NCBI RefSeq assembly: GCF_030580995.1
Contig: NZ_JAUQSZ010000001.1
Location: 124,001-188,000, forward strand
From: Sphingomonas immobilis
GTDB taxonomy: Bacteria; Pseudomonadota; Alphaproteobacteria; Sphingomonadales; Sphingomonadaceae
DNA length: 64,000 bases
Direction: 5' to 3'
Part shown: positions 1-64,000 of the stretch, piece by piece
How the letters are laid out: each line of letters starts with the position of its first letter
How positions within the stretch are numbered: the first letter of the stretch is position 1
Notes under the pieces: generated by a model
Database searches by the model: none
Seen by the model: the letters and a program-made list of their open reading frames with translations, nothing else
What the model was told of the DNA's origin: nothing
Position numbers and translations under genes: made by a program

Positions 1-571
1 GCTTGCTCGCCTCGGCAACACCGCGCCATGCCAGGATCCCTGTGAACCGCGGTGCGTCGGCGACGAACCTGGCGGCGCGAAAGATCGAATGAATGCCGTC
101 GGCGCCGACCGCCGCATCGCCCTCTACGATTTCTCCTCCCGCGACATGCACCCGCACACCGGAAGGGGACTGATCGACGCCGCAGACCTCGGTGCTCGTG
201 CGGATCTCGACTCCCGACTCGACCGCAGCCTCAAGCAGCACGCGATGGAGATCGCCGCGATGGATCATCCAGTAAGGCGCACCGTACAGCTCGCGCGATT
301 GCGCTCCGAGGTCGAACAGCTTCCAGGTCTGTCCGGTGCTCCAGAGACGGATGACCTTGCCGTCGGTCTCAGACGCGACGCGCCGGATCCGCTCTTCGAG
401 ACCCAGGTGCAGCAGCACGCGCGTGCCGTTCGGGGCGAGCTGAAGACCCGCGCCAAGCTCCAGCAACTGCGGCGCACGCTCCAGGACGATCACCTCGTGA
501 CCGGACCGGCGCGCGGCGATCGCCGTTGTCAGGCCGGCGATCCCCGCGCCCGCAATCAACAGCCGTGCCAT
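1..571 (-). CDS. FAD-dependent aromatic-type monooxygenase, N-terminal part (cut by window edge)
   Basis: The visible 190 residues begin MARLLIAGAGIAGL, a GxGxxG dinucleotide-binding loop, followed near residue 30 by an acidic strand end (VIVLERA) that would bind the FAD ribose. About residue 155 there is a GADGIHS motif, the second FAD motif of class A flavoprotein monooxygenases such as salicylate or 3-hydroxybenzoate hydroxylases. The ATG at 571 is preceded by GGGGAGGATCAGG, a good ribosome binding site. The C-terminal half lies outside the window, so the substrate cannot be judged. It is divergent from a TonB-dependent receptor that starts at 821, which suggests uptake and hydroxylation of the same, possibly aromatic, compound. 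The family is seen directly; the substrate is inference. Confidence 0.85.
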   Translation of the reverse strand, partial: MARLLIAGAGIAGLTTAIAARRSGHEVIVLERAPQLLELGAGLQLAPNGTRVLLHLGLEERIRRVASETDGKVIRLWSTGQTWKLFDLGAQSRELYGAPYWMIHRGDLHRVLLEAAVESGVEIRTSTEVCGVDQSPSGVRVHVAGGEIVEGDAAVGADGIHSIFRAARFVADAPRFTGILAWRGVAEASK

Positions 572-755
572 CCTGATCCTCCCCGAGTGGCGCTTCGATT
601 TCCCGCATGACATGCGTGTCGAGCGTAACCATCTGTATCAAACGATATTAAGCTGAGCGATCGCGGCCGCGCAATCTGTAACCGCCTTTTTGACGGGGGC
701 ATGGGCGACGGAGCGGCGGTTCCGCATGGGCGGAATTTCGACGGCGTGCTGGAAA

Positions 756-765
756 TTGATATCAA
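756..765. promoter_or_regulatory. Perfect 10-bp palindrome in the divergent monooxygenase/TBDR promoter region
   Basis: TTGATATCAA is a perfect palindrome 56 bp upstream of the receptor start. It is followed by two further TCAATC-like repeats. A second, imperfect inverted repeat (TATC, 4 bp, GATA) lies at 636-647. They could be an operator for a regulator encoded outside the window, or chance AT-rich palindromes in a promoter. Confidence 0.3.
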
Positions 766-820
766 TCGATCTCAATCAGGGTGGAAATAAACGAGGCCTT
801 TGAGCCCAGGGGAGAGAGAG

Positions 821-3157
821 ATGGTCAACCGGAGGGAGAAATCATTGAGGGCGCTCGCGCTTGCGAGCCTCGCTGCAGGAACCGCGTGGCCCGCGTCGCT
901 GCACGCGCAATCGGCCGCGCCCGCTGCGGCACCAGCCGCCCCGTCGAAGGCGGATGCCGGCATTGCCGACATCGTCGTCACCGCGGAACGTCGCGAATCG
1001 ACCATCCAGCGTACCCCGATCGCCATCACCGCCATCAACGGCGGCGCGCTCACCAAGGCCGGCATTACCAACGCGCGCGACTTGACCGGCGTCATTCCGG
1101 GTCTTGAGCTTCGTCAGAACACCGCTGGCGTCGCAATCTTCATTCGTGGCGTCGGCACCGAGAATCGCACGATCGGTTCGGACCCTTCGAACGTCTTCAC
1201 CCTCGACGGCATCGCGCTCAACAGCCGCGCGTCCCCGGACGCGCTGTTCTTCGACGTCGACCGGGTCGAGGTGCTCAAGGGCCCGCAGGGCACGCTTTAT
1301 GGGCGCAACGCTGTTGGCGGCGCCGTCAATCTGCTGACGCGTGACCCGAGCCTTGGTGCGATCGGCGGATACGGAATTCTCGGTTACGGCAATTACAATG
1401 CGGTGAAGGCAGAAGGTGCGTTGAACCTGCCGCTGTCATCGACCGTGGCCATTCGCATCGCCGCCAACCGCGTGACTCACGACGGCTATCTGGATCACGG
1501 CACCTTCACGCAGCAACCCGAGCCGTCCAGCCACGCGAATGACGAGGATACGACGGCGGGTCGCGTGAAGCTTCTGTGGCAGCCGAGTTCCGCCGTTCGG
1601 CTGATATTGAACGCCGATTATGCGCAGAACCGGGGCCGCGGGCCGGGCTATCTCATTAACGGACCTACCAACAGTGCGGCTGCCGGTGCGGTCAATATTG
1701 CCGGGTTCGTCAACAACGATCCCTGGCTCGATCCGTGCAGCGATCAGGTCCGCACCGCCGTGGCCGGCCTGAGCAGGTCGCCCGTCGCGATCGGCGCGGC
1801 CTGCTCGGGCTTCGTTCGTCAGAAGACCTGGGCCGTCGGGGGCAACCTGCAGGTCGATTTCGGGCCTGTAAAATGGACAACGCTCGCCAACATCCGCGAG
1901 AGCGATGACAATTATCGCTACTTCTTCCGGTGGGACAGCGTCCGCACGATCGGCCACGTCACGGAAAAGACCGTCGAAACGCGGCTGGCGTCCAATGGCA
2001 GCAGCCCGCTCACCTGGGTCGCCGGTTTCTATTATTTCAACGAATCGGGCTCGCAGATTGACTGGGCCGAACTCAACACGGCGCTCTACAGCGCGACCAA
2101 CAAGCCCAACAACACCGCCACGTCCTACGGCGTTTTCGGGCAAGCGACCTATTCGCTGCTCGACAATCTGCGCGTGACCGGCGGCGTGCGCTATTCGCAC
2201 GACGAAAAGGCCTTTACGGGCCTGGCGACGCAGAACCAGCCGGTCGAGGGTCTGTATCCCGACGCGACGGCGTTGAAGGTGGCCAACCAGGCAACCTTCA
2301 GCAAGGTCAACTATCGTGCCGCGGTCGAGCTCGATGCCAGCCCTCGCAATCTGATTTATGCGTCCGTGAGCAGCGGTTATCATGCCGGCGGTCTCGCTCC
2401 GGGCGATCCGACGGGCCCCTATATCTCCCATTATGATCCCGAGACGCTGACCGCATTCGCGATCGGCTCGAAAAACCGCTTCTTCGGCAACCGGCTGCAA
2501 ATCAACGCCGAGCTTTTCTACTGGAAGTATCAGAACCTCTTGTTCACGACGCGTGGCTTCGTGAATTGCGCCAGTTGCGGGGCCGTACCGACGAATCCGC
2601 CGACGCCGGCCGGCTCGACCATCGCGTTGGTCACCTACAATGCTGGCCGGGCCTATATCTACGGTGCCGACATCGACGTGCTGGCGCGTATCACGCCGAC
2701 CACCACGTTCAGCGGAAACCTCTATCTCAACAAGAGCGAGTATCAGGACTTCGCCATCTCGCCATTGAATGCCGCGTTGAACGCCAAGGGCAATCGTCTC
2801 GCCAACATCCCGGCGACGCAGGCCAGCGCCGCTCTCGAACAGCGTATTCCGCTTGGGAATGGGGCGAACATAACGGGTGCCGTGCGCTGGCGGTATCTGG
2901 GGCCGACGTGGACGGGGCCGTCGCATAACGTTCCGGGCAGCAGGCTCGGCGCGCGCAACACCGCCGACCTCGATCTTACCTACAGTCCCCGGGGCGACCG
3001 TTGGTCGGTTACGGCATATATCCGCAACGTTGCCAATGCCGCGAACATGCTGAGCGGTTCTGGAAACGGCGGCGATCGTGAGCCGACGACCGGCGCGCTT
3101 TGGGGCTCCATCGCTCCACCGCGCACCTTCGGGGGCCAGGTGCAGTATAAATTCTAG
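821..3157 (+). CDS. TonB-dependent receptor
   Basis: Outer-membrane, TonB/ExbB/ExbD-energised importer of about 778 residues. The chosen ATG follows GGGGAGAGAGAG; an in-frame ATG 21 nt upstream lacks such a site. A signal peptide ([19 protein letters not shown], then an Ala-rich region ending LHAQSA) is followed by a TonB-box-like [11 protein letters not shown] and a plug domain with the typical [19 protein letters not shown] sequence. The rest is beta-barrel ending in an aromatic residue (QVQYKF), as required for Bam-dependent insertion. It resembles the receptors sphingomonads place beside catabolic genes for aromatic or hydrophobic compounds rather than siderophore receptors. The ligand is unknown; the divergent monooxygenase makes an aromatic substrate plausible. 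Confidence 0.9.
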
Positions 3158-3258
3158 AGGAGATACGGGTTGCCGATTTCGATCAGCTCATGCGAACGCG
3201 CCGGTTCGTATCGGCTGCTCTCGCGTCCCAATCTATCGTTGTTTCAGAGGGAGTTAGA

Positions 3259-4371
3259 ATGAAAACCCGCGCCGCCGTCGCGTTCGAGGCGAAGCAGCCG
3301 CTCGAAATCGTCGAGCTCGACCTCGACGGGCCCAAGGCGGGCGAGGTGCTGGTCGAGATCATGGCGACGGGCATCTGCCACACCGACGCCTACACGCTCG
3401 ACGGCCTCGACAGCGAGGGGCTGTTCCCCAGCGTGCTGGGTCACGAAGGTGCGGGCATCGTGCGCGAGGTCGGCGCGGGCGTCACCTCGGTGAAACCCGG
3501 CGATCACGTCATCCCGCTCTACACCCCCGAATGTCGCCAGTGTAAGTCGTGTCTCAGCGGCAAGACCAACCTCTGCACCGCGATCCGCGCCACGCAGGGC
3601 AAGGGGCTGATGCCCGACGGGACCACGCGCTTCTCGTACAAGGGCCAGCCGATCTTCCACTACATGGGCTGTTCGACCTTCTCGAACTTCACCGTCCTGC
3701 CCGAGATCGCGGTCGCGAAAATCCGCGAGGACGCGCCGTTCAAGACTTCATGCTACGTCGGCTGCGGCGTGACGACGGGCGTCGGCGCGGTGGTCAACAC
3801 CGCCAGGGTGCAGGTCGGCGACAATATCGTCGTGTTCGGCCTCGGCGGCATCGGCCTCAACGTGCTGCAGGGCGCGCGGATGGCGGGCGCGAACAAGATC
3901 ATCGGCGTCGACATCAATCCCGACCGCGAGGCATGGGGCCGCCGCTTCGGCATGACCGACTTCATCGACGCGCGCGGCCAGTCGCGCGAGGATACCGTCG
4001 CCGCCGTGCTGGCGCTGACCGATGGCGGCGCGGACTATACGTTCGACTGCACCGGCAATACCGAGGTGATGCGCACCGCGCTCGAGGCGTGCCATCGCGG
4101 CTGGGGCACCTCGATCATCATCGGCGTGGCGGAAGCCGGCAAGGAGATCGCCACGCGGCCGTTCCAACTCGTTACCGGCCGCAACTGGCGCGGCACGGCG
4201 TTCGGCGGCGCGAAGGGCCGCACCGACGTGCCGAAGATCGTCGACTGGTATATGAACGGCAAGATCGAGATCGATCCGATGATCACCCACGTCCTCGCGC
4301 TCGAAGACATCAACAAGGGCTTCGACCTGATGCACGCGGGTGAGAGTATCCGCAGCGTCGTCGTCTATTAG
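3259..4371 (+). CDS. frmA: S-(hydroxymethyl)glutathione dehydrogenase / class III alcohol dehydrogenase
   Basis: Zinc-dependent cytosolic dehydrogenase of 370 residues that oxidises S-hydroxymethylglutathione to S-formylglutathione in formaldehyde detoxification; the family also reduces S-nitrosoglutathione. Catalytic zinc ligands are visible in [12 protein letters not shown] and GHEGAG, and the structural zinc cluster in [15 protein letters not shown]. The Rossmann motif is FGLGGIGL. Length and sequence pattern fit class III ADH. The start at 3259 (MKTRAAVAF) matches the family N-terminus; an in-frame ATG at 3190 would add unusual sequence. S-formylglutathione hydrolase, the usual partner, is not adjacent; a degraded amidohydrolase follows instead. 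A short upstream frame may couple its translation (see findings). Confidence 0.93.
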
Positions 4372-4433
4372 TTCCTCAAATCGAGACGGATCTAGTCAAA
4401 CGGCTGGCAAAATCGGCAGGTGACATTCAGCCC

Positions 4434-4673
4434 CTAAGAAGCATGTATGGATCCCAGGTCGTGCAATGCGGGCGTCGTCAGCGACAGGGCCTGCACGTCG
4501 AGGCCGGTCTCGTCCATCAGCGCCAGCCGTTCGCCCGCCAGATCGAGGAGGCGCCGCTCGACATCGGCCGAGTGCGCGGCGACCATCGGATCGGCCGCTT
4601 CGAGCGCGATCGCGGTCCAGGCGTTGCGCACCTCCTCGGTCAGATAGTGTTCCTCGATGCCGATCAGTCGCAT
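4434..4673 (-). pseudogene. Truncated amidohydrolase-2 family remnant (decarboxylase-like)
   Basis: The reading frame from the ATG at 4673 gives about 79 residues starting MRLIGIEEHYLTEEV and containing LMDETGLDVQALSLTTPAL. This is the N-terminal signature of the amidohydrolase-2 (2,3-dihydroxybenzoate / gamma-resorcylate decarboxylase-like) family, whose members are usually about 320 residues. The similarity stops after LHDLG, a stop codon follows six residues later, and no continuation is visible in any frame before frmA ends at 4371. The catalytic barrel and most metal ligands are therefore missing. It is best read as the 5' remnant of a deleted gene that lost its 3' end near 4445. A functional microprotein is unlikely. 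Confidence 0.7.
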
Positions 4674-4695
4674 CGCTCGTTCCTTCGCTTGGGGA

Positions 4696-5469
4696 CTAGC
4701 TTCGCCCGGTGGCCTGGATGATGAGCCGGGCAATTTCCTGCGGATGCGACAGCAGCGACACGTGGCTGGAGGCCAGTTCGATCGTCGTCGCGTTCATGCG
4801 TTTCGCCATGAAGCGCTGGAGCTCGGGGTCGATGACGCGATCTCGCGTCGAGACCGCGTAGAAGCTCTGCTTCGATCGCCAAGCCGCGTTGCCGGTCTTT
4901 TCGGACGTCAGCGTCCTCCTGAACGGCCACTGTGCGGCATAGAGCGCGCGCGCTTTCGCAGGCGGAAGATCGGGCGCGAAGTCGTGCAGAAATGCCGCTT
5001 CGCTCAGCCGGCCTTCATCGCCATCGAACACGATCCCGGCGGATGCCGGCGGCTTGGGGTAGCGGGCCGCCAGCGCGGTGTAGTCCTCACCGGCATCAGG
5101 CGCGCGGGCGGCGACATAGACCAGGGCCGACACGTTCGGATGAATACCGGCCTCGCTCACGATCATGCCCGAAAAGGAATGGCCGACCAGCACGGTCGGC
5201 CCGGTCTGCCGATCGAGCACGCTGGTGCAGGCAGCAGCGGCCTCGGGCAGGCTGGTCAGCGGATTCTGCACCGAGGTGACGGTCAGGCCGCGCGCCTGCA
5301 GATGGGGAATGACGTCGAGCCACGACGAGCCGTCCGCAAACAGGCCGTGGACCAGCACGACGTTGTCGGCACGCGGTACGGCGGGCGTGACCGCCCGCGC
5401 TTGCGGCACGGACAGGGCCACACCGCTCGCCAGCAGCGCGGAGGAGAATGTACGGCGATCCAGTTCCAT
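4696..5469 (-). CDS. Tat-exported alpha/beta hydrolase
   Basis: Predicted 257-residue exported serine hydrolase of the alpha/beta-fold esterase family. The N-terminus MELDRRTFSSALLASG carries a twin-arginine-like motif and a short hydrophobic stretch ending in ARA, so periplasmic export through Tat is likely. The strand-loop VVLVHGLFADGSSW supplies the oxyanion region and VLVGHSFSGM the nucleophile elbow (GxSxG). The candidate acid and base lie in the C-terminal part (TRDRVIDP and the SSHVSLLSHP region). The ATG at 5469 has GGAG seven bases upstream; a longer in-frame extension has no such support. It points the same way as the SDR gene upstream, with an 85-bp gap. Substrate unknown; the SDR/LysR neighbours suggest a small catabolic locus. 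Confidence 0.82.
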   Translation of the reverse strand: MELDRRTFSSALLASGVALSVPQARAVTPAVPRADNVVLVHGLFADGSSWLDVIPHLQARGLTVTSVQNPLTSLPEAAAACTSVLDRQTGPTVLVGHSFSGMIVSEAGIHPNVSALVYVAARAPDAGEDYTALAARYPKPPASAGIVFDGDEGRLSEAAFLHDFAPDLPPAKARALYAAQWPFRRTLTSEKTGNAAWRSKQSFYAVSTRDRVIDPELQRFMAKRMNATTIELASSHVSLLSHPQEIARLIIQATGRS

Positions 5470-5554
5470 AATGATCTCCAAAGTCTTGGACCAAGCGTCA
5501 ATGACGAGGACGCGGAAGCGGTCCTCGGGTTGCATCATAGCAGGGGGACGGGGG

Positions 5555-6247
5555 TCACCACGGCACCGTCTGGCCCTTGCGATCGAGATATTCGAGACCG
5601 GGCCGCCCACGTTTGGCGAGCAACGTATCGACTACCGCGGGAATGCTGTCCTCGATGCCCAAGGGCGCGTCCGGCCCACCCAGTTCAGTCCGTACCCAGC
5701 CCGGCGCGATCAGCGCCAGCGCGCGCTGTCCGTTTGCATGGCGTGCCGCGTAGCTGCGCATATACTGGTTGAGCGCCGATTTGCTGCCACGGTAGACTTC
5801 ATGGCCGCCATTGTCGTTCTGGCTGATACTGCCCTGTCCCGACGACATGATGCCGATCAGGCCGTCCGCCGGCACCAGATCCTGCAGCGTCTCGATCACC
5901 CGCATCGGCCCGAGCGCATTGGTCGTCATGACATGGACGAACTCCTCGGTCGAAACCTCGCCGATCGTCTGGTTCTGATTTTTGTCGGCGGTGCCGGCGT
6001 TCGAGAACAGGATGTCAAAACTGCGACCCGTCAGACGGTCGCGGAGCGCGGCGATCTGCGCCGGCTCGGTGATATCGACGGTCTCGATCTCGAGCTGCGG
6101 ATTGCGGTCCGCCAGATCGTGCAGTTCGGTACGCCTTGTTCCCTGCACGGTGCCGACGACGCGCCATCCGCGTTTCAGGAATTCGGCCGCCATCGCATAG
6201 CCGAGGCCGCGCGACGCACCGATGAGCAAAATGGTGTTCTGTGACAT
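5555..6247 (-). CDS. Short-chain dehydrogenase/reductase (SDR)
   Basis: Predicted cytosolic NAD(P)-dependent oxidoreductase of 230 residues. It has the classical SDR cofactor motif (GASRGLGYAMA, residues ~9-19), the NAG motif (LFSNAGTADK) and a catalytic YxxxK (YRGSKSALNQY). The start MSQNTILLIG at 6247 follows GGAAGGGTT; an upstream in-frame ATG at 6319 would run into the LysR promoter region and is less likely. It is divergent from the LysR gene that starts at 6376, a common arrangement in which the regulator controls the divergent enzyme. The substrate cannot be told from sequence. Confidence 0.85.
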   Translation of the reverse strand: MSQNTILLIGASRGLGYAMAAEFLKRGWRVVGTVQGTRRTELHDLADRNPQLEIETVDITEPAQIAALRDRLTGRSFDILFSNAGTADKNQNQTIGEVSTEEFVHVMTTNALGPMRVIETLQDLVPADGLIGIMSSGQGSISQNDNGGHEVYRGSKSALNQYMRSYAARHANGQRALALIAPGWVRTELGGPDAPLGIEDSIPAVVDTLLAKRGRPGLEYLDRKGQTVPW

Positions 6248-6375
6248 GACGTGAACCCTTCCATGATGGACAGGGACGCCATATGGGCTGCTCTCGACAT
6301 GGCGCCAGACGCATCGCATGCACTATGACGTTGCACGAAGCGCCATGTCTGGCTGGCGGGTCGGAGAGCTCGAGC

Positions 6376-7299
6376 GTGACGAACGATGTCGATCTGAACC
6401 TGTTGGTCGCGCTCGATGCGTTGCTCGACGAAGGCAGCGTGACCCGTGCCGCGCGCCGCCTCGGGCTGAGCGCCTCGGCGATGAGCCGCACGCTGGCGCG
6501 CCTGCGCGCGGCGACGGGCGATCCGCTGCTGGTCCGCGCCGGACGGGAACTGGCCGCGACGCCCCGAGCACTCGAATTGCGCGACCGGGTCCACCATCTC
6601 GCCCGCGACGCGCGCGCCGTCTTGCGCCCCGTCGTCAGGGCACTCGATCTGACGACACTCGATCGGACCTTCGTCGTGCGGGCCAACGAGGGGTTTGTCG
6701 ATCTGTTCGCCGCGCACCTGACCGCCGCGATGATCCGCGAAGCGCCCCGCATCTGCCTCCATTTCGTTCCAAAGCCGAATGCCGATCCGCTGCCGCTGCG
6801 CGAAGGCCATATCGACCTCGATATCGGGCTGCTGGGTCATTCTGGCCCCGAAGTGCGTACCACCACGCTGTTCCATGACCGGTTTGTCGGCGCGGTTCGC
6901 GAAGGCCATCCCCTGTTGTCTGGTACGGTGACGGCGGAACGCTACGCCGCCTTCGATCATGTCGTGTCATCCCGCACGAACAGCTTTCGCGGGCCGGTCG
7001 ACGATGCTCTGGGGAAGCGCCAGCTGCGGCGCACCATCCGCGTCGTCGTGCCGGGCTTTCCGGACGCGATGCGCGTCGCGCAGCAATCGGACTTGGTCGC
7101 GCTGATCACGAAAGCCTGCCTCGGAAACGCGCCGACGGGCATGCCGGCGGCGGCGGCCGGGCTGGTCGGTTTCGACCTGCCCGTCGAGACCCCTGACATC
7201 ACCGTCTGCGCGATGTGGCATCCGCGCGTCGATGCGGATCCTGCCCATCGTTGGCTGAGAGAGACGTTCGCCTCGGTGTGCAGACGCGCTTATCTGTAG
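6376..7299 (+). CDS. LysR-family transcriptional regulator
   Basis: 307-residue LysR regulator. The N-terminal winged helix-turn-helix is visible in LNLLVALDALLDEGSVTRAA and RRLGLSASAMSRTLARLR, with the family's usual recognition-helix pattern. A substrate-binding domain follows from about residue 95. The proposed start is GTG at 6376 (VTNDVDLNLL), preceded by CGGAGAGCTCGAGC; ATGs further upstream (6283, 6325) would add residues not typical of the family. It is divergent from the SDR gene with 128 bp between the starts and is expected to regulate the SDR/hydrolase pair and itself. The inducer is unknown. Confidence 0.87.
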   Translation: MTNDVDLNLLVALDALLDEGSVTRAARRLGLSASAMSRTLARLRAATGDPLLVRAGRELAATPRALELRDRVHHLARDARAVLRPVVRALDLTTLDRTFVVRANEGFVDLFAAHLTAAMIREAPRICLHFVPKPNADPLPLREGHIDLDIGLLGHSGPEVRTTTLFHDRFVGAVREGHPLLSGTVTAERYAAFDHVVSSRTNSFRGPVDDALGKRQLRRTIRVVVPGFPDAMRVAQQSDLVALITKACLGNAPTGMPAAAAGLVGFDLPVETPDITVCAMWHPRVDADPAHRWLRETFASVCRRAYL

Positions 7300-7451
7300 A
7301 ACAATCGACGGTTTGCCGAGCCGCTGCCCAAAACGGTACTTCGTCGTCCCGAGCTTGCCGACGCAAATACCGCAGACGCCCACGCTTCGGACGATCTGAA
7401 GTGGATGCGTACTCTCGACGGGTTCCAGCACATGTCGCCGCGGTCGATCGT

Positions 7452-7467
7452 GCAAAATTGATTTTGC
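7452..7467 (-). terminator. Hairpin abutting the tRNA-Gln 3' end
   Basis: GCAAAATTGATTTTGC is a 7-bp perfect inverted repeat around a 2-bp centre. It starts immediately after the encoded CCA of tRNA-Gln on the minus strand, and the transcript side reads ATTTTGC. It may act as a weak terminator or 3'-trailer processing hairpin. The stem is AT-rich, so terminator strength is uncertain. Confidence 0.4.
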
Positions 7468-7542
7468 TGGCTGGGGCGGCAGGATTCGAACCTGCGAATG
7501 GCGGCACCAAAAGCCGCTGCCTTACCACTTGGCGACGCCCCA
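7468..7542 (-). tRNA. tRNA-Gln (TTG anticodon)
   Basis: On the minus strand a full cloverleaf can be drawn. The acceptor stem is TGGGGCG with CGCCCCA. The D arm contains the AAGTGGTAAGGC segment. The anticodon stem is GCGGC/GCCGC around loop TTTTGGT, giving anticodon TTG (reads CAA). The T arm carries GGTTCGAATCC. The discriminator G and CCA are genome-encoded. No variable-arm insertion is seen. Confidence 0.95.
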
Positions 7543-7588
7543 ACAGCGAAGGCGGGCGTTTAGACGCCGCTTCGCGACCTGAAAAGAC

Positions 7589-8704
7589 TTAATCCAGCCG
7601 TTCGAGCCAGCCCTGCGGATCGGGCAGTTTGCCGAACTGGATGCCGGTCAGCGCGTCGCGGATGCGTACCGTCGTCTGGCCGGGGCCGCCGCTGCCGATC
7701 GTGAAGGCGCCGTCCTTCATCTTCATCTCGGCGATCGGTGCCACGACCGCGGCGGTGCCGCAGGCGAACGCCTCGACCAGCCGGCCGGAGGCGGCGTCGG
7801 CACGGCACTGGTCGATCGCATAGGGCTCCTCGCGCACGGTCAGGCCCTGCGCGCGCGCCATCGTCAGGATCGAATCGCGCGTGATGCCGGGCAGGATCGT
7901 GCCGGTCAGCGGCGGCGTGACGAGGCTGCCGTCGTCCATCACGAAGAAGATGTTCATGCCGCCCAACTCTTCGATCCACTTGCGTTCGACCGCGTCGAGG
8001 AACAGCACCTGGTCGCAGCCCTGCCGCGTCGCCTCGGCCTGCGCGACGAGGCTGGAGGCGTAGTTGCCGCCGCACTTGGCCGCACCGGTGCCGCCCGGCG
8101 CCGCGCGCGTGTAATCCTGCGAGACCCAGAGCGTCACCGCGCCCGCGCCGGCCTTGAAATAAGCCCCGACCGAGGAGGCGATGACGGCGTAGATATATTC
8201 CGACGACGGCTTCACGCCGAGGAACACCTCGCTCGCGATCATGAACGGCCGCAGATAGAGCGAGCCGCCCTCGATCTCCGGGATCCAGTCCTTCTCGACA
8301 CGCACCAGCTCGCGGATGGAATCGAGGAAGATCGCTTCCGGCAGCGGCACCATCGCCATGCGCCTGGCGGACTCGGCGAAGCGCTTCGCATTGGCCTCGG
8401 GCCGGAACAGCGCGGTGCCGCCGTCGGCGAGGCGGTACGCCTTCAGCCCCTCGAAAATCTCCTGCGCGTAATGCAGCACCGCCGACGCGCCATCCATCTG
8501 GAAGGCGGCGCGGGGGCAGATCTTCGCGTCGTGCCAGCCCTGCTGCTCGTTATAGCGCACGATTGCCATGTGATCGGTGAACACCCGCCCGAAGCCGGGA
8601 TTGGCGAGCAGGCGCGCGCGCTCGACGGTATCGATCGGTGCCGCCGATTGCTCGAACGCGAAGGTCAGCGGCAAATCGGCTTCACGGGCAAGCGTATCGG
8701 GCAT
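7589..8704 (-). CDS. ilvE: Branched-chain amino acid aminotransferase
   Basis: PLP-dependent class IV (fold type IV) aminotransferase of 371 residues, interconverting leucine, isoleucine and valine with their 2-oxo acids. Family landmarks include LHYAQEIFEGLKAYR near residue 80, SLYLRPFMIASE, and GTGAAKCGGNYASSL, whose lysine is the expected PLP Schiff-base residue. EELGGMNIFFV and the GITRDSIL region that follows complete the pattern of the longer (about 360-residue) IlvE clade. The ATG at 8704 has GAAGG five bases upstream, so the frame's extension to 8764 is not used. The divergent MarR gene and the palindrome between them suggest coupled regulation. Confidence 0.92.
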   Translation of the reverse strand: MPDTLAREADLPLTFAFEQSAAPIDTVERARLLANPGFGRVFTDHMAIVRYNEQQGWHDAKICPRAAFQMDGASAVLHYAQEIFEGLKAYRLADGGTALFRPEANAKRFAESARRMAMVPLPEAIFLDSIRELVRVEKDWIPEIEGGSLYLRPFMIASEVFLGVKPSSEYIYAVIASSVGAYFKAGAGAVTLWVSQDYTRAAPGGTGAAKCGGNYASSLVAQAEATRQGCDQVLFLDAVERKWIEELGGMNIFFVMDDGSLVTPPLTGTILPGITRDSILTMARAQGLTVREEPYAIDQCRADAASGRLVEAFACGTAAVVAPIAEMKMKDGAFTIGSGGPGQTTVRIRDALTGIQFGKLPDPQGWLERLD

Positions 8705-8738
8705 CGCGACCTTCGTACATTTTGATACAATTTGGGGG

Positions 8739-8764
8739 TTGAACCCTGATAGGGTTGGGTTCAA
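8739..8764. promoter_or_regulatory. Nested palindromes between ilvE and marR, candidate MarR operator
   Basis: TTGAACCC (8739-8746) and GGGTTCAA (8757-8764) form a perfect 8-bp inverted repeat with a 10-bp spacer. Within it AACCC/GGGTT (8742-8746 and 8752-8756) form a second palindrome. The element sits 35 bp upstream of ilvE and 12 bp upstream of the marR ATG. This is the expected position for an autoregulatory MarR-dimer site that would also govern ilvE. Confidence 0.5.
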
Positions 8765-8775
8765 TTCCGGTCAAC

Positions 8776-9264
8776 ATGCCGGGCCAAGCCACAGCCGCCT
8801 CCCCACTTTTTCTCCGCGAAGCCGAACTGCGCCGCGGGCTGGAATTGTTGTATTTCGGGAACAGCAACCTCACGCGCAGCATCGATCAGGGGCTGCACGA
8901 TCAGGGGCTGGGCCGGGCGCACCACCGCGCGCTCTATTTCATCGCGCGCCAGCCCGATCTGACGGTCAGCCAGTTGCTCGCCCTGTTGGCGATCACCAAG
9001 CAATCGCTGGGACGCGTGCTCAACGAGCTGATCGAACGCGGCCTTGTCGAGATGCGGCCGGGGGAGCGCGATCGCCGCCAGCGGCTGTTGCGGTTGAGCG
9101 CGGCGGGGCAGGGGCTGGAGGGCGAGCTGTTCGATGCCCTGCGCGAACGCCTGTCGGCCGCCTATGCGAGCGCCGGGCAGGCGGCGGTCGGCGGCTTCTG
9201 GGCGGTGCTGGAGGGGCTGATTCCCGAGGAAGAGCGCAAGCTGATGGCGCGGCTGGGAGACTGA
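8776..9264 (+). CDS. MarR-family transcriptional regulator
   Basis: 162-residue MarR-type dimeric winged-helix regulator. The DNA-binding region runs through LTVSQLLALLAITKQSLGRV (about residues 63-82), followed by a beta-wing rich in Arg/Asp (MRPGERDRRQRLLRLS), both typical of the family. The ATG at 8776 gives the most family-like N-terminus (MPGQATAASPLF). A TTG 21 nt upstream lies inside the palindrome and is an alternative. It is divergent from ilvE, an association also known for PetP-type MarR regulators in alphaproteobacteria. It probably represses itself and modulates ilvE; the effector is unknown. Confidence 0.87.
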   Translation: MPGQATAASPLFLREAELRRGLELLYFGNSNLTRSIDQGLHDQGLGRAHHRALYFIARQPDLTVSQLLALLAITKQSLGRVLNELIERGLVEMRPGERDRRQRLLRLSAAGQGLEGELFDALRERLSAAYASAGQAAVGGFWAVLEGLIPEEERKLMARLGD

Positions 9265-9335
9265 ACGGCCGCGTAAAGGGCCGCTCCGGGCGCGCTGTGG
9301 CGTCGCCGCCACAAGCTCTAGGTACATTGCCAGAG

Positions 9336-9363
9336 TGTAACGAAATCGTTGCCGATCTGTAAC
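9336..9363 (+). promoter_or_regulatory. Two TGTAAC repeats 22 bp apart upstream of a TBDR
   Basis: TGTAAC occurs at 9336-9341 and 9358-9363, two helical turns apart. The first copy is part of AGTGTAACGAAAT, almost identical to AGTGTAACGTAAT in front of the receptor at 54884. Whether this is an activator site such as a PhoB-like box or a shared promoter element cannot be decided from two examples. Confidence 0.25.
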
Positions 9364-9492
9364 TGTTGCGACGCATAACCCGCTTACGGCCCCGGTTCGG
9401 GGCAGGGCGATCGGTTCAGATCGGCGCGGGAGACAGCCCCGCAAGCGGCCATGCCGCGCGCAGGTTCGGGCAATCCAAGGGGCAGATTCCAC

Positions 9493-11865
9493 ATGAAAAT
9501 TTCGTTCTCGGCGCGGGTCGCGTCGCGGCTCGGCGGCGCGTTGCTGCTTTCGACCAGCCTGATCGCGAGCGTCGCGCACGCGGCGCCTGCGCCCGCCGAC
9601 GCCGCCGCACCGGCGGATGCGGACGTCACCGACCAGAGCCAGGACATCGTCGTCGTCGGCAGCGGCGAGACGCGATCGGTGCAGACGCTGCTGCCGCAGA
9701 ACCTCGACGTGCTGCCGCCGGGCACCAGCGTGCAGAAGGCGCTCAATTTCCTGCCCGGCGTCATGGCGCAGTCGATCGACGCGCTCGGCGTCAACGAACA
9801 GTCGCTGTCGCTGCAGGTGCGCGGCTTCAACACCACGCACCTCGGCTACACGCTCGACGGGATGCCGCTCGGCGACGGCGCGTACAACAATTACAACGGC
9901 CTCACGATCAGCCGCGCGCTGATCTCCGAAAACCTCGGCCGCGCCGATCTCGCGACGGGCATCGCCGGGCTCGCCATCGCCTCGACCAGCAACCTCGGCG
10001 GCGCGGTGATCTACACCAGCAGCGACCCGAGCAAGGAAGTCGGCCTGCGCGTCAGCCAGACGGTCGGCAGCGAGAACAGCCTGCGCACCTATGCCCGGCT
10101 CGACACCGGCGACATGGGCGGCCTCTCCGCCTATATCTCCGGCCAGTATACGAAGCAGGATCTGTTCGTGAACCAGGGTACGGGCAAGACCTCCACCGGC
10201 GAGCAGATCAACGCCAAGATCAAGTACGAGAACGAAGGCTTCACGCTGACGGCCTATGCCGACATCTCGCGCACCAACCAGGCGGACGACGCCTATATCT
10301 CGAAGGAGATCCTCGGGCGTCGCGGCTACGATCTCGGCGGCTACGCGCCGGACTGGACCTCGTACCTGCAGCGCAACGCCTGCACCGTGACGACCACGCC
10401 GGTCGCGTGCGTGCCATCGACGCTGCCGGAGAAGATCGGCGACGTCACCTACACCAACGGCCAGATCCTGCGCAGCGACGATCTCTTCTACATCGCCGCC
10501 GACTTCAAGATCACCGAGGCGCTCAGCGCCCGCGCACAGGTCTATCGCCACACCGACGGGGGTGCCGGCAACAACTTCATCACCGGCCTGTCGAACCAGG
10601 GCACGGCCTCGACCGCAGACGATCTGCCGGTGCAGATCCGCGACACGCGCTACACGATCGATCGCACCGGCGCGCTCGGCAATGTGAGCTGGCACGTCGG
10701 CTTCAACCATTTCGAGGCCGGCTTCTGGGTCGAGGAAAACACCAGCAGCGCGGCCCGCTACATCCGCACCGACGTGACCGGCCCGATCGATCTCGGCCAG
10801 TTCCTGCAGGGCCAGCCCGCCACCGCGCAGTGGGTGCAGGAAACCCAGTGGACCACGCGCCAGTTCTTCGTTCAGGACACGATGAAGTTCCTCAACGACA
10901 CGCTGAGCGTCGATTTCGGCTTCAAGGGCACCTATTCGCGCTCCGACGCGCGCGCCATTCCGGGCGTCGCCAAGGCGGCACCCCCGGCCTCGACCCAGTT
11001 CGCGACCGGATCGCTGGTGGCGGAGGATTATTTCCTGCCCGAGGCCGGCATCCGCTGGGAAGTCGCGCAGGGCCATGAGCTGTTTGCCAGCTACGCCGAG
11101 AATATCGCCATGTATCAGGGCGGCTTCAAGCTCGGGCCGCAGTCGGTCTCGCAGGCGGTGTGGGACGTGCAGGGCAAGACGCTGAAGCCCGAAACCTCGC
11201 GCAGCTTCGAAGGCGGCTATCGCTTCGTCAGCCGCGGCCTGCAGGTCTCGCTGACCGGCTATTGGGTCGATTTCAACAACCGCCTGCTGCAATACAACCC
11301 GTGCCCGACCGCGCAGCAGCAGAATCCGGGCTGCGGCAACTCGTTCCACAACGCCGGCAGCGTCACCAGCAAGGGCGTCGAACTCGGCGTGCTGTGGAAG
11401 CCGCTGCCGTTCGTGACGTGGTACAATTCGGTCTCGTACAATGAGTCGACGTACAACGAGGATCTCAACTTCTGCACCGCGACGTGCATCCTCTATCCGA
11501 CCGCGGGCAAGCAGCAGGTCGATACGCCCAAGTGGCTGGCGTCGAGCGTGCTGACCGCGAAATACGCGGGCTTCACCGGCTCGCTGTCGGGCAAGTACAC
11601 GGGTGAACGCTTCTACACCTACACCAACGATCAGGGCTTTCCGGGCTATTTCACGATGGATCTCGGGCTGAGCTACGATGTCGGCAACATCGGCCCGCTC
11701 AAGTCGGCGAAGCTGTCGCTCAACGTCACCAACCTGACGAACCTGCGGTATGCGTCGAACTTCGACAACAGCGTGTTCGCGCCGACCGATCCGACCGGCA
11801 CGATCATCGTCTTCCACTCCTCGGCCCCGCGGCAATTCTTCGGGACGCTGAGCGTGGCGTTCTGA
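9493..11865 (+). CDS. TonB-dependent receptor
   Basis: 790-residue outer-membrane receptor. The start MKISFSARVASRLGG gives a normal signal peptide ending AHA, followed by a TonB-box-like QDIVVVGSG. The plug domain contains LQVRGFNTTHLGYTLDGMPL and ends near SNLGGAVIYTSSDP. The C-terminal barrel ends FGTLSVAF, with the aromatic last residue expected. The extracellular-loop regions hold three cysteine pairs (NACTVTTTPVAC, NPC...GCGN, FCTATC) that could form disulfides. It stands alone: marR is upstream and LysR downstream on the other strand, so context does not reveal a ligand. The 228-bp upstream region has the TGTAAC repeats but no riboswitch that I can recognise. Confidence 0.9.
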   Translation: MKISFSARVASRLGGALLLSTSLIASVAHAAPAPADAAAPADADVTDQSQDIVVVGSGETRSVQTLLPQNLDVLPPGTSVQKALNFLPGVMAQSIDALGVNEQSLSLQVRGFNTTHLGYTLDGMPLGDGAYNNYNGLTISRALISENLGRADLATGIAGLAIASTSNLGGAVIYTSSDPSKEVGLRVSQTVGSENSLRTYARLDTGDMGGLSAYISGQYTKQDLFVNQGTGKTSTGEQINAKIKYENEGFTLTAYADISRTNQADDAYISKEILGRRGYDLGGYAPDWTSYLQRNACTVTTTPVACVPSTLPEKIGDVTYTNGQILRSDDLFYIAADFKITEALSARAQVYRHTDGGAGNNFITGLSNQGTASTADDLPVQIRDTRYTIDRTGALGNVSWHVGFNHFEAGFWVEENTSSAARYIRTDVTGPIDLGQFLQGQPATAQWVQETQWTTRQFFVQDTMKFLNDTLSVDFGFKGTYSRSDARAIPGVAKAAPPASTQFATGSLVAEDYFLPEAGIRWEVAQGHELFASYAENIAMYQGGFKLGPQSVSQAVWDVQGKTLKPETSRSFEGGYRFVSRGLQVSLTGYWVDFNNRLLQYNPCPTAQQQNPGCGNSFHNAGSVTSKGVELGVLWKPLPFVTWYNSVSYNESTYNEDLNFCTATCILYPTAGKQQVDTPKWLASSVLTAKYAGFTGSLSGKYTGERFYTYTNDQGFPGYFTMDLGLSYDVGNIGPLKSAKLSLNVTNLTNLRYASNFDNSVFAPTDPTGTIIVFHSSAPRQFFGTLSVAF

Positions 11866-11872
11866 TCCCGCG

Positions 11873-12772
11873 CTATCCCGCCGCCTTCACGTAATCGAGG
11901 AAAGCGCGAAGCGGCGGTGGCACGAGACGGCGGCCGGAATAATAGACGAACGGGCCGGAAAAACTCTGCCACCAGTCGGGCAGGATGGGCACGAGCGCGC
12001 CGCTTTCCAGATGCGGGCGCACCCAGTCCTCGAAGATGTGGATGATCCCGCCGCCCGCGATCGCCACGTGGATGGCAAGGTCGATCGCGGTCACGCGCGT
12101 GATGAGCGGCCCCTGCGGCTCGACCCGCACGATCTCGCCGTCGCGCTCGAACTCCCACGGGCTGGTCAGCGCGCCGCTGTCGAAGCGGCCGAGCAGGCAG
12201 GCGTGGCCGAGCAGGTCGCGCGGATGCTGCGGGCGGCCGCGCCGGTCGAGATAGGCGGGCGCGGCGGCGGTCGCCATGCGCTGTATGCGCGGACCGATCG
12301 GCATCGCGATCATGTCCTGCTCCAGCCGCTCCTCGTAGCGGATGCCCGCGTCGCAGCCCGAGGCGAGCACGTCGACGAAACCGTCCTCGGCGATGATCTC
12401 CAGCTTGATGTCGGGATAGGCGGCGAGGAAGCCGGGCAGGATCGCGGGCAGCACCAGCCGCGCCGCGCTGACCGGTACGTTGAGGCGCAGCTTGCCCGCC
12501 GGGGAATCGCGAAACGCGCCGACCGCGTCGAGCGCCGTCTCCACCTCGCCGAGCGCCGGGGTGAGCCGCTCGATCAACCGCGCCCCGGCCTCGGTCGGCG
12601 TGACGCTGCGCGTGGTGCGATGGAGCAGGCGCACGCCGAGCTGCGCCTCCAGCCGCCGCACCGCCTCGCTCAGCGCCGACGGGCTCGCGCCGCCGGTGCG
12701 CGCCGCCTCGCGAAAGCCGCGCGCGCGGGCGACCGCGAGGAACGCGTTGAGATCGCCGAGATCGGTTTTCAT
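11873..12772 (-). CDS. LysR-family transcriptional regulator
   Basis: 299-residue LysR regulator. The N-terminus (LGDLNAFLAVARARGFREAA, then SPSALSEAVRRLEAQLGVRL) is a clear LysR helix-turn-helix. The periplasmic-binding-protein-like effector domain begins about residue 90 (GKLRLNVPVSAARLVL). It is divergent from an aldo/keto reductase, with 92 bp between the starts, and very likely regulates it. Its stop lies only 7 bp from the end of the convergent receptor gene. Confidence 0.88.
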   Translation of the reverse strand: MKTDLGDLNAFLAVARARGFREAARTGGASPSALSEAVRRLEAQLGVRLLHRTTRSVTPTEAGARLIERLTPALGEVETALDAVGAFRDSPAGKLRLNVPVSAARLVLPAILPGFLAAYPDIKLEIIAEDGFVDVLASGCDAGIRYEERLEQDMIAMPIGPRIQRMATAAAPAYLDRRGRPQHPRDLLGHACLLGRFDSGALTSPWEFERDGEIVRVEPQGPLITRVTAIDLAIHVAIAGGGIIHIFEDWVRPHLESGALVPILPDWWQSFSGPFVYYSGRRLVPPPLRAFLDYVKAAG

Positions 12773-12776
12773 TGTT

Positions 12777-12786
12777 CGGATATCCG
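12777..12786. promoter_or_regulatory. CGGATATCCG palindrome between LysR and aldo/keto reductase genes
   Basis: A perfect 10-bp palindrome lies directly upstream of the LysR start. An ATTATGCGGAATTAT segment follows at about 12801, close to the LysR-type T-N11-A symmetry. It is a reasonable LysR autoregulatory or target site, but it is short and unsupported by other copies. Confidence 0.3.
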
Positions 12787-12864
12787 CACAGCCTATCCCG
12801 ATTATGCGGAATTATCGGCACCCGCCGCAATGCCTATCTGTAGGTCATCCGAAGGAGACGCGAC

Positions 12865-13734
12865 ATGCAGACGATCGAAAAGGCAGGCACTTTCCACTTC
12901 GCGGGCCGCAGCGTGAACCGGCTCGGCTACGGCGCGATGCAGCTTGCCGGGCCCGGCGTGTTCGGCCCGCCGAAGGATCGCGATGCTGCCGTCGCGGTGC
13001 TGCGCGCGGCGGTGGCGGCGGGCGTCAACCATATCGACACCAGCGATTTCTACGGCCCCCACGTCACCAACCAGATCATCCGCGAGGCGCTGTCGCCATT
13101 CCCGGACGACCTGCTGATCGTCAGCAAGATCGGCGCGACGCGCGGCGACGACGCCTCGTGGAACCCGGCCTTCGGCGCGGACGATCTCAAGCGCGCGGTC
13201 GAGGACAATCTCCGCAACCTCGGCATCGACGCGCTCGACGTCGTCAATTTTCGCGCGATGTTCGGCATTCATGGCCCGGCGGAGGGGTCGATCGCCGAAC
13301 CGCTCACGGCCATCGCCGATCTCCAGCGGCAGGGGCTGGTGAGCCACATCGGCCTCAGCAACGTAACCGCCACGCAGGTTAAGGAAGGGCAGGGCATCGC
13401 CGAGATCGTCTGCGTGCAGAATATGTACAATATCGCCCACCGCGAGGATGACGCGCTGGTCGATGCGCTCGCCGAACAGGGCATCGCCTATGTGCCGTTC
13501 TTCCCGCTCGGCGGCTTCAGCCCGCTCCAGTCGGATGCCCTGACCGAGGTCGCGAGGACGCTGGGGGCGACGCCGATGCAGGTCGCGCTGGCGTGGCTGC
13601 TGCGACGCGCGCCCAACATCCTGCTCATTCCCGGCACGTCCTCGGTCGCGCATCTGGAGGAGAATCTGGCGGCGGCGTCGCTCGAACTGCCCGACGATGC
13701 GGTGGCGACCCTCGACGCGATCGGCGGCGCATAA
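12865..13734 (+). CDS. Aldo/keto reductase
   Basis: Predicted cytosolic NADPH-dependent (beta/alpha)8-barrel oxidoreductase of 289 residues. The family pattern is visible: RLGYGAMQL near the N-terminus, AGVNHIDTSDFYG with the catalytic Asp and Tyr (residues ~52-64), IGLSNVTATQV, and the C-terminal cofactor-binding IPGTSSVAHLEENLAA. In place of the usual catalytic Lys, the segment LLIVSKIGATRG provides KIG, as is common in this family. The ATG follows CGAAGGAGACGCGAC, a strong ribosome binding site. The divergent LysR probably controls it. Substrate unknown. Confidence 0.9.
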   Translation: MQTIEKAGTFHFAGRSVNRLGYGAMQLAGPGVFGPPKDRDAAVAVLRAAVAAGVNHIDTSDFYGPHVTNQIIREALSPFPDDLLIVSKIGATRGDDASWNPAFGADDLKRAVEDNLRNLGIDALDVVNFRAMFGIHGPAEGSIAEPLTAIADLQRQGLVSHIGLSNVTATQVKEGQGIAEIVCVQNMYNIAHREDDALVDALAEQGIAYVPFFPLGGFSPLQSDALTEVARTLGATPMQVALAWLLRRAPNILLIPGTSSVAHLEENLAAASLELPDDAVATLDAIGGA

Positions 13735-13847
13735 TCGCTGTCCTACACCGGGGGTATCTGGCAGGGCTGCGAACGCTCCCGGATATCGCCGATGCGGGTC
13801 CGCTATCGCGAGAATCGGTCGGTCGGGACGGGCTCGGCAGTGTGACC

Positions 13848-15095
13848 TTAGTGTGACTTTCCGATGTCGCACGCCGCCGCAATCGCCGCCCAAACGGCGT
13901 CGAGATCGGCGTCGTCGATGCAATAGGGCGGCATGACGTAGATCGTGTTGCCGAGCGGGCGCAGCAGCACGTTCGCTGCGCGGAAACTCGCCGAAAGGCG
14001 CGGGCCGAGCGCGGAGAGATACCCTTCGTCCTCGACCGCGATATCGAGCGCGGCGATCGTACCGAGCTGGCGCTTGCCCACGACGCGCGGGTGATCCAGA
14101 GCCGCCAGCCGTGCCGCCTGCCGCGCCGACAGATCGGCGATCCGCGCGGCCACCGGCTCCTCGCGCCAGATCTCGAGATTGGCGGCAGCGGCCGCGCAGG
14201 CGATCGGATTGGCGGTGTAGCTCGACGAGTGGAAGAACATCCTCGCCCGGTCGTCGGACAGATGCGCCGCGTAGATCGGCTCGCTCGCCAGCGTCACCGC
14301 GAGCGGCACGGAGCCCCCGGTCAGCCCCTTCGACAGGCAGAGGATATCGGGCACGACGCCCGCCTGCTCGCAGGCCAGCAGCGTGCCGGTGCGGCCCCAG
14401 CCGGTCATCACCTCATCGGCGATGAACAGCACGTCGTATCGCGCGCAGATCGCCCGCATCTCGGCCAGCACGCTCGCCGGATAGATCAGCATCCCGCCCG
14501 CGCCGAGCACCAGCGGCTCGACGATGAACGCGGCCGGATGCTCGCGGCACGCCGCCTCCAGCGCGTCGAGCGTGACCTGCGCGTCGGAGGGGTAGGGGAT
14601 CGTGCCGACGTCGAACAGCAGCGGGGAATAGGCGCGGTTGTACACGCCGCGCGCGCCGACCGACATCGCGCCGATCGTGTCGCCGTGATAGCTGTGCTCC
14701 ATCACCAGAATGCGGCTGCGATCCTCAGCCCGATTGTCCCAGAAGCCGAGCGCCATCTTCAGCGCGACCTCGACCGCGGTCGAGCCGGAATCCGAGAAGA
14801 ACACGCGCGTCAGCGCCGGCGGCAGGATCTCGAGCAGCCCGCGCGCCACGTCTTCCGCCGCTTCGTGCGAATATCCGGCGAAGATGATCTGGTCGAGCTT
14901 GGCGGTCTGCGCGGCGATCGCGGCCATGATGCGCGGGTGGCGGTGGCCGTGCGTCGTTACCCACCAGGACGAGATCGCATCGATGATCCGCCGCCCGTCG
15001 TCGGTGAACAGCGCCGCACCCTCGTTGTGGATGATGCGCGGAATCGGCTCGCCGAGACCGTGCTGCGTAAAGGGATGCCAGATGGGGGAGGTCAT
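13848..15095 (-). CDS. bioA: Adenosylmethionine-8-amino-7-oxononanoate aminotransferase
   Basis: PLP enzyme of biotin synthesis that converts 8-amino-7-oxononanoate to 7,8-diaminononanoate with S-adenosylmethionine as amino donor. The 415-residue protein starts [13 protein letters not shown], typical of BioA. It carries [34 protein letters not shown] for cofactor phosphate binding, [14 protein letters not shown] with the PLP-binding aspartate, and LSKGLTGG with the Schiff-base lysine. Its start overlaps the bioD stop by 4 nt (ATGA), so it is the last gene of a bioF-bioD-bioA operon. No bioB is present in the window. Confidence 0.95.
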
Positions 15096-15706
15096 CGGAA
15101 ATCGTCCAAATTGAAATTGCGGGCGAACGCTTCGCCAAGACTCCGCGCATCGAGGGGCTCCAGCCTCGGCAACCGCCCCAGCCGCTTCACCCGCCCGATC
15201 GCGCAGATCGTCGCCTCGCTGTCCTCGACCGCGTCGCCGATGAACGCTACGCCGAGGATCGGCACGCCGCGCGCGCGCAACGCCTCGATCGACAACAGGC
15301 TGTGGTTGATCGTGCCAAGCGCGGTTCGCGCCACCAGCACGACCGGCGCGCCCCAGCGCGCGAACAGATCGGCGTAGAGCAATTCGCGCGTGACGGGCAC
15401 GAGCACGCCGCCCGCACCCTCGACCACCAGCGGACCGTCGACGTCGGGCAGTGCGAGCCGGGCCGGATCGATGACGACGCCGTCGATCTCGGCGGCACGG
15501 TGCGGGGAACAGGGCGTGGTCAGCCGGTAAGCCTCGGGCAGCACCCGTTCCACGCCGAGCACCGCGACGCGCTGCGCATCGGAGCCGTCGTCGAGGCCCG
15601 CCTGCACCGGCTTCCAGTATGTCGCGCCGAGCGCCCCCGCGAGCCCGGCGGCGAACACCGTCTTGCCGATGTCGGTATCTGTGCCGGTGACGACGATCGC
15701 GCTCAC
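15092..15706 (-). CDS. bioD: Dethiobiotin synthetase
   Basis: ATP-dependent enzyme that forms the ureido ring of dethiobiotin from diaminononanoate and CO2. The 204-residue protein has the P-loop [16 protein letters not shown] at residues ~7-22 and [12 protein letters not shown] near residue 100, both hallmarks of BioD. It starts with GTG at 15706, overlapping the bioF stop by 4 nt (GTGA), and its own stop overlaps the bioA start in the same way. This implies translational coupling along the whole operon. The reading frame stays open far upstream inside bioF, but the P-loop position fixes the start. Confidence 0.93.
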
Positions 15707-16824
15707 AGCGCTTTCCCGATCACCGCGGCGAGCCCGTCGATCTCCGCCTCGCCGATGTTGAGCGTGATCGAGATGCGCAGCCGCGACGTGCCCGCCGGCA
15801 CCGTCGGTGGGCGAATACCGCGCACGTCGAAGCCCGCCGCCTGCACCGCGCCCGCGACGCGCATCGTCGTGGCATCGTCGCCGAGAATCAGCGGCAGGAT
15901 CTGCGACCCCGACGCGACCGCGCCGTGCGGTGACAGCACCGTCCCGGCATAGGCGGCGAGCGCGTGCAGCCGTTCGCGCCGCTCGGGTTCGTCGGCGAGG
16001 ATGCGCAGGGCGGCACGCACCGCGCTCGCCATCAGCGGCGACGGCGCGGTCGAGAAGATGAAGCCGCGCCCGCGATTGACGATGAAGTCGCGGACGACGG
16101 TGGGCGCGCAGACCAGCGCGCCCTCGCACCCCATCGCCTTGCCGCAGGTTCGCAGCGTGATGACGTTCTCCGCGCCGTCGAGCTCGCTGGCCAGCCCGCG
16201 CCCCTGGGGCCCGAACACTCCGGTCGCATGCGCCTCGTCGATCAACAGGAAAGCCTCGTGCCGCGCAGCGACCTGCGCCAGTTCGGAGATCGGCGCGCGG
16301 TCGCCATCCATGCTGTAGAGGCTCTCGAAGGCGATCCACACGCGGCCGGTGCCGCCGCGCGCGCGCCAGTCCGTGATCGCATCGTCGAACGCCTGCGGGT
16401 CGCTGTGCCGCGCCGAGGCCCGTTCGGCGCGCCCGATCCGCATGCCCTCGTGCGCGGATGCGTGGACGAGTTCGTCGTGGACGATGAGGTCGCCGCGCTG
16501 CGGCAAGGTGCTCAGCAAGGCCGAATTGGCGGCGAACCCGCTCGAGAACCACAGGCTGCTCTCGCACCCGAAGAACGCCGCCGCCTCCGCCTCCAGCACG
16601 TCATGCTCGGGATCGTTGCCGCGCAGCAGGCGGGAGCCGCCCGATCCGAGCGGAACGCCCCGCGCCAGCGCCTCGGCCACGGCGTCGCGCAGACGCGGCG
16701 AAGTCGCGAGGCCGAGATAGTCGTTCGAAGAGAAATCCAGTCCGCGCCGCGGCGTCAGCGCGCGCAGGCGGTCGCGCGAGGCGAGATCGGCAAGGTCGGC
16801 GGCGTGCGTATCCAGTATCGGCAT
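15703..16824 (-). CDS. bioF: 8-amino-7-oxononanoate synthase
   Basis: PLP-dependent alpha-oxoamine synthase that condenses pimeloyl-ACP/CoA with alanine, the first committed ring-assembly step of biotin synthesis. The 373-residue protein has [53 protein letters not shown] (PLP-ring aspartate) and [14 protein letters not shown], whose lysine is the Schiff-base residue. [14 protein letters not shown] at 16824 is chosen as start; the frame continues upstream without stop, but that region is occupied by the divergent permease. It is the first gene of bioF-bioD-bioA, with a 57-bp divergent promoter region. Confidence 0.94.
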
Positions 16825-16881
16825 CGCAGGGTTCGTTAGGGCGCGCTTGCCGGGCGCGCAATCGCCGTTAAGCTCGCGCGC

Positions 16882-18321
16882 ATGTCGAGCCTCCTCCGCA
16901 AGAAGATCATCGTCACCGGCGAGGATCAGCCGCCCGAACACCGGCTGGCGCGCACGCTGTCGTGGCCGCACCTCGTCGCGCTCGGCGTCGGCGCCATCGT
17001 CGGGACGGGCATCCTCACGCTGATCGGCGTGGGGGCCGATCGGGCAGGGCCGTCGGTACTGCTGAGCTTCGCCGTGGCGGGGGCGATCTGCGCGTGCGCC
17101 GCGCTCTGCTATGCGGAGATGGCGACGATGATCCCGGCATCGGGCAGCGCCTATACCTACAGCTATGCGGTGCTGGGCGAGGTGATCGCGTGGGTGGTCG
17201 GTTGGAGCCTGATCCTCGAATATTCGCTGGTGGTCGCGACCGTCGCCGTTGGGTGGTCGGGCTATGCGACCGGCTTCCTGCACGGGCTCGGCATCGATTT
17301 GCCCGGCTGGATGACGCACGGCCCGACGCTTGCCGGCACGGCGTGCGACGGCACCGCGCAGGCGGCGAGCTTCGGCGTCAACCTGCCGGCCGTGCTCATC
17401 ATCGCGGTGGTGGCGACGCTCCTGTCGCTCGGCACGCGGGAAAGCGCGCGGATCAACACCATGCTCGTTCTGCTCAAGATCGCGACGCTGGCGCTGTTCG
17501 TCGCCGTCGCGCTCCCGCATTTCGATGCGGCGAACCTGAAACCGTTCGCGCCGTTCGGCTACGGCAGCGTCGCCGGCGCGTGCGGCGTGAAGCACGGCAT
17601 GATGGGCGCGGCGGCGATCATCTTCTTCGCCTTCTACGGCTTCGATGCCATCTCCACGGCGGCCGAGGAAACCAAGCGGCCGGAACGCGATCTGGCGATC
17701 GGCATCATCGGATCGATGGCGGCATGCACCGTCATCTATATGGTGGTCGCGGCAACGGCGATCGGCGCAACGTCCTTTACGGTCTTCGGCAAGAGCGCGG
17801 AGCCGCTGGCGCTGATCCTTCGCCAGCTCGGCCAGGGCGGGATCGCGACGATCGTCGCGGCGGCGGCGGCCATCGCCTTGCCGACCGTGATCCTCGGCTT
17901 TCTCTATGGGCAAAGTCGCATTTTCCTGGTGATGGCGCGCGACGGCTTCCTGCCGCCGGCGCTGGCGCAGGTTTCGGCGCGTGGCACGCCGGCGCGGATC
18001 ACGGCCGTCACGGCGGTGTTCGTGTCGGTGATCGCGGCGCTGACCCCGCTCGACGTCATCGCGAGCCTCGCCAATGCCGGCACGTTGTGCGCCTTCATCG
18101 CCGTCGCGGCCTGCGTCTTCGTGTCCCGCAGGCGCGATCCGAATGCGAAGCGGCCGTTCCGCACGCCGCTCGTCTGGGCGGTCGTGCCGGTAGCGATCCT
18201 CGGCTGCCTGTATCTCTTCGGCAGCCTGCAGACCGTGACGCAGGTCTCCTTCCTGGCGTGGAACGCCGTGGGGCTGGCCGTCTACTTCGCCTACGCCCGC
18301 TCGCGCGCGAAGGTCGCCTAG
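16882..18321 (+). CDS. APC-superfamily amino acid permease
   Basis: 479-residue inner-membrane transporter with about twelve hydrophobic segments. The conserved first helix reads GVGAIVGTGILTLIG, the substrate-binding GxG break of APC-family amino acid permeases. YAEMATMIPASGSAYTYSYA (end of helix 2 to helix 3) and FYGFDAISTAAEETKRPERD (helix 6 to loop) are typical of cationic or general amino-acid transporters of the YfnA/CAT type. The start has no clear Shine-Dalgarno sequence. It is divergent from the biotin operon, but a functional link is not evident. Confidence 0.9.
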   Translation: MSSLLRKKIIVTGEDQPPEHRLARTLSWPHLVALGVGAIVGTGILTLIGVGADRAGPSVLLSFAVAGAICACAALCYAEMATMIPASGSAYTYSYAVLGEVIAWVVGWSLILEYSLVVATVAVGWSGYATGFLHGLGIDLPGWMTHGPTLAGTACDGTAQAASFGVNLPAVLIIAVVATLLSLGTRESARINTMLVLLKIATLALFVAVALPHFDAANLKPFAPFGYGSVAGACGVKHGMMGAAAIIFFAFYGFDAISTAAEETKRPERDLAIGIIGSMAACTVIYMVVAATAIGATSFTVFGKSAEPLALILRQLGQGGIATIVAAAAAIALPTVILGFLYGQSRIFLVMARDGFLPPALAQVSARGTPARITAVTAVFVSVIAALTPLDVIASLANAGTLCAFIAVAACVFVSRRRDPNAKRPFRTPLVWAVVPVAILGCLYLFGSLQTVTQVSFLAWNAVGLAVYFAYARSRAKVA

Positions 18322-18414
18322 GCTTCGACATCAGCATGCCTCACAGAGGCGCGTGACGGTGGACAACAACCGCGCATCGGCTATCGCGGAGGGCGCAACC
18401 GGGAACACTGCCTC

Positions 18415-19362
18415 ATGTCATCTGCCAAACAGGGCGAATCTAATCTCGTCATTCTGGCTGCGCTTGCCGCAAATCTCGGCATCGCGGTCGCCAAGTTCAT
18501 CGCGGCGGGGATCACCGGCTCGTCGTCGATGCTGACCGAGGGGTTCCACTCGGTGATCGATAGCCTAAACCAGGTGCTGCTGCTCTACGGCCAGCATCAG
18601 GGGAAGAAGCCGCCCGATCACGATCATCCCTTCGGCTACGGGCGTGAGCTGTATTTCTGGTCGTTCGTCGTCGCGATCCTGATCTTCGCGGTCGGCGCGG
18701 GCGTGTCGGTCTACGAGGGGTGGGAGCATATCATCCACCCCGAGGAACTGCGCAATCCATTGGTCAATTACATCGTCCTGGGCGTCGCGTTTGCGATGGA
18801 GGGCGGATCGTGGTTCCTGGCGATGCGCGAGTTCGCGGCGGACAATCGCGGCACGAGTTGGTGGCAGGCGTTCCGGCAATCGAAGGATCCGGCCGGGTTC
18901 GTCGTACTGTTCGAGGATTCGGCGGCGCTGGCGGGCCTCGTCATCGCCGGCATCGGCGTCTGGGCGAGCCATGCCTATGGCGATGCGCGGATCGATGGTG
19001 TCGCCTCGATCGCGATCGGCATCATCCTCGCCGCGGTGGCGATGGTGCTGGCGCGCGAATCCAAGGGTCTGCTGATCGGCGAGGGTGCGGACCCCGCCAT
19101 CGTCGCGGAGGTGCGCGCGATCGTCGACAAGCATCCCGACATCACCGGCGTCAATCACGTCCGCACCATCCACACTGCGCCGCAGAGCGTGTTCGTAGCG
19201 ATCAGCGCCGATTTCCGCGACGCGCTGACAATGGGCGAGGCCGAGACGGTGATCGAAGGGATCGAGACCGACCTCAAGACACGGCTGCCGATGCTGTCCT
19301 CGATCTACATCCGCCCCGAAAAGCGCGAGGACGCCGCGACGATCCCGCCGCGCGCGCCGTAG
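18415..19362 (+). CDS. Cation diffusion facilitator family transporter (ZnT9-like)
   Basis: 315-residue inner-membrane CDF-family protein, probably exporting Zn2+, Co2+, Ni2+ or another divalent cation against protons. The N-terminal helices contain EGFHSVIDSLNQ, giving the first half of the metal site (HxxxD). The second half, normally HxxxD or DxxxD in helix 5, appears as FEDSAALAG, the substitution seen in the SLC30A9/ZnT9-like branch. An Asp/His loop (PPDHDHPFGYGRELYF) follows helix 2. A cytoplasmic C-terminal domain starts about residue 215. Its stop is 1 bp from the stop of the convergent lipoprotein gene. Metal specificity cannot be assigned. Confidence 0.88.
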   Translation: MSSAKQGESNLVILAALAANLGIAVAKFIAAGITGSSSMLTEGFHSVIDSLNQVLLLYGQHQGKKPPDHDHPFGYGRELYFWSFVVAILIFAVGAGVSVYEGWEHIIHPEELRNPLVNYIVLGVAFAMEGGSWFLAMREFAADNRGTSWWQAFRQSKDPAGFVVLFEDSAALAGLVIAGIGVWASHAYGDARIDGVASIAIGIILAAVAMVLARESKGLLIGEGADPAIVAEVRAIVDKHPDITGVNHVRTIHTAPQSVFVAISADFRDALTMGEAETVIEGIETDLKTRLPMLSSIYIRPEKREDAATIPPRAP

Positions 19363-19363
19363 T

Positions 19364-20113
19364 TCAGCGCGCCGGCTGGGCAGGGTCTTCCGGCGCTTCG
19401 GGCTTCGCGCCCGACATCGCGACTTCCGGGCTCGGGGTCGCCACCGCGATCGGGGCGGCGGGCGTCGTCGGCAAGGTCGGCACGACGGGCGGCGGCTTGG
19501 GATGATAATAGTCGCGCCAGGCGTCGTAATCGCGGTAGAAATCGAGGAACGGCTTGTCGAGCCGGGCGAGCGCGGCGCGCGCGAACACCGGCAGATCCGC
19601 ATCGGCGACCACGGCGACATTGCTCACTTCGGCGCGCGCGGCGGTGCAGAAGGCCTCGCGCATCGTCGTCTGGCTGTAGAAATTGTAGATGCGCGTCTGG
19701 TTGTTGTCGTACGCGGCCTGCCAGTCGCCCCAGCCCGTAATCTCCCATTCCGCGAGATAGCGTTTGTAATAGGCCTCAAGCGCGGGGCCATGCGCGGCGA
19801 GCCAGGCGTTGTACGGCGCGGCGATGCCACCGCCGACCTTGTCGCAGCCGAGCGCCGCGACGTTGAGCGCATTGCGCAGATGCCACACGGCCGCCTGATC
19901 GGTCATGTTGAGGTTCGGATTGGGGTAGGTGCCGTCGGGCCGCTTCTTGGGAATCTCCATTCCGACATAACCCCCATAGGGGATCACTGGCGGGGGCGGC
20001 GCGATCGTCGCCACGACGGGCGGCGGCAGAACCGCCGGGGGCGTTGTCGCGCAACCGGCCAGTCCCGCAGCAAGCAGCATCGAGGCCAAGATCGAAAGCC
20101 CGCGCGTCGTCAT
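19364..20113 (-). CDS. Proline-rich lipoprotein of unknown function
   Basis: 249 residues with a lipoprotein signal peptide (MTTRGLSILASMLLAAGLAG then Cys21), so it should be lipidated and sit in the outer or inner membrane. After the lipobox comes a Pro-rich linker (VLPPPVVATIAPPPPVIPYGG), a globular middle of about 150 residues with many Tyr/Trp (WEITGWGDWQAAYDNNQ), and a second Pro/Ala-rich tail. I do not recognise the globular domain. It is followed on the same strand by no close gene; the DUF4893 lipoprotein lies 76 bp upstream in the same orientation and may be co-transcribed. Confidence 0.75.
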   Translation of the reverse strand: MTTRGLSILASMLLAAGLAGCATTPPAVLPPPVVATIAPPPPVIPYGGYVGMEIPKKRPDGTYPNPNLNMTDQAAVWHLRNALNVAALGCDKVGGGIAAPYNAWLAAHGPALEAYYKRYLAEWEITGWGDWQAAYDNNQTRIYNFYSQTTMREAFCTAARAEVSNVAVVADADLPVFARAALARLDKPFLDFYRDYDAWRDYYHPKPPPVVPTLPTTPAAPIAVATPSPEVAMSGAKPEAPEDPAQPAR

Positions 20114-20189
20114 TCCGTTTCCCTAGTCCCTTTTCCCGTGCCGCAATATTCCGCCTAACCTGACTGCTGGCTGACCGACCGCTTCCGCA

Positions 20190-20846
20190 TCAGCGCGCCG
20201 GTGTGATCTCGACGATGTCGAGCAAGGATTCGAAGCGCGGACTGGGCAGCACGAGCCGCCAGCGCCGCTCACCGATCCGCTCGACATAGCCTGCCATGTC
20301 GCGACGCGGATCCTTGCCGTATTGCAGCGATTTTGTTTCGTCGCCCAGCACCAATGTGCCGAGGAATACCGCGCGGGCGACCGTATCGGGGAAGATGAGC
20401 CCGACCGGGCGCTGCGCGCCGCCGACATTGTAGAGGCTGGAGACCTCGCCCTCGTTCTCGATATGGCATTCGGTCGCCGGATAGCTGGTGAAATCCGCCA
20501 TTGCGGTGCCGTTCGCGCCGATCTTGTAGGTGCGGCAGCGATAGGCGCCGGGCGGGGGCGTCGGTTCATCGAGCGCACGGTCGGGATCGGCGAGCAGGCC
20601 GAGCGCGTCGATCGCCGGCCCGCGCCCGCCGGCGCGGGCTTTCGCAACCGCCGCCGTCCAGCTGTTGCGCCAGCCGCGGATACGGTCGCGGTCGTCGTCG
20701 GTCGCAACCTGCCGCCAGTCCGCGACGCGCGGCAGGTTGGTGCCCGCCGCCGGCCCCGCGCTGATCTCCGGCGCGGGCGCCTTGTGCCCGCAACCGGCAA
20801 GCGCGAGGCCGATCCCGGCGGCAGCAACGAACGATACGGTTTTCAA
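20190..20846 (-). CDS. DUF4893-type lipoprotein
   Basis: 218-residue predicted lipoprotein. The signal MKTVSFVAAAGIGLALAG precedes Cys19. The mature part contains WRQVATDDDRDRIRGWRNSW, GAYRCRTYKIG, CHIENEGEVSSLYNVGG and RPVGLIFPDT, which match my memory of DUF4893, a sphingomonad-enriched family of unknown function. Cys residues at the two middle motifs could form a disulfide in the periplasm. It lies upstream of the proline-rich lipoprotein in the same direction. The family call is from recall of the pattern, not a search. Confidence 0.75.
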   Translation of the reverse strand: MKTVSFVAAAGIGLALAGCGHKAPAPEISAGPAAGTNLPRVADWRQVATDDDRDRIRGWRNSWTAAVAKARAGGRGPAIDALGLLADPDRALDEPTPPPGAYRCRTYKIGANGTAMADFTSYPATECHIENEGEVSSLYNVGGAQRPVGLIFPDTVARAVFLGTLVLGDETKSLQYGKDPRRDMAGYVERIGERRWRLVLPSPRFESLLDIVEITPAR

Positions 20847-20925
20847 GCTGACGAACCCCTTTTGCGGTCTAACTAACCACGGGGGATTCGGGTTGCCAAG
20901 GCGATGCGATTTCGACGCGGCGCGC

Positions 20926-21711
20926 TCAGGCGGCGGTCCAGCCCCCGTCCATCGAATAGTTTGCGCCGGTGATCGACGCCGCCTCGTCGCGGCACAGGAA
21001 TAGCGCCAGTGCCGCGACCTGTTCCACCGTCACGAACTGCTTGGTCGGCTGCGCGTCGAGCAGGACGTCGTTCATCACCTGCTCCCGCGTCATGTTCCGC
21101 GCCTTCATCGTGTCGGGAATCTGCTTCTCGACCAGCGGGGTCCAGACATAGCCCGGCGAGATGCAGTTGACCGTGATGCCGAAGGTCGCCGTTTCCAGCG
21201 CAGCCGTCTTGGACAGGCCCGCGATGCCGTGCTTGGCGGCGACATAGGCCGCCTTGTTGGGACTGGCGACCAGCGAGTGCGCCGACGCGGTCGAGATGAT
21301 CCGGCCCCATTTCTTCTCCTTCATCAGCGGCACGGCATGGTGCATCATGTGGAAGGCGGAGGTGAGGTTGATCGCGATGATCGCGTCCCATTTCTCGGCC
21401 GGGAACTCGTCGATCGGCGAGACGAACTGGATGCCGGCATTGTTGACGATGATGTCCGGGCCGCCGAGCTCGTCGTGGCAACGCTTGATCATCGCCGCGA
21501 TCTCGTCGGGCTTGGTCATGTCGGCGGCATCGTAGAGCGCCTTCGCGCCGCTCGTCGCCTCCAGGCCGCTACGCTCCGTCTCGATGTCGGCGGCATCGCC
21601 GAAGCCGTTGATGACGACCGAGGCCCCCTCGCTCGCGAAGGCCTTGGCATAAGCGAGGCCGATGCCCGAGGTGGAGCCGGTGATGATGGCGCTCTTGCCC
21701 TTCAGGAACAT
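20926..21711 (-). CDS. bdhA: 3-hydroxybutyrate dehydrogenase
   Basis: 261-residue SDR enzyme expected to oxidise D-3-hydroxybutyrate to acetoacetate with NAD+, the step after polyhydroxybutyrate breakdown. Motifs: ITGSTSGIGLAYA for NAD binding, VNNAGIQFVSPIDEFP, and IISTASAHSLVASPNKAAYVAAK with catalytic Ser, Tyr and Lys. Length and the stretch HGIAGLSKTAALE are characteristic of bacterial BdhA. The ATG at 21711 follows CGGAGACATCCC; the frame is open upstream through the patatin gene, which fixes the boundary. It sits 14 bp after that gene and is almost certainly co-transcribed, forming a PHB-degradation pair. Confidence 0.9.
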   Translation of the reverse strand: MFLKGKSAIITGSTSGIGLAYAKAFASEGASVVINGFGDAADIETERSGLEATSGAKALYDAADMTKPDEIAAMIKRCHDELGGPDIIVNNAGIQFVSPIDEFPAEKWDAIIAINLTSAFHMMHHAVPLMKEKKWGRIISTASAHSLVASPNKAAYVAAKHGIAGLSKTAALETATFGITVNCISPGYVWTPLVEKQIPDTMKARNMTREQVMNDVLLDAQPTKQFVTVEQVAALALFLCRDEAASITGANYSMDGGWTAA

Positions 21712-21725
21712 GGGATGTCTCCGTT

Positions 21726-22883
21726 CTAAGCTTTGGAAGGATGGACGGTGAGGTCGAAGGCGGCGGTCTTGCCGGTCTCGATATTGGCGGCGACGAGTTG
21801 CGCGTTGGCCATCGTTTCCCGCACCGCCTGCAGGCCGGCGTGCCAATGTTCGTTCATGGTGCGCGCGGAAAATTCGAAGTCGCGGCTGCCGCCTTCCCAT
21901 GCGTTGGCGCGGTAGATGAGCTGCACGAGGTTGACCGCCTCCTCCTGCACGCGGGCGGTGAACGCGACGACGTCGGGATCGCCGAGCGCTTCGGGCGGCA
22001 GCTTGGCGAGCACCTTGCGCGCCAGTTCCTTGTCCTTGCGCACGCGCAGCAACTGATCGGAGATCTGGCGGGTGCGGCTGGAGAAGCGGATCTCCTTCTC
22101 GCGCGCCATGACGTCCATGATCGTCTTGGGCCGGTCGGCGGCCGAGGAGAAGAGATCGACCTGGAACACCAGCATTTCCGCGAACTGGTTGTCGAGGACA
22201 TGGCTGAGCGGGGTGTTCGAGACGAGGCCGCCGTCCCACCACAATTTCCCGCCGATCTCGACCGGCGGCAGCCCCGGCGGCAGCGCACCGGAGGCCATGA
22301 TGTGACGCACATCGATCCGTTCCGCCGTGGTATCGAAGAAGCGGAAATTCCCGCTCTCGATATCGACCGCGCCGACCGAGAGGCGGACCTTGCCGGAATT
22401 GAGCAGATCCCAGTCGATGAACGAATCGAGCGTCTCGGCGAACTGGCTGGTGTCGTAGAAGCTGAGCGCCTCGGCACTGCCCGGTATCGCGAACAGCGGC
22501 GAGAGCAGGCGCGGGCGGAAGAACCCCGGCACGCCCGCCGCCATAACCACGCCGGCCGACCATTCGTGCAGGAATTCGCGGATGCGATCGTCGGGATAGA
22601 TCGGGAAGCTGGGCAGGCCGCTCGTCAGCAAGGCCCAGAAGGCGCGCAGTTGCGCGACGCGCTTCTCCGGCGGGTTGCCGGCGACGATGGCGGCATTGGC
22701 CGCCCCGATCGAGATGCCCGCGACCCAATCGACCTCGATCGCGGCGGCCTCCAGCCCTTCGATAACCCCGGCCTGAAAACTGCCGAGCGCGCCGCCGCCC
22801 TGCAGGACCAGCGCGACGGTATCGGGAAGGGGGAGCGCCTTGGCGTGGCGCTTGGGGGGATTGCGGGGAGCGGAATCGGCCAT
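21726..22883 (-). CDS. Patatin-like phospholipase/esterase linked to bdhA
   Basis: 385-residue patatin-family Ser/Asp hydrolase. The oxyanion loop is LQGGGALGSFQAGV (residues ~27-40), the nucleophile elbow is GISIG with Ser58, and the catalytic Asp lies in KLWWDGG (Asp217), so the dyad is intact. There is no signal peptide; it is likely cytosolic. It is the first gene of a two-gene operon with bdhA. Patatin-like proteins beside 3-hydroxybutyrate dehydrogenase recur in alphaproteobacteria, and a role in polyhydroxybutyrate or granule-lipid turnover is a reasonable inference. The C-terminal ~110 residues form an additional helical region often found in this branch. Confidence 0.88.
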   Translation of the reverse strand: MADSAPRNPPKRHAKALPLPDTVALVLQGGGALGSFQAGVIEGLEAAAIEVDWVAGISIGAANAAIVAGNPPEKRVAQLRAFWALLTSGLPSFPIYPDDRIREFLHEWSAGVVMAAGVPGFFRPRLLSPLFAIPGSAEALSFYDTSQFAETLDSFIDWDLLNSGKVRLSVGAVDIESGNFRFFDTTAERIDVRHIMASGALPPGLPPVEIGGKLWWDGGLVSNTPLSHVLDNQFAEMLVFQVDLFSSAADRPKTIMDVMAREKEIRFSSRTRQISDQLLRVRKDKELARKVLAKLPPEALGDPDVVAFTARVQEEAVNLVQLIYRANAWEGGSRDFEFSARTMNEHWHAGLQAVRETMANAQLVAANIETGKTAAFDLTVHPSKA

Positions 22884-23026
22884 GCGCCTGACATGGGCTG
22901 CTGCAGCGCAGCGATCAACGACAGTTTGATGAAAATGGCGTCATCGCCGGAAAATCGCGGTGGCTTGCAACACCGCGTGCGCCCGCGCATTCAGACGGAA
23001 CCCGTAACGACGCCGGAACCCACGCG

Positions 23027-23944
23027 ATGCGCCTCGACGATTTCGACGACAACATCAATGTCGAGGACCAGCGCGGGCAGGGCGGCGGCGGATTCGGTTT
23101 CGGCGGTGGGGGCGGGGGCGGCGGGTTGCTGTTCGGGCTGCTGCCGCTGGTGATGAGCCGTTTCGGCTGCGGCGGCGTGGTCGTGCTGCTGCTCGTCATG
23201 GCGGTGTTCGGCGGGCTGGGTGGGCTCGGCGGCGGCGGCGTGCAGACCGGTGCGCCGACGCAGATCGGCCAGCCGCAGCGCAGCGGCACCGACGTCAAAT
23301 CGAGCTGCACGGTCGATGCGGCCAGCAAGTCCGCATGCAACGCCTTCAGCTCCGCCGACCGGACCTGGGCGGCGTTGTTCCAGCGATCGGGCGAGCGTTT
23401 CGTGAAGCCCAAGCTGGTGTTCTACGGCGGTAGCGGCCGCTCCGGCTGCGGCGCCGCACAGAGCGCGATGGGGCCGTTCTACTGCCCGACCGACCAGGGC
23501 ATCTACCTCGACACGAGCTTCTTCGACGAGCTCGCCAACCGCTTCGGGGCGAAGGGCGATTTCGCGCAGGATTACGTGATCGCGCACGAATTCGGCCATC
23601 ACATCCAGAATCTGCTCGGCGCGTCGGACAAGGTCCACCAGATCCAGCGTTCGGGCAGCCAGGTGGAGGGCAATGCCGCCTCCGTCCGGCTCGAGCTGCA
23701 GGCGGATTGCTATGCCGGCGTCTGGGCGGCGCAGAACCGCGACCGGCTGGAACCCGGCGACGTGCAGGAGGGCATGACCGCCGCGCACGCGATCGGCGAC
23801 GATACGCTGCAGCAGCAGTCGCAGGGCCGCGTGGTGCCCGACAGCTTCACCCACGGCACCTCTGCGCAGCGCATGCGCTGGTTGCAGAAGGGCCTCGACA
23901 GCGGTGATCCCGCCCAGTGCGATACCTTCAGCGGGGCGATCTAG
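23027..23944 (+). CDS. YpfJ-type neutral zinc metallopeptidase
   Basis: 305-residue membrane-anchored putative metalloprotease. Residues 1-34 are acidic then Gly-rich (RGQGGGGFGFGGGGGGGG), followed by one or two hydrophobic segments (LLFGLLPLVMSRFG and VVVLLLVMAVFGGLGGLGG) that anchor it in the inner membrane. The catalytic zinc motif is VIAHEFGHHIQNLLG, a gluzincin-like HExxH variant in which Phe-Gly follow the Glu, as is normal for this family. LELQADCYAGVWA supplies a probable third ligand. Four-cysteine content (SCTVDAASKSAC, GCGA, YCP) suggests periplasmic disulfides. Substrates are not known for the family. Confidence 0.9.
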   Translation: MRLDDFDDNINVEDQRGQGGGGFGFGGGGGGGGLLFGLLPLVMSRFGCGGVVVLLLVMAVFGGLGGLGGGGVQTGAPTQIGQPQRSGTDVKSSCTVDAASKSACNAFSSADRTWAALFQRSGERFVKPKLVFYGGSGRSGCGAAQSAMGPFYCPTDQGIYLDTSFFDELANRFGAKGDFAQDYVIAHEFGHHIQNLLGASDKVHQIQRSGSQVEGNAASVRLELQADCYAGVWAAQNRDRLEPGDVQEGMTAAHAIGDDTLQQQSQGRVVPDSFTHGTSAQRMRWLQKGLDSGDPAQCDTFSGAI

Positions 23945-24120
23945 GCGACGGTGATGCGACGCTAGAGTGATAGCTTGCTTGACAGATTGACACCTGAATC
24001 GAAAATATCCGGGTCGATCGTTTCCAAAAATGCACCAATGCCAACGATGGGAAAGAGCAGGTGCGACTTTCGCAGGTTCGTGGCGTGTAGGACAGCAAGA
24101 AGTCCGCGCGACGTTACTGC

Positions 24121-24678
24121 TCAAGCGTAGCGCGGATCGGCCTCCGCCGGCATCGCGAGCATCTGATCGTGGGCCGAACGCAGCAGGTCTTGTGCCAGCG
24201 TCAGGTTGCGCGCCTCTATGGCAGGGCGCAGCAGATCGTTGATCGGCACGCTCGTCGTCAGCAGGCCCGGCCCGCGCGGGAGCGCCAGTACGGCGAGGAT
24301 GCCGCGTTCGACGAAGGCCGCCGCCAGGCCGATGAAGCGCTCGCTCTCCAGCGTCTCCGGCGGCCCGATCAGCAGCAGATCGACCGCGTGCTTGTAGCCG
24401 TAGGGCGGCGTGCCCCACACGATCAGCACGCCGCTGCGATCGGGCCGCCAACTGTCGTCGAGCCCCGGCATACTGCGCCAGACACAGTGATAGTCCCGGC
24501 AGATGCTAAAACGGGTCTCATAGATCGCGCAGCCGCCGCCGACGATGCAATGTTCGCAAGCTAAACCGGCGGGTTTGTCGATGCCGCCTTCCATGATGGT
24601 AAGATCGGTGCAGCAGGCGGTGCAGGCACCGCAGTCGCGTCCGGGGACCAGTACGTCAGTTGACTTGCGAGTCTGCAT
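24121..24678 (-). CDS. Cysteine-rich YkgJ/UPF0153-like protein
   Basis: 185-residue cytosolic protein with a cysteine cluster in its first third: CGACTACC, CEHCIVGGGC and ICRDYHC, about nine cysteines in 60 residues. This is the pattern of the YkgJ-type zinc- or iron-chelating (UPF0153-like) domain. The remaining part is an ordinary alpha/beta sequence without recognised motifs. The ATG at 24678 (MQTRKSTDVLVPG) is chosen; an in-frame ATG at 24735 gives an atypical Arg-rich extension. It is single, with low-GC spacer sequence on its 3' side. Function unknown; metal binding is inferred from the cysteines. Confidence 0.7.
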   Translation of the reverse strand: MQTRKSTDVLVPGRDCGACTACCTDLTIMEGGIDKPAGLACEHCIVGGGCAIYETRFSICRDYHCVWRSMPGLDDSWRPDRSGVLIVWGTPPYGYKHAVDLLLIGPPETLESERFIGLAAAFVERGILAVLALPRGPGLLTTSVPINDLLRPAIEARNLTLAQDLLRSAHDQMLAMPAEADPRYA

Positions 24679-24868
24679 GCGCGCGCGACCAGAGAGAGGA
24701 TGCGGACTGATCGCACACTGTCTGCGGACTTGCACAGCAATTTTTCGTTACGGGATGGGGAGTCGAGAGCTTGCGGTGACGCTGGCCATAGCAGTTGGCG
24801 CAAGTAACGGATTGGGAATGTTGAGTGAATTGATTTGGAAAGCGTCGTGTAATCGGGGCAGTTAGCGC

Positions 24869-24943
24869 GCCGACGGCAAAGCCGTCGGCCGGAATCAGGC
24901 GCTGCCTGACCCGCCGGCCGGTTCGGGCGATGCGCTTTGCGCA
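24869..24943. repeat. Array of three perfect short-loop hairpins
   Basis: GCCGACGGC-AAA-GCCGTCGGC (24869-24889), TCAGGC-GCT-GCCTGA (24895-24909) and TGCGC-TTT-GCGCA (24931-24943) follow one another, each a perfect stem with a three-base centre. They are all outside coding sequence. They could be an intergenic REP-like element or a structured 3' UTR. Confidence 0.55.
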
Positions 24944-24972
24944 CCGGCGCGGGCGTCGCCGCGCCTTCGCCC

Positions 24973-25007
24973 AAACAAAAGAGCGGGCGTTCCCGGGGGA
25001 ACGCCCG
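24973..25007 (-). terminator. Rho-independent terminator for the DUF2171 gene
   Basis: On the minus strand CGGGCGTTCC and GGAACGCCCG (24984-25007) form a perfect 10-bp stem with a four-base loop, followed by CTCTTTTGTTT. It lies about 90 bp past the stop codon of the gene at 25096-26091 and fits its terminator. Confidence 0.65.
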
Positions 25008-25055
25008 CCCATCACCCGGTGGGGCGACCGTGCCCGCGCCGAAGCACGGACACGA

Positions 25056-25092
25056 GGGAGAACTTTGGGGAGAACTTTGGGGAGAACCTTTG
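25056..25092 (+). repeat. 12-bp tandem repeat, about three copies
   Basis: GGGAGAACTTTG occurs exactly at 25056-25067 and 25068-25079, and again as GGGAGAACCTTTG at 25080-25092. The array ends three bases before the stop codon of the minus-strand gene. It looks like replication-slippage expansion in a 3' UTR. Confidence 0.7.
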
Positions 25093-25095
25093 TGT

Positions 25096-26091
25096 TCAGT
25101 AGGTTCCCGAGAAGCTGCGGTTCAGCACGTGCGGGCCGTTGCTGTCGGCATTGCCCGCACCGCGTGCCTGATCTTCGCCGAAGAACGCCTGGTTGCGTTC
25201 CTCGTCGCGCCAGTGCGCATGGGCCTCATCCGCGGTCTTGCGGATCTTGACCTGATTGTCGTCGACCGTCTCGATCCAGCGCGACGGGATCGAGTGATGG
25301 CGGCCGCCGGCCTCGGCGTCGTTCTTGGTCAGGATGATGCGGTCGCCGCGCACCTTGTCGACCGTGCCGACATGCTGGCCGTCGGAGCCGACCACGTCCT
25401 GATGCTCCTTCACGCGCGACAGCGAGCCGCGCTGGCCCTGCCGCTCGGTGCGCCACGTGCCAAATTCGTTCGAGAACTTCGAATGGTTCTCGCGGCGATA
25501 TTCGTCATAGTCGCGGTCGAGCGCGTCGATCTGCGTGCGGCGCCACTGGTGGTAATCGTCGTCGCGGCCGAAGCGATCCTGCTGGCGGTAGTAGCGCTCG
25601 TCCTCGCGCGCGTCGCGTTCGCGGCGGCGCTGGGCATCCTCGTCGCCGAACCATGAGCGGACCTCGTCGCCGGCGCGATTGAAGAAGCCGCGATCGTCGT
25701 AATCATAGCCCTGTGGCTGGCGGCCGTAGCCACGGTCGCGATCGGCGTCGCGGTTGCGGCCCGTCTCGGTGAAACGGTGGCCGTCGCTGGCATAGCTGCC
25801 GTAATAATCGCGACCATAGCCCTGCTGTCCGTAGCCGCGCTCCTGATTGAAGCTGCGATCACTGCCGTAGCCGGCGCGATAGTCGCTGCCATAGCCGCCG
25901 CGCCCGTCGTTGCCGTAGCCGATGTCGCGACGGTTGCGGTCGCGATCATACGCGCCCGCGGCCTGATAGTCGCGCGCGCTGGAATAGGAATAGTCGCGGC
26001 CCGATCCGTAATCGCGACCGTAATCCTGCGGCTCCTGACGGTTGTAGTAATCGCCCAGATTGCTGTTCTGGGGATAGCGTTCATAGCCCAT
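25096..26091 (-). CDS. Low-complexity Arg/Tyr/Asp/Gly-rich protein with C-terminal DUF2171 domain
   Basis: 331 residues with three parts. Residues 1-130 are a strongly biased sequence of Arg, Asp, Tyr, Gly and Ser (repeats such as DYGRDYGSGRDY and QRGYGQQGYGRDYYG), predicted disordered. Around 145-160 there is a conserved-looking GDEVRSWFGDEDAQRRR segment. The C-terminal part (KEHQDVVGSDGQHVGTVDKV to about residue 300) matches a DUF2171/PRC-barrel-like fold. There is no signal peptide. AGGAGG stands at ideal distance from the ATG, so expression may be high. Proteins of this architecture are common in sphingomonads and may be stress-related; function is unknown. Confidence 0.8.
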   Translation of the reverse strand: MGYERYPQNSNLGDYYNRQEPQDYGRDYGSGRDYSYSSARDYQAAGAYDRDRNRRDIGYGNDGRGGYGSDYRAGYGSDRSFNQERGYGQQGYGRDYYGSYASDGHRFTETGRNRDADRDRGYGRQPQGYDYDDRGFFNRAGDEVRSWFGDEDAQRRRERDAREDERYYRQQDRFGRDDDYHQWRRTQIDALDRDYDEYRRENHSKFSNEFGTWRTERQGQRGSLSRVKEHQDVVGSDGQHVGTVDKVRGDRIILTKNDAEAGGRHHSIPSRWIETVDDNQVKIRKTADEAHAHWRDEERNQAFFGEDQARGAGNADSNGPHVLNRSFSGTY

Positions 26092-26340
26092 GATGGCGTC
26101 CTCCTGAGACGGTCATGCAATGCCGGCGGCACGAGCGCTCGCCCGGTCATTGCCCGAAAAGAAGGAATGAAAGAGACGTTTGTTCCGTGACTTGGCTGTC
26201 ACACCTGGCAGGTCGCCGCGCCTTCGGAGCGGCCCGTCGCAGCGGAAAAAACGCGGCAATGGCGGGCAAGCGCGGCGGCGTGGTTGCATCGGGAAAAAAG
26301 CGCGGTTACAGGCGTCTTCCCGCACGCGCGGCTGGCGCGG

Positions 26341-26416
26341 GGCTGTAGCTCAGATGGGAGAGCGCTGCAATCGCACTGCAGAGGTCAGGGGTTCGATTCC
26401 CCTCAGCTCCACCAGC
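26341..26416 (+). tRNA. tRNA-Ala (CGC anticodon)
   Basis: The cloverleaf is complete. The acceptor GGGGCTG pairs with CAGCTCC and includes the G3-U70 wobble pair that identifies alanine tRNAs. The D arm has AGCTCAGATGGGAGAGC. The anticodon stem CTGCA/TGCAG encloses ATCGCAC, giving anticodon CGC (reads GCG). The T arm carries GGTTCGATTCC. Discriminator A and CCA are encoded. No integrase or duplicated 3' end is seen nearby. Confidence 0.95.
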
Positions 26417-26463
26417 CACTTTATCTCCTGAAATCCGTATCTTACGACCGGCATCCGGACCTG

Positions 26464-28494
26464 TCAGAAGAGCTTCACTTCCGAAAGCCTGATCTGCGTG
26501 CCCGGCCGTTTCGTGAACACGACGCGAAGCCGCTGTGCCGAGACCGGTTGCCAGGCGCTTGCCGATGTCGTCACGGTGTGGCGCAGGCTGGTGGAGGACA
26601 GGTCGATCCATCCTTCCTTTGCCCAATATTGCAGCCGGTACGCGCTCGGTGGTGCGAACGTTCCACCCGCGAAGAACGACAGTTCCGCGCTGCGCAGCGA
26701 TACGGATTTGCCGAGATCGAGCGAGAACCATTCGGTCGCGCCCTTCGCGGTGGAGTCCCAGCCATTGGGGCTTTCGGGGAAGGACCAGAGGCGTCCGTCG
26801 ATGGCGTCATGGAGTTTCTCCGGGTCTCTCCCGCTCGACGCATCGGCGCGGGGAAAATCGGACCGGACCAGGTTCACCGCCAGATCCACCGGGCGTTCGA
26901 TCGCGCGATTGGTGCGCGGCTGCACCGTGACGGTCAGGCGGCCGGGCGTTTCGCGCTGGCCCGCCAGGACGCCATCCACATAGAGCCGCAGGCCCCTGCC
27001 GGCGCCGTAGCGGCTGCCGTCCTCGTCATAGAACACCGATACCAGCCGCCCGTGATAGGGCACGTCCTGCAGCGCGAAGTGGCGGATGCGGTCCTTGCCC
27101 TCAGTGGCGATCAGCGGGTCGACGGTGAGGTCGTCGCCGTCCGAAGGCCGCAAGCCCACCAGCCCGGTGATCACCAGATCGTCGAAGCCGCTGTGGAAAT
27201 AATGGTGGCTGCGCGCCAGCCCGACGATCGGCTTGCCGGTTTCGGGATCGTAATCCTCTTCGAGATCGAGCCGGTCGCCCTGCAGGTGGAGCCGGGCATA
27301 TTGGCGCAGCAGGCGCATGTAGTCCGCGCGGGTGACGGCCCCCTGCGGCGCATCGTGGAGCAGGTTCGCCATGCCCATCAGCACCTGCGTCGTCTGGAAC
27401 GGCCAGACGGGCCCGTTCCACTGGCACTCGCGCCCGCCGCTATCCTTGTCGTAGCGATACTGCCGCATGTAATATTGGTAGGAGGGTTCGACCGTGCGCA
27501 TCCCGGCCGCCCCCGCGAAACCCCGCGGCGAGAGCAGATGTTTCCACGCGGCGGTGTAGCGGGGATCGTCGACCAGCCCGAAGGTCCAGGGCAGATAGCC
27601 GACAAGTTCGCGCGCGCGGATCGGCTCCCAAGAGCGGACGTGCTCGTTGCCGACCTTGTAGCGATCGACGAAATGGCCGAGCGGAGCGCTCCACAGATCG
27701 GCAAGCATCCGCGCCTTCAGCCGCTCCGCGCGGCCGGCATAATCGGCGGCCACGGCATCTTCGCCGGCCAGCGCCGCGATCCGGGCGATGGCGCGGGCGT
27801 TGGCCGCCATGTAGCTGTTGATCGACGGGCGAAACGCATCGCCGCCGCGAAACCCGTCCTTGCCGCCCGAGGCGTCGATCGAGGAGACGGTATATTCGGT
27901 CGCGTCGAGCAGCGGCTCGATCCAGTAGAGGCCCTTCGCGACGTCGAAATGATCGTCCCACAGGCCGTAGACGTGCCGCATCGCGCCGAGGTGCCGCAGC
28001 GCGCCTGCGCGGTCGTGATCGACGAGATAGCGTGCCCAGACGGCGTCGGCGATGGCCTCGCTGAAATGCCGGTCGTTGCCGCCTTCGTCATAGAGGAAAT
28101 TGATGTAATCGTCGGCGAAGCGCCGGTCGCGCAACCAGCGTCCTTCGTAGAGGTGGAAACCGGTCGCGTCGTTGAGGCTGGCGTAGGGCTCGCGCTGCCA
28201 GCCGACATCGTCGAGGAACTCGGTGGTGATATAGCCCTTCGCGCCGAGATCGCGCTGGTGCGCGCGGAACACCTGCCAGCGGTAGTAATAGACCCGGTCG
28301 AGCAGCGGGTCCGAGCTTTCGAACAGCGGGATGTTGTCGACGTACCAGGCCGCGTCGCTGCCGTAGCGTTCGGCGAGGATCTTCGGCGCGTCGAGGCGCG
28401 TCGGCGGCGCGGGCGCCGCGGCGGCCAAAAAAACGGGCGCCGCGCACAACAGGAGAGTGCGCAGCGCCCGCAAGAGGTGTCCGGGTCCGCTCAC
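26464..28494 (-). CDS. Exported (alpha/alpha)6 glycoside hydrolase (MGH1/GH63-like) with C-terminal F5/8C-type domain
   Basis: About 676 residues. A GTG start at 28494 gives a signal peptide (LRALRTLLLCAAPVFLAAAA). The catalytic (alpha/alpha)6 barrel spans roughly residues 30-480. It carries CQWNGPVWPFQT, the NGPVWP hallmark of GH63/GH37/MGH1-type glycosidases, and LEEDYDPETGKP, where the E-x-x-Y-D-P-x-T-G pattern holds the expected catalytic base. The last ~120 residues (EKLHDAIDGRLWSFPESPNGW onward) resemble a discoidin/F5-8C sugar-binding domain. It is 37 bp downstream of a TonB receptor and within the arabinose region, so it likely trims imported oligosaccharides in the periplasm. The linkage cut is not predictable; start choice is moderately uncertain. 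Confidence 0.8.
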   Translation of the reverse strand: MSGPGHLLRALRTLLLCAAPVFLAAAAPAPPTRLDAPKILAERYGSDAAWYVDNIPLFESSDPLLDRVYYYRWQVFRAHQRDLGAKGYITTEFLDDVGWQREPYASLNDATGFHLYEGRWLRDRRFADDYINFLYDEGGNDRHFSEAIADAVWARYLVDHDRAGALRHLGAMRHVYGLWDDHFDVAKGLYWIEPLLDATEYTVSSIDASGGKDGFRGGDAFRPSINSYMAANARAIARIAALAGEDAVAADYAGRAERLKARMLADLWSAPLGHFVDRYKVGNEHVRSWEPIRARELVGYLPWTFGLVDDPRYTAAWKHLLSPRGFAGAAGMRTVEPSYQYYMRQYRYDKDSGGRECQWNGPVWPFQTTQVLMGMANLLHDAPQGAVTRADYMRLLRQYARLHLQGDRLDLEEDYDPETGKPIVGLARSHHYFHSGFDDLVITGLVGLRPSDGDDLTVDPLIATEGKDRIRHFALQDVPYHGRLVSVFYDEDGSRYGAGRGLRLYVDGVLAGQRETPGRLTVTVQPRTNRAIERPVDLAVNLVRSDFPRADASSGRDPEKLHDAIDGRLWSFPESPNGWDSTAKGATEWFSLDLGKSVSLRSAELSFFAGGTFAPPSAYRLQYWAKEGWIDLSSTSLRHTVTTSASAWQPVSAQRLRVVFTKRPGTQIRLSEVKLF

Positions 28495-28531
28495 AAGGGG
28501 AGGAGCAGCGGGGCCGGACGAGGAAACAGCA

Positions 28532-31339
28532 TCAGCGGAAGCCGTAGCGCACGCCGATCGCGAAGGTCCGGGCGAGGAGGGTGGTGCCGAGGTTGAAGCG
28601 CTCCGGCCCGCCGACATCGTCGAACTTGTAATAGGTCTGCTGCGTCGACTGAAGCAGGTTGACCGCATCGAAGGTGATGCCGAGCCGATCGGTGACGTTG
28701 TACGTCAACTGTACGTCGAGGCTGCTTTCCGGCGCGCGCCACACGCCGATCGGATTGGCGAACAGCCGTGCCTCGTTGTTGGCGAGAAATTCCTTGCGCC
28801 AGACGTAGGAGACGCGCGCGCCGACCGGGCCCTTATCGTACGCCAGCGTGGCATTGTACGAGAAGTTGGAGACGCCGAAGAACGCCGACTGGAACTGCCC
28901 GGTGAGATTGCCGGCGGAGTCGAACTGCGGGATGTTCTGGCTCGAATCGAGGAAGGTCGCGCTGCCCACGAAGCCGAGGCCGTCGAGCAGGCTCGGCAGG
29001 TAATGCGGGAAGTAGGTGACGCCGACCTCGATGCCCTTCAGCACGCCGTTGGATGCGTTGAGCGGGCGCGTGATCGCGAAGGTGTTGGTGGCGCCCGCGA
29101 CGATGCCGTTGTTGGGGATGGTCTCCAGCCGCGTGACCGGCACGACCAGCCCGTTGATCTCGCGACGGAAGCCCGTCACCGTGATCGCGCTGTCGCGGTC
29201 GAAATACCATTCTGCCGCGATGTCGAAGTTGCGCGACGTCGTCGGTTTGAGGTTGCCGGTGCCCGCCGAACCGCTGCCGTAGCCGACGTTGGTGAGATCG
29301 CCCGTCAGCGTGTAGTTCGGGTTGACGTCGGTGAAGTTCGGGCGGCGCAGCGTCTCGCCGTAGTTGAAGCGCAGCCGCAGCTTGTCGGTGATGGCGTAGC
29401 GGGCGGTGAAGCTCGGCAGGAACTTCTCCGCGCCGTTCGAGGCGTTGGTCTGCGCGAAATTGTTGTAGCGATCGAAGAACTTCGAATTGGTGTCGACCGT
29501 CACGAAGCGCACGCCGCCCTCCATCTGCAACGGGCGGCCGAACAGCGAGATCTCGGCATCGGCCTGCACATAGGCCGACAGCGTGATCTCATCGATGTCG
29601 AACACCGTGCCGAGCGTGAGCTGGTCCGAGGTCTTGAGGCCGTAGAGCGTGCGCACCTTGTCGGCATTGGCATAGACCCAATAGCCGTTGGCGAGCACCC
29701 AGCTCGTCGGGATATCGGCGCGGCCATCGAAGAAGCCCTTGTTGGTGAAGGCCGCATCCGCACCGAGCGAGGCGAGGCTGACGCCGAGGTTGCCGGCATC
29801 CTGCGACCGTACCGCCGTCGAGGCCTTGCGGTCATCGAAGCGGAAGCCGCCCTTGATGCGGCGCAGGAAGCCGTCGTCCCACGTATATTCGCCGTCGATC
29901 GTGCCGGTGATCGCGCTGCCCTTGTCGCGCTGGGCGTTGTCGTAGAGCTGGGCGACGTTCCACACGCTCGGGTCCGCCAGCAGCGCGTCGTTGGCGAAGT
30001 GATAGGAGGGGATGCCGCCGCCGGCGTTGAAATCGACGTTGATCGTGTCCGCCACACGGTCGGTACGCATCGCGATGAACGACGTATTGTAGGTGCTGGT
30101 CTGGTAGGCGAGATCGGCGACGATCTTGCCGTGCGTGCCGACGTCCCATTTGCCGTTCAGCGCGTAGACGAAGCTGTCGGTCTTGTTCTGCGTATAGTCG
30201 CCGCTGTTGAAGCCGTACACGCTGTTGGCGACGCGCGACTTCACGATGTTGGTGCCGTCGTACAGCGTCGGCTGCTGCGCGTTCGCCCAGAAATCGACGA
30301 AGCTGAACTGCAGGCTGTTGAAGGTGTTGCCGCGGAAGCCCGAGTAGAACACTTCGGCGGTGTAGACGCTGCTGCTGTTGGGTGCCCATTGCAGGGCGAC
30401 GTTGAACGAGGGGCGCACGCGCTCGCCGTACAGATCCGAGCTGAACACCGCGTCGCGCGAAAGATAATAGGGCGTGGCGACGCCATTGTTGATGAGCGTC
30501 GAGCCAGCCGCCGTCGGCAGGCCGCGATCGAGGCCGACCTGCCAGTTGGGCGGGCTCTTGCCGTCAGGGAAGATGCGCTCGAACGGGGCGAGGCCCGATC
30601 CGGCGGGCGGGTTCAGCGTCGCGAACGGTACGAGCGCGCCCGCCGTCGTCGTCATGTCGCGGTAGTTGGTCTTGCTGTAGCTGCCGTTCACCAGGATGCC
30701 GATATCGCCGATCCCGGTTTCCCAGCGGTCGCTGACGAGCAGGGCGGCGTTCGGATTGAAGGTATCCGCCTGCTGGTTGTAGATGCCGCGCGCGAGGCCG
30801 GAGATGGCGAAGCCCTTGAAATCGAATGGGCGGCGCGTCTTGACGTCGACCTGGCCGGCGAGGCCGGTTTCGATCTGGTCGGCCGAGCGCGTCTTGTAGA
30901 CGTCGACCTGCTTGATGAGGTTCGCCGAGATATCCTGCAGCGAGAAGGACTGGCCCGCCGCGGTGAAGATGTTGCGGCCGTTGAGCGTGGTGAGCGCGTC
31001 GGGCAGGCCGCGGATCGAGATGCCCGCCGCTTCGCCGCCGCTGCGGTTTGTCACCTGGATGCCGGTGACGCGCTGGAGCGCCTCGATGACGTTGTTGTCG
31101 GGCAGCTTGCCGACGTCTTCCGCGACGATCGAATCGATGATCTGCGTCGAATCCTTGCGGACGTTGAGCGCGCCGACGATCGAGGCGCGGACGCCGTGGA
31201 CGACAATGTCCGGCGCGTTGTCGTCGGTGGATTCCGCCGTCTGCGGAGGAGTCGATTGCGCCATCGCCGGTGCCGCCGCGAGCAGCGACAGCAGGGAAAC
31301 CGAGCACAGGATTACGGGCTTCATCGCCATTAGAAACAT
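28532..31339 (-). CDS. TonB-dependent receptor of the arabinose/arabinoglycan region
   Basis: About 935 residues, in the size class of oligosaccharide TonB receptors. The signal peptide (MAMKPVILCSVSLLSLL, ending AMAQS) is followed by PDIVVHGVRASI, a TonB box, and a plug with SIVAEDVGKLPDNNVIEALQ, the sequence typical of the sphingomonad/Xanthomonas carbohydrate-type receptors. The protein ends GVRYGFR. The ATG at 31339 has AGGA six bases upstream; nearby ATGs at 31345, 31330 and 31324 are alternatives. It precedes the MGH1-like glycosidase as a two-gene unit. A FadR-type operator candidate lies 31 bp upstream, so import of arabinose-containing oligosaccharides is a reasonable inference. Confidence 0.9.
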   Translation of the reverse strand: MFLMAMKPVILCSVSLLSLLAAAPAMAQSTPPQTAESTDDNAPDIVVHGVRASIVGALNVRKDSTQIIDSIVAEDVGKLPDNNVIEALQRVTGIQVTNRSGGEAAGISIRGLPDALTTLNGRNIFTAAGQSFSLQDISANLIKQVDVYKTRSADQIETGLAGQVDVKTRRPFDFKGFAISGLARGIYNQQADTFNPNAALLVSDRWETGIGDIGILVNGSYSKTNYRDMTTTAGALVPFATLNPPAGSGLAPFERIFPDGKSPPNWQVGLDRGLPTAAGSTLINNGVATPYYLSRDAVFSSDLYGERVRPSFNVALQWAPNSSSVYTAEVFYSGFRGNTFNSLQFSFVDFWANAQQPTLYDGTNIVKSRVANSVYGFNSGDYTQNKTDSFVYALNGKWDVGTHGKIVADLAYQTSTYNTSFIAMRTDRVADTINVDFNAGGGIPSYHFANDALLADPSVWNVAQLYDNAQRDKGSAITGTIDGEYTWDDGFLRRIKGGFRFDDRKASTAVRSQDAGNLGVSLASLGADAAFTNKGFFDGRADIPTSWVLANGYWVYANADKVRTLYGLKTSDQLTLGTVFDIDEITLSAYVQADAEISLFGRPLQMEGGVRFVTVDTNSKFFDRYNNFAQTNASNGAEKFLPSFTARYAITDKLRLRFNYGETLRRPNFTDVNPNYTLTGDLTNVGYGSGSAGTGNLKPTTSRNFDIAAEWYFDRDSAITVTGFRREINGLVVPVTRLETIPNNGIVAGATNTFAITRPLNASNGVLKGIEVGVTYFPHYLPSLLDGLGFVGSATFLDSSQNIPQFDSAGNLTGQFQSAFFGVSNFSYNATLAYDKGPVGARVSYVWRKEFLANNEARLFANPIGVWRAPESSLDVQLTYNVTDRLGITFDAVNLLQSTQQTYYKFDDVGGPERFNLGTTLLARTFAIGVRYGFR

Positions 31340-31369
31340 CCCCATTCCTAGCCGTTCGTGTGCGGCTAT

Positions 31370-31380
31370 TAGTCCTACAA
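31370..31380 (-). promoter_or_regulatory. Candidate FadR-type operator upstream of the arabinoglycan TBDR
   Basis: On the minus strand the site reads TTGTAGGACTA, an exact match to the FadR-subfamily pattern TNGTNNNACNA. It differs at a single position from the site at 42317-42327. It is 31 bp upstream of the proposed receptor start. Confidence 0.5.
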
Positions 31381-31508
31381 ATCAAATGCAGCTTTGGCAT
31401 CGAGTCTGCGATGCGTCAAGCCGATACCGCCGTGTTCGCGCGGGCATTGGCAGAAATTCGTGCCGAGCGATGCCAGAAAGGCACAGATCATCACTGAACA
31501 AGTAAGAG

Positions 31509-32858
31509 TTATAGAGCGACCTCAGGCGTGATCTTCAGCAGCGCCGTACCGTGCGGGGGCAGATCGCGCGCGACGGTATCCCGCATCGTCATCGCGGGCC
31601 CGCCGGTCCACAGATCGCGCGCCGATGCGGACGCGGGCATCCCGATTTCCCGCAGCGGCAGCGCCACCCGCCGGATAGTGTCGCTCGTGTTGAAGAGGGC
31701 GACATAACGGTCCGCATCCTCGGCCCGCGCAGACCACACGCGCGTGCCGTCCGCGACGAAATGCGGGCGGTTGCCGCTGCTCGCCTGGTTGACCGAGATC
31801 ACCGCGCGGTTGGTCAGCAGCGCGAGTGTCGCCGCGTCGAGATGGCGCAGATCGCCGCCCATGATCAGCGGCGACCGGGCGATCGCCCACAGGGTCATCA
31901 GCGTACGCTGTTCGTCGGGCGTGAATTTCGTGTCGCGCGCGCCCATCGCGATGCGGCCGAGCGGCAGCATGTCGGCATCGGGCCAGTGCCCGCCGCCGAT
32001 GTGCGGGCTCCAGTTCTCCAGCCGCGTGAACTGCGCCTCCAGCAGTTTCCAGTCGTCCCAGAAATCGTCGGAGATGCGCCACATCTCGGCATGGCGGCGG
32101 ACATGATCGGCGCGCACGACCGGCGTCTCGCCGGGCGACAGGCTGAGGATCATCGGCCGGCCGCAGCGGCGGATCGCCAGCGCGATGGCCTCGATCTCCG
32201 CCGCGTGCGCGTCATAGGGGCGGCTCATGTCGTCGACCTTGACGAAATCCACGCCCCAGCGCGCATATTCGGCGAACACGCCGTCGTAATAGGCCTGCGC
32301 GCCGGGCTTGCGCATATCGACGCCGTACATATCGACGTTCCACGAGCAGATGCTGTTCGTGTCGGCGATGTCGCGCGCGCGGTAGGACGTGCCGGCGAGC
32401 GGCAGGTTGGCGGCGACCGCCGCGCGCGGGATGCCGCGCATGCGGTGGATGCCGAATTTCAATCCCAGCGCGTGGACCTGGGCTGCGAGCGGCGCGAAGC
32501 CCTTGCCGCCTGCGCTCGACGGAAAGCGCACCGGATCGGGCTGGAAGCGCCCGAAAGCGTCCATCACCGGCACGATATCGGCGTTGTAATCATAACCCTT
32601 GGCGCGCGGATCGTACCATTGATGATCGACCGTGAAGATCGAATAGCCCGCCGGCAGCAGCTTTTCCGCCATGATGCGCGCGGTCTCGATCGCCTGCGCC
32701 TCGGTGATCGTCACCGCGAAGCTGTTCCAGCTGTTCCAGCCCATCGGCGGCGTCGGCGCGAGCGCGGCCGTCGCAGGGACTTTCGCGCCGGCAAGCGCGG
32801 GCAACACCGCGCCTGCCGCGCCCGCTGCGAGCAGCGTGCGGCGGTCGATGCCGCTCAA
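31509..32858 (-). CDS. GH27 glycoside hydrolase (alpha-galactosidase or beta-L-arabinopyranosidase)
   Basis: 449-residue retaining (beta/alpha)8 glycosidase with a Tat-like leader (SGIDRRTLLAAGAAGAVLP). TPPMGWNSWNSF marks the GH27/GH36 barrel entry. The nucleophile is Asp209 in DFVKVDD, and the acid/base is in RISDDFWDDW (Asp264 or 265). A C-terminal beta domain starts near residue 370. GH27 contains alpha-galactosidases and beta-L-arabinopyranosidases, which act on enantiomer-like arrangements of the same ring; the surrounding arabinose genes make the second activity worth testing. The start is TTG, whose last bases overlap the TGA stop of the upstream GH43 gene, so it is the last gene of a coupled operon. 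Confidence 0.9.
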   Translation of the reverse strand: MSGIDRRTLLAAGAAGAVLPALAGAKVPATAALAPTPPMGWNSWNSFAVTITEAQAIETARIMAEKLLPAGYSIFTVDHQWYDPRAKGYDYNADIVPVMDAFGRFQPDPVRFPSSAGGKGFAPLAAQVHALGLKFGIHRMRGIPRAAVAANLPLAGTSYRARDIADTNSICSWNVDMYGVDMRKPGAQAYYDGVFAEYARWGVDFVKVDDMSRPYDAHAAEIEAIALAIRRCGRPMILSLSPGETPVVRADHVRRHAEMWRISDDFWDDWKLLEAQFTRLENWSPHIGGGHWPDADMLPLGRIAMGARDTKFTPDEQRTLMTLWAIARSPLIMGGDLRHLDAATLALLTNRAVISVNQASSGNRPHFVADGTRVWSARAEDADRYVALFNTSDTIRRVALPLREIGMPASASARDLWTGGPAMTMRDTVARDLPPHGTALLKITPEVAL

Positions 32859-33892
32859 AGCAGGCGGCCGTTGGCGACGGGCTCGCCGAATACGGGCGTG
32901 CCGTCGGCGGCGTAGCGGAAGCGCTGCATCCGCGTGTGGCGGTTGGGATCGAACAGCGGATCGCCGCTGATCTTGGCATAATCGCGTGCATGATAGACCA
33001 GCACGTCGCGGCCACGCTCGTCGGTGGTGAAGCTGTTGTGGCCGGGGCCGAACACTTTATGCGCGGGCGACGACTGGAACACCGGCACCGGCGACTTCGT
33101 CCAGTTGGCGGCATCCATGATGTCGCCGTCGGCGGGCGCGGTCAGCATGCCCATGCAATAGCGATCGTCGGTCGCGCTCGCCGAATAGGTCATGAACAGG
33201 CGGCCGTTGCGTTCGAGCACGGCGGGTGCCTCTGCGACCTTGAAGCCGCGCACTTCCCAGTCGAGCGTCGGCACGGTGAGGCGCACCTGCTTTGCCGCCA
33301 GCGTCAGCGGCGTCGCGAGCGGGGCGAGATAGAGATTCGAATTGGTCTCGATGCCCGGCTCGCGCTGCGCCCAGGCGAGATAGCGTGTGCCCTTGTGGAC
33401 GAAGCTGGTGCTGTCGAGCGTGAAGCTGTCCCACGCCGTCTGCAACTGGCCGAGCACCGACCAGGCCCCGGTCATCGGATCCTTGCCGTCGCAGGCGACC
33501 GCATAGGTGCGGATGCGGAACACATCCTCGCCGCCGCCGCTCGGCCCCGCCGCGAAGTACATGATCCAGCGCCCGTCGATCAGATGCAGTTCAGGCGCCC
33601 AGAGGAAGCCCGACATCGGGCCGGATTTCTCGTGCCGCCACAGCACGCGCTCGGTGGCGGTGGAGAGCCCCTCGAGCGTCTTCGAACGGCGCAGCACGAG
33701 CCGGTCGTATTCGGGCACGGAGCCGGTCATGTAATACCAGCCGTCGGTATGGCGGAACACCTGCGCGTCGGCGCGCTGACGCACCACCGGGTTGACGATG
33801 GCGGGTACGGCCGCGCCCTTTTTCGCGAGCGCGGGGGTGGCGGCGAGCGCCGTGGCGCCGGCGACGAAAGCGCGTCTGGTGAAATCGGTCAT
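32855..33892 (-). CDS. GH43 family glycosidase, Tat-exported (probable alpha-L-arabinofuranosidase)
   Basis: 345 residues. The N-terminus TDFTRRAFVAGATALA is a good twin-arginine signal. The five-bladed propeller carries the three GH43 acidic residues in expected order: the base in QRADAQVF (Asp42), the pKa-modulating Asp in TLDSTSFVHKG, and the general acid Glu in KVAEAPAVLERNG. Inverting hydrolysis of arabinose or xylose side chains is the usual role in this family. It starts 2 bp after the stop of the upstream GH43 gene and overlaps the downstream GH27 gene by 4 nt, so it is co-translated with both. Confidence 0.88.
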   Translation of the reverse strand: MTDFTRRAFVAGATALAATPALAKKGAAVPAIVNPVVRQRADAQVFRHTDGWYYMTGSVPEYDRLVLRRSKTLEGLSTATERVLWRHEKSGPMSGFLWAPELHLIDGRWIMYFAAGPSGGGEDVFRIRTYAVACDGKDPMTGAWSVLGQLQTAWDSFTLDSTSFVHKGTRYLAWAQREPGIETNSNLYLAPLATPLTLAAKQVRLTVPTLDWEVRGFKVAEAPAVLERNGRLFMTYSASATDDRYCMGMLTAPADGDIMDAANWTKSPVPVFQSSPAHKVFGPGHNSFTTDERGRDVLVYHARDYAKISGDPLFDPNRHTRMQRFRYAADGTPVFGEPVANGRLL

Positions 33893-33894
33893 GC

Positions 33895-34877
33895 TCAATC
33901 CTCCGCTGTCGGCCAGCCGTCCGCGCCCCACCGCACACGGGCGATGCGGAGCGTCGGCGTACCTTTGTTGTCCTTGTCGTAGGCATGGTAGACGACGTAA
34001 TCGGTGCCGTCCGTATCGTGCAGCCAGCCGGCGTGGCCGGGGCCGCGAAAGCGATCCTTCTCGGGCAGATCGGCGCGCAGGAACACGCTGCCGCCGCCAG
34101 CCATCATGCTGCTGCCGTCCTTGCCGAGATAGGGCCCGGTAATCGCCTTCGAACGGCCGATAACGGTATAATAGGTGCTCTGCGCGCCCTTGCAGCAATA
34201 GTCGTAGGAGGCGATCAGCCAGTAATAGCCGCCGTGATCGACGATGAAGGGCGCCTCGACCGGGGCGGGGGCTCCGGCGGGGGCGGGGCGCCGCGCGATG
34301 GAAATCGGCGCGGCCTTGGGATCGAGCGGCTTGCCCGTTGCGGGATCGAGCCGGAACAGCTTCAGTCCGCTCCAGAAGCTGCCGAGCGACAGCCATTGGC
34401 GGCCTTGGCGATCGACGATCAGATTGGGATCGATCGCGTTGAAATCGCTCTCTTTGGTCGACATCAGCACGAGCCCGTCGTCGCGCCAGCCGTAGCCGGG
34501 CGCCTTGGGGTCGAGTGTCGGACTGGTCAGCAGTCCGATCGCCGAGCGGTTCGATCCGAAGGTCGAGACGGCATAGTAAAGCCGCCAGCGCCCGTTCACG
34601 AAAGATATGTCGGGCGCCCAATAATCGCCGCTGCCCGGCACCGCCTGCTTGGTCCAGGCGGGAAGCATCTCGATCACCTTTGGCGCAGCGCTCCAGTAGA
34701 CGAGATCGGGCGAGGTGCGAACGCCGCCGCCGGTGGTGAATACATAATAGGTGCCGCCCTCGCGCGCGATGACGGGATCGTGGACGGGGGTGATGTCGCC
34801 CGCCAGCCGGTCGTTGAGCGTCTCCCCCGAAGCGGCGGAGACGCTCAGCAACAGCGCGGCGAGGGCGGCGAGGCGCT

Positions 34878-34881
<4 letters not shown>
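33895..34881 (-). CDS. GH43 arabinan endo-1,5-alpha-L-arabinanase-like
   Basis: 328-residue secreted five-bladed beta-propeller enzyme. A Sec signal peptide (MKRLAALAALLLSVSAASG) precedes VHDPVIAREGGTYYVF, with the catalytic base Asp35. DFNAIDPNLIVD supplies the pKa-modulating Asp151, and APVEAPFIVDHGGYYWL the general acid Glu209. WAPDISFVNGRWRLYYAVST and GSFWSGL are characteristic of endo-1,5-alpha-L-arabinanases, which cut the arabinan backbone of pectin. It overlaps the upstream GH51 gene by 4 nt (ATGA). It would release arabino-oligosaccharides for the GH51 and second GH43 enzymes. Confidence 0.9.
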
Positions 34882-36437
<1,556 letters not shown>

Positions 36438-36451
36438 GTGCGTCTCTCCCT

Positions 36452-37378
36452 TTATTCGTTGAACGGCTCGACGATTTCCCGCTTGGCGCGCAGGAAAGCG
36501 TCGGCGACCAGCTTCAGCGGGCTGGTATCGACATCGCTCCTGCCCGTGCGGATCAGCGTGGCGAAGCGTGCATAGAGGCCGGCATATTCGCGGTCCTCGC
36601 TATGTTCGGTGCCGCTCGGCAGCGTCAGCACGGAGCCGCCGCGCGACAGCTTGAGTGTGCCGGCGTCGGTCTCGACCGTGATGTCCCAGCTCTGCGGGCC
36701 GGTCTGGCGCCAGTCGAGATCCATCGTGATCTTCGTGCCGGCCGTGTCGCAGAATACGAGATCGGCGGCGATCGGGGCCGAGCGGTTCTCGGGCCGCTGC
36801 AGCACGCCGCGCCGCAGGAAGAAGGGGCGGGGCAGGATATGCGTCGCGATCGACAGCGCGTTGATGCCGGGATCGAATACGCCGAGGCCGCCGGGTTCCC
36901 AGATCCACGCCTGTCCGGGGTGCCAGACGCGCACGTCCTCGCGCCAGACGATCGCGACCGAGGTGACGTGGCGATCGGCGAGCCATGCGCGCGCCGGGGC
37001 GACGCCCGCCGCGAAGCGCGAGTGCCACGCCGCGAACAGCGACGCGCCCGCGCGCCGTGCGCGCTCGGTCAGCGCGTCGACTTCCGAGAGCGTCGCGCCG
37101 GGCGGCTTTTCGAGAAACACGTGGACGCCGCGCGTCAGCGCCATCTTGGCGAGATCGTAGCGCACCTGCGGCGGGGTGCAGAGCGCGACGGCATCGACCG
37201 CCGGCCCCTTGGCGAGCAGATCCTCAAGGCTTTCGAGGTGCGGCACGCCGTCGATGCCCTTGTCATGCGGACTGACGGTCGCGGCGAGGCTGAAGGCGGT
37301 GTCGCCGGCGATGGCGGGCAGATGCTGGTCGCGGGCGATCTTGCCCATGCCGACCACGGCGATGCGGATCGGGTCCAA
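36452..37378 (-). CDS. araA: Gfo/Idh/MocA dehydrogenase, probable L-arabinose 1-dehydrogenase
   Basis: 308-residue NAD(P)-dependent oxidoreductase. The N-terminal Rossmann motif is VVGMGKIARDQHLPAI, and the family's catalytic lysine lies in HVFLEKPPGATLSEV (Lys91). Length and these motifs fit the Azospirillum-type L-arabinose/D-galactose 1-dehydrogenases, which make L-arabinono-1,4-lactone, the first step of oxidative arabinose degradation. The start is TTG at 37378, one base after the AraD1 stop; no ATG is available nearby. Neighbouring lactonase, dehydratase and semialdehyde dehydrogenase genes support the role. Here araA means the dehydrogenase, not the E. coli isomerase. D-galactose or D-fucose oxidation may be side activities. 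Confidence 0.82.
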   Translation of the reverse strand: MDPIRIAVVGMGKIARDQHLPAIAGDTAFSLAATVSPHDKGIDGVPHLESLEDLLAKGPAVDAVALCTPPQVRYDLAKMALTRGVHVFLEKPPGATLSEVDALTERARRAGASLFAAWHSRFAAGVAPARAWLADRHVTSVAIVWREDVRVWHPGQAWIWEPGGLGVFDPGINALSIATHILPRPFFLRRGVLQRPENRSAPIAADLVFCDTAGTKITMDLDWRQTGPQSWDITVETDAGTLKLSRGGSVLTLPSGTEHSEDREYAGLYARFATLIRTGRSDVDTSPLKLVADAFLRAKREIVEPFNE

Positions 37379-37379
37379 C

Positions 37380-38372
37380 CTACAGCGCCTTCACGATGAC
37401 GGGCTTCGCCACGTCGCGCACCAGCGAGTTGCGCAGCGGCAGCGTGAACGGTGCCGCCTCGATCTCGAACACGTCGCCTTCCTGCGTGCGGATGCCGTCG
37501 GCGAAGGACAGCGTCGCGGTGCCGAAGAAGTGGACGTGGATGTCGCCGGGCCGGCGGAACAGATCGTATTTGAAGTGATGCTGTTCGAGGTTGGCGAAGC
37601 TGTGCGACATATTCGCCTCGCCCGACAGGAAGGGCTTTTCCCACACCGTCTCGTTGCCGCGCCGGATGCGACTGACGCCCTCGACATGATCGGGCAATGC
37701 GCCGGTCAGCAATTCGGGACCGAGTGCCGCCTGGCGCAGCTTGGAATGGGCGAGCCAGAGGTAGTTGTGCCGCTCGGTGACGTGATCGCTGAATTCGTTG
37801 GCGAGGCAGATGCCGAGCCGGAAGGGCGTGCCGTCCGGGCCGATGAGGTAGATGCCGGCAAGCTCGGGCTCCTCGCCGCCATCCTCGGCAAAGCTCGGCA
37901 TGGCGAGCGGCGCGCCGGGGGCGACGAGTGCCGATCCGTCGCCCTTGTAGAACCACTCCGGCTGCTGCCCGGTCTCACCCTCGGCGGGCTTGCCGCCCGC
38001 GACGCCTTCCAGGAACATCCGCATCGAATCGGTCTGCGCGGTGGCTTCGGTGGCGGCGCGGTGCATCTTGTCGCGCCCTTCCGCGGAGCCGAGATGCGTC
38101 AGGCCGGTGCCCGCGAGGATCAGGTGTGCCGGGTCGTCATGGTCGATCGGGGCGATGATGTGTCCGGCCTCATATTCGGTGGCGAGCAACACGCTGTCGC
38201 CCGTGCCGCACGCCGCGACGGCGGTGACGAGATCGGTGCCGGCCTCGATCGCCCGCATCGCCAGTTCGCGCACGGAAGAAACGCCGTTCACGAAAGCGGC
38301 CGATCCGTCGAACGCGGCAATGACGGCGCGCGCGCCGGAGGTGTCACGATGCTGCAGCAGGCGCAAAGCCAT
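37380..38372 (-). CDS. AraD1/GguC-family protein, probable 2-keto-3-deoxy-L-arabonate dehydratase
   Basis: 330 residues of the fumarylacetoacetate-hydrolase fold (GguC/AraD1 branch), cytosolic. Acidic metal ligands are probable in LGICLANEFSDHV and ERHNYLWLAHSKLRQ, the pattern of this branch. HFKYDLFRRPGDIHVHFFGT and EGDVFEIEA complete the family sequence. The predicted reaction removes water from L-2-keto-3-deoxyarabonate to give 2-oxoglutarate semialdehyde. It is preceded by AAGGAGTGG at ideal spacing. The aldehyde dehydrogenase for the next step ends 55 bp upstream, and the first-step dehydrogenase starts 1 bp downstream. Assignment rests mostly on pathway context; an aldolase-like alternative is possible. 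Confidence 0.8.
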   Translation of the reverse strand: MALRLLQHRDTSGARAVIAAFDGSAAFVNGVSSVRELAMRAIEAGTDLVTAVAACGTGDSVLLATEYEAGHIIAPIDHDDPAHLILAGTGLTHLGSAEGRDKMHRAATEATAQTDSMRMFLEGVAGGKPAEGETGQQPEWFYKGDGSALVAPGAPLAMPSFAEDGGEEPELAGIYLIGPDGTPFRLGICLANEFSDHVTERHNYLWLAHSKLRQAALGPELLTGALPDHVEGVSRIRRGNETVWEKPFLSGEANMSHSFANLEQHHFKYDLFRRPGDIHVHFFGTATLSFADGIRTQEGDVFEIEAAPFTLPLRNSLVRDVAKPVIVKAL

Positions 38373-38427
38373 TCAGTCCACTCCTTTCAAGCGCGCCGCT
38401 GTTACGGCCGCGCGCAGTCCGTTGATG

Positions 38428-39933
38428 TCAGCCGCGCTTGCCGTCGGTGAGGTGCGGGGTCGCAGCAAGCGCATCGTCGCGCAGGTCGGCGGGCAGCAGG
38501 CCCTGCGCGATATTCTGGTAGGATACCGGCCGCAGGAAGCGGTCGATCGCAAGGCTGCCGACCGAGGTCGTCCGCCCGTCCGAGGTCGCGGGATAGGGGC
38601 CGCCATGCACCATCGCATGCGTCACCTCGACCCCGGTGGGCCAGCCGTTGGCGAGGATGCGCCCGGCCTTGCGCTCGAGAATCGGCAGCAGGCGCGCGGC
38701 GAACGGCTCGTCCGCCGCGTCCATGTGCAGTGTGGCGGTGAGCTGGCCCTCGGTGGCTTTGAGCACGTCGGCCAGTTCGACCTCGTCGCGGCAGCGCACG
38801 AGGATCGCCGACGCGCCGAACACCTCGTGGCCGAGCTTCTCGTTGGCGAGGAAGGTCGCGGCATCGGTCGAGAAGAACGCGGCCTGGCCGCAAGCCGTGC
38901 CGCCCGCGAGGCCGCGCGCGACGAGGGCGACGTCGCCCTGTTCGGCGAGCGTCGCGACGCCCTTCTCATAGGCGGCGTGGATGCCATCGGTCAGCATCGG
39001 TGCGGCGGCGCTGGCCGACAATGCCGCGCCGGCGGCGGCGACGAAGGCGTCGAGTCCGTCGCCCTCGATCGCGAGCAGCAGACCGGGGTTGGTGCAGAAC
39101 TGCCCCGCGCCCATCGTCAGCGAACCGACGAATGCCATGCCCAGCGCGTCGGCGCGCGCGGCGAGCGCGGCGGGCATCAGCACGACGGGATTGATGCTCG
39201 ACATCTCGGCATAGACCGGGATCGGGACGGTACGATTCTGCGCGAGCTTGAGCAGGGCGAGCCCGCCGCCGCGCGATCCGGTGAAGCCGACCGCCGTGAT
39301 GCGCGGATCCTGCACCAGAGCGGCGCCGATCTCATTGCCCGCGCCGGTGACATGCTGGAACACGCCCTCGGGCAGGCCTGATGCCGCGACCGCGCGGCCG
39401 ATCGCGCCGGCCACCAGGGCGCCGGTGTCGGGATGCGCGGGATGGCCCTTCACCACCACCGGGCAACCGGCGGCGAGCGCGGAGGCCGTGTCGCCGCCCG
39501 CGGTGGAGAAGGCGAGCGGAAAGTTGGACGCGCCGAACACCGCGACGGGGCCGAGCGGGATCATGCGCAGGCGCAGGTCGGGGCGGGGCAGGGGTGCGCG
39601 ATCCGGCAGGGCGGGATCGTGACGCAGGCCGAGCCATTCGCCGCGCCGCACGACGTCGGCGAACATCTGGAGCTGGCTCACGGTGCGGCCGCGCTCGCCT
39701 TCGAGCCGGGCGCGGGGCAGACCCGATTCGCGCATCGCCGCTTCGATCAGCGGTTCGCCGATGGCGACAATCTCCTGCCCGATTCGCTCGACAAACGCGG
39801 CGCGCGCCTCGCGGGTGGTGTTGCGGTAGGGTTCGAAGGCGGATTCGGCCGCCGCGCAGGCGTCCTCGACCGAAAGCGGGGCACCATCGCCGGGGATTTC
39901 CAGTTCTGGTGCGATGATGCTGTCGACGGTCAT
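38428..39933 (-). CDS. 2-oxoglutarate semialdehyde (2,5-dioxovalerate) dehydrogenase
   Basis: 501-residue NAD(P)-dependent aldehyde dehydrogenase. The catalytic Cys280 is in [11 protein letters not shown] and the general-base Glu243 in [21 protein letters not shown] is the cofactor-binding turn, and [12 protein letters not shown] the oxyanion asparagine region. These sequences are those of the alpha-ketoglutaric semialdehyde dehydrogenases that end the oxidative pentose and sugar-acid pathways by making 2-oxoglutarate. AAGGAGAAGGC precedes the ATG. It is the first gene of the long minus-strand operon and is divergent from the FadR-type regulator at 40036. Confidence 0.9.
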
Positions 39934-39947
39934 TGCCTTCTCCTTAT

Positions 39948-39958
39948 TACTCCGACTT
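39948..39958 (-). promoter_or_regulatory. Degenerate FadR-type operator between ALDH and its divergent regulator
   Basis: The minus strand reads AAGTCGGAGTA, keeping the GTCGGA-TA core of the stronger site at 42317 but deviating from TNGTNNNACNA at two positions. An ATTA/TAAT inverted repeat (39946-39961) surrounds it. The position between divergent ALDH and regulator starts is right for an autoregulatory operator; the match alone is weak. Confidence 0.3.
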
Positions 39959-40035
39959 AATAGGCGCAGATGCGAAACGCAATCTTTCGTTCCACCGTTG
40001 TGCGACGAAGGATAGGACGGCATGGGAGGATGCAG

Positions 40036-40794
40036 ATGACCGATCGGGGCGACACGGGTGCGGACGGCAAGGCGGCGGCGACGCCGCGCACGCCGCGCGG
40101 CACGGGCCGGCGCTTGCACGGCGCGATCGCGCACAAGCTCGGCACGGCGATCGTCTCGGGCGAATATGCACCGGGCGATATCCTGTCGAGCGAGGTCGAT
40201 TTCTCGGAAGCGCTCGATGTCTCGCGCGGCGCCTATCGCGAGGCGATCCAGGTGCTCGCCGCCAAGGGGCTGGTCGAAAGCCGGCCGAAGGCGGGCACGC
40301 GCGTGCTGCCGCGGCTGCGCTGGAACCTGCTCGATCCCGACGTGCTGGCCTGGGCTTTCGCCGGCGAGCCCGACAAGGGCTTCGTGCGCAACCTGTTCGA
40401 ATTGCGCGCCGTCGTGGAGCCGGCCGCGGCGCGCTTCGCGGCGGAACGGCGCGACCGCGAGGAATTGCGCATCATGAAGGATTCGCTCGCCGCGATGCGC
40501 CGCCACACGCTCGCGACCGAGGCGGGCCGCGCCGCCGACCGCGATTTCCACGACGCCATCCTCCGCGCGACCCGTAACGAGGCGATGATCGTGCTCAGTG
40601 CGAGCATCGGCGCTGCGGTGAGCTGGACGACCCAGTACAAGCAGCGCGCTCGCGCCCTGCCGCGCAACCCGATCCCCGATCACGCGAAGGTCTATGACGC
40701 GATCGCCGCGGGTGACGGCGACGCGGCCGACGCCGCGATGCGCGTGCTGGTCGACCTGGCGTTCGAGGACACGCGCTTCGCGATGCCGGAGTAA
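40036..40794 (+). CDS. GntR-family (FadR subfamily) transcriptional regulator of the arabinose region
   Basis: 252 residues. The N-terminal winged helix-turn-helix is in [20 protein letters not shown] and [20 protein letters not shown] (about residues 27-80). The C-terminal all-helical FCD effector domain begins near residue 110, with probable metal or ligand residues in [14 protein letters not shown]. The ATG at 40036 has GGGAGG at six bases; the frame's earlier ATG at 39970 lies in the promoter. It is divergent from the seven-gene catabolic/hydrolase operon and next to the permease, so it is the natural regulator of both. A pathway sugar acid such as L-arabonate or its keto-deoxy product is the likely inducer. 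Confidence 0.9.
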
Positions 40795-40800
40795 GGCTAC

Positions 40801-40926
40801 TTACCGTTCGCCATGAGCTTGTCGAAGCCTGTCCTGAGCTGGCTTTGCCAGCCAGCCGAAGGGAGCTGCACTTCTTGGCACGAAGAAAGGGCAGGGCTTC
40901 GACAGGCTCAGCCCGAACGGTGAGGG
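40801..40926. repeat. REP-like palindromic intergenic element
   Basis: The left arm ACCGTTCGCCATGAGCTTGT (from 40803) and the right arm ending CTCAGCCCGAACGGTGA (to 40923) are imperfect inverted repeats over about 28 bp, sharing CGTTCG, TGAGC and TGTCGAAGCC. Between them lies a small GCTGGC-TTT-GCCAGC hairpin. The element fills the gap between convergent regulator and permease genes. GACAGGCTCAGCCCGAACGG-type arms are, to my knowledge, widespread dispersed repeats in proteobacteria. Confidence 0.7.
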
Positions 40927-40935
40927 GGTCGCTCG

Positions 40936-42246
40936 TTACTTCACCACCTCTGGCGGCGGGAGTTCGCCGGTCGGCTTCGATCCCCACAAAGCGTAGAACA
41001 GCACGTAGAGTTCGCATGCGACCGTCAGCAGGAACGACATCTGCAGGCCGAACTTGTCGGCCAGCCAACCCTGCACGATCACGAGCGCGCCGCCCGCGAT
41101 TGCCATGATGAGCAGGCCTGACCCCGCCTCGGTCAGCGGGCCGAGGCCGCGGACACCGAGCGTGAAGATCGTCGGGAACATGATCGAGTGGAACAACCCG
41201 ACCGAAATCAGCGCCCACATCGCCACTTCGCCGTGCGTGAAGGTGGTGATCGTCATCACCACGAATGCGCCCACTGCCGCGACGGCGAGTACCTTTTCGG
41301 CCTCGATCCGCTGCATCACGAACGCGCCGGCGAAACGCCCGACCATCATTCCGCCCCACAGGAAGGTGAGGTAGCGGCCCGCCTGCTCGTGCGTCAGATT
41401 GGCGATGTCGGGCTGGCTGACGAAGTTCACGAACAGGTTCGCGACGCCGATCTCCGCGATGAGATAGATGAAGATCGCGGGCACGCCGAACACCAGGTTG
41501 CGATGGCGTAGCAGCGAGTAATTTTTGCGCTCGGCCGCCGTCGCGCGGTTCGCGGCGGCGCCCATTGCCGGCAGCGGGAAGCGCGCGATGACGACCGCCA
41601 GGACGATCAGCACGGCGGCCACCAGGATGTACGGCAGAATCACCGATTGCGCATCGGCGAGCCGTTCGGCCGGGGTCAGCACGGTGCCGGCGAGCGCGGT
41701 GCCGCTCTTGGAGCGACCGAGGATCAGATAGGCGCCGAAGCCGGGCGCGAGCATCGTCCCCGCCGAATTGAGCGCCTGCACGAGGTTGAGCCGCGCCGAC
41801 GCCGTCTCCGGGCTGCCGACGACGGCGACATACGGGTTGGCGGCGACCTGCAGCAAGGTGATGCCGCTGGCGATGACGAACAGCATCGTCAGCGTGACGC
41901 CGTAGGAGGGGATGCTCGCCGCCAGCGTCATGCCGAGCGCACCCGCCGCCATCGTCAGCAGGCCGACGACCAGCGACTTCTGGTAGCCGATCCGCCGGAT
42001 CAGAAAGGCGGAGGGGATCGCCGCCACGAAATAGGCGATGAACCACACCGATTCGATGAACGTCGTCTGGGTGTAGTTGAGATCGAACACGCTGCGCAGG
42101 TGCGGCAGCAGCGTGTTGTTGATGACGGTGATGAACCCCCACATGAAGAACAGGCTGGCGAGCAGCGTCAGCGCGGGGCGATAATTGGTGCCCGGCGCAG
42201 GCGGTTCCGCGGCCACCGCCGTCGCTACATTCACTGGCCCGGCCAT
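40936..42246 (-). CDS. FucP-type sugar:proton symporter (MFS)
   Basis: 436-residue inner-membrane transporter of the fucose/galactose-glucose branch of the major facilitator superfamily. About twelve hydrophobic segments are present. FFMWGFITVINNTLLPHLR at the first helix, LLQVAANPYVAVVGSPETA at helix 4-5 and LNLVQALNSAGTMLAPGFGA after it are signature sequences of the FucP/GluP family. AGGAGAATGGG precedes the ATG. The gene is divergent from galM and shares an operator-like site. In this setting L-arabinose (structurally close to L-fucose and D-galactose) is the likely cargo. Confidence 0.9.
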   Translation of the reverse strand: MAGPVNVATAVAAEPPAPGTNYRPALTLLASLFFMWGFITVINNTLLPHLRSVFDLNYTQTTFIESVWFIAYFVAAIPSAFLIRRIGYQKSLVVGLLTMAAGALGMTLAASIPSYGVTLTMLFVIASGITLLQVAANPYVAVVGSPETASARLNLVQALNSAGTMLAPGFGAYLILGRSKSGTALAGTVLTPAERLADAQSVILPYILVAAVLIVLAVVIARFPLPAMGAAANRATAAERKNYSLLRHRNLVFGVPAIFIYLIAEIGVANLFVNFVSQPDIANLTHEQAGRYLTFLWGGMMVGRFAGAFVMQRIEAEKVLAVAAVGAFVVMTITTFTHGEVAMWALISVGLFHSIMFPTIFTLGVRGLGPLTEAGSGLLIMAIAGGALVIVQGWLADKFGLQMSFLLTVACELYVLFYALWGSKPTGELPPPEVVK

Positions 42247-42316
42247 CCCATTCTCCTGTCGCTACCCATCATGGCAGATTTTCCAGCCTCACATAGATGG
42301 CTTGCTCTGCTTTCAT

Positions 42317-42327
42317 TTGTCGGACTA
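42317..42327 (+). promoter_or_regulatory. Candidate FadR-type operator between fucP-type permease and galM
   Basis: TTGTCGGACTA exactly fits the FadR-subfamily pattern TNGTNNNACNA and is flanked by AT-rich sequence. It lies 71 bp upstream of the permease start and 54 bp upstream of galM. The site at 31370-31380 differs from it by one base. Confidence 0.5.
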
Positions 42328-42380
42328 TATAACTGGCAAGCACGCGTCAACGGGCGTGCATATACGCAAGGATCGAGGAT

Positions 42381-43532
42381 ATGCGGGGAACGATGCGCTC
42401 GGGCGCGATTGTGGCGATGGTTGCAGGGATTGCGGGAATGACGACGGCGAGGGCGCACGCGGCCGAGGCGAAGCGCGAGACGGCGGGCACGCTGAAGGAC
42501 GGCACCGCGATCGAGGCCGTCACTCTCTCCAACGGCAAGGGCGTTTCGGCTCGGATCATCAGTTTCGGTGCCACTCTGCAAAGCCTGATGACGCCCGATC
42601 GCGAGGGCAGGCTCGCCGATATCGAGCTCGGTTATGACGATATCCAGAGCTATGCCGATCATCCCAATTACTGGGGCGCGAGCGTGGGCCGCTACGCGAA
42701 CCGTATCGCCGGCGGCAAGTTCACGCTCGACGGGAAGGCGTATCAACTGTCGCAGAACGACAAGGCCAATTCGCTGCACGGCGGCGCGAAGGGCTTCGAC
42801 AAGCGCAACTGGCGGATCGTGGCGGTGAAATCGGGCGCACAGGCGAGCGTCACACTGGCGCTGACCAGCGAGGCGGGCGACCAGGGCTATCCCGGCACGC
42901 TCAAGGTGACGGCGACCTATGCGCTGAACGACGCGGGCGACCTGACGATCGATTACGGCGCGACCAGCGACGCGGCGACGATCGTCAACCTGACCAATCA
43001 CGCCATCTTCAATCTGGCGGGCGAGGGCGCGCCGGGCGGCGTGGGCGGTCACCGGCTGACGATCCCCGCCAGCCGCTACACGCCGGTCGATGCCGCGCTG
43101 ATCCCGACCGGCGAGCTGAAGCCGGTCGCGGGCACGGTGTTCGATTTCACGAAGGGCAAGATCATCGAGGGGTCTTTGCGCGACGGGCGCGATCCGCAGA
43201 TCGTCGCGGGACGCGGCGTCGATCACAATTTCGCGCTCGATGCCGGGGCGACCAAAGAGCCCAAGCTCGCCGCACGACTGGAGGATCCGGCATCGGGCCG
43301 CGTGCTGGAGGTGTGGAGCGATCAGCCCGGCGTGCAGGTCTACACCGGCAATTTCCTCGACGGCACGCTGATCGGCAAGCAGGGCCACCTCTACCGCATG
43401 GGCGACGGCATCGCGCTCGAGCCGCAGCTTTTCCCGGATACGCCCAACCAACCCGCGTTCGGCTCCGCGCGGGTCGATCCGGCGCATCCCTATCATCACC
43501 GCATGATCTTCCGCCTGTCGACGACCGGCTGA
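42381..43532 (+). CDS. galM: Aldose 1-epimerase, exported
   Basis: 383-residue mutarotase that interconverts anomers of free aldoses. The N-terminus ([23 protein letters not shown]) is a Sec signal peptide, so it should work in the periplasm beside the glycosidases. Conserved active-site residues are visible: His in [13 protein letters not shown], His in [11 protein letters not shown], and the general base Glu in [15 protein letters not shown] lies just ahead of the ATG. It starts a plus-strand unit continuing with the sugar-acid dehydratase (14 bp later) and the lactonase. It would present the right anomer of arabinose to the permease and to the dehydrogenase. Confidence 0.92.
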
Positions 43533-43546
43533 ACCAAGGACTCTCG

Positions 43547-45346
43547 ATGACCGACACTTCGCCGACGCCGAAGCTGCGCAGCCGCGCCTGGTTCGACAAC
43601 CCCGCCAATATCGACATGACCTCGCTCTATCTGGAGCGGTATCTGAACTTCGGCATCAGCCTGGAAGAATTGCGTTCGGGCCGGCCGATCATCGGCATCG
43701 CCCAGACCGGCAGCGACCTGAGCCCCTGCAACCGCCATCACCTCGTGCTGGCCGAGCGCGTGCGCGACGGCATCCGCGAGATGGGCGGCGTGCCGCTCGA
43801 ATTCCCGGTCCATCCGATCCAGGAGACGGGCAAGCGCCCGACCGCCGGGCTCGACCGCAACCTGTCGTATCTGGCGCTGGTCGAGGTGCTGTACGGCTAT
43901 CCGCTCGACGGCGTGGTGCTCACGATCGGCTGCGACAAGACGACGCCCGCCTGCCTGATGGCGGCGGCGACCGTCAACATCCCGGCGATCGCGCTGTCGG
44001 TCGGCCCGATGCTCAACGGCTGGCACAAGGGCGAGCGTACTGGTTCCGGCACGATCGTGTGGAAGGCGCGCGAGCTGCTGGCGGCGGGGGAGATCGACGA
44101 GGCGGGCTTCATCAAGCTCGTCGCGAGCTCCGCGCCGTCGACCGGCTATTGCAATACGATGGGCACGGCGACGACGATGAACAGCCTTGCCGAGGCGCTC
44201 GGCATGTCGCTGCCCGGCAATGCCGCGATCCCCGCGCCGTACCGCGACCGGCAGGAATCGGCCTATTGGACCGGCCGCCGCATTGTAGAAATGGTGCATG
44301 AGGATCTGAAGCCCTCGGACATCCTGACGCGCGATGCCTTCCTCAACGCGATCGTCGTCAATTCGGCGATCGGCGGATCGACCAACGCGCCGATCCACCT
44401 TGCCGCCATCGCCCGCCATATCGGCGCGGAGCTGTCGCTCGACGACTGGCAGGACTATGGCCACAAGGTGCCGCTGATGGTGAACCTGCAACCGGCGGGC
44501 GAATATCTGGGCGAGGATTATTACCGGGCGGGCGGCGTGCCCGCCGTGGTGGCCGAGCTGATGAAGCAGGGCCTGATCCGTGAGGATGCTATCACCGCCA
44601 ACGGCAAGAGCATCGGCGACAATTGCCGCGATGCGACGATCGAGGACGGGAACGTCATCAAGCCGTTCGACGCGCCGCTGAAGGAAGAGGCCGGCTTCAT
44701 CGTGCTGCGCGGCAATCTGTTCGATTCAGCGATCATGAAGACCAGCGTGATCAGCCCCGAGTTCCGCGACCGTTACCTGTCCAACCCGGAAGATCCCGAG
44801 GCGTTCGAGGGGCCGGCGGTGGTGTTCGACGGGCCGGAGGATTACCACCACCGCATCGACGATCCCGCGCTCGGCATCACCGACCGCACCCTGTTGTTCA
44901 TGCGCGGGGCGGGGCCGATCGGCTATCCGGGCGCGGCCGAAGTCGTCAACATGCGGCCGCCAGCCTATCTGATCCGCGAGGGCGTCCATGCGCTGCCGTG
45001 TGTCGGCGACGGGCGGCAATCGGGCACGTCGGGATCGCCGTCGATCCTCAACGCCAGCCCCGAAGCGGCGGCGATGGGCGGGCTCGCGCTGCTCCGCACC
45101 GGCGACCGCGTGCGGATCGATCTGCGCAAGGGGACGGTCGACGTGCAACTGCCGGAGGCCGAACTGATGGAGCGCCGCGCCGCGCTGACCGAGGCGGGCG
45201 GCTATCCGTATCCCAAATCGCAGACGCCGTGGCAGGAGATGCAGCGCGCGGTGGTCGGCCAGATGGAAACCGGCGCGATCCTGGAAGGTGCCGAGAAATA
45301 CCAGCGCATCGCCCAGACCGCCGGTCTGCCGCGCGACAACCACTGA
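43547..45346 (+). CDS. araC: IlvD/Edd-family sugar-acid dehydratase, probable L-arabonate dehydratase
   Basis: 599-residue Fe-S dehydratase. Cys61 (LSPCNRHH), Cys129 ([10 protein letters not shown]) and Cys202 (GYCNTMGTA) occupy the three cluster-ligand positions known for the [2Fe-2S] pentonate dehydratases, each shifted by two residues. The magnesium and catalytic segment [13 protein letters not shown] and the [10 protein letters not shown] motif near the C-terminus are intact. It would convert L-arabonate to L-2-keto-3-deoxyarabonate. It lies 14 bp after galM and 1 bp before the lactonase gene, so all three are one operon. The symbol follows the Azospirillum-type pathway nomenclature, not the E. 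coli activator AraC. D-xylonate or galactonate activity cannot be excluded. Confidence 0.88.
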
Positions 45347-45347
45347 G

Positions 45348-46241
45348 ATGACGGACTGGCGCATCGTCGCGCGCGAGACGCGCGATACCCTCGGCGAGGG
45401 TACGCTCTGGTCCGCACGCTACGACGCGCTGTTCTGGGTCGATATCCTCGCGCCCGCCGTCAACCGGCTGTCGTTCGCGGACGGCAGGATCGATCGGTGG
45501 GCCATGCCCGAGCCGGTGGGCTGGCTGGTCGAGCGGGCGGAGGGCGGCTTCATTTGCGGGTTGCAGAGCGGGTTCGCCGAACTGTCGCTCGACCCGTTCG
45601 CGATCCGCCACATCGCCGACCCCGAGCCGCACCTGCCCGGCAGCCGCATGAACGATGGCAAGGCGGACGCCTCCGGCCACATCTGGTGCGGGACGATGGA
45701 CATGGCGGAGGAGGCCGATTGCGGCGCGCTCTACCGCCTCGGCCCCGGCTTCGCGTGGGAGCGGATGGATGAGGGCTACCGCGTGCCGAACGGTCCCGCT
45801 TTCTCGCCCGACGGTGCGTGGCTCTATCATAGCGACACGGCGCGGCGGACGGTGTTTCGCTTTGCCCGCAAGCCGGACGGGTCGCTCGGCGCGCGCGCCC
45901 CCTTCATCCGCTTCGCCGAGGCCGACGGTCATCCCGACGGCATGACGACCGACAGCGAAGGCTATCTCTGGATCGCGCATTGGGGCGGCGGGCGCGTCAG
46001 CCGCTTCGCACCCGACGGCACGCTCGACCGCGCCGTGCCGCTGCCCGCGCGCCAGATCACCAACGTCGCCTTTTGCGGGGAGACGCTCGACCGGCTTTTC
46101 GCCACGTCCGCGGCGATCGGCCTGGACGATGCGCGTGCGGAGGATGGCGCGGTGTTCGAGATAGACGCCGGTGTCCGGGGGACGCCGCCCGGTTTGTACG
46201 GTGCCGAGCCGCTATCGCGAGGGGCGATGGCGGCCTCGTAA
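45348..46241 (+). CDS. araB: SMP-30/gluconolactonase-family sugar lactonase (probable L-arabinonolactonase)
   Basis: 297-residue six-bladed beta-propeller hydrolase that opens aldono-lactones to the free acids. Metal ligands are visible in LGEGTLWSAR (Glu), GYRVPNGPAFSPDGAWLY (Asn and neighbouring Asp) and DGHPDGMTTDSEGYLWIA (catalytic Asp). MNDGKADASGHIWCGTM is the family blade sequence. It starts one base after the dehydratase stop and closes the plus-strand operon. This supplies the second pathway step, L-arabinono-1,4-lactone to L-arabonate. The symbol follows the oxidative pathway, not the E. coli kinase. Lactone specificity is inferred from context. Confidence 0.87.
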   Translation: MTDWRIVARETRDTLGEGTLWSARYDALFWVDILAPAVNRLSFADGRIDRWAMPEPVGWLVERAEGGFICGLQSGFAELSLDPFAIRHIADPEPHLPGSRMNDGKADASGHIWCGTMDMAEEADCGALYRLGPGFAWERMDEGYRVPNGPAFSPDGAWLYHSDTARRTVFRFARKPDGSLGARAPFIRFAEADGHPDGMTTDSEGYLWIAHWGGGRVSRFAPDGTLDRAVPLPARQITNVAFCGETLDRLFATSAAIGLDDARAEDGAVFEIDAGVRGTPPGLYGAEPLSRGAMAAS

Positions 46242-46270
46242 GCGGCCAGCCGGCGCGGACCGAGCGTGCC

Positions 46271-46555
46271 TCAGTGTGGCCCGATTTTCCAGGCTGGCCC
46301 GAAATTGAGGAACAGGAAGGTCGCGGCGGCCCCGGCCATGATCGCCCCGGCCCAGCCGATCGCGCCGAACACCGGGCCCCAGGCGAGCATCGCCAGCACG
46401 AAACCGATGCCGAGCAGGCCCCAGGCGGCCGCGCGCAACGCCTTTACGCGCGGCTTCGGGCACGGGCCACCGATGCGCTTGCGATGATGCGGGTCGGTCG
46501 CCAGCGCGAAGCAGGCAAAGGCGGCGACCGCCACGATCAGGCAGAGCGTTATCAT
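46271..46555 (-). CDS. DUF3325-type small membrane protein
   Basis: 94 residues with three hydrophobic segments (MITLCLIVAVAAFACFALA, AAWGLLGIGFVLAMLAWG and WAGAIMAGAAATFLFLNFG) and a short Arg/Lys loop between the first two (HHRKRIGGPCPKPRVK). Order and size fit DUF3325, an inner-membrane family found beside PepSY proteins and siderophore receptors. Its ATG overlaps the PepSY stop by 4 nt (ATGA), so it is the last gene of the iron operon. Function unknown. Confidence 0.8.
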   Translation of the reverse strand: MITLCLIVAVAAFACFALATDPHHRKRIGGPCPKPRVKALRAAAWGLLGIGFVLAMLAWGPVFGAIGWAGAIMAGAAATFLFLNFGPAWKIGPH

Positions 46556-48111
46556 ACCGTCATCGCCACGCGCTCGGCGTCGCGCGCGCGACGCACATAG
46601 GGGCGGTGGCGGCGCACGCGGTTCGCCGCCCAGCCGAAGCACAAGCCCAGCGCGAGCAGCGTCAGGTCGGCTGCGGCCAGCACCCAGTCGCCGGCGGCGA
46701 TCGTCGCGGGCAGGCCCTTGGGCGTCGCGATCATGTCGAACACCGGCAGCGCGACGAGCAGCGCGCCCGTCAGCCCGAGCAGTTCCGCCCAGGCGCGCAC
46801 CGGCTTGCGGACAAAGGCGAACAGCAGCACCGCGCCCCACAGCGCGAACATCGTGTTGACCTCGGCATTGGCGCGGTCGGCCAGGCCGACGGGCAGCAGG
46901 CGATTGGCCCACAGGAACCCCGCGATCGCCAGCGGGTAGCCGCCGACGACGCCGACGTTGAGCCGCTCGACCAAATGAAAGCCGAAATGCGGGCGCTCGG
47001 GATCGGGCAATTTCTCGCGGCGCTTGACGGTCCACAGTACGAGCCCGCTCGCCACCATCAGCGACCCACCGATCCCGCAGAGGAAATAGAGCCAGCGCAT
47101 CGGGTAGTCGCCGAAGCGGCCCGCGTGCAGGCCGATCATCGCGCCCGCCGTCACCTGTGCGCCACCGCTCGGCGGTGAGGCCCAGATCACTTTGCCGGTG
47201 ACGCCGTCATAGGTGATCGACGGCGTGTAACTTGACAGCATTGCGCGGTTGCTCGCCGACATGGTGACGCGCGCGGCGGCATCGCCGGGGTTCGTCACCG
47301 CGATGAAATCAACGGGCGTGCCCAGCCGCCGCGCGCCGTCGCGCCACAGGCTGGCGATATCGACGAGCGGTGCCGGCCGGTCGGCGCGCTCGGCGGGCGG
47401 GGCCTGCGGGAAGGTGAGATCGAAGAACGCACCGGGCTTGGCGTAATTGGCGACCACCGCCCACGGCATCAGCATCGCCATCAGCGTGACGAGACCGGTG
47501 TAGGTGATCATCAGGTGGAAGGGCAGGCCGAGGACGGCGACGGCATTGTGCCCGTCGAGCCACGAGCGCTGTCCCTTGCCGCCACGGAAGGTGAAGAAAT
47601 CGCGGAAGATCTTCTTGTGCGTGACGATGCCGCTGAGGATCGCGACGAGCATGAACATCGCGCAGATGCTGACGATCCAGCGCGCCCAGATCACCGGCAT
47701 GTAGAACAGGTCGAAATGGAAGCGGTAGAAGAAGTCGCCGCCGCGCGTCGCCCGCGCCGTCACCGGCTGGCCCTCGGCGTCGATCGTCGCGGATGTGTCG
47801 CGGCGACCGTGGCCGCGTCCGCCGCCCTTGGCGGGCACCCAGAACACGCTGCCCGCCGCCGAGCGGTCACTGGGGGCGGTGATGAACCACGTCTTTGCGT
47901 CCGGCGCTTTCTTCGCGAGGAACGCCTGCGAGCCGCGCACGACGCGCGCCGGATCCTCGACGCGCGGCAGTTCGGGTTGCGCCCAGCGGTTGAGCGCCTC
48001 GCGCCAATAGGCCGTCGTGCCCGAGACGAAGACGATGAACAGCACCCAGCCGACCAGCAGGCCCGACCAGGTGTGAAGCGTCGCCTGGCTCTGGCGGAAA
48101 CTCTTGCTCAT
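46552..48111 (-). CDS. PepSY-associated transmembrane protein (iron-related)
   Basis: 519-residue inner-membrane protein of the PepSY_TM type. The first helix follows QSQATLHTWSGLLVGWVLFI, with the His expected in this family. A large periplasmic region precedes the second helix cluster (WIVSICAMFMLVAILSGIVTH). GHNAVAVLGLPFHLMITYTG and IGLHAGRFGDYPMRWLYFL are typical later segments with conserved His. Such proteins next to siderophore receptors are thought to help reduce or release iron from imported siderophores (for example FoxB-like), which is inference here. It overlaps DUF3649 upstream and DUF3325 downstream by 4 nt each. Confidence 0.87.
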   Translation of the reverse strand: MSKSFRQSQATLHTWSGLLVGWVLFIVFVSGTTAYWREALNRWAQPELPRVEDPARVVRGSQAFLAKKAPDAKTWFITAPSDRSAAGSVFWVPAKGGGRGHGRRDTSATIDAEGQPVTARATRGGDFFYRFHFDLFYMPVIWARWIVSICAMFMLVAILSGIVTHKKIFRDFFTFRGGKGQRSWLDGHNAVAVLGLPFHLMITYTGLVTLMAMLMPWAVVANYAKPGAFFDLTFPQAPPAERADRPAPLVDIASLWRDGARRLGTPVDFIAVTNPGDAAARVTMSASNRAMLSSYTPSITYDGVTGKVIWASPPSGGAQVTAGAMIGLHAGRFGDYPMRWLYFLCGIGGSLMVASGLVLWTVKRREKLPDPERPHFGFHLVERLNVGVVGGYPLAIAGFLWANRLLPVGLADRANAEVNTMFALWGAVLLFAFVRKPVRAWAELLGLTGALLVALPVFDMIATPKGLPATIAAGDWVLAAADLTLLALGLCFGWAANRVRRHRPYVRRARDAERVAMTV

Positions 48112-48422
48112 ATCCGTCCGGTCAACTGAATCGAGATTGCGGTGATCGCGCCCGCCGCCGCGCCCGCCAGCAGCATTGTCCAGAACGCGCGCCAGCCGCT
48201 GCGCGCGGCGAACGCCCACATCGCGGTGACGGCGCAGATCGCGAAGGCGACGAGCGTCGCCGCGATCGTCGCATTGGCGGGCCCGCCGGGCAGGATGCGG
48301 GCGAGCGCCATCGCCCACAGGCTCGCGACGGCATAGCCGCCCGGCATGGCGACAAGGATGCGCAGCGCATTGTCGCCGCGCCGCAGCCACGCATCGCGTC
48401 GCCCCGCCACCGTGCGGCTCAC
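48108..48422 (-). CDS. DUF3649-type small membrane protein
   Basis: About 104 residues with an Arg-rich N-terminus (AGRRDAWLRRGDNAL) and three hydrophobic segments (ILVAMPGGYAVASLWAMALA, ATIAATLVAFAICAVTAMWAFA and AFWTMLLAGAAAGAITAIS), fitting DUF3649. The start is uncertain: GTG at 48422 is proposed, since no ATG is available in frame after the receptor stop at 48461. The stop overlaps the PepSY start by 4 nt. It sits between receptor and PepSY genes, the usual order in these iron clusters. Confidence 0.72.
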   Translation of the reverse strand: MSRTVAGRRDAWLRRGDNALRILVAMPGGYAVASLWAMALARILPGGPANATIAATLVAFAICAVTAMWAFAARSGWRAFWTMLLAGAAAGAITAISIQLTGRI

Positions 48423-48460
48423 GATATCGTCCGGGAGATGGCGAGGCGATGCGTCATTGC

Positions 48461-50647
48461 TCAGAACTTCCAGCCGATCGTGCCCTGCACGGTGCGGCGG
48501 TTGCCGTACCAGCACCATTGGAAATCGAGATAGCAGGTGGTGACATATTTCTTGTCGAGGATGTTCTGCGCGTTGATCCCCAGCGACAGGCCCCGCAGAC
48601 GGTCCGACAGGCCGCCGAGATCGTAGCGCAGCAGACCGTCGAACACCGTGAAGCCCGGCGTGCTGATGCGCGTGACCGTGCTGGCATAGATGCTGTCGAC
48701 GTGACGCACCGCGCCGCCGATCGCGAAGCCCTTCAGCCCGCCGTCGCGCGGTGCCCATTCGAGGTTGGCGGAAACGCCGCCGCGCCCGACGCCGAGAATG
48801 CCGACGCCGATGTTGGCCGGATTGTCGTCGGCGATCTTCTGCACCTTCTGGCGGCTATAGGCGACGCGCGCGTTGAAGCCGTAGGGCAGCGGCGCATTGG
48901 CCTCGATCTCGAAGCCTTCCGAGCGGAACACGCCGCCCTGCGTCGAGATATTGGTGACGGGATTGGATACCACGAGGTTGCTCTGGTCGATCTGGAAATA
49001 GGCACCGGTGATCAGCACCTTGGTGCCCGGCACGCTGAATTTCACACCGCCCTCGATCTGGCGACCGCTGCTCGGCTTGGCGACGATCAGCGGGCCGTTG
49101 AGCACGGCGCGGTAGGTGCCGTTGGGCTCGAACGAGGTCGAATAGCTGGCATAGGGCGCGAGGCCGAACGAGGTCGTGTAGAGCAGGCCGACGCGGTAGG
49201 TGAACGCCTCCGAACTGACCGCAGCGACGGTCGGGCTCGAGCGGTTGCTCGCCCAATCCTGGCGCGCGCTGAGCAGCAGGCGCAGGCCGCCCGCCGAGAT
49301 CATGTCCTGCGCGTAGATGCCGGCCTGATGGAAGCGCGGCAACGCGGTAGTCGCGGTCGCGCCCGTCACCTGTTCGGGCTGCTGCGGCACGACCATCGTA
49401 CCGTAGACCGGCGCATAGCCGTTGAGCGGCGTCGCGGTGCCGAACGCACTCGTCGCGCTGGCGTTGCTGGTCTGGTAATCCACGCCGAACAGTACGTCGT
49501 GCTTGATGTCGCCGGTCTTGAAGCTGCCGCGAACCTGATTGTCGAACACCCAGGCGTCGGCGCGTTCGCGCGTCGAATAGGAGGCGCGGTTGAAGAGAGT
49601 GGAAGCGGGGTTGCTGGCCGCAGGCGCGAGCGGACCGGCGGCATAGATGATGCCGAGGCGCGAGGTGCCGTGCTGGTAGCGGCCCGATGCGCGGATGCTC
49701 CAGTCGGGATTGAGCTGGTGCGTCAGGATGTACGTGCCCGCCGCCTGATCGCGCATGTAGAAATTGTCGGGCTCGCCGAAGTCGCGGTCAGTCGGGATCT
49801 GGCCGTTGGGGTTGGCGATGAAGGTGCCCGATGCCGGAAACACGCCGTAGCTGCCGTTCTGCGGATCGTGCGAATAGGCGCCGAGCAGCGTCAGTTGCGT
49901 CGCGTGATCGAGATCGAAGGTGACGGCGCCCGAGATCGTCTGGCGCTCGCGACCACTGAAGGTCTGCTGCGTATGCGCGCCGTTGACGCTGCCATAGACG
50001 CGCCAGCGGATCGAGTCCCCCGCGCGGCCGCCGACATCGGCATCGACGCGGTAGAGATTGTAGGTGCCGTAGGTGGCCGAGACCGCTCCGTAGAAATCCT
50101 CATCGAGCGGCAATTTGCTGGAGATGGCGACGAGACCGCCCGGACCCGACTGGCCATAAAGCACCGAGGCCGGACCCTTCACGACCTCGATCCGCTCGAT
50201 GCGCGACACATCGACCTGCGGCGTCAGATAGCTCGCGCCGCCGGTGATCCTCAGCCCATCGAGGAACTGCGGCGCGTTGAAGCCGCGCAGCTTGAACTGA
50301 TCGTAGAGCTCGGCGCTCGAACCGCGCTGTTCGGTGGTGACGCCGGCCACGAAGCGCAGCGCCTGGTTGAGATTGGCGAGGCCGAGGTTGGCGAGATCGG
50401 CCGAGCTGATCACGCTGATCGACTGCGGCGTTTCGGCGAGGGGGGCGGCCATCTTGGTGCCGGCGGCGGATTCCGTGCGCGGGCGCGCGCCGGTGACGGT
50501 CACGACATTGTCGTCGTCGCCCGACTGGTCGTCGGCGGCGGCCGCCGCTGCATCAGCCGGGGCCGTTTCCGGCAGCGGCGCGGCGATCGCGGGGCTCGCG
50601 AAAACGGCTGCGCTCAGCATGGTGGCGGTGAGGAAATAGTGCTTCAT
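48461..50647 (-). CDS. TonB-dependent siderophore receptor
   Basis: 728-residue outer-membrane importer. The signal peptide (MKHYFLTATMLSAAVFASPA) is followed by VVTVTGARPRTES (TonB box). The plug has PLAETPQSISVISSADLANL, typical of ferric hydroxamate or similar siderophore receptors, and IEVVKGPASVLYGQSGPGGL. The C-terminal end (QNILDKKYVTTCY, then GTIGWKF) matches the FhuA/FhuE/FoxA group, with a Cys pair in the last strands. AAGGGACC precedes the ATG. It is the first gene of a receptor-DUF3649-PepSY-DUF3325 operon, and a Fur-box-like palindrome is present upstream. The exact siderophore is unknown. Confidence 0.9.
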   Translation of the reverse strand: MKHYFLTATMLSAAVFASPAIAAPLPETAPADAAAAAADDQSGDDDNVVTVTGARPRTESAAGTKMAAPLAETPQSISVISSADLANLGLANLNQALRFVAGVTTEQRGSSAELYDQFKLRGFNAPQFLDGLRITGGASYLTPQVDVSRIERIEVVKGPASVLYGQSGPGGLVAISSKLPLDEDFYGAVSATYGTYNLYRVDADVGGRAGDSIRWRVYGSVNGAHTQQTFSGRERQTISGAVTFDLDHATQLTLLGAYSHDPQNGSYGVFPASGTFIANPNGQIPTDRDFGEPDNFYMRDQAAGTYILTHQLNPDWSIRASGRYQHGTSRLGIIYAAGPLAPAASNPASTLFNRASYSTRERADAWVFDNQVRGSFKTGDIKHDVLFGVDYQTSNASATSAFGTATPLNGYAPVYGTMVVPQQPEQVTGATATTALPRFHQAGIYAQDMISAGGLRLLLSARQDWASNRSSPTVAAVSSEAFTYRVGLLYTTSFGLAPYASYSTSFEPNGTYRAVLNGPLIVAKPSSGRQIEGGVKFSVPGTKVLITGAYFQIDQSNLVVSNPVTNISTQGGVFRSEGFEIEANAPLPYGFNARVAYSRQKVQKIADDNPANIGVGILGVGRGGVSANLEWAPRDGGLKGFAIGGAVRHVDSIYASTVTRISTPGFTVFDGLLRYDLGGLSDRLRGLSLGINAQNILDKKYVTTCYLDFQWCWYGNRRTVQGTIGWKF

Positions 50648-50692
50648 GAACGGTCCCTTTTTATGCGGGGCCGCCCTTGAGGCATTTGCGAA

Positions 50693-50711
50693 GCATTATC
50701 AATAGCAATGC
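50693..50711. promoter_or_regulatory. 19-bp Fur-box-like palindrome upstream of the siderophore receptor
   Basis: GCATTATCAATAGCAATGC is an imperfect 19-bp palindrome with GCATT/AATGC ends, 46 bp upstream of the receptor start, and it includes a TTATCA half-site. Length, position and AT-richness fit Fur-type control, but the match to any Fur consensus is partial. Confidence 0.35.
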
Positions 50712-50813
50712 CGCGTGCAGTGCGAAAATTGTCGATCCAGCAACAAAATGTTGCATTTGAGGAGAGTGGACAGGCGTCGTTCTGCGTAGACGGCGGGCGC
50801 GCGCCCGAACGGT

Positions 50814-51425
50814 TTAGGGTTGCAGGGCCGAAATATCCTCGGGAGCGGGCGCCTCCAGCCCGAGCGCCAGCGGATCATCCGGCATCTGCGGATCGGGCTC
50901 GGTTGCGAGACTTTCATCGACGACGGAAACCCGCGCCCCGATCCGGGTGACGGCGAACAGCTTCTTCGCGAAGGCCAGCGGCACGCGCACGCAGCCGTGA
51001 GAGTCGGCGAAGCCGGGATCGCGTCCGGCGTGGATCGCAACCCCGTCCCAGGTGAGCCGCTGCATGTAGGGCATCGGCGCATCGTCATAGAGGCTGGATT
51101 TGTGATCGACCTGCTTCTGCAGGATCTTGAAATCGCCGGTCGGGGTGTCGTGGCCGGGCTTGCCGGTCGAAACCGCGGAGACGGCGAGCAATGTCGCGCC
51201 CTGATAGAGGTAGAGCTTCTGATCGGCGATGCTGATGACGATGCGCATGGCGGCAGGCTTGGCCGGAATGGTGTGGGCGGCGTTCCAGACGAAATCGCCC
51301 GCGCTCAGCATCGCGACGGCCTCGGCGGTCGGCTCCGCATTGCGGGCGTGCGCCGCGAACGGGAGAGACGACAGGAGAATGGCCGCCGCGGCGCATCCGC
51401 CACGGCGCAACAGCAGCGAAGCCAT
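50814..51425 (-). CDS. L,D-transpeptidase (YkuD domain)
   Basis: 203-residue periplasmic peptidoglycan-modifying enzyme with a Sec signal peptide (MASLLLRRGGCAAAAILLSS, ending AHA). The YkuD domain starts near residue 60 (MRIVISIADQKLYLYQ). The catalytic motif has His132 in VAIHAGRDPG and Cys145 in SHGCVRVP, the HGC nucleophile of L,D-transpeptidases. It could form 3-3 cross-links or attach proteins to the wall. It is separate from, and sequence-unrelated to, the second L,D-transpeptidase at 51673, which is divergent from it. Confidence 0.92.
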   Translation of the reverse strand: MASLLLRRGGCAAAAILLSSLPFAAHARNAEPTAEAVAMLSAGDFVWNAAHTIPAKPAAMRIVISIADQKLYLYQGATLLAVSAVSTGKPGHDTPTGDFKILQKQVDHKSSLYDDAPMPYMQRLTWDGVAIHAGRDPGFADSHGCVRVPLAFAKKLFAVTRIGARVSVVDESLATEPDPQMPDDPLALGLEAPAPEDISALQP

Positions 51426-51672
51426 GTGCGTACCTTTCGACGTTCATTGCCGGATCGCGCCGTGGCAGGAATCCGGCCCTTGTCTGAGGTGATGAACGCA
51501 AAGCCTTGATTTTCGATCCGATAATCGGCATGGGCGCAGCCGTTGCGATAGAGCGAGCCAGGCGCCGGACAAGCGCCCGACCGGCACGGAACCGATGCGG
51601 TTTCGGTCAGGAGCCGCTCATCGTCGGACGCTAGAACGACTCTGCACGTTTTTACGGGGTATCGATTCGGAT

Positions 51673-52320
51673 ATGGACCACGGGGACATCACGCTGTCGC
51701 GACGCTCTTTTGCTAAGGCCGGGCTCGCGCTCGCCGCGGTCGCGACCGTGCCGCCGCCGGTGCGCGCGGCGACCGCGCCCGCCACGGTGCAGCCGCTGGC
51801 ATCGAGCAGGGTGGTGCGGCCGGAATTGTTGCGGGCGGCACTGGCTGCGCTGCAGCGGCATGGCGGGCGGATTCCGCGGCATGATCGCATCGCCATCGCC
51901 GACTTCGCGCTATCGTCCGCGCGGCCGCGCTTCTTCCTGATCGACATGGCGAGCGGGATGGCGACGACGCTGCTGGTCGCGCATGGCAGCGGCAGCGATC
52001 CGGCGCATACCGGCTTTCTGCAACGCTTTTCGAACGCGCAGGGCTCCAACGCATCGAGCGAAGGCGCCTTCCTCGCGTCGGATTATTACATCGGCAAGCA
52101 TGGCAAGTCGCAGCGACTGATCGGGCTCGATCCGACCAACAGCAATGCCCTGTCGCGCGCGCTGGTCGTCCATGCGGCCTGGTATGCCAACCCCGATATG
52201 CTGCGCACCCACGGTCAGCTCGGGCGCAGCCAGGGGTGTTTCGCGGTCGGCGAGCGCGACCTAGAGCAGGTGTTCGCCCGGCTCGGTCAGGGCCGGATGA
52301 TCTACTCCGCCAAGATCTAG
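51673..52320 (+). CDS. Murein L,D-transpeptidase catalytic-domain protein (YkuD_2 type), Tat-exported
   Basis: 215 residues. The N-terminus ITLSRRSFAKAGLALAA is a textbook twin-arginine signal, so folded export to the periplasm is expected. The catalytic centre is LVVHAAWY (His167) and GRSQGCFAVGERDLEQVF (Cys189), the pattern of the second YkuD family. The ATG at 51673 places the Tat motif at residues ~9-13; an in-frame ATG at 51595 is less suitable. It is divergent from the first L,D-transpeptidase and convergent with the HAD-like gene, whose stop it overlaps within CTAG. Function in wall remodelling is inferred. Confidence 0.85.
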   Translation: MDHGDITLSRRSFAKAGLALAAVATVPPPVRAATAPATVQPLASSRVVRPELLRAALAALQRHGGRIPRHDRIAIADFALSSARPRFFLIDMASGMATTLLVAHGSGSDPAHTGFLQRFSNAQGSNASSEGAFLASDYYIGKHGKSQRLIGLDPTNSNALSRALVVHAAWYANPDMLRTHGQLGRSQGCFAVGERDLEQVFARLGQGRMIYSAKI

Positions 52321-54692
52321 GCGGCGGCGCGCAGCTCGACGATTTCCCCGCGCCGCTTGATCGGGCGGAACACCAGCGACAGCAGCACCGGCTCGGCGAA
52401 GGCGGTCGGCGGCACGAACAGCAGGCCGGCGGGCGCGGCGCGGTAGAGACCGGCGGACATTTCCTCCATGCCGTCGGCGATCGCGTTCACCGTAACGGTG
52501 CGGCGCTGATCGGCGTCGCTCGCGAGATCGGCGATCGGCGTGACTTCGAGGTGATCGACCTGCACCCATTCGCAGATCTGGCCCAACTGGATGCCGATGC
52601 TCGCGCGCTGCGACGGGATGGGGATCTGCAGACGGTGATAGCCGTCGATCGTCTGCCACGCGCTCTCGGTGCTGCCGACATGGCCGGTCGCGGTCATCGT
52701 CAGGACGGGCACGTCGATGCCGCCGCTCTGATAATCGCTGACGCGCAGGTCGAGGCCGAAGCGCGTTGCGGCGAACATGCCGAGGCCGGTCGGCAGGCCG
52801 AGCCGCTGAAGTTCGGCGGAGAGAAAGCTGGTCTGTTCGCGATCCGCACCGAAGCCGAGACCGTAGCGGCGCAGCGCCTCGTCGGTCTTGTCCTGATCGA
52901 CCAGCCGCGCGCTCGCGGCCGAGCCCATGTTCATGTCGAAATCGAAGTTCGCGAACAGATCGACCTCGGCCGCGTTGGGCAGGAAGAACAGGCGCGCGAG
53001 CGACGCGGCGGCGGCGCGGCAGCGCGCATCGAGCGTGACGGCCCCGGGCACGCGCAGCATGCCGATACCGGCCTCATGAACATAGGTCAGGCACGCGGTT
53101 TGCACGGCGTCGCGCGTGGCGCTGTTGGCGCCCTTCGCGTCGATCGTCTCGCGCACCGGAGCGCCGTCGGCGGTAAAGTCGATGGTCGAGCCCTGGGCCA
53201 CGTTGCAGAGCTGTTCGATTACCACGACAGCGGTCGACATGGCGTGGATCGCGCGGAAATCGTAGTTGCGCCCGTCGATCATGCCGCGCTTGTCGAGCCC
53301 GGTGATCTGGCCTTCGCGCAGGAACAGGTAGCGGCCCGAGACATCGAGATTCAGCCGCTCGCGCAGCACCGGCGTCAGCACGTTCTGGACGGTGCCGTTA
53401 TAGCCGATATCGACCAGCATCACCGCGTCGCCGTCCGCCACGCCGGCAGTGGCGAGGTGCTTCACCAGCTTGTCTGTGAAGGCGCGGCAGCGCTTGATGA
53501 TCTTGGCCTGCATGTCGCGCGAGCGCACAGCGCGGACGAAACGCAGGCGCTGTTCCTCGGCGGTGCCGCCCTTCACGAGCTTCGCCCATTCATGCTCGAA
53601 CAGCATGAGCTGGCGCGCGATCATCGCGATCGGCAGACGGTGCGCCCAGTCGGCCATGTAGAAATCGAGCGTCTCGGCATCCTTGATCGACGCGCGGAAG
53701 GCGACGAAGCGGCTGAGTTCGACCTTCGCGGCTTGCGCCTCGGGAAACATCGCGTCGAACACGCGGAAGGGCAGGTGGCCGTCGCGCATCACGAACAGCG
53801 GCTTGACGGTGCGTCCGAGGCGGGCGGAAGCCTCGTCGAGCTCGCCCTTCAGCCATAGCGCGAAGCTGTGCATGACCGGGCCGATCACGTCATGGCCGAG
53901 CGCGGACGCGGCATCGGACGGGCGGCGCAGCGCAACCTGCGCGCGGTGCGGCTGGCAGAAGATGCGCCCACCCTGATCCGAGCCGAGCAGGGTCGCGGCG
54001 GTCGCCTCAAGGCGGAGGCGCTGCTCGCTCTCCTGATCGAACTGCTTGAGATGGACGGCGTGGAGGCCGTGCTTCGCGGCGGAGACATAATCGGCCGAAC
54101 GGTTGTCGCCGACGTGCAGGATCTTGTCCGGCGCGATACCGAGGGTTTCGAGGACATGGTCGAACAGCCCGTCGCACTTGCCCTTGCCGTAGGCGGAGGA
54201 GACGAAGACGTGTTCGATCTGCGCCAGCAGCTCGGGACCGGCGGCGGCGGCGATATGCGCGCGGAGCTGTTCCTCGGTGAGGTACATATCGGAGACGATG
54301 ACAACGCGCAGACCGCGGCGGCGCGCGGCCTCGATCAGGCGGACGGCGGGGGCGAAGGCGACCGCGTGGCGGGCCTCCAGCGCGAGCTCGTGCGCGATCG
54401 CATCGGCGCGCGTCGCATCGTCGGCGGCGGGGTAGAGATAGCGGTAGACGTCGGCGAGGCCGATTTCCTTCGCGCCGTCATTGAGGAAGGCGTGGCGGCG
54501 GGCGGCCGACTCGGCCATGATGCGCGCGTCCATCGCGCTGCCGGGCAATTCGAGGCCGGCGAAAACGTCGATCGGCGCATGCGTGGTGCGCCAGATGATC
54601 GTGTCGAAACAGTCGAGCGACAGCACTTCGACGCCCGCCGGAAGCCGGTCGAGCAGCGTCTCCAGTTCATAGGCGCGCACTTCGAATTGCAT
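52317..54692 (-). CDS. Large HAD-like hydrolase of uncertain function
   Basis: 791 residues, cytosolic. Residues 20-235 hold an HAD phosphatase domain: motif I SLDCFDTIIW (Asp27, Asp30), motif II VIVSDMYLT (Ser134), motif III Lys170 or Lys172 in YGKGKC, and motif IV VGDNRSADYVSA (Asp196, Asp201). The catalytic set is complete. The other ~550 residues include VMLVDIGYNGTVQN and a beta-rich C-terminus, which I do not recognise. HAD proteins of this size with LDIGYNG-type second domains tend to occur in cell-surface polysaccharide loci, but here no glycosyltransferases are next to it. A 190-bp spacer separates it from the next receptor. Confidence 0.78.
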   Translation of the reverse strand: MQFEVRAYELETLLDRLPAGVEVLSLDCFDTIIWRTTHAPIDVFAGLELPGSAMDARIMAESAARRHAFLNDGAKEIGLADVYRYLYPAADDATRADAIAHELALEARHAVAFAPAVRLIEAARRRGLRVVIVSDMYLTEEQLRAHIAAAAGPELLAQIEHVFVSSAYGKGKCDGLFDHVLETLGIAPDKILHVGDNRSADYVSAAKHGLHAVHLKQFDQESEQRLRLEATAATLLGSDQGGRIFCQPHRAQVALRRPSDAASALGHDVIGPVMHSFALWLKGELDEASARLGRTVKPLFVMRDGHLPFRVFDAMFPEAQAAKVELSRFVAFRASIKDAETLDFYMADWAHRLPIAMIARQLMLFEHEWAKLVKGGTAEEQRLRFVRAVRSRDMQAKIIKRCRAFTDKLVKHLATAGVADGDAVMLVDIGYNGTVQNVLTPVLRERLNLDVSGRYLFLREGQITGLDKRGMIDGRNYDFRAIHAMSTAVVVIEQLCNVAQGSTIDFTADGAPVRETIDAKGANSATRDAVQTACLTYVHEAGIGMLRVPGAVTLDARCRAAAASLARLFFLPNAAEVDLFANFDFDMNMGSAASARLVDQDKTDEALRRYGLGFGADREQTSFLSAELQRLGLPTGLGMFAATRFGLDLRVSDYQSGGIDVPVLTMTATGHVGSTESAWQTIDGYHRLQIPIPSQRASIGIQLGQICEWVQVDHLEVTPIADLASDADQRRTVTVNAIADGMEEMSAGLYRAAPAGLLFVPPTAFAEPVLLSLVFRPIKRRGEIVELRAAA

Positions 54693-54778
54693 GAAAGTCC
54701 CCCGGATTATGCTGAACCAGGGGTAAATTTAATGGGTTGAGGAGAGGTTAATGCGCGGGCGGACGCGGCGCGCCCAAG

Positions 54779-54814
54779 TGTAACGTAATATTTCCGGTGA
54801 CACGCTGTCGTAAC
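54779..54814 (+). promoter_or_regulatory. TGTAAC/TGTCGTAAC elements upstream of the TBDR-phosphatase operon
   Basis: AGTGTAACGTAAT (54777-54789) repeats the motif in front of the receptor at 9493. It is followed by GGTGACACGCTGTCGTAACG, which resembles PhoB half-sites (CTGTCAT-like) but is degenerate. Given the phosphatase in the operon a Pho box is worth testing; the sequence alone is weak evidence. Confidence 0.25.
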
Positions 54815-54883
54815 GCTCGCGCAACCGAAATGTCGCAATCCGCGCCTAGCGCGACCCCTGTTCACGAAGATTGGGGGTTTTCA

Positions 54884-57457
54884 ATGCGAGCGACGACAAC
54901 CGCGCTGCTGGCGCGTGCCGCGACCTGTGCGCTGGCCGCGGGTATGCTGTTCTCGACCGTTCCGGCGTTCGCGCAGGCTGATGCGCCGGCTGTCGAGGAA
55001 CCCGCGTCCACCGATGTCGTCGTGACCGGCACGCGCATGGGCCAGCGCAAGGCGGTCAACGAGAAGCACACCGCCGACAACACCGTCGAGGCGCTCTATG
55101 CCAACGATGTCGGCAAGCTGCCCGACCAGAACGTCGCGGAAGCGGTGCGGCGCCTGCCGGGCCTGACGGTCGCCAACGATCAGGGCGAGGGCCGCTACGT
55201 CATCATTCGCGGCATCGATCCCAATCTCATCAACGTCACGCTCAACGGCCAGACGCTGCCCGCGCCCGAGCCGAGCGGCCGTCAGGTCAAGCTCGACGAT
55301 CTGCCCTCGGCGATGATCCAGTCGGTCGTCGTCTCGAAATCCCTGCTCGCCAGCCAGGACGCCAATGCGATCGGCGGCGAGGTCAACATCAACACGCTGA
55401 CCGCGTTCGACCGGAAGCAGCGCCTTTTCCTCGATGCGCGCGCGTCGGCGGGCTATTCGAACCTCAACGGCAAGACGCCCTGGGAGATCGACGGCCAGAT
55501 CGGTGGCCGTTTCGGCGCGGAGGATCAGTTCGGCGCGGTGATCTCGGCCAATTACTCGCGCCGCCCGATCGAGTCCGAGAATTTCCAGGCGACCACGGCC
55601 TATACCGTCGTGGGCGGCGTGGCCCGGCCCGACCAGGGCGGCCTGCGCGACTATAACCTCGTACGCACCCGGCTCGGCATCGTCGGCAATTTCGATTGGC
55701 GGCCGAACGACCACACCAAGGTCTATATCCGCTCGAGCTATTCGAAGTTCACCGACAACGAGTATCGCGACCAGAACCGGCTCGACGCGATCACCTTCAC
55801 CGGCGCGGCGACCGGCACCTTCACCGGGCGCGGCGCGGTGCTGATCCGCCGGCGGCAGGAGGACGACAACACGAAGTCGGTGACGGCGGGCGTCGATACC
55901 GATCTGTTGGGCGGGCGGCTCGAAGCGTCGGGCGGCTGGACGCGGGCGGTGAAGCTCGATCCGCTGCGTTCCGAATTCCGTTTCCGCACGGGCAACAACG
56001 CCGTCGCCGGTAGCTATGATCTGACCACGGACCAGCCCTATATCTTCAATCCGTTCGTCGGCAGCGACCTCACCAAATACATCTTCAACTCGCTGAACAT
56101 CGAGACGCGGCAGGCGGCGGAGGATCTCTGGCAGTTTCGCGCCGACTACACCCACCCGATCGCGATCGGCGACGGTTCGAGCATCAAGATCGGCGGCAAG
56201 TATCTCGACCGGCACAAGACCAACAATCAGGACCGCGTGAATTACGGCACGGTCTCTGGCGCGGCCGGGTCGGCGAGCTTCCAGTTGCCGTCGGTCAGCT
56301 ACGTGTCCGACACCAATTTCTATGACGGCCGCTATACCTTCGGGCCGCGCATAGACTACGATAAGGCGCGCGCTTATCTCGCCGCGAATCCCGGCGTCGC
56401 TTCGATCACCACCGCCAGCACGATCTCCGACACGCTGGCGAGCGACTATGACGTGCGCGAGAGCATCGTCTCGGGCTACGCGATGGCGACGCTCAAGTTC
56501 GGCGGGCTGACGCTGATCCCCGGCATCCGCGTCGAGCATACGCAGGACAAGACCAAGGCGAAGATCGTCAACGGCAGCTCGACCACCGCGACCGACTTCA
56601 ACAGCTTCGGCGAGAAGAGCTACACCGACGTGTTTCCGGGCCTGAACGCGAAATACGAGTTCAGCCGCGAGCTGCTGCTGCGCGGTGCCGTGACGACCGC
56701 GATCGGCCGGCCGAATTATCCCGATCTCGCGCCGTACGTGATTACGGATACCAGCACCCCGGCGACGCCGCTCATCACGATCGGCAACCCGGCGCTGAAA
56801 CCGTACAAGGCGGTCAACCTCGACGCATCGATCGAATATTATCCGACGCCGGAAGCGGTGTTTTCGGCAGGCGTGTTCTGGAAGCAGATCGACAACCCGA
56901 TCTACATTTCCCAGACGCTCGGGGTGAACGGCACGTTCGGCAACGTGGCCTACACCAATGCCAGCGTCACGCAGTCGATCAATGCGCAGGACGAGACGCT
57001 GACCGGCGTCGAGTTCAACGCGCAATATCAGTTCACGCAGCTGCCAGGCTTCTTCGGCGGGTTCGGCGTGTCGGTGAACTACACCCACGTCTCGGGCCAT
57101 GCCAATGCGCCGGGCATCCGCGCGGGCAATCTGCCGCTCGCTTTCCAGTCGCGCGACAGCGGCACCGCGCAGGTGTTCTACGAGAAGTACGGCTTCGCGT
57201 TGCGCGTCGCCTACAGCTATCGTTCGAAATATCTCGATCTGCTCGGCACGAGCGCGGCGACCGACCAATATACCGACGACAACGGCCAGCTCGACCTCCA
57301 TGCCAGCTACCAGATTTTGCCGCAGGTGACGGTGTTCGGCGACGCCACCAACCTGACCGATGCGCCGTGGCGGCGCTTCATCGGCAACAAGGATCAACTG
57401 GTCGAGCGCGAGCGCTACAGCTATTCGCTGCGTGGCGGTGTGCAGGTGCATTTCTAA
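54884..57457 (+). CDS. TonB-dependent receptor linked to an acid phosphatase
   Basis: 857-residue outer-membrane receptor. The signal peptide (MRATTTALLARAATCALAAG, ending AFAQA) is followed by TDVVVTGTRMG and a plug with NDVGKLPDQNVAEAVRRLPG. GEGRYVIIRGIDPNLINVTL and SQDANAIGGEVNI are typical of the same receptor group as other oligosaccharide or phosphorylated-ligand importers. It ends LRGGVQVHF. The ATG at 54884 follows GGGGGTTTTCA. The phosphatase gene starts 13 bp after its stop, so the two are one operon. Uptake of a phosphorylated compound such as inositol phosphates is the most economical inference. Confidence 0.9.
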   Translation: MRATTTALLARAATCALAAGMLFSTVPAFAQADAPAVEEPASTDVVVTGTRMGQRKAVNEKHTADNTVEALYANDVGKLPDQNVAEAVRRLPGLTVANDQGEGRYVIIRGIDPNLINVTLNGQTLPAPEPSGRQVKLDDLPSAMIQSVVVSKSLLASQDANAIGGEVNINTLTAFDRKQRLFLDARASAGYSNLNGKTPWEIDGQIGGRFGAEDQFGAVISANYSRRPIESENFQATTAYTVVGGVARPDQGGLRDYNLVRTRLGIVGNFDWRPNDHTKVYIRSSYSKFTDNEYRDQNRLDAITFTGAATGTFTGRGAVLIRRRQEDDNTKSVTAGVDTDLLGGRLEASGGWTRAVKLDPLRSEFRFRTGNNAVAGSYDLTTDQPYIFNPFVGSDLTKYIFNSLNIETRQAAEDLWQFRADYTHPIAIGDGSSIKIGGKYLDRHKTNNQDRVNYGTVSGAAGSASFQLPSVSYVSDTNFYDGRYTFGPRIDYDKARAYLAANPGVASITTASTISDTLASDYDVRESIVSGYAMATLKFGGLTLIPGIRVEHTQDKTKAKIVNGSSTTATDFNSFGEKSYTDVFPGLNAKYEFSRELLLRGAVTTAIGRPNYPDLAPYVITDTSTPATPLITIGNPALKPYKAVNLDASIEYYPTPEAVFSAGVFWKQIDNPIYISQTLGVNGTFGNVAYTNASVTQSINAQDETLTGVEFNAQYQFTQLPGFFGGFGVSVNYTHVSGHANAPGIRAGNLPLAFQSRDSGTAQVFYEKYGFALRVAYSYRSKYLDLLGTSAATDQYTDDNGQLDLHASYQILPQVTVFGDATNLTDAPWRRFIGNKDQLVERERYSYSLRGGVQVHF

Positions 57458-57470
57458 GGGAGCAAGCGCG

Positions 57471-58670
57471 ATGTGGCGTTCGGGTCTGATCGCGGCGGTG
57501 CTGCTGGCGGGGGCCGCGGACGCGCAACCGCCCGCGCCGCCGAAACTGACGGTGGAGCGCGTCGTGCTGCTGATGCGGCACGGCGTGCGCCCGCCGACCA
57601 AGGCGCCGGCCATGCCGGCGCGCGTGACGCCCGAGCGTTGGCCGGAGTGGCCGGTCGCACCAGGATATCTGACGCCGCATGGCGCGGACGCGGTGACGGC
57701 GCTCGGCGTGGCGGACCGTGCCGGGCTGACGCGCAGCGGCCTGCTGGCGGTCGGCGGATGCCCGAAACCGGGGACGATCGCGATCATCGCCGATAGCGAC
57801 CAGCGCACCATCGCCACCGCCGACGCCTGGCTGAAGGGCGTCGCGCCGGGCTGCGCCGCTTCGCGTGAGCAGAAGCCGCAGGGCGAGGACGATCCCTTGT
57901 TCGGGCCGCTCGGCAATGGCGCGACGATCGATGCGGATGCCGCAAATGCTGCGGTGAAGGCGGCGATCGGGCCGGGTGGACTTGCCGCCGCCGACCGGAA
58001 ATATGCGCCGCTGCTGAAGCGGCTCGACACGATCCTGTGCGGGAAGCCGCGCGCCGGTTGCGGCGTGAGCGGGGAGCCAACGACTCTCGTCCCGGCGACG
58101 CCTACTAGTCGGCCGAAGATCGACGGTGCGCTCGATACGGCATCGACGGCCGCGCAGATCCTGCTGCTCGAATATGCCGACGGCAAGCCGCTGTCGGAGA
58201 TCGGCTGGGGCCGCGCGAGCGCCGCCGACGTGACCGCGCTGTCGGAGTTCCACGCGCTCGAATTTCGCCTGCTCGCGCGGCCGCTGCCAGTGGCGCGGGC
58301 GAACATGGCGCTGCTCAACCGCAAGATCGATGCTGCGCTCAATGCTGCGGACGGCGCGCTCGTGACCATGATTTCCGCGCACGACACGCAGATCGCCAAT
58401 TTCGGCGGGCTGATCGGCGGGCACTGGCACGTGCCTGGCTTCGCCGAGGACGATCCCGCGCCCGGCGGCGCGATCGTGATCGAGCGGGTGCGCGATGCGA
58501 AGGGCGCGGCCTTCGTGCGGGTGAAATATCGTGCGCAGCCGCTCGGTCGCCTGCGTGCCGGCGGGGCGGGGACGTTCGAGCAGCCGATGACGATCGCGGG
58601 TTGCGGCACGCCCAAGCCGGTCACGCTCTGCCCGGCGGAGCGGTTCGCGGCGTTGCTGGGCACGAAATAG
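57471..58670 (+). CDS. Histidine acid phosphatase (phytase-like), exported
   Basis: 399-residue branch-2 histidine phosphatase. A signal peptide (MWRSGLIAAVLLAGAADA) directs it to the periplasm. The active-site signature is LLMRHGVRPPTK with the nucleophile His37, and the proton donor pair is His304-Asp305 in ISAHDTQI. Cys residues at GGCPK, GCAAS, LCGKP/GCGVS and GCGTP/LCPAE suggest several disulfides, as in AppA-type phytases/4-phytase. AAGGGAGC precedes the ATG. It is co-transcribed with the receptor at 54884. Together they fit import and dephosphorylation of an organic phosphate; true phytase activity is not proven by sequence. Confidence 0.9.
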   Translation: MWRSGLIAAVLLAGAADAQPPAPPKLTVERVVLLMRHGVRPPTKAPAMPARVTPERWPEWPVAPGYLTPHGADAVTALGVADRAGLTRSGLLAVGGCPKPGTIAIIADSDQRTIATADAWLKGVAPGCAASREQKPQGEDDPLFGPLGNGATIDADAANAAVKAAIGPGGLAAADRKYAPLLKRLDTILCGKPRAGCGVSGEPTTLVPATPTSRPKIDGALDTASTAAQILLLEYADGKPLSEIGWGRASAADVTALSEFHALEFRLLARPLPVARANMALLNRKIDAALNAADGALVTMISAHDTQIANFGGLIGGHWHVPGFAEDDPAPGGAIVIERVRDAKGAAFVRVKYRAQPLGRLRAGGAGTFEQPMTIAGCGTPKPVTLCPAERFAALLGTK

Positions 58671-58714
58671 GCCGCACTAGCGCCGGGCGGGCGGGGCGGC
58701 TAACCGCTGGCGGC

Positions 58715-59749
58715 ATGATTGCCCCGCACCGCCTGCGCCTCGATACCGCCGCTCTTGTCGCCAATTGGCGCGCGCTGGCGAAGCTGAGCGGGGCCGCCGC
58801 GTGCGGCGCGGCGGTGAAGGCCGATGGCTATGGGCTGGGCGCGATCGAGGTCGCACGGCGGCTCGCGGACGCGGGGTGCCGCGACGTCTTCGTGTCGAGC
58901 TGGGCCGAGGCTGACGCACTGGCGCCGCTCGGTCTGCCGGTCGCGGTGCTGCACGGGGTACGCGAGGAGGATGTCGCGGCGGCGAAGGCCGGGATCGGCT
59001 GGCCGGTGCTCAGCACGCCCGCGCAGGTCGCGCGCTGGCGGGCGGCGGGCGGCGGGCGCTGCGACGTGATGATCGACACCGGCATGAACCGGCTCGGCCT
59101 GTCGGCGGAGGCGGTGGGCGAGGGCGTGCTCGACGGATTGGAGATCGGTACGCTGATGAGTCACCTCGCCTGCGCGGAAGAAGACAGCCCGATGAACCGC
59201 CGCCAGCGCGATGCCTTCGCAAGCCTCGCCGGACGGACCGGCGCGGCGCGGATGAGCCTCGCCAATTCGGCCGGGATCGCGCTGGGTGCGGACTATGCCT
59301 TCGACCTGACGCGGCCGGGGCTGGCGCTGTACGGCGGCGTGCCATGCGCGGCATTGGCGGGCGTGATCCGGCCGGTGGTGACGCCCGAGGCGCAGATCCT
59401 GCAACGGCGCGTGCTGCGCGCGGGCGACACGATCGGCTATAACGCGACCTATATTGCCGATCGCGATGTCGAGGTGGCGATCCTCAATATCGGTTATGCC
59501 GACGGCTATTGGCGTGGCTTTTCGGGCGGGAAGGGCGCTGCGCTGCACGACGGCGCGCGCCTGCCTGTGCTAGGGCGCGTGTCGATGGATCTGACCGCGA
59601 TCGCGGTCGATGCCGCGCCGGAGCTGGCAGAGGGCGACTGGGTCGCGCTCGACTATGCCTTGCCGAAAGCGGCGGCGGCATCGGGCATGTCGCAGTACGA
59701 GCTGCTGACGGGGCTGGGCGCGCGGTTCGCGCGTTGCTGGTTCGACTGA
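58715..59749 (+). CDS. alr: Alanine racemase
   Basis: 344-residue PLP enzyme that makes D-alanine for peptidoglycan. Lys35 in AVKADGYGLGA is the Schiff-base lysine. IDTGMNRLGLS, SHLACAEE and the Tyr-containing AGDTIGYNATY (catalytic Tyr, usual GYG/GYN context) follow in the normal order. VSMDLTAIAVDA is the C-terminal domain signature. Start MIAPHRLRLDTAAL at 58715 gives the family length; upstream frame to 58601 overlaps the phosphatase. The gene is 44 bp after the phosphatase and may be read through from it, but is likely to have its own expression as an essential gene. Confidence 0.93.
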   Translation: MIAPHRLRLDTAALVANWRALAKLSGAAACGAAVKADGYGLGAIEVARRLADAGCRDVFVSSWAEADALAPLGLPVAVLHGVREEDVAAAKAGIGWPVLSTPAQVARWRAAGGGRCDVMIDTGMNRLGLSAEAVGEGVLDGLEIGTLMSHLACAEEDSPMNRRQRDAFASLAGRTGAARMSLANSAGIALGADYAFDLTRPGLALYGGVPCAALAGVIRPVVTPEAQILQRRVLRAGDTIGYNATYIADRDVEVAILNIGYADGYWRGFSGGKGAALHDGARLPVLGRVSMDLTAIAVDAAPELAEGDWVALDYALPKAAAASGMSQYELLTGLGARFARCWFD

Positions 59750-59805
59750 TATAATCTTTTACTGGTATAGTAACATCGCACACTAGGTCTCGGCGAATCA
59801 GGTCG

Positions 59806-60873
59806 TCATAACGCCGCCAGCCACCGTGCCAGTGGTTCCCACAATTGCACGTGGCGCGAACCGCCGACGATCATGCCGACGTGTCCGGCCGCCAGGTCAT
59901 GGCGATCGGGGAGGTTGGCGGCGCTGTCCGCGGGGACGATCTTGTCGTGGCGCGAGACGAAATCGATAGCGGGGCAGGCGAGCCGTGCAGGATCGACCGC
60001 GATCCGGCCGATCCTCCACGCGCCGCGGCCCGGCGTATCCTCGGCGACGAACTCCTCCATCAGTTGCCGGCCGGCCGCATAGGGCAGGGGGGCACCGGTA
60101 TTCGCCCAATCCTCCAGCGCTATGAAGGATTTCCATGCCGCACTGGCCGGCTTCATGCGCGCGAACGCTTCGTATTTGGCGATCGTGCGGGCGGGATCGA
60201 GCTTCCAGAAGCCGGTCTGCAGAAGTTCGAGTGGCACGAGGCCCATCGCCTCGCACGCCGGTTTGCCCGCTTGCCACAACGCGCCGATATCGGCGCGCGA
60301 CAGGCCAAAGCCGGCAAAATGCCAAGGTGCTGCGATCATCGCCAGCCCCGCCACCGGCGCGGCGCAGGCGGCGGCAAGCGCCATCGTCCCGCCGAGGCAA
60401 TAGCCCGCCAGCACCGGCGGCCTGCCGAGCCGTGCCGTGACGGTCGCGATCAGAGGCAGCAGCAGTTGTTCGACATGCGCGGTTATGTCGAGGTCGCGGT
60501 CGGAGGGCACGGGACTGCCCCAATCGACCAGTAGCGGACGCACGCCCTTTTCGCTCAGCCAGCGCAGCAAGGACACATCGGGCGCGAGGTCGAGGATATG
60601 GGCGGAATTGATCAGGGAGGGCACGAAGATCACCGGCCGGCCATCCCCGCCATAGTCGCGAATGCGGACACGCCCTTTGCGGAAGCGCACCGGGCCGAGC
60701 CGCCGCATCCGTCCGCGTGGCGCAGTCTGGAAGGCGCGCAGACCTGCAAGTGCCGCAGCGCGGCGATCCGGCGATTCCGCAGTTTCGCTTTGCAGCATTT
60801 CAAGGAACAGCGGCAAGGGGCGGGGACCGTGTTGCGGTGCGGTATCGAAAGGTGGTAGACGCGGGTCAGTCAC
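59806..60873 (-). CDS. PhaC-like alpha/beta hydrolase
   Basis: 355 residues of the poly(R)-hydroxyalkanoate synthase/depolymerase superfamily. VPSLINSAHILDLAPDVSLL and RPLLVDWGSP parallel PhaC's conserved N-terminal part of the catalytic domain. The lipase box is LAGYCLGGTMA, with Cys159 as nucleophile as in synthases rather than serine as in depolymerases. Asp310 (SRHDKIVPAD) and His331 (AAGHVGMIVGG) complete a triad. The length matches class III PhaC, but no PhaE partner is visible. The proposed start is GTG at 60873, 22 bp from the divergent phaR. It may synthesise or remodel PHA, or be an unusual hydrolase. Confidence 0.8.
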   Translation of the reverse strand: MTDPRLPPFDTAPQHGPRPLPLFLEMLQSETAESPDRRAAALAGLRAFQTAPRGRMRRLGPVRFRKGRVRIRDYGGDGRPVIFVPSLINSAHILDLAPDVSLLRWLSEKGVRPLLVDWGSPVPSDRDLDITAHVEQLLLPLIATVTARLGRPPVLAGYCLGGTMALAAACAAPVAGLAMIAAPWHFAGFGLSRADIGALWQAGKPACEAMGLVPLELLQTGFWKLDPARTIAKYEAFARMKPASAAWKSFIALEDWANTGAPLPYAAGRQLMEEFVAEDTPGRGAWRIGRIAVDPARLACPAIDFVSRHDKIVPADSAANLPDRHDLAAGHVGMIVGGSRHVQLWEPLARWLAAL

Positions 60874-60895
60874 TGGGGGGCGGAGCCTTTATCGC

Positions 60896-61456
60896 ATGAA
60901 GAAGCACAATGCGGGCGATGGCCCTGCCATCATCAAGAAGTACGCGAACCGCCGTCTCTATAACACCGAGACTTCTTCGTACATCACGCTGGAGCACCTC
61001 GCCGCGATGACGCGCGAAGGCCGCGATTTCAAGGTGGTGGACGCCAAGTCCGAGGAAGACATCACCCACAATATCCTGACGCAGATCATCATGGAGGAGG
61101 AATCGCGCGGCGAGACAATGCTGCCGGTCAACTTCCTGCGGCAGCTAATCTCGATGTATGGCGATTCGATGGGGGCGATGGTGCCGGGCTATCTGGAGGC
61201 GTCGATGGACAGCTTCCGCCGCAACCAGTTGCAGTTCAAATCGGCGGTCGAGGGTGCGTTCGCCAATTCGCCCTTCGCGGAGCTCGCCAAGCAGAACATG
61301 GCTATGTTCGAGGCGGCGACGCAGGCGTTCAAGCCGGGTGCGGCGAAGCCCGCCGATGCTGCGGCCGCGACGCCAAGCAGCAAGGACGACGAGATCGCCG
61401 CGCTGAAGGCCGAACTCGGCCGCCTCAACGAGAAGATCGAGAAGCTCGGCGACTAA
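60896..61456 (+). CDS. phaR: Polyhydroxyalkanoate synthesis repressor PhaR
   Basis: 186 residues. The N-terminal PHB/PHA accumulation regulator DNA-binding domain is clear in IIKKYANRRLYNTETSSYIT and LEHLAAMTREGRDFKVVDAK, followed by EDITHNILTQIIMEEE. A C-terminal coiled-coil-like tail (DDEIAALKAELGRLNEKIEKL) probably mediates oligomerisation. PhaR proteins bind PHA granules and DNA to repress phasin and PHA genes. The ATG at 60896 (MKKHNAG) is chosen; the frame extends upstream without initiation support. It is divergent from the PhaC-like gene with only 22 bp between starts, so it likely controls it directly. Confidence 0.93.
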   Translation: MKKHNAGDGPAIIKKYANRRLYNTETSSYITLEHLAAMTREGRDFKVVDAKSEEDITHNILTQIIMEEESRGETMLPVNFLRQLISMYGDSMGAMVPGYLEASMDSFRRNQLQFKSAVEGAFANSPFAELAKQNMAMFEAATQAFKPGAAKPADAAAATPSSKDDEIAALKAELGRLNEKIEKLGD

Positions 61457-61474
61457 CGGGGCGGCCGTGCGCCG

Positions 61475-62632
61475 TCAGTAGAAGTTGCGCAGCACGAGCG
61501 GATGCGAAGTGCCGCTGCAATCGCTGAGATCGACGGAGCGGCCGGCCGCTCCGATCGGCCAGCGCGCACGGGCGCTGGCGGCGTATCGCGCATCGACGGG
61601 CATGCCATCGACCGCGCAGATCGTGTCGCCCGCGTGCCATCCCGCCGCTTCGGCCGGGCCACCGCGCATGACGTGCAGTACGCGCAGGCGATCGGGCAGC
61701 GCCTCCAACTGCAACCCGCTGGTCGAGCGTACCGCAGGCGTGTTGGCGGTGCGGCCGGGGGCAAGCACCATCCGCCCGGCACCGGGATCGAGCAGCACGC
61801 GATACCCCCGCAGCAGACCCGATCCGATTCGCCCGGACATGCCCGTCTTTGTTGAAAAGCCGCCCGCGCTTTCGATCCGCATTTCGACGTCGCGGATGGC
61901 GGTGGTGCCGCTGTGGAGTTCGGGCAGCATGATCAGATCCGCGACGGTGGCGCCCGCGATCGAATAGTCGAGCGTCGAGGTGGCGGGTGCCAGGCCGGGC
62001 AGGCGCGCGGCGGCGTCCTGTGCGAGGGTGAGCGCGGTGCCGTCGCCGGTATCAATGACGATCCGGTCGATCTTGTCGTCTCCGATGGAAACTTCGGTAA
62101 CGTAGAACGGCCAGTCGGTTCCGATCCGCAACCGCGACGACGCGCCGGCGAAGGGCAGGCGGCCGGAGCGCAACAAGCGGAAGCGGCGGTTGTCGAAATC
62201 GAGATCGAGCGCGAAAGGTGCCGTGAGATCGGCACCGATCAGCAGATCGACTGGCGCTCCGCCTGTCGCGGCGGTGGCGAAATCGGCAACGGCGAATCGC
62301 GTCGCCCCGCGCGCGACAGGGCCGAAGGCAAGCGATGCCGCTTCCGCCCAGCCCGCGGCGACGCTGCCCCCGACAGTCAGCGCGTCGCCGCCAGGCTGCA
62401 TCACGAGCTTCGCAGCGTTGGCGAAGCGGCGCGAGACGGCGGACGTGGTGACGCCGGTGTCCAGGATGGCGACGACCCGCCTGCCGTTGACCAGCGCGGT
62501 GAAGCGAATCTGGTTGGCCGATGTCAGTTCGAACGGCACCCACCGTCCTTCGGCATCGGCGGCGAGCACAGGCGGCGCGGCGGCGGGAGGGGTGCCGGGT
62601 GCCGCGAGCAGCAGGAACAGAGCGAAAAGCAT
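61475..62632 (-). CDS. Retropepsin-type aspartyl protease with PDZ domain
   Basis: 385 residues with a signal peptide (MLFALFLLLAAPGTPPAAAPP). Two aspartyl-protease motifs, AILDTGVTTSAVS (about residue 57) and IVIDTGDGTALTL (about residue 195), indicate tandem pepsin-like lobes, each with a DTG. A C-terminal PDZ-like domain contains LRVLHVMRGGPAEAAGWHAGDTICAVDG. The organisation resembles periplasmic aspartyl proteases with PDZ. It lies 17 bp after the CpaF gene on the same strand and may be co-transcribed with it. Its substrate is unknown. Confidence 0.85.
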   Translation of the reverse strand: MLFALFLLLAAPGTPPAAAPPVLAADAEGRWVPFELTSANQIRFTALVNGRRVVAILDTGVTTSAVSRRFANAAKLVMQPGGDALTVGGSVAAGWAEAASLAFGPVARGATRFAVADFATAATGGAPVDLLIGADLTAPFALDLDFDNRRFRLLRSGRLPFAGASSRLRIGTDWPFYVTEVSIGDDKIDRIVIDTGDGTALTLAQDAAARLPGLAPATSTLDYSIAGATVADLIMLPELHSGTTAIRDVEMRIESAGGFSTKTGMSGRIGSGLLRGYRVLLDPGAGRMVLAPGRTANTPAVRSTSGLQLEALPDRLRVLHVMRGGPAEAAGWHAGDTICAVDGMPVDARYAASARARWPIGAAGRSVDLSDCSGTSHPLVLRNFY

Positions 62633-62649
62633 CGCCCTCGATAGCGAGA

Positions 62650-64000
62650 TTAGAGGCAGGCCTCCAGATAGGCTTGGTCGAACCCGAACTGCCGCGCCTT
62701 TTCGAGCGTGTAGGGGCGCAGGCCCATCGAGCGATACTCGCCCAGGATCTTACCGTCGGCGCTCTCGTCCATATATTCGAACTTGAAGAGCTCCTGCGTG
62801 ACGATCACCGGGCCTTCCATGCCGATCACCTCGGTGATGTTGGTCACGCGGCGCGAACCGTCGCGGAGGCGCTTCACCTGCACGACCATGTCGACCGAAT
62901 CGGCGATCTGGCGGCTGATGGCTTCCTTGGGCATCTTGATGTCGCCCATCATCACCATGTTCTCCATACGCCCGAGGCACTCGCGCGGGGAGTTGGAGTG
63001 GAGCGTACACATCGAGCCGTCATGGCCGGTGTTCATGGCGGCGAGCAGATCGAAACACTCGCTGCCACGAATTTCGCCGAGGATGATGCGATCCGGGCGC
63101 ATACGCAGCGAGTTCTTGACCAGATCGCGGATGCTGATTTCGCCCTGGCCTTCGAGGTTGGCCGGGCGCGTTTCCAGCGGCAGCCAGTGCGGCTGCTGCA
63201 GGCGGAGTTCGGCCGCGTCCTCGATCGTCAGCACGCGTTCGCCGGGGTCGATCATCTTCGACAGGGCGTTGAGCATCGTCGTCTTGCCCGAGCCCGTACC
63301 GCCCGAGATGACGATGTTGAAGCGGCATGCGCCGGCGATCTTCAGCGCGGTCGCCATCTTGACCGACATCGAGCCGAAGCCCGCCATCATGTCGAGCGTG
63401 ATCGGCTTGTCGGAGAATTTACGGATCGAGATCGCCGTGCCCTTGAGGCTCAGCGGCGGCACGATCACGTTGACGCGGCTGCCGTCCTTGAGGCGGGCGT
63501 CGGCGAGCGGCGTGGTCTGATCGACGCGGCGGCCGACCGAGTTGCAGATGCGCTGCGCGATCTGGAACAGATGTTCCTCGTCGCGGAACTGGATCTGCGC
63601 GAGCTCGAGCTTGCCCTTGCGTTCGATGAAGGTCTGGTCGGGGCCGTTGACCATGATGTCCGAGATGTTCGGATCGTTGAGCAGCTCTTCGAGCGGCCCG
63701 AGGCCGAGCAACTCGTCGACCAGCACCTTTTCGAGCGCGAACTGTTCGCGGCGGTTGAGTGTCAGCTTCAGCTCGGCGAGCACCTCGCCGATGATCGGGC
63801 GGAATTCCTCGGCCAGCTCGTCCTTGTTGAGCGTGGCGGCGGCTTCGGGATCGACGCGCTCGAGCAGGCGCGGAAGCACCTGCTCCTTGATCTTGTGAAT
63901 CGAGGATTCGAAACCCTCGACTCGGCTGCTACCCGAATCGGCGGACGCGGACTGACGCTCGGCAAGGCGCTGCATCGCGTCCTGCTGCGTGGCGGGGGCT
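62650..64000 (-). CDS. cpaF: CpaF-type pilus-assembly ATPase (N-terminus beyond window)
   Basis: Visible part of about 450 residues of a type II/IV secretion-superfamily ATPase that powers Flp/Tad pilus assembly. Walker A is VISGGTGSGKTTMLN, Walker B lies in RIILGEIRGSECFD, and the His box is MNTGHDGSMCTLHSNSP. The N-terminal region is acidic and helical (EQFALEKVLVDELLGLGPLEELL). An ATG at 63975 (MQRLAERQ) is possible, but the frame stays open to the edge (codons for ATQQDA before it), and typical CpaF proteins have a longer N-terminus, so the start is probably outside. The usual tadB/tadC genes do not follow downstream; a protease gene does instead. Confidence 0.92.
   Translation of the reverse strand, partial: APATQQDAMQRLAERQSASADSGSSRVEGFESSIHKIKEQVLPRLLERVDPEAAATLNKDELAEEFRPIIGEVLAELKLTLNRREQFALEKVLVDELLGLGPLEELLNDPNISDIMVNGPDQTFIERKGKLELAQIQFRDEEHLFQIAQRICNSVGRRVDQTTPLADARLKDGSRVNVIVPPLSLKGTAISIRKFSDKPITLDMMAGFGSMSVKMATALKIAGACRFNIVISGGTGSGKTTMLNALSKMIDPGERVLTIEDAAELRLQQPHWLPLETRPANLEGQGEISIRDLVKNSLRMRPDRIILGEIRGSECFDLLAAMNTGHDGSMCTLHSNSPRECLGRMENMVMMGDIKMPKEAISRQIADSVDMVVQVKRLRDGSRRVTNITEVIGMEGPVIVTQELFKFEYMDESADGKILGEYRSMGLRPYTLEKARQFGFDQAYLEACL

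Follow-up and report, generated by a model that had tools for sequence, protein, structure and literature searches.

A candidate PHO-regulon operon for phytate acquisition in Sphingomonas immobilis, pairing a TonB-dependent receptor with an AppA-like phosphatase

What does a TonB-dependent receptor import when the gene directly behind it encodes an exported histidine acid phosphatase? Such a pair lies in a 64,000-nucleotide stretch of the Sphingomonas immobilis genome (hereafter, the window), where a sequence-only reading had proposed a phytate-type import system for organic phosphate, preceded by elements resembling PhoB half-sites, a proposal now supported by the AppA fold predicted for the enzyme, the conserved tandem, and the beta-propeller phytases found next to related receptors. 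Much of the organic phosphorus in soil is phytate. We put the probability that the operon is a PHO-regulon system for the acquisition of phytate (inositol polyphosphate) at roughly two in three (about 0.68).

The receptor and the phosphatase

The two genes are as follows:

54884–57457, + strand: TonB-dependent receptor gene (ATG at 54884, stop codon included in the end coordinate; 857 aa; TIGR01782)
57471–58670, + strand: AppA-like histidine acid phosphatase gene (ATG at 57471; 399 aa; PF00328)

Both genes are on the + strand, and the open reading frame coordinates agree with the 13-bp spacing reported earlier for the receptor and the exported phosphatase (gap 57458–57470). In the 200 bp 5′ of the phosphatase gene the best score with the PhoB matrix described below is −11.7 bits, that is, there is no box, and the two genes therefore probably share one promoter. 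By profile matches, the receptor gene is flanked by a HAD hydrolase on one side and by the phosphatase on the other; no SusD-like partner was found among the flanking genes examined, and the locus is thus not of the PusCD type. The downstream alanine racemase was considered as an operon member and rejected: in L115 and L116, the closest relatives, the gene that follows is on the opposite strand.

The receptor scores 561 bits against TIGR01782 (cut-off 310), contains plug and barrel domains (Pfam) and a signal peptide recognized by eye, and is predicted to be an outer-membrane importer of phytate or other inositol phosphates. A polyanion-binding signature was sought in the conserved barrel Lys/Arg residues by comparison with a control receptor family, and none was demonstrated: such residues are slightly commoner in the receptor, at 28 of 182 conserved positions versus 21 of 199.

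The phosphatase belongs to branch 2 of the histidine phosphatases (PF00328, 64.5 bits, cut-off 23.6). Its RHGVRPPT motif (residues 36–43) and HD pair (residues 304–305) are intact, as had been read from the sequence (RHGxRxPT and HD), and R36, H37, G38, R112, H304, and D305 are invariant in all 58 aligned sequences, the window's phosphatase among them; the residue after HDT is Q in place of N, as in 7 of the 58. The top matches in a sequence search of the PDB are the Hafnia (E = 3e-53) and E. coli (E = 2e-51) phytases. A predicted model (pLDDT 94.7) superimposes on AppA with bound inositol hexakissulfate (7z2s) with a Z score of 47.9, at 2.8 Å over 374 residues and 34% identity, and the predicted structure is AppA-type along the whole chain. 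Because the score against the AppA equivalog NF007552 is below its cut-off (223.4 of the 585 bits required), we term the enzyme AppA-like and do not class it as AppA. With a signal peptide read by eye, it is a putative periplasmic phytase, which would cleave phytate. Glucose-1-phosphatase also matches, both in the same PDB search (E = 5e-30) and in comparison with the model (Z = 42.7), and histidine acid phosphatases are broad in substrate as a class, as would suit a PHO-controlled operon in which the receptor imports another organic phosphate (sugar phosphates, nucleotides, or phospholipid head groups). We regard this alternative as unlikely: the closest solved relatives of the enzyme are phytases, and the receptor data presented below also count against it.

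A predicted PhoB operator upstream of the receptor

The promoter region contains the following elements:

54779–54785, + strand: TGTAACG, formerly read as a PhoB half-site; outside the operator and out of its 11-bp register
54797–54825, + strand: predicted PhoB operator, three half-sites GTGACAC-GCTG-TCGTAAC-GCTC-GCGCAAC with an 11-bp period; 7.2 bits with the pstS-trained matrix
54830–54836, + strand: degenerate fourth half-site ATGTCGC in the same register; GTCGC-like in several relatives, by reading and unscored
54847–54852, + strand: −10 hexamer TAGCGC, 21 bp past the third half-site

A scan for the strict two-half-site consensus, which is that of E. coli, found nothing convincing in the promoter (best match 9/14). 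The family's pstS promoters, 30 in all, were then used to train a matrix in its place. With this matrix, the box at 54797–54825 is the best site in the promoter, and its score of 7.2 bits is reached by 0.8% of 3000 dinucleotide shuffles (p = 0.008), in 1.2% of 3000 random windows, and in 0.6% of 6000 windows taken away from these loci. The combination of such a box with TA 21 bp downstream was seen in none of 3000 shuffles, the TA condition having been chosen after the sites were known. The genome's own pstS promoter has the same TAGCGC hexamer at the same 21-bp distance, and TA is found at this position in 13 of 30 pstS promoters and 15 of 27 receptor promoters. The promoter thus carries a PhoB box by sequence, though one that is weak beside the 30 pstS boxes, which score 14–41 bits and themselves trained the matrix. 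As for the two half-sites proposed earlier, TGTCGTAAC (54806–54814) overlaps the second half-site of the box, whereas TGTAACG is probably not a half-site at all, given its position and register.

The box is conserved in relatives. It is present (p ≤ 0.05) in 24 of the 26 tandem relatives without an STN domain and in none of the 12 STN-type relatives; the random-window nulls used here contain true boxes and are conservative, and one locus (L187), in which the receptor is cut by the contig end, was excluded. In the wider receptor clade, 25 of 30 promoters, the window's among them, have a box, versus 2 of 14 in the control receptor family (Fisher p = 2e-5, for sequences that are related); the two passing control promoters score 12.8 and 7.5 bits, the former higher than the window. 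It should be noted that the tandem-relative and wider-clade counts overlap (L146 = G138, L160 = G171, and others) and are not independent. Other receptors near the phosphatase were dropped as controls, 10 of 24 having box-like sites at ≥6.7 bits.

The genome also contains a second operon, in which a 36%-identical receptor adjoins a PhoD phosphatase behind a 15.5-bit box. The PhoB of the genome (TIGR02154, 335 bits, cut-off 296), PhoU (TIGR02135, 219 bits, cut-off 130), and PstB (405 bits, cut-off 343) are all above their cut-offs. A profile search of the genome with TIGR00975 found no PstS; one was found beside PstB by reading, with a TIGR02136 score of 152 bits, below the cut-off of 207. By these matches the genome encodes both the PhoB protein and a Pst system, and the proposed PhoB control is supported by these proteins together with a box that has the spacing of the genome's own pstS promoter and recurs in relatives. 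We infer that PhoB binds the operator-like site.

Conserved linkage and the nature of the ligand

The set of named loci comprises the best 80 of 144 confirmed phosphatase relatives, is biased to close relatives, and includes some near-duplicates (L148, L151, L152, and L154). Among these best 80 of 144, a same-strand receptor is directly upstream of the phosphatase in 44, and a receptor of the window's type in 39, across genera and with a median gap of ~21 bp; adjacency of the two genes is thus conserved. Sphingomonas populi and Sphingomonas sp. NFR15 are among the relatives that have the operon. That the two are neighbors by chance is the least probable of the readings weighed here: such genomes hold many receptors, and 36 of the best 80 of 144 loci have no receptor directly upstream, but conservation of the same receptor type in 39 loci makes coincidence hard to credit. 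Neither a receptor nor a beta-propeller phytase was found by BLAST with eight receptors in the stretch covered at 22 of the best 80 of 144, an overestimate, since in at least three of the 22 (L136, L140, and L155) a different receptor is encoded on the other strand. In one genome of the same genus (G155), receptor and phosphatase are on separate contigs, and in Sphingomonas natans (1 of the best 80 of 144 loci) a PHO4 phosphate transporter is encoded downstream.

Nine genomes of the family have a close receptor homologue (44% identity or more, a threshold chosen after the data were seen). The phosphatase adjoins the receptor in three of them and a beta-propeller phytase lies within 1.5 kb in five; one genome has both enzymes, so that a phytase is adjacent in 7/9. 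In the six genomes where the receptor homologue is apart from the phosphatase, it is beside a beta-propeller phytase in four. The beta-propeller phytase is unrelated to the AppA-like phosphatase, and the known substrate that they share is phytate. The occurrence of the same receptor clade beside unrelated phytases points, on sequence grounds, to phytate or inositol phosphates as the ligand. The phosphatase is present in 8 of the 9 genomes with a close receptor homologue versus 6 of 190 others, a very weak partial match (G097, E = 9e-4) having been left out of the count. More distant (~35% identical) receptors lie beside PhoD at 4 of 31 loci, an arrangement that favors import of another organic phosphate, against which stands the alternation of histidine acid and beta-propeller phytases in the close clade.

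Unrelated phosphatase partners of three kinds (AppA-like, beta-propeller, and PhoD) within the clade, and the PhoB box upstream of the operon, also argue against metal acquisition, in which phytate carrying iron or another metal would enter through the receptor and the phosphatase would set the metal free. The receptor's best structural matches are cobalamin and siderophore receptors, as expected of any such receptor, and phytate chelates iron (PMC3400609, in excerpt); we consider a metal role improbable.

The remaining alternative is that the operon obtains inositol as carbon, with phosphate as a by-product. An iolD gene is near 5 of the best 80 of 144 homologous loci, with iolC-DUF2090 and iolE also nearby in one (L190) and an RpiR-type regulator in another (L187); of the three iol-linked loci scanned for a PhoB box, L181 and L190 lack one, and L176 passes the test (p = 0.011) with a site that is unconvincing by eye. 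Phenylobacterium is among the iol-linked relatives. In the window's genome, a profile search that found its positive control within the family gave no IolD above the cut-off, and the operon has a PhoB box 5′ of it, which makes the carbon reading very improbable here; this strain presumably makes no use of inositol as a carbon source. The earlier claim of phosphate rather than carbon as the purpose thus fits this genome and does not extend to every relative, making it lineage-specific.

The preferred reading, phytate acquisition under PHO control, draws on computed evidence: the order of the genes, the family of the enzyme with its predicted fold and active-site residues, the linkage kept in relatives, and the operator-like site. 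In low phosphate, phosphorylated PhoB would bind 54797–54836 and recruit RNA polymerase to the −10 element at 54847. The TonB-driven receptor would carry phytate or lower inositol phosphates, which are too large and charged to pass easily through porins, into the periplasm, where the AppA-like phosphatase would free phosphate via a phospho-His37 intermediate with Asp305 as proton donor, and PstSCAB would take it in. For the receptors at large, it is an even bet that a Sphingomonadaceae clade of TIGR01782, largely PhoB-controlled, is dedicated to organic phosphate and swaps both its enzymes and its control (a PhoB box; an STN domain with ECF sigma/FecR; or no PhoB box beside inositol catabolism), its phytase-adjacent members importing phytate. 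If so, the latter would be the first transporters of the outer membrane for which phytate import is shown.

Comparison with known systems

The window's phosphatase has its predicted fold and catalytic residues in common with E. coli AppA and the Hafnia alvei phytase, and differs from them in sequence (34% identity, HDTQ instead of HDTN, a score below the equivalog cut-off) and in having a TonB-dependent receptor as partner. Citromicrobium lives in the sea and belongs to the same wider group as the window's host. It has a phytase-linked TonB-dependent transporter for which phytic acid was proposed as substrate (PMC3400609, 2012), with the receptor adjoining the phytase gene as in the window; the excerpted text states no phytase class and mentions no regulatory site, whereas the window has an AppA-like enzyme and a PhoB box. 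In Flavobacterium johnsoniae, a member of the Bacteroidetes, excerpts of PMC8115612 list a phytase and TonB-dependent transporter pair (Fjoh_1367/1368) as raised under phosphate depletion; the pairing resembles that in the window, but the phytase is a beta-propeller enzyme (PF02333), and the PUS loci of that organism have SusCD-like pairs, unlike the window's receptor, which has no SusD beside it. In the alphaproteobacterium Caulobacter crescentus, the PhoB regulon includes TonB receptors and a phytase, as proposed here, although the excerpted account describes no receptor-AppA tandem (PMC11208175).

In the portions of this literature available to us, phytate passage across the Gram-negative outer membrane has so far been a matter of conjecture, and a word search of the text of a 2024 review of TonB-dependent uptake (PMC11658791) did not find phytate, phytic, or phosphorus. 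The two-gene operon has a readable PhoB operator and is conserved among numerous named genomes of Sphingomonas and Novosphingobium, which makes phytate import directly testable. The receptor-phosphatase module also occurs under more than one kind of control, and this would allow a comparison of how a single molecule serves as a source of phosphate and of carbon. Receptor-phytase pairs have been published before, including one induced by phosphate depletion in Flavobacterium, and in outline the pairing is known.

The receptor-phosphatase pair and its enzyme

The pair and its putative control site, the genes from reading of the open reading frames and the site from a matrix scan, are as follows.

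54797-54825, window promoter: putative PhoB box GTGACAC-GCTG-TCGTAAC-GCTC-GCGCAAC (7.2 bits)
54884-57457, forward strand: TonB-dependent receptor gene, ATG to stop
57471-58670, forward strand: phosphatase gene, ATG to stop

The genes are separated by 13 bp. In profile searches, the receptor matches TIGR01782 (561 bits against a cut-off of 310), with plug and barrel present, and the phosphatase falls in PF00328, with RHGVRPPT and HD both intact; each protein has a signal peptide, as judged by eye. Receptor residues 44-49 (DVVVTG) look like a TonB box. A big opposite-strand open reading frame (54881-58663) was rejected, being read as a spurious frame of the kind that GC-rich DNA produces mechanically. 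An alanine racemase gene on the same strand (58715-59749) starts 44 bp past the phosphatase stop and may receive read-through from the operon; it is not next to the operon in the nearest relatives.

When solved structures are searched by sequence, the phytases of Hafnia alvei (3e-53) and E. coli (2e-51) rank at the top and glucose-1-phosphatase far behind (5e-30). The predicted phosphatase model (pLDDT 94.7) matches AppA with inositol hexakissulfate at Z 47.9 (2.8 Å, 374 residues, 34% identity), glucose-1-phosphatases at Z 42.7 and prostatic-type acid phosphatases at Z 28.6. Across 58 aligned sequences, R36, H37, G38, R112, H304 and D305 are invariant, and the position following HDT holds N in 49 sequences and Q in 7, the window phosphatase among the latter. 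Because the protein scores below the curated AppA equivalog cut-off in the profile search, we label it AppA-like and infer its substrate; it is highly likely to act on inositol phosphates.

Conserved linkage and the probable substrate of the receptor

Scanning the GTDB species genomes yielded 144 confirmed phosphatase relatives, of which the best 80 were used (Sphingomonas, Novosphingobium, Sphingopyxis, Caulobacter, Asticcacaulis, Phenylobacterium, Pseudoxanthomonas, Rhodanobacter and others). In these best 80 of 144, a same-strand receptor lies immediately upstream of the phosphatase at 44 loci and is of the window's type at 39, with a median gap in those tandem loci of ~21 bp, taken to the aligned start. 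BLAST detected neither receptor nor beta-propeller phytase at 22 of the 80, an overcount, since three of these loci (L136, L140 and L155; about 9200-11900, minus strand) carry a different TonB-dependent receptor, missed by the queries, that lies downstream of the phosphatase in the opposite orientation. At one of the 80, in Sphingomonas natans, a PHO4 phosphate transporter follows the pair. A contig labelled Mycobacterium sp. MAG (L166), probably mis-binned, holds a phosphatase of 45% identity.

Phosphatase matches occur in 15 of 199 genomes of the family (one a very weak partial match) and close receptor homologues (at least 44%; next best 37%) in 9; 8 of these 9 fall among the 14 clear phosphatase genomes, a co-occurrence that ignores kinship among genomes and uses a closeness threshold picked post hoc.

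The window's receptor type also adjoins phytases of the beta-propeller class, enzymes with no relation to the phosphatase. Receptor and beta-propeller phytase are divergent in family genomes G083, G067, G186 and G094, the last without a phosphatase match in the 199-genome search, and the order in Novosphingobium sp. BIN27 (G138) is receptor, beta-propeller phytase, receptor, phosphatase. A phytase-type gene adjoins the close receptor homologue in 7 of the 9 genomes; in the other two, G155 and G081, none does, the G081 phosphatase being ~5 kb off. Within the examined stretches, 8 of the best 80 of 144 loci have a beta-propeller phytase. Since two unrelated enzymes sharing phytate as substrate stand beside one receptor type, the ligand would be phytate or its breakdown products, and this gene context suggests that the receptor probably carries inositol phosphates. 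Receptor genes alongside beta-propeller phytase genes are frame-broken in L092 (G067) and L096 (G094), that of G094 being split.

Predicted control by PhoB and other probable modes of control

A PhoB matrix built from 30 pstS promoters in the family has the consensus cTGTCATcAAAcTGTCACgcAActGTCAC, in which three half-sites recur every 11 bp. The score of the window box is equalled or beaten in 0.8% of dinucleotide shuffles and, with TA at +21, in 0 of 3000. The box is weaker than those of pstS (7.2 versus 14 to 41 bits). TAGCGC stands 21 bp past the box, in an arrangement identical to that of the own genome's pstS promoter; TA at +21 is the top offset in pstS promoters (13/30; runner-up 3) and in receptor promoters (15/27, including the window; runner-up 4). 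With L187 excluded, a box reaches p 0.05 in 25 of 39 tandem relatives and p 0.01 in 20. By receptor class, the box precedes 24 of 26 receptors of the window's type without an STN domain, none of 12 with it (all 12 STN matches reach E 0.001, and 7 exceed the gathering score) and the single receptor of another type. Over the broader receptor clade the count of passing promoters is 25 of 30, the window's included, against 2 of 14 in a control receptor family (window 28532-31345 and relatives). Four loci (L140, L143, L155 and L161) have no receptor directly upstream; a box-like site (11.7 to 16.7 bits) precedes the phosphatase gene. PhoB, PhoU and PstB of the own genome all exceed curated cut-offs in profile searches; PstS, whose profile match is below cut-off, was identified by position. 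The operon is predicted, very probably correctly, to be under PhoB control; the sequence-only reading, which had proposed two PhoB half-sites upstream, was half right about the control elements. In Sphingomonas sp. NFR15 (L115:9206-10486), a Type I phosphodiesterase/nucleotide pyrophosphatase adjoins the operon on the other strand, with a box-like site of 12.9 bits.

For the STN-type relatives, control by ECF sigma/FecR is probable. In the one locus tested, from Novosphingobium sediminicola (L145:3606-7982), ECF sigma factor and FecR genes lie directly upstream of an STN-type receptor and then the phosphatase, and this module is apparently under trans-envelope signalling, not PhoB.

That the purpose is phosphate rather than carbon proved too broad a claim. 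With a query from G186, whose protein is IolD above the curated cut-off, iolD was found within the examined stretch at 5 of the best 80 of 144 loci (L176, L181, L187, L189 and L190). Pfam checks identified iolC-DUF2090, iolD-like and iolE-like genes at L190 and an RpiR-type regulator gene at L187. The matrix scan of receptor promoters found no PhoB box at L181 or L190. These iol-linked loci indicate that in other genomes the module can support the use of inositol. On the side of phosphate, the own genome has no IolD above cut-off (best 182 of 715 bits), the identical search giving 922 bits in G186. Receptor promoters of the iol-linked L176, L181 and L190 have a common TTTGTTCGTA stretch, and the RpiR-type gene is near in iol-linked L187.

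A second phosphate-type operon and known systems

Elsewhere in the own genome (C11:70533-75629; L041:4263-9359), a second operon consists, in order, of a PhoD phosphatase, a PhoB-like box of 15.5 bits (L041:5817), a receptor 36% identical to the window's and a 278-aa protein. The 278-aa protein (L041:8523-9359) has no Pfam match; its relatives adjoin the receptor in 11 of 31 clade loci (L041, L094, L095, L098-L104 and L107), and it is a candidate new organophosphate-handling protein.

The main claim of the sequence-only reading, a phytate-type organic-phosphate import operon, is supported by the AppA-like fold and residues, the conserved linkage, the phytase neighbours and the PhoB-like box; for the whole explanation, a PhoB-controlled operon for inositol-phosphate acquisition, we put the probability at about 0.68.

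A 2007 survey of phytate-utilising bacteria by Lim et al. reportedly noted receptors as neighbours of beta-propeller phytases. According to the portions consulted of the respective papers, a phytase gene of Citromicrobium has a receptor beside it, for which phytic acid was proposed as the substrate (PMC3400609); Flavobacterium johnsoniae has a locus whose beta-propeller phytase and TBDT are both up under Pi depletion (PMC8115612); and the Caulobacter PhoB regulon includes TonB receptors and a phytase (PMC11208175). The literature searched, partial in its texts and with subscription journals mostly outside it, yielded no description of a receptor operon that combines an AppA-like phosphatase and a PhoB box. 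Receptor-phytase pairs as such are already known, and what appears to be new here is the version with an AppA-like phosphatase and a predicted PhoB box.
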